21,866 nt of DNA from IMG/VR virus record IMGVR_UViG_3300008120_008125, positions 1 to 21,866 of that record; one strand, given 5' to 3'. Source of the DNA: a virus. The translations under genes were made by a program, and so were the position numbers. The notes under the pieces are model-generated. The model did no database searches and was not told where the DNA came from. It was given only the letters and a program-made list of their open reading frames with translations. Each line of letters begins with the position of its first letter. Position 1 is the stretch's first letter. Shown one piece after another: positions 1 to 21,866 of this stretch.

Positions 1-2
1 CA

Positions 3-1343
3 CCTGAACAGCCAGATTCTCGAGTAAGATCTGGTTCGGGAGAAGTGGTCAAGACAGGCAGCGGCGGAGAACTACGCACACGTACCCCAGACGAAATTGC
101 AGCAGACATGCAGCGACCATATGGTCAAACTGGTCCTGCACCCAAGAAATTTGACAGTGTGGGCGATTGGCTCAAAACAATGACCGGTAAAAAGGCGCCC
201 ACTTCTGAATGGCGTATACCAGTGGCCAGAAAGCCACTGACAGAAATGATTGACAAGAAAACCACACTGTGGCAGTGGACTATCAATGAGTGTGCTGGTC
301 GTCCTGCTCACAGTGTAAATCTAACCACAGTTGGTATCAAACATGTATTTCATGTGGTAGAAAACTATCAACGCAGTGTGGAGAAATTGCTAGAATACGA
401 TCGCAGACCACGCAGAGTCGAACCTTCGTTCGACGCTCCGACTGCACCAGCACCTACTGCACCAGCACCTGCCGCTCCAGCTACGGACGCTGCACCTGCT
501 GAAGTGCCAGACTATCTGCGTCCAACAAGACCAGGTGCACCGGTACCGCAATCAAAGGGCATTTTGTCACGTATTGGTCAAGGCCTGTCCAACCTAAGCA
601 AACAGTTCACTACCAAGGTCACTGCTGACAAATTAAACATGAATTGGAAGGTAGCAGGATCACCCACTGACTCAGACGAACTGGCCAAGTTCTTGATGAA
701 GCAAGGTGTCAGCGGAGCAGTTATTGCCGACATCTATACAAAATTGAAGCTACCGGTTCCTAAGGATATTGAATCTAAACCGGCAGATACAGCAGCAGAC
801 ACAGCCGCGCCAGCAGATGCAGCTACACCAGCTCCAGCAGCAGATGCAGCACCAGAAAAGCCAAGTGCCGAGAAGTTTGCTAACGATCTATTAACAATGT
901 GGCAGGCATTTACAGATGCCAATGGCAGCACCGGTTCACCGGCAGTCAAACGTGCAGTAAAAAGCATGTGGATGCAGACTGGAGGTACCAAGGCTGAGAG
1001 TCAGGTCAGTTTGGCTGCGCCTGTGGTGGGCGAAAGCTTGCGTGATGGTGAATACTATACCTGGACTGTGCATTTTGACGATGGCACATCTAAAAAAATC
1101 AACGTGAGCAGTGACGAATTTGATGTAAAAAGCTACTATGCCAAACGTGGCAAAAATGTGGTCAAGGTAGACTACAGTTTTGCAGTGCAAGGCGAGCGTA
1201 CCGGCACAGGCAACCGCGACACAGACGGCGATGCACAAGAGCGTCGCGATCGAGAAACCAGAGCTTTTAGGCAGTATGACAAAAAAATAACAGAAAAAAG
1301 GTCAATGAAAAACCTAAATGCTAGAAGTCAACATAATAGATGA
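3..1343 (+). CDS. Ala/Pro-rich phage protein of unknown function, 5' partial
   Basis: The reading frame is open from the first full codon at position 3, so the true start is probably left of the window; a GTG at 45 is the first internal candidate but has no clear ribosome binding site. About 446 residues are visible. From the GTG, a segment near residues 38-125 could be globular, followed by an Ala/Pro/Thr linker (about 130-165), a helical segment near 170-245 containing AGSPTDSDELAKFLMKQGV, a second Ala/Pro/Asp linker (about 247-275), a helical FANDLLTMWQAF segment, and a C-terminal region rich in beta-type sequence and charge. Beads joined by low-complexity linkers suggest a modular, possibly virion-internal protein; this is inference. 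I do not recognise a named family, although the AGSPTDSD-type helical module recalls unnamed proteins of marine T4-like phages. The 3' end overlaps the next ORF by 26 bases. Confidence 0.8.
   Translation, partial: PEQPDSRVRSGSGEVVKTGSGGELRTRTPDEIAADMQRPYGQTGPAPKKFDSVGDWLKTMTGKKAPTSEWRIPVARKPLTEMIDKKTTLWQWTINECAGRPAHSVNLTTVGIKHVFHVVENYQRSVEKLLEYDRRPRRVEPSFDAPTAPAPTAPAPAAPATDAAPAEVPDYLRPTRPGAPVPQSKGILSRIGQGLSNLSKQFTTKVTADKLNMNWKVAGSPTDSDELAKFLMKQGVSGAVIADIYTKLKLPVPKDIESKPADTAADTAAPADAATPAPAADAAPEKPSAEKFANDLLTMWQAFTDANGSTGSPAVKRAVKSMWMQTGGTKAESQVSLAAPVVGESLRDGEYYTWTVHFDDGTSKKINVSSDEFDVKSYYAKRGKNVVKVDYSFAVQGERTGTGNRDTDGDAQERRDRETRAFRQYDKKITEKRSMKNLNARSQHNR
441..470 (+). repeat. 15-bp perfect tandem duplication in the Ala/Pro linker
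   Basis: The unit ACTGCACCAGCACCT occurs twice head to tail (441-455 and 456-470) and encodes the APTAPAPTAPAP linker. In frame, it lengthens the linker without disturbing flanking domains. Confidence 0.9.
811..850 (+). repeat. Short direct repeat in the second Ala/Pro linker
   Basis: CAGCAGATGCAGC is present at 811-823 and again at 838-850, 27 bp apart, within the second Ala/Pro/Asp linker of the same gene. The copies are in register with the reading frame. Confidence 0.8.
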
Positions 1344-1527
1344 CGAGTATTTTTACACTGTATTCAACGATCACGGTGAAATTCTGCTAGTAACCAGAGA
1401 TAGTCAACTGGCAGAATTTATCAATCGGCACAGCAAAGGTATTCCCAAAGGCGTGTACATGCGTGTAGGTGGTGATCGCGGTATGAAAGTAGTTTCTCCT
1501 CTTTGGTGTTTTTCCCGCAAGGTCTAA
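1318..1527 (+). CDS. Small hypothetical protein (69 aa)
   Basis: ATG at 1318 lies within the last codons of the upstream gene, in another frame (26-base overlap). A weak purine-rich stretch (AAAAAAGG, about 1295-1302) lies rather far upstream. The product is 69 residues with alternating hydrophobic and charged residues (EYFYTVFNDHGEILLVTRDS, then YMRVGGDRGMKVVSPLWCF), which looks like a small beta-rich domain. There is no signal peptide, membrane segment or recognisable motif. It sits between two virion/accessory-type genes and ends about 30 bases before the next start. I do not recognise the family. Gene status rests on its position in a tightly packed run and its protein-like composition. 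Confidence 0.6.
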   Translation: MLEVNIIDDEYFYTVFNDHGEILLVTRDSQLAEFINRHSKGIPKGVYMRVGGDRGMKVVSPLWCFSRKV

Positions 1528-1542
1528 TAGTAAACTAGTAGG

Positions 1543-1550
1543 GTTAAATA
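1543..1550 (+). promoter_or_regulatory. Possible degenerate late-promoter box (GTTAAATA)
   Basis: GTTAAATA matches 6 of 8 positions of the T4 late box TATAAATA. It lies in the short gap before the ATG at 1558, with seven bases between box and start codon, so a transcript from it would begin almost at the ATG. No Shine-Dalgarno sequence is visible in that gap. The match is weak and could be chance in AT-rich DNA. Confidence 0.3.
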
Positions 1551-1557
1551 CTCTACT

Positions 1558-2955
1558 ATGCGAGCCGAAGATCTACAACCAACCAATCCCAGCACACCTG
1601 TTATCTACCTAGATATGGATGGTGTACTGGCTGATTTTTTCCACGAATATGCCAAACTAGCCGGCGTACCCCAAGATGAGCGTGGCCGTCACGACTATCA
1701 TAAGATTCCGGTTGATTTGCGGGAGCCTGTGATTGATCAAATGCGTGGCACTGACTTTTTTTACAAGCTGCCTAAGTTTCCCACAGCAGACACACTGGTT
1801 GACATGGTAGTCAAACGCTATGGCAGCTATGACATTTGCTCCAGTCCCTTGCGTGGAGATCATGCCAACAGCGGTCATTGGAAACGTGAATGGATCAAGG
1901 ATCATCTTAATCCTTATCCTAAGAAAATCGTAATTACTCCTAGAAAAGAAAAATACGCTACACAACCTGATGGCACTCCTAACGTGTTGATTGACGATCG
2001 TGGTGACAACATACGCCGCTGGCAGTCAGCCGGGGGTTTTGGTATCAAGTATCAGGCCGACGAAGACTCTCTAGATGTAGTGCGCGATGGCTTAGATGAA
2101 TTTGATCAACTGCTTAGACAACGTGAACTGACTGAATCAGTAGACGGATCGCATAAAAAAATTATCAATCATTTTATTGATTGGGTCTACGACAAGAAAA
2201 AAATCAAAGCTGATCGGCCAAACATCAAGTTCCAACAGCACAAGGAAGGACCAGATCAGCATCGCACCGGCTACTATGAACCTGATACCAATGTCATGTG
2301 GGTTTACACCGGCAATCGCAATCTTGTAGACATACTACGCACAGTGGCACACGAGCTAGTACATCGCAAACAGGGCAGCGAAGGCAGAATCAAGGTCAAG
2401 AGCCCACCAGGTAGTAAACTCAAAGGTCCACCCAGCACAATATTCAGTTTTGGCGACGAAGACACCGAACATGAGTATATCAAAGATCTGGAAAAAACCG
2501 GATTGACTACCACAGACATTGATCCTGTAGATCCTAATCAACCCGCAGGTATGAAACGCATGAAAACAGATCCTACGTTTAACGTGGATGAAGCTGCTGT
2601 AGATGCCGGTGATTTAGTGGATGTCTTTATTAGAGGCAAACATCGCGGACAAACTGTAACCAAGTTGGTCACTAGAGGATTTCCAAATCGTGCCATACCT
2701 ATGCTTGTTCGAGCTTTAGAAAAAAAATACGGCGTTAACCCTGGCGCTATTGTTTATGGTCCCAGTCGTAAAGTTGACGAAAATTTTGCCGACGGCAAAG
2801 TCAAAGGCAAGAGCCGTCCAGGGCGTGTGAAACGTGCTGGTGCCAGTTGTTCGGGTTCAGTGACCGATCTACGTGCCCGTGCCAAAAAATACGGTGGTGA
2901 GCGAGGACGTATGTATCATTGGTGTGCAAATATGAAATCAGGAAAAAACAAATGA
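1558..2955 (+). CDS. Fusion: HAD-like 5'-nucleotidase domain, HExxH metallopeptidase-like domain, basic Cys-containing C-terminal module
   Basis: This 465-residue protein has at least three parts. Residues about 14-185 form a HAD phosphatase of the NT5C 5'(3')-deoxyribonucleotidase type: motif I DMDGVLADF (D19, D21), a Ser motif near SSP (95-97), a candidate motif III Lys near TPRKEKYA, and acidic motif IV IDDR (D146, D147). Residues about 198-310 resemble a small zinc metallopeptidase with HELVH at 265-269; the third zinc ligand is not obvious (acidic/His candidates in DTEHEY, 302-307). The C-terminal 58 residues are basic with two Cys and a YHWCANMKSG end (about 453-462), a module I believe recurs on other aquatic-phage proteins. 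The start MRAEDL follows a degenerate late box with no clear ribosome binding site. The stop overlaps the next start (ATGA). A nucleotide-scavenging phosphatase fused to a peptidase is unusual; substrates are unknown. Confidence 0.85.
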   Translation: MRAEDLQPTNPSTPVIYLDMDGVLADFFHEYAKLAGVPQDERGRHDYHKIPVDLREPVIDQMRGTDFFYKLPKFPTADTLVDMVVKRYGSYDICSSPLRGDHANSGHWKREWIKDHLNPYPKKIVITPRKEKYATQPDGTPNVLIDDRGDNIRRWQSAGGFGIKYQADEDSLDVVRDGLDEFDQLLRQRELTESVDGSHKKIINHFIDWVYDKKKIKADRPNIKFQQHKEGPDQHRTGYYEPDTNVMWVYTGNRNLVDILRTVAHELVHRKQGSEGRIKVKSPPGSKLKGPPSTIFSFGDEDTEHEYIKDLEKTGLTTTDIDPVDPNQPAGMKRMKTDPTFNVDEAAVDAGDLVDVFIRGKHRGQTVTKLVTRGFPNRAIPMLVRALEKKYGVNPGAIVYGPSRKVDENFADGKVKGKSRPGRVKRAGASCSGSVTDLRARAKKYGGERGRMYHWCANMKSGKNK

Positions 2956-3356
2956 GAGATTTAATCAACATGGTCGAAGCAGTGGCCAAAGGCTGTCCTC
3001 CAGCAACGCAAAACATTGACCTAAATCTTAAAAATCGTCAGAAGGCTATAGATGAATATCACTACGGCCCATTGAATCCCAACGAACCCAACGAAGAGTA
3101 CTGGCAAGAACTAGCAGACAAATGGAACACCAGCGACATAGACAGTGTGAAACAAAATCGCTGTGGCAACTGTGCTGCATTTGACATCTCAGAAAAAATG
3201 CTGGACTGTATTGCCAGTGGTATTGGTGAGGAGCCCGGCTCGGATCCACACGATACTGTAGATGCAGGCACCTTGGGCTATTGCAAATTTTTGAAATTCA
3301 AATGTGCTGCCAAAAGAACCTGTGATGCCTGGGTTGAAGGTGGCCCAATTACCTAA
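2952..3356 (+). CDS. Cys-rich phage protein of unknown function (134 aa)
   Basis: ATG at 2952 overlaps the upstream stop (ATGA), which suggests translational coupling; an upstream in-frame start at 2919 would lie inside the preceding gene and is less likely. The N-terminal half is helical and charged. The C-terminal half holds six Cys: CGNC (about residues 71-74), one in MLDC, one in GYC, one in FKC and one in RTCDAW. The pattern CxxC-x13-C ... C-x6-C-x5-C could bind zinc or an iron-sulfur cluster, or form a compact metal-stabilised fold; no spectroscopic or structural evidence exists here. I recall similar unnamed Cys-rich proteins in aquatic T4-like phages but cannot name a function. Confidence 0.75.
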   Translation: MRDLINMVEAVAKGCPPATQNIDLNLKNRQKAIDEYHYGPLNPNEPNEEYWQELADKWNTSDIDSVKQNRCGNCAAFDISEKMLDCIASGIGEEPGSDPHDTVDAGTLGYCKFLKFKCAAKRTCDAWVEGGPIT

Positions 3357-3364
3357 GGAATATC

Positions 3365-3715
3365 ATGAGAGCGCAAGAATTTACAAAAAACAAAACTAAA
3401 AATGAAGCAGAGATGCCCTGGAAGGATGCAGTGGACGCAGGTGCCATGACCACACAGCAAGGAGCAAAGGTTGCTGCTAGTGACATATCCCAGGCAATCA
3501 ACGATCTATCTACTACTAGTAGTCAACTCAGCAAAGAAATATCCAGTCAGCAGGCAGCAGCAGCATCTATACCTTCAAACGTGACTGTGACCAGTGTCAA
3601 ACCAGACGGCAGCTGGACCGGTCGAGAAAATCCTGCTACAACAAAAATTGGTCCGATTTCCATAACCAAGGGCACAGGCAATCCTGCTGCTGGTGGCGCT
3701 GTCAAACGCAAATGA
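3365..3715 (+). CDS. Ser/Thr/Gln/Ala-rich small protein with MRAQEF N-terminus
   Basis: ATG at 3365 is preceded by AAGGAA (3355-3360), a good Shine-Dalgarno. The 116-residue product opens with MRAQEFTKNKTKNEAEMPW, has a predicted helical middle rich in Ser, Gln and Ala (DISQAINDLSTTSSQLSKEI), then a Pro/Gly/Thr-rich tail. There is no enzyme motif, membrane segment or secretion signal. The N-terminus resembles that of the HAD fusion (MRAEDL), and one possibility is a T4-type capsid-targeting or scaffold-core peptide, such as those removed by the prohead protease after Glu. That remains speculation. Function not recognised. Confidence 0.7.
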   Translation: MRAQEFTKNKTKNEAEMPWKDAVDAGAMTTQQGAKVAASDISQAINDLSTTSSQLSKEISSQQAAAASIPSNVTVTSVKPDGSWTGRENPATTKIGPISITKGTGNPAAGGAVKRK

Positions 3716-3721
3716 TATAAT

Positions 3722-4423
3722 ATGAAATTTCAAGACTTAGTTTCACGCAACGTAGCTTACCACAAAGCCCTAAATCCAAAAGCATGGGATGGTGATAATT
3801 TACGACCGGAAGTTAGAAATGCTCTACTCAAGATAGCCAAACAGTTTGTTGCCTACCTAGAAATTCCAAACTTCGAAGTGTTGGACATAGTGCTAACTGG
3901 CAGCATGGCCAACTACAATTATACTCGCTATAGTGATTATGATTTACACGTTATAACCAGATACAGTGATCTAGATTGTGACGATCTAGCCGAAGCTTTT
4001 TATCGTGCCAAGAAAACACTCTGGAACAATGAACATGACATCACTATCTATGGTAACGAAGTTGAACTCTATGTGGAAGACATAGACGAACCTCCAGTCA
4101 GTGCCGGTGTGTATAGTGTGATCAACGATCGTTGGTTGAAACAGCCCGGTTACCAACCTCCAGAAATTGACGATCGCGCAGTTAGTCTAAAAGTGCGTGA
4201 CCTAATCAAACAGATTGAAGTGGCTGTGGAATCAGCCGATGATCCTGAGGATTTGGCTCGCATCAAAGACAAACTACGTCGCATGCGTCGCAGTGGACTT
4301 GATACCGGCGGCGAATACAGCACAGAAAATCTAGCGTTCAAAATCCTGCGCAACATGGGCTACCTAGATCTGCTCAATAATGCTTACACGCAGCAGCAGG
4401 ATCAGCAGTTCAGTCTCAGATAA
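3722..4423 (+). CDS. Nucleotidyltransferase-fold protein (Pol beta superfamily)
   Basis: The 233-residue protein carries the Pol-beta-type signature LTGSMANYNYTRYSDYDLHV: GS at 60-61 and the Asp pair D72/D74. The expected third carboxylate falls at VELYVED, where Glu (E115) is in the Asp position. Residues 170-230 are helical and basic (RIKDKLRRMRRSG), plausible as a nucleic-acid or partner-binding tail. The family transfers nucleotides to RNA, protein or small molecules; the acceptor cannot be read from the sequence. The start ATG at 3722 lies only six bases after the upstream stop, with AT-rich DNA and no strong Shine-Dalgarno before it, so coupling to the upstream gene is likely. The N-terminus MKFQDLVS is reminiscent of the MRAxEF starts nearby. 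Confidence 0.85.
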   Translation: MKFQDLVSRNVAYHKALNPKAWDGDNLRPEVRNALLKIAKQFVAYLEIPNFEVLDIVLTGSMANYNYTRYSDYDLHVITRYSDLDCDDLAEAFYRAKKTLWNNEHDITIYGNEVELYVEDIDEPPVSAGVYSVINDRWLKQPGYQPPEIDDRAVSLKVRDLIKQIEVAVESADDPEDLARIKDKLRRMRRSGLDTGGEYSTENLAFKILRNMGYLDLLNNAYTQQQDQQFSLR

Positions 4424-4447
4424 AAATCCCGGTGTAAAAAACTAGTC

Positions 4448-4455
4448 TATAAGTA
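4448..4455 (+). promoter_or_regulatory. Late-like promoter box (TATAAGTA)
   Basis: TATAAGTA differs from the T4 late box TATAAATA at one position. It lies in the 72-base gap upstream of the histone-like gene. A transcript from here would start near 4461 and include a short GC-rich imperfect hairpin (about 4458-4476) and the ribosome binding site AGGAG at 4486-4490. Confidence 0.5.
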
Positions 4456-4495
4456 TTGTCGCGGCCCTAAGCCGACTTTACCTATAGGAGATTGT

Positions 4496-5422
4496 ATGGC
4501 AACCAAAAAACCTGCCAAAAAAGCGGCTAAACCTGCCGCAAAGAAACCCGCTGCTAAAGCCAAAAAGCCTGCAGCCAAAACAGCAGCCAAAAAGCCTGCT
4601 GCTCGTAAAGCAGCCGAAGTAGTAGTAGAACAGGAATTAGATTTCAAACCAGTGGGCAGTTTCCTCAGCATGCATGCAGCTATGGATCCCGAAGCCCAGG
4701 CAGCAATGATTGCTGAACAGACCAAGAGAGCCTTTGACGTAGAAGCTTACGTACAGTACAACGTGGCCCAAACACAGGTTGCTCGCTCAATCGTAGAAGA
4801 AAACGTCACCGACGCTATGCAGTCATGGGCCATCAACGCAGGCGGCAACAGAGAAATGATCATGCGTACCACAGACGATGTGTATCGCAATCGACTTATG
4901 ATGTTGAACCTGCTCAAGCCTGAGAATCCTGTTGAAGCAGCGTTCCAAGAGTCAATGATCAACAAGACCAAATTGGAATACCTACAGCATCGTAACAGCA
5001 TGAATCGTCGCATGGCCGACATTGCACATGACATGGCCAATGCTATCAAAGCTATTGGTACAGCCAGCGAAAAGTTTTATCATGCCAACGAAGAAATGGC
5101 AGCATTTATCAACGATACTGCTGATGAAAATGCTGTGTGGTTTGATGGTAGCTTGAAAAAAATGATGCGCGAAGCCACCAACGTCACTAACGATCAGCGT
5201 ATTCAACACACCATGGAAGTTAGTCAGCTGTTGGCCAATGATGCCCAATCGGGCCGTGCTAGAATCCGTGAAGTGGCCGAGTTTGCACAGAGCCTAGGCG
5301 ACAGTCTACAGGAACTGCAAGAGTCGGGCAATGAACTACGCGAAGAAGTAATCAACATTCGTGAAAAGATTGATGCCAGCCAGCGTAGAATTGCCGATAC
5401 TATTGTTGGTAAAAAACGGTAA
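4496..5422 (+). CDS. Protein with histone H1-like Lys/Ala/Pro tail and long helical body
   Basis: ATG at 4496 follows AGGAG (4486-4490). Residues 2-40 are almost only Lys, Ala and Pro in repeats of the KKPAAK type, as in eukaryotic histone H1 C-tails and bacterial H1-like proteins, and would be disordered and bind DNA. Residues about 45-308 are long amphipathic helices with heptad-like spacing, ending in a coiled-coil-like stretch (LGDSLQELQESGNELREEVINIREKI). There are no Cys or enzyme motifs. The body is much longer than in simple H1-like proteins, so the protein may be a structural component with a DNA-binding tail, or a DNA-packaging or nucleoid-remodelling factor; both are inference. The late-like promoter favours a virion or assembly role. 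Confidence 0.8.
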   Translation: MATKKPAKKAAKPAAKKPAAKAKKPAAKTAAKKPAARKAAEVVVEQELDFKPVGSFLSMHAAMDPEAQAAMIAEQTKRAFDVEAYVQYNVAQTQVARSIVEENVTDAMQSWAINAGGNREMIMRTTDDVYRNRLMMLNLLKPENPVEAAFQESMINKTKLEYLQHRNSMNRRMADIAHDMANAIKAIGTASEKFYHANEEMAAFINDTADENAVWFDGSLKKMMREATNVTNDQRIQHTMEVSQLLANDAQSGRARIREVAEFAQSLGDSLQELQESGNELREEVINIREKIDASQRRIADTIVGKKR

Positions 5423-5425
5423 ATA
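5418..5425 (+). promoter_or_regulatory. Possible degenerate late-promoter box (GGTAAATA)
   Basis: GGTAAATA matches 6 of 8 positions of TATAAATA and contains the stop codon of the upstream gene. Six bases separate it from the GTG start at 5432, so a transcript would be essentially leaderless. The evidence is weak. Confidence 0.25.
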
Positions 5426-5431
5426 GTTTTT

Positions 5432-5686
5432 GTGTACGTAATTCAGTTTAGTACTCGAGTGTTTACTGGGATAACTGGACAAACTAGAAACAGACTGCGT
5501 AAAACTCGTATACTGAATCGATTACGTGCAATTAAACGTCAACACCCCACGTTGGTATTCACAGTTCAGCGTGGGGTGAATTACATCACAGTTGAATTTG
5601 CGAATCAACTTGATTTTACCATGTTTGCTTTAATGTGGCCTATAAACCATCCTTCCTGGCAAGAGGTTACTAATGATATTTCCTGA
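5432..5686 (+). CDS. Small basic hypothetical protein (84 aa)
   Basis: The ORF starts with GTG at 5432, ten bases after the previous stop, without a visible Shine-Dalgarno. The product is basic in its first half (TGQTRNRLRKTRILNRLRAIKRQH) and ends in a beta-like, aromatic segment (YITVEFANQLDFTMFALMWP). This looks like a small nucleic-acid-associated or structural protein, but no family is recognised. A 9-bp inverted repeat lies inside the gene. The last 14 bases overlap the next ORF. Confidence 0.55.
   Translation: MYVIQFSTRVFTGITGQTRNRLRKTRILNRLRAIKRQHPTLVFTVQRGVNYITVEFANQLDFTMFALMWPINHPSWQEVTNDIS
5543..5578. repeat. 9-bp perfect inverted repeat (potential hairpin) inside a small ORF
   Basis: CACCCCACG at 5543-5551 is mirrored by CGTGGGGTG at 5570-5578 with an 18-base loop. 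There is no T-run after it, so it is not a standard intrinsic terminator. Confidence 0.7.
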
Positions 5687-5945
5687 CTTACCAAAACGTC
5701 CAGAATTCTGGAACCCACCACCGATTGAACCACCTGCAATCGTACAAGAAGCACAGCCAAAAAAGATTAATGCGGAAGAATGGTGGATTGCACACGGACT
5801 AGCACCAGAATCACAACAGACAGTATCACTGCGGTCAGGACCAATTGATTGGTTTGGCAGAGATGCCTGGGAGTTTTACTTTTTGTGTGCTGGAATGATT
5901 GCCTGGATAGCCTACTGGTATGGAGTGCATAGAGGAGCGTGGTAA
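5673..5945 (+). CDS. Small Pro-rich protein with a C-terminal membrane segment
   Basis: ATG at 5673 follows AAGAGG (about 5660-5665) and overlaps the previous gene by 14 bases. The 90-residue product has a Pro-rich N-terminus (LPKRPEFWNPPPIEPPAIV), a charged middle, and a hydrophobic aromatic stretch (FYFLCAGMIAWIAYWYGV, about residues 67-84) followed by HRGAW. That fits a tail-anchored small membrane protein with a cytoplasmic N-terminus. Many phages encode such proteins for lysis timing or superinfection control, but nothing here identifies which. Family not recognised. Confidence 0.65.
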   Translation: MIFPDLPKRPEFWNPPPIEPPAIVQEAQPKKINAEEWWIAHGLAPESQQTVSLRSGPIDWFGRDAWEFYFLCAGMIAWIAYWYGVHRGAW

Positions 5946-5951
5946 TACGCT

Positions 5952-6599
5952 ATGCAACAGGTCGTACCTTTATCTATCCAACAAGATTGGTTGCCGATAT
6001 ATCATGCGTTTGATCAAGTATGGGCCAATAGGCAACGATATGGCGTAATCAATCGCCAAGAACACATACACTGTTACGAAATTCGTCGCCGAGACGGCAA
6101 TGCTCTAGTTTGGAAAGACCCTAGTTTATTTTGTTGGTCCAAAGAACAGTTAGCTCAGACCTATACCAACGACGATTACAACTTCATGTACGCACACTGG
6201 AGTGGTCCAGACTTCGAACAACTTATTCCCTGGCATCAAGATTTATTAGATTACCTTGAACCGCTTCAACCAGATCGGGTCAAACTACAGATTTTTACCG
6301 GACGACTTCCTAGACACATCGACGGTGGCGGTCCAACTAGAAGAAATGGCCACGAATGTAATCTACTACACGTGGTTGACTGTCAAGATCCGACTGCTGC
6401 TACCTACAGCCAAAGTATTAATGATAAATCTCATGTGATCCGCACTAGGAGTAGTCCTAACCTTAGTTTTTTGCTAGATACCAGTCAATGGCATTGGGTA
6501 AGGAACCAAGGACTTAGAATTACATTGAGATTGAGTCTGGCAGTGCCCTTTGAACAGGCACAGTCCTGGTGGTCCAAACAGTCGACTCTGTCATTATGA
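5952..6599 (+). CDS. 2OG-Fe(II) oxygenase-like protein (Asp/Asn hydroxylase-like)
   Basis: The 215-residue protein fits the double-stranded beta-helix oxygenase plan: GRLPRHIDGG gives the HxD iron ligands (H122, D124), a distal His follows in QWHWV (H181), and R189 in LRITLRLSLAVPF is a candidate 2-oxoglutarate-binding Arg. Layout and size resemble aspartyl/asparaginyl beta-hydroxylase-like proteins, which hydroxylate protein side chains or small molecules; the substrate is not predictable. The first possible in-frame start is ATG 5952, because the upstream gene's stop (5943-5945) is in the same frame; the purine-rich AGAGGAG lies about 16 bases upstream, further than usual. It is the first of three 2OG-oxygenase-like genes in the window. 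Alternative: a cupin without oxygenase activity. Confidence 0.7.
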   Translation: MQQVVPLSIQQDWLPIYHAFDQVWANRQRYGVINRQEHIHCYEIRRRDGNALVWKDPSLFCWSKEQLAQTYTNDDYNFMYAHWSGPDFEQLIPWHQDLLDYLEPLQPDRVKLQIFTGRLPRHIDGGGPTRRNGHECNLLHVVDCQDPTAATYSQSINDKSHVIRTRSSPNLSFLLDTSQWHWVRNQGLRITLRLSLAVPFEQAQSWWSKQSTLSL

Positions 6600-6625
6600 A
6601 TTGGTATATCTGCTACAGAAAAGTC

Positions 6626-6654
6626 TAGACCATGCTAGACAAATAGTGTATAAT
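6626..6654 (+). promoter_or_regulatory. Sigma-70-like promoter (TAGACC-N17-TATAAT)
   Basis: A perfect -10 (TATAAT, 6649-6654) is preceded at 17 bases by TAGACC, a 4/6 match to the -35. It lies in the 107-base gap before the DsbA-like gene and is the only credible promoter there. It would suit early or middle expression by host RNA polymerase. Confidence 0.55.
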
Positions 6655-6706
6655 CAAGCATTGAGCAAATTCAAATTTTGGATTTGCCTTACTATTTGGA
6701 GAAAAT

Positions 6707-6967
6707 ATGCAAAATCGATCTTTCAGTGCCGAGCAAAAAGCCAAACTGACACAGATAATCAATGAAGGTATGCAGGTAATGATGGAGGTTGAAACCTTAA
6801 ATGGTGGACTCAACGATACCATCAAGGCTGTGGCAGAAGAATTAGAAATCAAACCTGCTATATTGAAAAAAGCAATCAAGCTAGCGCACAAAGCCGAGTT
6901 TGGTCGTGAACAGCAGGATCATGAGTTATTAGAAACTATTCTTACCACAGTAGGCAAAACTTTGTAA
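6707..6967 (+). CDS. dsbA: DsbA-like double-stranded DNA-binding protein (T4 DsbA family)
   Basis: ATG at 6707 follows GGAG (6698-6701). The 86-residue helical protein ends with VAEELEIKPAILKKAIKLAHKAEFGREQQDHELLETIL, which parallels the C-terminal half of T4 DsbA (a DELGV...LLALYHKDNRD-type segment, recalled rather than aligned here). T4 DsbA is a small dsDNA-binding protein that acts at late promoters; it is unrelated to the disulfide oxidoreductase of the same name. The N-terminal half is an amphipathic helix rich in Glu, Gln and Lys. Its placement just before the replication block and the presence of late-type promoters in the window fit a role in late transcription. The stop abuts the next ATG. 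Confidence 0.6.
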   Translation: MQNRSFSAEQKAKLTQIINEGMQVMMEVETLNGGLNDTIKAVAEELEIKPAILKKAIKLAHKAEFGREQQDHELLETILTTVGKTL

Positions 6968-7633
6968 ATGTTTCAACGCAGAGCCATTCCAATTTTTCCA
7001 CACGGGGGTCCTAAGAAATTCCCTAACAAACAGTTGCAGGGTTTGCTATGCACTATGCCTTGGAACAGTATAGGTGTTGGGCTAAATGGTGATGTATTTC
7101 TATGCCAGTGTGAAGCTTGGTTACCTACCAGTATTGGTAACATTTGGGATGACGATTTAACTGCATTGATGCAATCAGATACTGCCAAGGCTATTAGACG
7201 CAGTATCACTGAAGGAACTTATGAATACTGTAACGAACAGGTTTGTTATATCTTACAACAGAAAAATTTACATAGTCTAGACCATATCTATCCGCTGGAC
7301 CTAAGACAGGTAATGCAGGACGAACATGGTTGGCTGATGCCGACACATATCATGTTAGCTTTAGATCCTACCTGTAATCTAAGCTGTCCTAGTTGTCGGA
7401 CGGAAGTCACTAAAAAAGTCGAAGACGATCAGGCTAAAATTGATCATATTGCTCAGAGACTAGTAGATAACCTTTTTAGTCGTGGTACTGAACAGCAGGT
7501 CAATGTGACGGTTAGCACCAGTGGTGAATTATTTGCCAGTGATGTATTGATGCACATGGTCAATCAAATTGATTTGAGTCTAATACCACGCTTGAATCTA
7601 CAGATACAGACCAATGGCCTACTATTTAGTTGA
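6968..7633 (+). pseudogene. Radical-SAM protein with SPASM-like N-terminus, truncated (probable N-terminal part of a disrupted gene)
   Basis: ATG at 6968 directly follows the upstream stop. Residues about 26-95 hold a SPASM-like Cys region (CTMPWNSIGVGLNGDVFLCQC, then YCNEQVC) that would bind auxiliary clusters. Residues 130-145 carry the radical-SAM cluster motif CNLSCPSC (C136, C140, C143; Cx3Cx2C). Residues 178-220 look like strands of the barrel (VNVTVSTSGELF, LNLQIQTNGLLF). The frame then stops at 221 residues, whereas relatives with this layout usually run to about 350-400 residues, so over half of the barrel is missing. An ORF in another frame starting within the last codons (7614-7787) reads like a radical-SAM C-terminus. 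I read the pair as one gene with an internal deletion plus frame change. A shortened functional protein is possible but less likely. Confidence 0.7.
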
Positions 7634-7787
7634 ATATACTCGTTTGACAAACTGGCATACTTGGTCATATTTAGAGTTCAAAATGCACGACGTGTTAGAT
7701 CCAAACAATGTAAAATATAAAACAGCTCACAAAGTGCTTAGTGACTGTATCAATCGACCTAGCACATGGCACAATTTTGTGTTATAA
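7614..7787 (+). pseudogene. 57-aa ORF, probable C-terminal remnant of the radical-SAM gene
   Basis: An ATG at 7614 inside the end of the radical-SAM frame opens a 57-residue reading frame in a different phase. It begins MAYYLVEYTRLTNWHTWSYL, continues through VLDPNNVKYKTAHKVL and ends in NFVL. The RLTNWHTW...VLDPNN...KVL pattern resembles the last strand and helix of SPASM/radical-SAM proteins (an RxxNWGT...HPxHPxF-type ending). No Shine-Dalgarno precedes it. It may be a decayed C-terminus or, less likely, an independent small gene. It ends 24 bases before the polymerase start. Confidence 0.5.
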
Positions 7788-7811
7788 TTACTCTAACAAC
7801 AAGGAACAACA

Positions 7812-10400
7812 TTGAGTTATGTAGACGCCCTATTTGATCGAGAACATGATCGAGTACACATAGTAGAACGTCGCAACGGCGAACGTGTGTACCAGGAGTA
7901 TCCTGCAACCTACATATTCTACTATGACGATCCCAAAGGCAAGTTTCGTAGTATCTACGGCCTGCCAGTCAGCAGGTTTGCTACACGCAACAGCAAAGAA
8001 TTTCGCAAAGAGCAACGCATACATTCGGGCAAACAGTTGTACGAGTCTGACATCAATCCGGTGTTTAGATGTCTGGAAGAAAACTACAAAGGCCAAGATG
8101 CGCCACGCCTACACACAGCATTTTTCGATATTGAAGTAGACTTCGATCCTGAAAAAGGCTACAGTCGTCCCGACGATCCTTTCAACAAAATTACTTCGGT
8201 TACTGTGTATCTAGACTGGTTGGATCAACTGGTCACATTGGCTATTCCGCCACGACACATGAGCATGGACACTGCCAAAGAGATTGCTGCTGAATTCACA
8301 AACACATTCATGTTTACTGAAGAAAAAGATCTCTTAGATAACTTTCTGAATTTGATTCAAGACGCTGATGTACTCAGTGGGTGGAATTCAGAAGGCTACG
8401 ACATTCCCTACATGATCATGCGCACTACCAAGGTTCTCAGCAAAGACGACACACGTCGTTATTGTCTTTGGAATCAGTTGCCCAAGCAGCGTACATTTGA
8501 ACGTTTTGGTGCAGAAAATATCACGTTTGATTTGATCGGTCGGGTGCATATGGACTATATGCAACTGTATAGAAAATATACCTATGAAGAACGACACAGC
8601 TACAGTCTTGATGCTATCCTCGAGTACGAAGGTCTAGAAGGCAAGACCAAGTTTGAAGGTACTCTGGATCAACTGTACAATCAAAATTTCAAGACGTTCT
8701 TGGAGTATAACAGGCAGGACGTGAATGGCATTGCGCAAATGGACAAGAAATTAAAGTTCTTGGACTTGGCAAATACGCTGGCACATGAAAACACAGTTTT
8801 GTTGCCCACCACAATGGGCGCAGTGGCAGTGACAGAACAGGCCATTATCAACGAAGCACACGAACGTGGTATGGTTGTGCCCAGTCGCAAAGAACGACTC
8901 AGTGATGAGGATACACAGGCAGCAGGTGCCTATGTGGCCTATCCCAAAAAAGGCATGTGGGATTTTGTAGGCAGCATTGACATCAACAGTCTGTATCCAA
9001 GTGCTATTCGTGCGCTGAACATGGGACCAGAGACCATTGTGGGACAGCTCAGGCCGACCATGACTGATCGCCTGATCAAAGAACGCATGACATCTGGACA
9101 GAGCTTTGCCGCCGCCTGGGAAGGACTGTTTGCCACACTAGAGTATACTGCTGTGATGGAACAACAGCGCGGCACTGAGATTACCATTGACTGGGCCAAT
9201 GGCGATGAATCTGTACACTCGGCCGCTGAAGTATGGCGTATCATATTTGACAGCAATCGTCCTTGGATGATTTCGGCCAACGGTACCATATTCACTTATG
9301 AAACAGAAGCCGTGATTCCGGGTCTGCTGAAACGTTGGTATGCTGAACGTAAACAGATGCAGGCCAAACTCAAAGAATGCACTACCAAAGAAGATGAAGA
9401 ATACTGGGACAAGCGTCAGCTGGTCAAGAAGATTAATCTAAACAGTCTTTATGGTGCTATTCTAAATCCCGGCTGTCGCTTTTTTGACAAACGAATTGGA
9501 CAATCAACCACACTGACTGGGCGCAGCATTGCCAAACACATGGATGCTTATGTCAATGAATGTATAACAGGCAAGTATGATCATACAGGCGAAGCAATTA
9601 TCTATGGCGATACTGAAATAGCTGTACAACTTTATGACAGTATAGCCGAGCAGGTGAATCAGAGCTTCCCGGGGTTTATGGAACAGGCTTTTCATGTGCC
9701 CCGAGACATGGGTTCAGTGATCCGAGGTGGTCGTGAAATTGTGGCCACACGTGGATTGTTCATTACCAAGAAACGCTATGCTGTGCTTTACTATGACAAA
9801 GAAGGCAAGCGAGCCGATGTGGAAGGACGTCCTGGCAAAGTCAAAGCCATGGGCTTGGATCTCAAACGTTCAGACACGCCCAAGGTAATTCAAGACTTTC
9901 TAAGCAGTGTGCTCAACGAAGTACTCAATGGTGCTGGCAAAGAAGAAATCGTAGAAAAGATTCGTGCGTTCAAATTTGAGTTCAAGGAACGTCCAGGATG
10001 GGAAAAAGGATCACCCAAACGTGCCAACAACATCACACAGTATGCTAAAAAGGAAGAACGAGAAGGTCGTACCAACATGCCCGGGCATGTACGTGCCAGT
10101 CTCAATTGGAACACACTCAGACGCATGAACAGCGATAACTACAGTATGCAGATTGTCGATGGCATGAAAGTCATTGTGTGCAAGTTGAAACACAATCCGC
10201 TGAACTGGACCAGTATTGCCTATCCAACTGATGAACTACATTTGCCGCAATGGTTCAAGGAGCTTCCTTTTGATGATACTGAAATGGAATCTACCGTCAT
10301 TGACGGCAAAATAGACAATCTATTGGGTGTACTAGATTGGGATCTAGCCAGTGCAACACATACAGAAAATACTTTTCAATCGTTGTTTAGCTTTGAATGA
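7812..10400 (+). CDS. 43: Family-B DNA polymerase, T4 gp43-like, with an apparently damaged motif C
   Basis: The TTG at 7812 follows AAGGAA (7801-7806) and gives MSYVDALFDRE. Exonuclease motifs are complete: FFDIEVD (D106, E108), GWNSEGYD (N192, D197) and YNRQD (Y299, D303). Polymerase motif A is SIDINSLYPS (D390) and motif B is KKINLNSLYGA (539-549). Motif C should read YGDTDS followed by a beta strand; here residues 598-606 read YGDTEIAVQ (codons 9603-9629). The second catalytic Asp (equivalent to RB69 D623) is missing or replaced by Glu. The following EIAVQLYDSIAEQVNQSF fits sequence that I recall lying some 25 residues further on in aquatic relatives, so an in-frame deletion is likely; the length (862 versus 898 residues in T4) agrees. 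The C-terminus SLFSFE resembles the T4-type clamp-binding tail. The stop overlaps the next start (ATGA). Confidence 0.95.
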   Translation: MSYVDALFDREHDRVHIVERRNGERVYQEYPATYIFYYDDPKGKFRSIYGLPVSRFATRNSKEFRKEQRIHSGKQLYESDINPVFRCLEENYKGQDAPRLHTAFFDIEVDFDPEKGYSRPDDPFNKITSVTVYLDWLDQLVTLAIPPRHMSMDTAKEIAAEFTNTFMFTEEKDLLDNFLNLIQDADVLSGWNSEGYDIPYMIMRTTKVLSKDDTRRYCLWNQLPKQRTFERFGAENITFDLIGRVHMDYMQLYRKYTYEERHSYSLDAILEYEGLEGKTKFEGTLDQLYNQNFKTFLEYNRQDVNGIAQMDKKLKFLDLANTLAHENTVLLPTTMGAVAVTEQAIINEAHERGMVVPSRKERLSDEDTQAAGAYVAYPKKGMWDFVGSIDINSLYPSAIRALNMGPETIVGQLRPTMTDRLIKERMTSGQSFAAAWEGLFATLEYTAVMEQQRGTEITIDWANGDESVHSAAEVWRIIFDSNRPWMISANGTIFTYETEAVIPGLLKRWYAERKQMQAKLKECTTKEDEEYWDKRQLVKKINLNSLYGAILNPGCRFFDKRIGQSTTLTGRSIAKHMDAYVNECITGKYDHTGEAIIYGDTEIAVQLYDSIAEQVNQSFPGFMEQAFHVPRDMGSVIRGGREIVATRGLFITKKRYAVLYYDKEGKRADVEGRPGKVKAMGLDLKRSDTPKVIQDFLSSVLNEVLNGAGKEEIVEKIRAFKFEFKERPGWEKGSPKRANNITQYAKKEEREGRTNMPGHVRASLNWNTLRRMNSDNYSMQIVDGMKVIVCKLKHNPLNWTSIAYPTDELHLPQWFKELPFDDTEMESTVIDGKIDNLLGVLDWDLASATHTENTFQSLFSFE

Positions 10401-11593
10401 AACTTAGTAATCTAGTCAGTGTCAGAAATCGTCTACGCGAACACAATCGCGATCGCCAGGCTTACAGCGACTTTATGACCAGAGCCAACTACAGTCTACA
10501 AACCACATTGGCTCTGCCTAGCATTAGAGAGATACACGAAGTCAGTCAGGCCAGGCAGCTACGTGACTTGGACCAAAGTTTGCAAAATTGGTATGACAGT
10601 GTGGATCGTATTGTGAATGATATCAATCGAGAAATTGACACACACAGTCAACGATACATGAGCGAAAGCGAGAAGCTTTGGTTTCGCAACCCCAAAGATA
10701 GAGAAATTTTACCGTTGTCCTGCGAAGCCGAAGATCGACGTTATATCAAAGAACGCTGTGAGCTGTACAACGATTGGCGGTTTCCTGGTGTGCTGTTTGG
10801 TGCTACCGATCAGTATATTATTCAAGCTCTTACTGGACTTGACCCACTGTACATCGTTGACACTTCGCATGATAGAATTGACAACACCATTGAGCAGTTT
10901 AATGAACGCTATCGTTATCGAGTAAGAAAATACATCAACAAACGCACAGATCAATTGGCCAAACTGCCAGAAAATCAAATTGGATTTATCATCAGTTACA
11001 ATTGGCTAAATCATCAACCCTGGAGTCAAATCAGAGCCGCACTTGATCGCGCACAAGAGTTGTTACGACCTGGTGGCACGTTGGCCTTTACCTACAACGA
11101 CTGCGACAATCACTACGGCGTGCTTTGGTTTGAAAGTCAAGGCACTGTCAGCTATGTCACAGGCACAATGATACGCAACTATGCTATCAGCCGTGGTTGG
11201 CACATAGTCAATGATTGGACTGATGGTATCAATCTACACTGGTTAGAACTGCGCAAAGAAGGCGAGTTGTCGACTACCAGAGCCGGACAGACATTGGCTA
11301 AAATCCATGCAGATCCCGAAAGCGTCAAGAAGTACATTGAACAACAGCGTGTTAGTGAACGCGAAGCTCTCAAACGTCAACAAGAATTAGAAAAATTGTT
11401 CAAAGAACTAGATGCCAAACAACAGGTTGAAGCAGCAGCCGCAGCCCGGGCCGAATATGAAAAACTCATAATAAGAGCTTTAGAATTAAACATTTCTGAT
11501 CCAAGAGCCTACGAACCCGGAAAGTTGCGTCGTATAGTTGAACGTCGTGAAATTATTGCTCGAAACAACAAACATCCTCTGCCAAAACGATAA
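10397..11593 (+). CDS. Class I methyltransferase-like protein with helical extensions
   Basis: ATG 10397 overlaps the polymerase stop by ATGA, so the two are translationally coupled. Residues 1-100 are helical. Residues about 120-290 resemble a Rossmann methyltransferase core: a nucleotide-end acidic residue in LYIVDTSHDRI (about 151-161), a strand FIISYNWLNHQPW, and the post-motif LRPGGTLAFTYND (223-235), which matches the strand-4/5 LxPGG turn of SAM methyltransferases. The usual glycine-rich motif I is degenerate (GVLFGATDQYI), so SAM binding is not certain. Residues about 300-365 form a charged coiled coil rich in Glu, Lys and Ala. Its place between polymerase and clamp suggests action on DNA or on replication; the target is unknown. 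Confidence 0.65.
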   Translation: MKLSNLVSVRNRLREHNRDRQAYSDFMTRANYSLQTTLALPSIREIHEVSQARQLRDLDQSLQNWYDSVDRIVNDINREIDTHSQRYMSESEKLWFRNPKDREILPLSCEAEDRRYIKERCELYNDWRFPGVLFGATDQYIIQALTGLDPLYIVDTSHDRIDNTIEQFNERYRYRVRKYINKRTDQLAKLPENQIGFIISYNWLNHQPWSQIRAALDRAQELLRPGGTLAFTYNDCDNHYGVLWFESQGTVSYVTGTMIRNYAISRGWHIVNDWTDGINLHWLELRKEGELSTTRAGQTLAKIHADPESVKKYIEQQRVSEREALKRQQELEKLFKELDAKQQVEAAAAARAEYEKLIIRALELNISDPRAYEPGKLRRIVERREIIARNNKHPLPKR

Positions 11594-11600
11594 TCTGTCG

Positions 11601-11629
11601 TTGACAACAGTCGATCTAAATAGTATACT
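11601..11629 (+). promoter_or_regulatory. Strong sigma-70 promoter (TTGACA-N17-TATACT) before the clamp gene
   Basis: A perfect -35 (11601-11606) is followed at 17 bases by TATACT (11624-11629, 5/6). Predicted start is near 11636, leaving a leader of about 20 bases with AAGGAA (11645-11650). Confidence 0.75.
11615..11622 (+). promoter_or_regulatory. Late-like box (TCTAAATA) inside the clamp promoter
   Basis: TCTAAATA matches 7/8 of the T4 late box and lies in the spacer of the sigma-70 promoter. It could allow late expression of the same gene; since such boxes also occur by chance within coding DNA here (for example near 17048), confidence is modest. Confidence 0.35.
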
Positions 11630-11655
11630 AATCACATTAACCTTAAGGAAATTCT

Positions 11656-12390
11656 ATGAGAGATTATCTACTTGATATAGTCAGTCATACCTATGATTTA
11701 GGTCTAATCAACCTTATCAAAGTCACTGCCGATGACAAAGCCACTGCTATCGAAGCCATTGCCGAAGACAAAAGCATTGTACTCAATGGTCGATTCCACA
11801 ATCCCATTGCTGATTTTGTCAATACGTTTGGTATGCCCAATCTAGGCAAACTAAAGATTATTCTAAATCTACAAGAATACAAAGAGAATGCCGATATCAC
11901 AGTGATACATCAGGAGCGTAACAGCAGTCAAGTACCAGTAGGTCTGCACTTTGAAAATGCTACTAAAGACTTTCAAAATGACTATCGTTTTATGACTCCA
12001 GAAGTGATCAACGATCAATTGAAAACAGCAAAGTTTCGCGGTGCTACTTGGCACTATGAATTTGAACCAACCATGGCCGGTATTCAACGATTGAAAATGC
12101 AAGCACAGGCCAATGCTGAAGAAAATACTTTTGCTATCAAGTGTAACGGCAAGGAACTTAGATTCATTTTTGGTGACCACAGCACACATGCCGGCGACTT
12201 TGTGTTTCATCACCTTGACAGCAAATATGCATTGAAGCGCAATTGGCAATATCCAATTAAAGCAGTAATCAGTATTTTTGATTCTATTGGTGACAAAGTA
12301 GTTCGTATCAGCGATGATGGTGCCATGCAGATTACAGTAGATTCAGGACTTGCAGAATACAACTACATCCTGCCAGCACACAGTAAATGA
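11656..12390 (+). CDS. 45: Sliding clamp (DNA polymerase processivity factor), T4 gp45-like
   Basis: ATG at 11656 follows AAGGAA (11645-11650). The 244-residue protein is slightly longer than T4 gp45 (228). It has the repeated alternating strand/helix texture of clamps: DKSIVLNGRFHNPIADFVNTF and LGKLKIILNLQEY match the LNGFLGILSLV region of gp45, and AVISIFDSIGDKVVRISDDGAMQITVDS near the C-terminus matches the last strands of the second half. A gp45 trimer encircles DNA, tethers gp43 polymerase, and in T4 also activates late transcription as a mobile enhancer, which fits the late-type promoters here. The clamp loader genes (44/62) are not in the window. The stop overlaps the next start (ATGA). 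Confidence 0.75.
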   Translation: MRDYLLDIVSHTYDLGLINLIKVTADDKATAIEAIAEDKSIVLNGRFHNPIADFVNTFGMPNLGKLKIILNLQEYKENADITVIHQERNSSQVPVGLHFENATKDFQNDYRFMTPEVINDQLKTAKFRGATWHYEFEPTMAGIQRLKMQAQANAEENTFAIKCNGKELRFIFGDHSTHAGDFVFHHLDSKYALKRNWQYPIKAVISIFDSIGDKVVRISDDGAMQITVDSGLAEYNYILPAHSK

Positions 12391-13916
12391 TCGAACAAGA
12401 CGATTTCACTAGCAAGCAAAACGATTACGCTGTGTTCTTGCCGGCTATATCGGGCTTCTACGCTACCTATATAGGAAAGCAACGTGTTAACAACGACTTT
12501 GTTAGTCTGTCTCGTATGCCTCAGGCACTACAGGACATGGAGCAACTCAATTGGCTCAACAGCCAAAAAGGATTGTTCCCCTACCGCTGGAGTCTCTACT
12601 CTGCCGGACACGCCGACCTAGATCTCAGCAAGCCGGCACCAAAAGAGGACATGGTGCGTAATCGTGAAGCTAACACTATCATGTTGGCCGACTCTGGTGG
12701 ATTTCAGATTGCCAAAGGTGTATGGCCAGGACGCTGGGCTGATACCAAAGACAAAGCCGCAGAAAAGAAACGCGAACAAGTGCTCAAATGGCAAATGGGC
12801 ATAGCCACGTATGGTATGACCATGGACATACCCACATGGACTTATCGCGACCCAAAGGCCGCTGCTGCCTGTGGTATTTTCAGTTATGAAGATGCTGTCA
12901 ATGCTACCAAGTACAACAATGAATATTGGATCAACAATCGCTATGGTGAAACTAAAATTCTAAATGTACTACAGGGAGGCAATCATGCCGAAGCAGATCA
13001 TTGGTATGATCTAATGAAAGACTACTGCGATCCTAACAAATACCAGCGTCACTTCAATGGTTGGGGCATGGGTGGTCAGAACATGTGCGATGCACATCTT
13101 GTTCTCAAACGCCTGGTTCATTTGATACATGATGGCCTGTTAGAAAAAGGTGTACATGACTGGATGCACTTTTTGGGTACCTCCAAACTTGAGTGGGCGG
13201 TATTACTTACAATCATACAACGTTCGGTTAGGAAGTATCATAACTCCAACTTCACTATTAGTTTTGACTGTGCTAGTCCATTTTTGGCAACTGCCAACGG
13301 TCAGCTGTATCATAGTATAGTTCTAGAAAATCGTAGCAAGTGGGGATATCTAATGAGCCCCACTGCCGACAACAAGAAGTATGCCACAGACAGTCGTTTG
13401 TTTGGTGATGCAGTTAGACAGGACAAGATCCACGAACAGTTTGAAGATTCACCTATATCTTCGCGTATGAAGATATCCGATGTGTGCATTTACAAACCTG
13501 GAGATCTTAACAAGATTGGCAAAGAAGGTCGAACATCTTGGGACAGTTTCAGTTATGCTTTGCTAATGGGGCACAATGTTTGGATGCACATAGAAGCAGT
13601 ACAAAGAGCCAATCGCACTTATGATCAAGGTATCAAACCTGCCATGCTAGTACATCCATTTGGCACTGAATATGATGTTGAAACTGTAATTGATCGTATT
13701 TTTGCTGCCAAAGATCGACAGCGTAGTCTACAAATTATCGAAGACAATGCCAAGGTCTGGGAACGAGTGGTTGGCACACGTGGCTTTACTGGTAAACGTG
13801 CGGTCAATGCACATAGCCAATTTAACAGCCTTTTTGAAACCGAGTCAGACGATATTGAAATCGAAGATGATCTAGATCCAGACAAACTAGAGGCACTGGA
13901 AAATGATAACCAATAG
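12387..13916 (+). CDS. TGT-superfamily base-exchange enzyme, DpdA-like (queuine tRNA-ribosyltransferase fold)
   Basis: Coupled to the clamp gene by ATGA. The 509-residue protein has the core TGT residues: MLADSGGFQ (D102, the LTDSGGFQ motif), MTMDIPT (D147, base-recognition Asp region), NVLQGG (193-198), GWGMGG (225-230, the GGLAVGE-like loop) and ISFDCASP (D294, equivalent to the nucleophile in FDCVLPTR). The CxCxxC...H zinc site of bacterial and archaeal TGTs is not present, and the N- and C-terminal parts differ. The TGT family swaps guanine for a 7-deazaguanine; the phage DpdA branch does so in DNA, installing preQ0-type bases that protect against restriction. Being in the replication block rather than beside tRNA genes favours a DNA substrate, but tRNA modification is not excluded. 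The C-terminal 25 residues are very acidic. Confidence 0.85.
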   Translation: MIEQDDFTSKQNDYAVFLPAISGFYATYIGKQRVNNDFVSLSRMPQALQDMEQLNWLNSQKGLFPYRWSLYSAGHADLDLSKPAPKEDMVRNREANTIMLADSGGFQIAKGVWPGRWADTKDKAAEKKREQVLKWQMGIATYGMTMDIPTWTYRDPKAAAACGIFSYEDAVNATKYNNEYWINNRYGETKILNVLQGGNHAEADHWYDLMKDYCDPNKYQRHFNGWGMGGQNMCDAHLVLKRLVHLIHDGLLEKGVHDWMHFLGTSKLEWAVLLTIIQRSVRKYHNSNFTISFDCASPFLATANGQLYHSIVLENRSKWGYLMSPTADNKKYATDSRLFGDAVRQDKIHEQFEDSPISSRMKISDVCIYKPGDLNKIGKEGRTSWDSFSYALLMGHNVWMHIEAVQRANRTYDQGIKPAMLVHPFGTEYDVETVIDRIFAAKDRQRSLQIIEDNAKVWERVVGTRGFTGKRAVNAHSQFNSLFETESDDIEIEDDLDPDKLEALENDNQ

Positions 13917-14409
13917 ACCATACTCAGAATCAAACGACGACCCGGTATACTTTTTTCTAGGTCGAGAAGTAGAGCGTACTCCAGCATTTGATAAACTAAC
14001 TTTGTTTGTGGTTGGCGTTCGTAAGGTCGAAACAATTGAATCGAAACTGCAATCAACCAAAGCCGAGTGTTTGTATTTTGGTGCCAACCAAAGTTTCGTA
14101 CCAACGCAGGAGTATGCTGACTTAATCTACTATTTTCTTAATCAAGGTATTGTATGTACACTAGACTTTGACGTTGCACATGTAGATTGGGTAGCATCAC
14201 AGGGACTATGCGGACATCCTGGATTTGTTCCGATGATATCAGTCAAGCTTCCGGCCTTGACAAGACTAGGACGTAATGCTACAATTAAGATTGATGACAT
14301 TGATTTTGCTGCTACCAACAAGGGAGTATGGTGTCATAATTTAGACAGTTTAACTGTGTCTAGTGCATTCACTGATTGGTCAGCTTATCGCAGCGACCAA
14401 ATTTTATAA
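13903..14409 (+). CDS. Conserved-looking phage protein of unknown function (168 aa), next to the TGT-like gene
   Basis: ATG 13903 lies 14 bases inside the TGT-like gene, preceded by AGAGG (about 13889-13893). The protein alternates predicted strands and helices: VYFFLGREVER, KLTLFVVGVRK, ECLYFGANQSF, LIYYFLNQGIVCTLDFDV, PMISVKLPAL, ATIKIDDIDF and GVWCH. That is a plausible alpha/beta or half-barrel fold with acidic clusters (DFDVAHVD, KIDDIDF) that might bind metal. I recall similar unnamed proteins in aquatic T4-like phages, but no function. Overlap with the TGT-like gene suggests joint expression and perhaps a shared pathway; this is inference. Confidence 0.75.
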   Translation: MITNRPYSESNDDPVYFFLGREVERTPAFDKLTLFVVGVRKVETIESKLQSTKAECLYFGANQSFVPTQEYADLIYYFLNQGIVCTLDFDVAHVDWVASQGLCGHPGFVPMISVKLPALTRLGRNATIKIDDIDFAATNKGVWCHNLDSLTVSSAFTDWSAYRSDQIL

Positions 14410-14420
14410 TGAGGACTGAG

Positions 14421-14726
14421 ATGAAAGGGTTTGACCGTTGGTTTATACGTAAATCAAAGTGGGCTTGGGAAAACAAGCATCTGGTTCACAACGAATATCA
14501 GACTATGGAAGCAAGTCGAGGCATACCAATTGAAGATGATCCACATGCAGTCAATGACGGGCTACGAATCTGCGTAAAAAAGGTCATAGGCGGATCTTTG
14601 GTTTCGTTCAGACACTATGATAGAAAAATGGATCGTCACGACACTGTTACCTATATCATTACATCCGATCAAGATTTCAATCTTGAGCTGGGCAAGATTA
14701 TCACGCTAGAGAGCATGCGTACATGA
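14421..14726 (+). CDS. Small hypothetical protein (101 aa)
   Basis: Two starts are possible: ATG 14409, which overlaps the preceding stop by one base but lacks a Shine-Dalgarno, and ATG 14421, which has GAGG (14411-14414) six bases upstream. I chose the second. The product MKGFDRWFIRKSKWAWENKH... is basic and aromatic at the N-terminus, then has a beta-rich middle (GLRICVKKVIGGSLVSFRHY, VTYIITSDQDFNLEL). There is no Cys cluster, membrane segment or recognisable motif. It is the last gene of the replication block before the groESL promoter region. Function unknown. Confidence 0.65.
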   Translation: MKGFDRWFIRKSKWAWENKHLVHNEYQTMEASRGIPIEDDPHAVNDGLRICVKKVIGGSLVSFRHYDRKMDRHDTVTYIITSDQDFNLELGKIITLESMRT

Positions 14727-14804
14727 AATAATGCAAACCTTGATTGCTCAAGAAAAACCCGATTAATTTTACCAAAACACTTGCGGGAAATTGCAAGATT
14801 CCTG

Positions 14805-14812
14805 TATAAATA
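14805..14812 (+). promoter_or_regulatory. T4-type late promoter (TATAAATA) for groES-groEL
   Basis: A perfect match to the T4 late box, placed in the 154-base gap before groES. T4 late promoters need only this -10 element, read by gp55 with the gp45 clamp and gp33. Predicted start is near 14818, giving a 60-base leader. A weak TTGCGG 18 bases upstream could also allow host sigma-70 use. Confidence 0.75.
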
Positions 14813-14818
14813 TGTTCC

Positions 14819-14845
14819 TCGCGATGCTCGTGGTTGAGATCGCGA
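14819..14845 (+). promoter_or_regulatory. 5'-leader hairpin of groES-groEL
   Basis: TCGCGAT (14819-14825) pairs with ATCGCGA (14839-14845) around a 13-base loop, starting at about the first transcribed base. It is not a CIRCE element (arms differ from TTAGCACTC/GAGTGCTAA). It leaves the ribosome binding site AAGGAGAA (14867-14874) free and may stabilise the mRNA. Confidence 0.6.
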
Positions 14846-14880
14846 TATTACTTTCTTGCTTAACATAAGGAGAAACTTCA

Positions 14881-16805
<1,925 letters not shown>

Positions 16806-16810
16806 TATAA

Positions 16811-16835
16811 AAAGGCGGAGCAATCCGCCTTTTTT
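16811..16835 (+). terminator. Intrinsic terminator after groEL
   Basis: AAAGGCGGA (16811-16819), a GCAA tetraloop, and TCCGCCTTT (16824-16832) form a 9-bp stem that runs into a T-tract (16830-16835). It closes the groESL unit. Confidence 0.92.
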
Positions 16836-16836
16836 A

Positions 16837-16865
16837 TTGACAGGTAAGTCAGTGTCTACTATAAT
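16837..16865 (+). promoter_or_regulatory. Consensus sigma-70 promoter (TTGACA-N17-TATAAT)
   Basis: Both hexamers are perfect (16837-16842 and 16860-16865) with ideal 17-base spacing. The -35 begins one base after the groEL terminator T-tract. The predicted start, about 16872, is only a few bases before ATG 16875. Confidence 0.88.
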
Positions 16866-16874
16866 AATAAGTAC

Positions 16875-17222
16875 ATGATGAGCTTGATCAAAGAATTCAA
16901 ACAACTAACACCAGGCGAAAAAATAACTATTGCCTGGACTACTGTGTCATTGTTATTTGCAGCGTTTCTAATATTAGTTGGTATTACTGCTACTCGCGGC
17001 GAAGACATTGAATACACTAAACAAAGATTAACCGTCATTGAACAGCGTCTAAATAGCATTGACCAACGTATTGAAATTGCTAATAGTCGTAGCCTTGAAC
17101 TAAGAGAACAAACAGATAGGCTATCAAAAGCTGTAGAAGAGGTATCTAAACATGATGTATCGCAGGACTACGGAATTGCTGAAATAAACAAAGCATTACA
17201 GGAAAAGAAACCATCAAAGTAA
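16875..17222 (+). CDS. Small membrane-anchored coiled-coil protein (115 aa)
   Basis: ATG 16875 (or the adjacent ATG 16878) sits within a few bases of the predicted transcription start and has no Shine-Dalgarno, so the mRNA appears leaderless or nearly so. A short N-terminus with one hydrophobic segment (TIAWTTVSLLFAAFLILVGITA, about residues 18-39) is followed by a coiled coil with clear heptads (YTKQRLTVIEQRLNSIDQRI, then LELREQTDRLSKAVEEVSKH, about 47-93) and a Lys-rich end. Which side of the membrane the coil faces cannot be decided by eye. Early expression of a membrane coiled-coil protein would suit host takeover, superinfection exclusion or lysis control (spanin-like), but no family is recognised. 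Confidence 0.75.
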   Translation: MMSLIKEFKQLTPGEKITIAWTTVSLLFAAFLILVGITATRGEDIEYTKQRLTVIEQRLNSIDQRIEIANSRSLELREQTDRLSKAVEEVSKHDVSQDYGIAEINKALQEKKPSK

Positions 17223-17224
17223 CC

Positions 17225-17253
17225 TTGACAAACTTTCTAACTTTATATACAAT
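17225..17253 (+). promoter_or_regulatory. Sigma-70 promoter (TTGACA-N17-TACAAT)
   Basis: A perfect -35 (17225-17230), 17-base spacer and 5/6 -10 (17248-17253). The predicted start falls at about 17260, which is the A of the downstream ATG. Confidence 0.8.
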
Positions 17254-17259
17254 TAACAT

Positions 17260-17709
17260 ATGATTCAAGCAGAACGTGAACAAATAGATCGCATTATGAG
17301 TGCCGCTAATCGCATGATCTGGGTAACCTTTACTAAAGAAGGCATCCATAAATATCCTGCGGCAGCTACAGATCCGCAGTTGGCCACCGGAGATGAATAT
17401 GATGTATCGTTTCTTGCCTATCCTCATCGTCACATATTTCACTTTAGGGTGTCAATCGATGTGTTCCACAATGATAGGGACATCGAGTTCATCCAATTCA
17501 AACGATGGTTGGAAGGGTTGTATAATGGTGGGAACGCGATTCTAGAATTAGATTACAAATCCTGTGAAATGATTGCCGATGACCTATATATTAAAATTGC
17601 TGAACGCTATCCTAACCGCACCGTTATCATTGATGTAAGTGAGGACAACGAGAACGGCTGCTCTATTACCTACAACACACATCGTCCTTACCAAACAGTA
17701 GCAATCTAA
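17260..17709 (+). CDS. Conserved phage protein, possibly PTPS/QueD-like T-fold (149 aa)
   Basis: ATG 17260 coincides with the predicted start of the upstream sigma-70 promoter; no Shine-Dalgarno is present, so the transcript is probably leaderless. The layout recalls 6-pyruvoyl-tetrahydropterin synthase/QueD: a His cluster PHRHIFHFRV (H56, H58, H61) where QueD has its zinc HGHxF, then DIEFIQFKRWLE (like the DFxxLK helix), then SCEMIADDL (C102-E103, like the PTxExxA helix), and IDVSEDNENG (like the final VxVxET strand). The QueD catalytic Cys before the HGH motif is not seen, so activity is doubtful and homology is an inference from pattern only. If true, it would be a possible source of a 7-deazaguanine precursor for the TGT-like enzyme. 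I recall unnamed relatives in cyanophage-type myoviruses. Confidence 0.7.
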   Translation: MIQAEREQIDRIMSAANRMIWVTFTKEGIHKYPAAATDPQLATGDEYDVSFLAYPHRHIFHFRVSIDVFHNDRDIEFIQFKRWLEGLYNGGNAILELDYKSCEMIADDLYIKIAERYPNRTVIIDVSEDNENGCSITYNTHRPYQTVAI

Positions 17710-17758
17710 GCAGTAAGTTTTTTCCAACCAACCTAAACGTCTATACAAGGAGACTACA

Positions 17759-17974
17759 GTGGCAAAGCCTGTGATTAAACCTAATCCTAAGGTAAATCAA
17801 ATCTTTGATGATCTTGAAAACTATTTGGAGTTCTGTCGCGATTATGGTTATCGCTATAACGAAGGAGACCTTTACAACTGGCAAAGGTATAGCTGGCAAC
17901 AGTTTAGTAAACATTCACAGGGCAAGAATGCCAAAAACATGTGGATGGAGGATGCACGTAAACTAGGCAATTAA
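17759..17974 (+). CDS. Small conserved-looking phage protein (71 aa), GTG start
   Basis: GTG at 17759 follows AAGGAGA (17747-17752), a strong Shine-Dalgarno, so the start is well supported. The product is small, helical and charged, with KVNQIFDDLENYLEFCRDYG followed by a Tyr/Trp-rich stretch (YRYNEGDLYNWQRYSWQQF) and a basic end. I recall similar small proteins starting with a KVNQIFxDL motif in T4-like aquatic phages; function unknown. Its 3' end is eight bases before the glycosyltransferase start, so it may head the same transcript. Confidence 0.75.
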   Translation: MAKPVIKPNPKVNQIFDDLENYLEFCRDYGYRYNEGDLYNWQRYSWQQFSKHSQGKNAKNMWMEDARKLGN

Positions 17975-17982
17975 GGTCAATC

Positions 17983-19170
17983 ATGAGAAAACTTTATTAC
18001 ATGGGTCTTGAAAGCTATGAAGCTAGATATACCCTACAACTCACAGAGTGGAATCGTAGAGTGTTTGAACGTCGCGGGCTAGACGTTGTTTATGTTCCTG
18101 GTGACACCATAGACAATACCAAAAGCATCAGCGTAGGTCAAGTGTTAGATGCACATGGCCGAAGCTATTTTTCAATGAGCCAGATGATGAATCTGGTACA
18201 GATGATGCGCAACGGAGAGGTACTACACAATGATGTTATCTACTTTGAAGACATGTTTCAACCCGGCATCGAGAGCCTACCTTATATTCTCGATCAAGTT
18301 CCTAGCACTCAACGTCCTAGGATTTTTGTTCGCTGTCTTGCTCAATCCATTGATCCTGATGATTTCGTACATGTATGGGGTATGGCAAAATGGATGGGTC
18401 TCTACGAACAAATGGTTAATGAATTTGCTACAGGAGCTCTCGCAACCAATGAAGAAATGGTTGCTCATATGCGTATTGCTGGATGGCGTGCTCCTATCTA
18501 TAATATTTCTGGACTAGCGTTTGGCAAAGAAGAAGTTCTTGAGCGTGTGAATCATAGAATGATGCCGTTTCCACAGCGTCAGCGCCGCGTGGGCTTTGCT
18601 GCCAGATTTGATCAAGAAAAGCAACCTGACTTCTTTATGGATGTGGCACAAGAGTATCAAAGTAGACATCCTGATGTTGAGTTTGCTATCTTCCAGGGTG
18701 GACCACTGCGTTCTAACAATCCCAAGTACGTTGAACGTGCCAGGACTATGGCTGCTCAAGGACAACTCAAGATCTATGAAAATTTGTCTAAGAATCAATA
18801 CTATCAACTGTTAACTGACACTCGTGTACTGTTCAATTGCGCACTACAAGATTGGGTCAGTAACACAGTGTCTGAAGCAGACACACTGGGCTGTAATGTG
18901 CTGTATCCTGCTTATCGCAGTTTCCCAGAGACTTTTGCCAACGATCCAGATCGCATGTATGTGCCTTGGAGCACTGATGATGCTATCTGTAAGTTAGAGA
19001 ATCTCATGGAACAGCCACATCACAACATGGGTCTAATTTCTGACTGGAACAATGGCACTGTTGATCGTGTGGTAGATATCATACTAGGACACGGCGAACA
19101 GTGGAATCGCAGTGGCAATAGATACAGAGATCATGTACCTGAGGCCAAATATCCGGTAGTCAAACTATGA
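17983..19170 (+). CDS. GT-B fold glycosyltransferase (family 4-like)
   Basis: ATG 17983 follows AAGG (about 17973-17976). The 395-residue protein has a divergent N-terminal Rossmann half with acceptor-side features (VIYFEDMFQPGIESLPYI) and a clearer C-terminal donor half: RRVGFAARFDQEKQPDFFMDVA (about 201-222, the GRxxxxKGxxxLL-type strand-helix), IFQGGPLR, then LFNCALQDWVSNTVSEADTLGCNVLYP (about 283-308), where E298 matches the first Glu of the GT4 EX7E region. The product would transfer a sugar from a nucleotide or lipid donor; the acceptor is unknown. Overlap by ATGA with a GalE-like epimerase suggests the donor may be a UDP-hexose. Possible roles: glycosylation of virion, of host surface, or of modified DNA. 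Confidence 0.8.
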   Translation: MRKLYYMGLESYEARYTLQLTEWNRRVFERRGLDVVYVPGDTIDNTKSISVGQVLDAHGRSYFSMSQMMNLVQMMRNGEVLHNDVIYFEDMFQPGIESLPYILDQVPSTQRPRIFVRCLAQSIDPDDFVHVWGMAKWMGLYEQMVNEFATGALATNEEMVAHMRIAGWRAPIYNISGLAFGKEEVLERVNHRMMPFPQRQRRVGFAARFDQEKQPDFFMDVAQEYQSRHPDVEFAIFQGGPLRSNNPKYVERARTMAAQGQLKIYENLSKNQYYQLLTDTRVLFNCALQDWVSNTVSEADTLGCNVLYPAYRSFPETFANDPDRMYVPWSTDDAICKLENLMEQPHHNMGLISDWNNGTVDRVVDIILGHGEQWNRSGNRYRDHVPEAKYPVVKL

Positions 19171-20114
19171 AAGTACTAGTAACTGGTTGTAGTGGTTATA
19201 TTGGTGGTCAGACTGCGATCAAACTAAAAGATCTTGGCCACCATGTAGTGGGCGTTGACTGGCAAATGCTGCCTACCCATCTAAGACCTTTCTTGGACAA
19301 GTTCATACACGAAGACTTTGGCAGTCAGGCAAGTCTGTTGGATCTGATGCAACTGCAACCTGACGCTGTAATACACTGCGCTGGCACTAGCCTTGTTGGT
19401 CCCAGCGCGACCAAGCCTGCACTCTACTACGACAATAACTTTGTTAAAACCAAACGTATGTTAGATACCTTGGTCAGTAACAAGTTCTTTCCACGCATTG
19501 TGTTCAGCAGCAGTGCCGCAGTGTATGGCGAAACTCTACTACCGTGTAAAGAAAACGATCACCTGAGTCCAATCAGTCCATATGGTGAAAGCAAACTCAT
19601 GGTTGAACAGATGCTGAGATCGTATAGATCAGCCTATGGTGTAGACAGTGTCAGCTTCAGATATTTCAATGCCTGCGGCGCAGATCCCAAAGGTAGGCAC
19701 GGACAAGCAGCCAACGCTACACATATCATAGCTAGAGTTCTTGAAAGCGTCAGAGATAATCAGCAGTTTACTCTTTTTGGCACAGACTACGATACCGAAG
19801 ATGGCACCTGTGTTAGAGATTATGTACATGTAGATGACATAGTGGCCGCACATGTCATGGCAATCAACAACATGGAAGTTCCGCAGGGCGTGTACAATCT
19901 TGGAACCAATCAAGGCGTGAGCAATCTTGAAATCATCAAACATGCAATCAAGATCACACAGATGGATCTACGCATTGTAAATGGTCAAAAACGTGCCGGT
20001 GATCCAGCAATATTGACAGCCAATGCCGAACGTTTTACTGCTATAACAGGTTGGAAACCAAAATACACCTTCGAAGAAACCATCGAACATGCCTGGCGTT
20101 GGTATAATCGATGA
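19167..20114 (+). CDS. galE: UDP-glucose 4-epimerase-like (extended SDR)
   Basis: Starts inside the stop of the glycosyltransferase (ATGA). The 315-residue protein shows the NAD-binding VTGCSGYIG (G7, G10, G13), the catalytic triad Ser/Tyr/Lys in FSSSAAVYG (Ser near 115) and YGESK (Y139, K143), the GalE-type RYFNACGADPKGRHGQ, and FGTDYDTEDGTCVRDYVHVDDIVAAH, which is the classic GalE signature for UDP-sugar binding and dimer contact. It therefore very likely epimerises C4 of a UDP-hexose (Glc/Gal or GlcNAc/GalNAc). It is slightly short (E. coli GalE 338). All catalytic residues are retained. Confidence 0.9.
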   Translation: MKVLVTGCSGYIGGQTAIKLKDLGHHVVGVDWQMLPTHLRPFLDKFIHEDFGSQASLLDLMQLQPDAVIHCAGTSLVGPSATKPALYYDNNFVKTKRMLDTLVSNKFFPRIVFSSSAAVYGETLLPCKENDHLSPISPYGESKLMVEQMLRSYRSAYGVDSVSFRYFNACGADPKGRHGQAANATHIIARVLESVRDNQQFTLFGTDYDTEDGTCVRDYVHVDDIVAAHVMAINNMEVPQGVYNLGTNQGVSNLEIIKHAIKITQMDLRIVNGQKRAGDPAILTANAERFTAITGWKPKYTFEETIEHAWRWYNR

Positions 20115-20728
20115 CCTATCAACGCTTGTTTGATTTCGAACAGGCACTGGCTGAATATACCGGTGCTAGATTTGCCATAGCTACCGACGGCTGTACTCAT
20201 GCCATACAGTTGGCAATGATCTATGATCAAGTTGACTACTGTAAGTTTACTCCGTTTACCTATCTCAGTGTGCCTATGATACTGCATAGGACCGGCGTTC
20301 GATTCGACTACCTGGCGGAAACTGAGCAAACCTGGTTAGGTGAATATCAGTTCATAGGCACCAGAATTTGGGATAGTGCTAGACTGCTGGCCCCAGGCAT
20401 GTATAGACCTGGACAAATGCAATGTCTTAGTTTTGGCAACGGCAAACCCATGCAGATAGGTAAAATGGGTGCCATTCTATTAGATGATGCACGGGCTTAC
20501 CAAGAGATAAGTATGTTACGTAGTGATGGGCGAGACCTACATGTTCATCCTTGGATTCAACAAAAAACATTCCCCGTAGGATTTCATTATAGTCCCACTT
20601 TAGAAGCTTGCGAAACCGGGCTGCGCTTGTTGCCCACAGTTGACCAAACTCCTAAGTTCGTAGCATACAATGATTGCAGACTAGTAGAATTTTATGATCA
20701 AACAAGTAAAACTAAACATCGATTATGA
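20111..20728 (+). CDS. Compact DegT/DnrJ/EryC1-type sugar aminotransferase
   Basis: Coupled to galE by ATGA. The 205-residue protein matches DegT enzymes in order: FEQALAEYTGARFAIATDGCTHAIQLAM (PLP phosphate loop region), CKFTPFTYLSVPMILHRTGV, a cofactor-ring Asp in WDSARLLAP (D88), and LSFGNGKPMQIGKMGAILLDD, where K112 fits the Schiff-base Lys. PVGFHYSPTLEACETGLRLLP matches the VGxNYRxSxxxAAxGLxQL end. Full-length relatives are about 370 residues, so this is a shortened form: the C-terminal domain is missing, and the central part is compressed. It may be a reduced functional enzyme typical of phages, or inactive. The last 35 bases overlap the next gene. Confidence 0.75.
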   Translation: MTYQRLFDFEQALAEYTGARFAIATDGCTHAIQLAMIYDQVDYCKFTPFTYLSVPMILHRTGVRFDYLAETEQTWLGEYQFIGTRIWDSARLLAPGMYRPGQMQCLSFGNGKPMQIGKMGAILLDDARAYQEISMLRSDGRDLHVHPWIQQKTFPVGFHYSPTLEACETGLRLLPTVDQTPKFVAYNDCRLVEFYDQTSKTKHRL

Positions 20729-21230
20729 ACGGTACGTAAACGCAGACTATCTAAGCCATAGTCATTCTTGCCTGTGCCAGTTAAAACGTGAACAGGCCGA
20801 GTTATATGAACCATGGAACGGGCTACCAGAATCATACACTGATGATAACACCAAACTGTTTCAACTTTGGTGGGATCGTGATCAGATAGACTACGACGAT
20901 CTTGGACGTCAGTTGGGCATGGAAGTAGTAACTGTGAGTTCGGTACTACAACCGCCCGGTTGTACAATTCCTTTACACAAAGACAGTTTTTACAGACTCA
21001 AAACAGAATTTCCAGATCGTACCGAACGTCGTGTACGTGCCAACATACATCTAACCGCTTATCGCATGGGCCAACTGATTCAATGGCAAGAGTCAGGTAG
21101 CAGTTTTACCTATGTGGGATGGGAAGCTGGTGATGGTATATTATGGGATAGTACCGTACCACACCTTGGGGCAAACGCTGGCATGGACAACAAAATTACC
21201 ATGCAGATCTCAGGATTCCTTATTGAATAA
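20694..21230 (+). CDS. 2OG-Fe(II) oxygenase-like protein with intact HxD...H
   Basis: ATG 20694 lies within the preceding gene's end; no strong Shine-Dalgarno is seen, suggesting coupling. The 178-residue protein carries LQPPGCTIPLHKDSFYRL with HxD (H95, D97), RVRANIHLT in the middle strand, and GDGILWDSTVPHLGANAG with the distal His (H157). This matches a double-stranded beta-helix oxygenase. The beta-hydroxylase or PhyH-like substrate is unknown; its position behind sugar genes suggests a nucleotide-sugar or glycan substrate, or a protein residue. It is the second 2OG-type gene in the cassette region and keeps the canonical iron ligands, unlike the next gene. Confidence 0.75.
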   Translation: MIKQVKLNIDYERYVNADYLSHSHSCLCQLKREQAELYEPWNGLPESYTDDNTKLFQLWWDRDQIDYDDLGRQLGMEVVTVSSVLQPPGCTIPLHKDSFYRLKTEFPDRTERRVRANIHLTAYRMGQLIQWQESGSSFTYVGWEAGDGILWDSTVPHLGANAGMDNKITMQISGFLIE

Positions 21231-21264
21231 TAATCTATACTATAGTTACTAAGAAAGAATTACA

Positions 21265-21866
21265 ATGACTGATGTTGAAACAAGCATTGCCTGGGATAAC
21301 AAAACCTTAGACTATGATTTAGCACGTTACAATTGGTGCGAATGGGCCATGTCCATGATTAATGAAGTAGCGCCTGAAGTTACTGAACTAGAAACCATGC
21401 ATTTAGTGTTAGAGCCTACCAAAATGGTCAAGGTACAACAGCATGTGCAGAATAGTTGTAGCAGGAAAGACTTCATGGAACTGTTTGATAAATTTACAGC
21501 CGAATACATACCAGAACGTATTGGTGGTCGTAGATACATGATTCAACGACAAGGTACGATGCGAGTTGTAATACCCAATCAAGCCAAAGTTGGACGTAGA
21601 TTACAGTTTCATCAAGGTATCTTTGTAGGTAATGGACGCGGTCTAAGAACAATTTGGACACCATTTACTCGTTGTGGTGGCACCAACAGCATGTGGATCA
21701 TGGACTTAGACGAAAGCAGACGTATTACCCGACAGGTTGTTAAAGAAAAATGGAGGTTGGAACGATTCGAAGACGAGTGTTTGAAATACGCATGGCCTGT
21801 TACTTTAGTACCAGGACAGAGTCATTTCTTTTTTCAAGATCACTTACACGGCAACGTCAACAACGA
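21265..21866 (+). CDS. StrA/sporadic-carbohydrate-cluster-like 2OG-Fe(II) oxygenase, HxG variant, 3' partial
   Basis: ATG 21265 begins a frame that is still open at the window edge (about 200 residues visible). A TATACT box (21236-21241) lies upstream without a good -35, and a purine stretch AAGAAAGAA (21251-21259) may serve as ribosome binding site. The sequence YMIQRQGTMRVVIPNQ, QFHQGIFVGNGRGLRTIWTP, TNSMWIMDLDESRR and FFFQDHLHGNVNN follows the StrA/WbfX-type oxygenases linked to sugar clusters (pattern FHRDSDYGH...NFWLPLT...NSLWIES...LHGN, recalled). At the iron site the second ligand is Gly: H116-Q-G118 instead of HxD; the distal His is H195. Loss of this carboxylate is the hallmark of Fe/2OG halogenases (HxA or HxG). 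The protein may thus be a halogenase, or a non-catalytic member. Confidence 0.7.
   Translation, partial: MTDVETSIAWDNKTLDYDLARYNWCEWAMSMINEVAPEVTELETMHLVLEPTKMVKVQQHVQNSCSRKDFMELFDKFTAEYIPERIGGRRYMIQRQGTMRVVIPNQAKVGRRLQFHQGIFVGNGRGLRTIWTPFTRCGGTNSMWIMDLDESRRITRQVVKEKWRLERFEDECLKYAWPVTLVPGQSHFFFQDHLHGNVNN

Follow-up and report, generated by a model that had tools for sequence, protein, structure and literature searches.

The absence of the second catalytic aspartate of motif C from the family-B DNA polymerase encoded on IMG/VR virus record IMGVR_UViG_3300008120_008125 is probably a defect confined to this single record rather than a feature of the phage. We assign a probability of roughly 80% to this reading, with sequence reconstruction or library preparation as the likeliest origin of the gap. 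An artefact is the most likely explanation because near-identical contigs from elsewhere are intact at the affected site, and because the adjoining gene contains a second, unexplained gap. Hereafter, the window refers to the whole stretch of DNA that was analyzed (positions 1 to 21,866 of the record), and the features discussed are collected in Table 1.

Table 1. Window features affected, or suspected to be affected, by internal gaps.
Feature	Position (nt)	Strand	Remarks
Nucleotidase plus SprT-like ORF	1558..2955	+	Third gap suspected directly behind HELVHRKQ, ~2375-2400 (near 2378)
SPASM/radical-SAM ORF	6968..7633	+	Cut short by frame-shifting 260-nt gap at 7624 (1-nt ambiguity)
Out-of-frame C-terminal remainder of radical-SAM gene (YTRLTNWHTWSYLEF...)	7635..7787	+	~50 residues
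Family-B DNA polymerase ORF	7812..10400	+	862 aa, TTG start; relatives about 885 aa
Motif C region, YGDT/EIAVQ (slash, junction)	9603..9629	+	72-nt gap junction at 9614-9616, 2-nt ambiguity (GA)

Judging by its domains, its motif A Asp, and its motif B, the ORF is a T4/RB69-like family-B polymerase. Profile searches with Pfam identify both DNA_pol_B (PF00136, E=1.1e-36) and the exonuclease domain (PF03104, E=5.5e-18), and the best match among solved structures is RB69 gp43 (1clq, E=1.2e-57). The preliminary description had considered the exonuclease motifs and motifs A and B to be intact, and indeed all are readable in the translation. These include FDIEVDF, GWNSEGYDIPY, and YNRQDV of the exonuclease, DINSLYPS of motif A, and KKINLNSLYG of motif B, along with KKRY. 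The exonuclease domain, motifs A and B, and KKRY are thus shared with RB69/T4 gp43. More distantly comparable are the polymerases of Sinorhizobium phage Phosso and Agrobacterium phage Atu_ph07, which are 44-49% identical to the window protein.

Motif C is where the window copy departs from this pattern. The catalytic aspartate triad of RB69 consists of D411, D621, and D623 (PMC3792054), and D623 is highly conserved across family B (PMC3799440). In the window polymerase, residues 598-606 read YGDTEIAVQ, where residue 598 is the Y encoded at 9603. Compared to RB69/T4 gp43, the window copy lacks the equivalent of D623 and the next 23 residues, whereas its near-identical siblings (described below) are complete and carry both Asp residues in YGDTDS.

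The extent of the loss becomes clear from comparison with the best 80 polymerase loci in IMG/VR, which derive from uncultured aquatic tailed phages and are 77-83% identical to the window polymerase over its full length. Unlike the window, all 80 contain YGDTDS, followed by 22 more residues and then by the equivalent of window E602. By this count, precisely 24 codons (72 nt) are missing from the window, starting with the codon for the second of the catalytic Asp residues in motif C. Within this stretch, the opening D and S, as well as F, A, G, M, and W, are invariant in 80/80 relatives, and in an alignment with RB69 gp43 (1clq) the missing segment falls on GDTDSIYVSADK.... The loss of the second Asp, and of the strand after it, as noted in the preliminary description is therefore borne out by translation and by alignment, and its size estimate for an in-frame deletion (about 70 bases, or about 25 residues) was close to the actual value. 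In the comparison with the relatives, the Glu that follows GDT in the window corresponds to the first residue beyond the missing block, and does not replace Asp. Degenerate scans of IMG/VR for any shortened motif C yielded, among the matches listed, no locus with homology to polB.

The most informative comparison is with contigs that are nearly identical to the window. One of these (L353; IMGVR 3300042691_015657) was found by searching with another gene (window 3722-4423), and it aligns with window 2665-9918 at 99.85-100% identity in three pieces. The breaks between the pieces are at window 7624 and 9615/9616, and L353 has an additional 260 nt at the former and 72 nt at the latter. A scan with an exact pattern, chosen to end where the polymerase gap has its left edge so that gapped and intact alleles alike could be matched, recovered L353 again together with two further contigs (3300031857_020169 and 3300032050_006917). 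The three siblings stem from three different datasets, none of them that of the window. Across the polymerase gap site they share 99.5-100% identity with the window, and all of them possess both extra segments. Their motif C is normal (IYGDTDSCYFTAYP...). The preliminary description had proposed that reads showing the missing segment would indicate an assembly error; the segment has now been seen, although in sibling contigs and not in reads.

The left-edge pattern revealed no gapped contig in the viral collection and none in genome_contigs, in searches from which records very near the window may have been left out. Because such records could thus be hidden, the failure to find gapped siblings carries less weight than the finding of intact ones. 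The window also differs from all three siblings at positions 7963, 9113, and 9596, which all lie between the two confirmed gaps. At 7963 the window encodes Leu and the siblings encode Gln, an unusual change, and Leu is absent among the relatives read at this position. These three window-only positions hint that the middle segment may have originated in another molecule or strain, but they are too few to insist on this.

The 260-nt gap, which the preliminary description had not noticed, resides in the gene that immediately precedes polB, 2 kb upstream of the polymerase gap. The SPASM/radical-SAM gene is continuous in relatives and in L353, in contrast to the early stop in the window (Table 1). 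The existence of a second gap in one contig favors a faulty record.

A third gap is suspected in the SprT-like gene, a label that rests on the HELVH motif and on homologues, as this part of the ORF has no Pfam profile hit. In nine homologues, HELVHRKQ is followed by a helix that carries the expected third metal ligand (e.g., GSPIEQEADAVAGY). This helix is absent after HELVHRKQ in the window, and a segment that is located further downstream in the long relatives comes in its place. An exact scan returned no sibling contig covering ~2378, and the comparison at this site is therefore with homologues only. Natural domain shuffling within the nucleotidase/SprT-like ORF is a possible alternative to a third gap.

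Several other explanations for the unusual motif C merit consideration. A natural and functional variant, wherein Glu takes the place of the second Asp, would be in keeping with the open reading frame and the intact state of all other motifs. However, siblings and relatives have this Glu directly after the block that the window lacks, the window has also lost the strand and 22 more residues, and siblings at 99.5-100% identity have an ordinary GDTDS. The siblings contradict a Glu variant, and we reject this explanation as having almost no chance of being correct. We also reject, as highly improbable, the idea that the gap is programmed or is a scar left by the excision of an element (e.g., an intein or a homing endonuclease), because no relative carries an insert at this site, although a more distant phage has an apparent intein at motif C. 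The latter, Klebsiella phage KP13-7, shows that polymerases of this group do harbor mobile elements at motif C. Nevertheless, there is no insert at motif C in the 80 relatives or the three siblings and no remnant of an element in the window, whose breakpoint after GDT is one codon off the KP13-7 site (YGD/TDS). Moreover, excision would not be expected to take out 24 conserved codons, and the second gap in the neighboring gene is unrelated. Thus, a Glu variant, a lineage trait, and a programmed gap can all be rejected, because three near-identical contigs carry the full segment and 80/80 relatives have GDTDS.

The main alternative to an artefact is a real but very recent deletion variant, meaning a defective phage genome or a minority strain that is missing parts of the radical-SAM gene and polB, although we consider this unlikely. 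Such a phage would be replication-dead alone, and it would either have been maintained by co-infecting intact siblings or have been sampled before its loss, a scenario that we judge to be unlikely to the same extent. Short-overlap deletions occur in nature, the remaining window sequence is clean and only about 0.1% from the intact siblings, and these siblings exist and could complement a defective genome. On the other hand, at least two deletions within 2 kb are needed, one of which removes a catalytic Asp required for replication, and no trace of such a variant is present in the three other datasets. It is less probable still that a defective genome with linked polB and radical-SAM deletions circulates in the source population while intact siblings supply the polymerase. 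Among the four meanings offered in the preliminary description, assembly error is now the best supported, and a dead polymerase also remains; a Glu variant and a programmed gap or scar do not survive the finding of three siblings with GDTDS at an uninterrupted site. An error in assembly or library preparation is more likely than a recent dead variant.

The KP13-7 polymerase (OP617745.1, 350060-355420) is an unusual arrangement in its own right. In this member of Alcyoneusvirus, PolB is split at motif C (YGD/TDS) into two genes annotated as "hypothetical proteins." The two halves have intein-like ends, and between them lies a gene for a 325-aa protein that is probably a homing endonuclease. This polymerase is homologous to that of the window and is also interrupted at motif C. 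However, in KP13-7 the apparent intein halves flank the split and TDS is kept at the start of the second extein, whereas in the window there is no insert and residues are lost.

The junctions themselves resemble chance breakpoints. The overlaps are 2 nt at the 72-nt gap and 1 nt at the 260-nt gap, and random breakpoints of equal size reach such overlaps in about 18% (2 nt) and 45% (1 nt) of cases or more. No repeat over 6 nt was found near either breakpoint. Given these short overlaps and the lack of longer repeats nearby, deletion by recombination between direct repeats was rejected. If an artefact is responsible, repeat-free joins would have dropped 260 nt and 72 nt from the window contig. 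One possible route is a low-coverage assembly built from template reads that were chimeric or had internal deletions, and a faulty local join is an alternative. A search of the literature for comparable deletion artefacts returned nothing specific.

In favor of an artefact are the presence of both segments in three contigs from other datasets, the lack of any gapped contig among those found, the second, frame-breaking gap and the suspected third, the chance-level overlaps, and the window-only differences between the gaps. Counting against it, repeat collapse during assembly does not classically produce repeat-free joins, the 72-nt gap preserves the reading frame (1 in 3 by chance), and the remaining contig looks sound wherever it can be compared. 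Whereas the two gaps, the intact siblings, and the absence of long repeats from the junctions are directly visible in the sequences, we infer that the loss did not occur in a virion but arose during library preparation or assembly.

In the right half of the contig (11656 to 21230), most genes with relatives in the set of fetched loci align over their full length, and window 16875-17222 has only a partial match among these loci. This half also includes a full GroES/GroEL-like gene pair (window 14881-16805) in what is a phage contig. Neither gene of the pair was matched in the flanks of the fetched relatives.

The IMG/VR record thus has at least two internal gaps that its siblings do not share. 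For this reason, the proteins called around 7.6 and 9.6 kb in the record, and probably also those around 2.4 kb, are unfit as evidence for gene loss or for new domain fusions. Searching for a near-identical sibling contig provides a cheap test for similar cases. With regard to the phage, the apparent catalytic novelty, namely a polymerase whose motif C lacks the second Asp, is removed from consideration. As judged from the sibling contigs, the T4/RB69-type family-B polymerase that this phage population encodes is ordinary and complete, with GDTDS in place.
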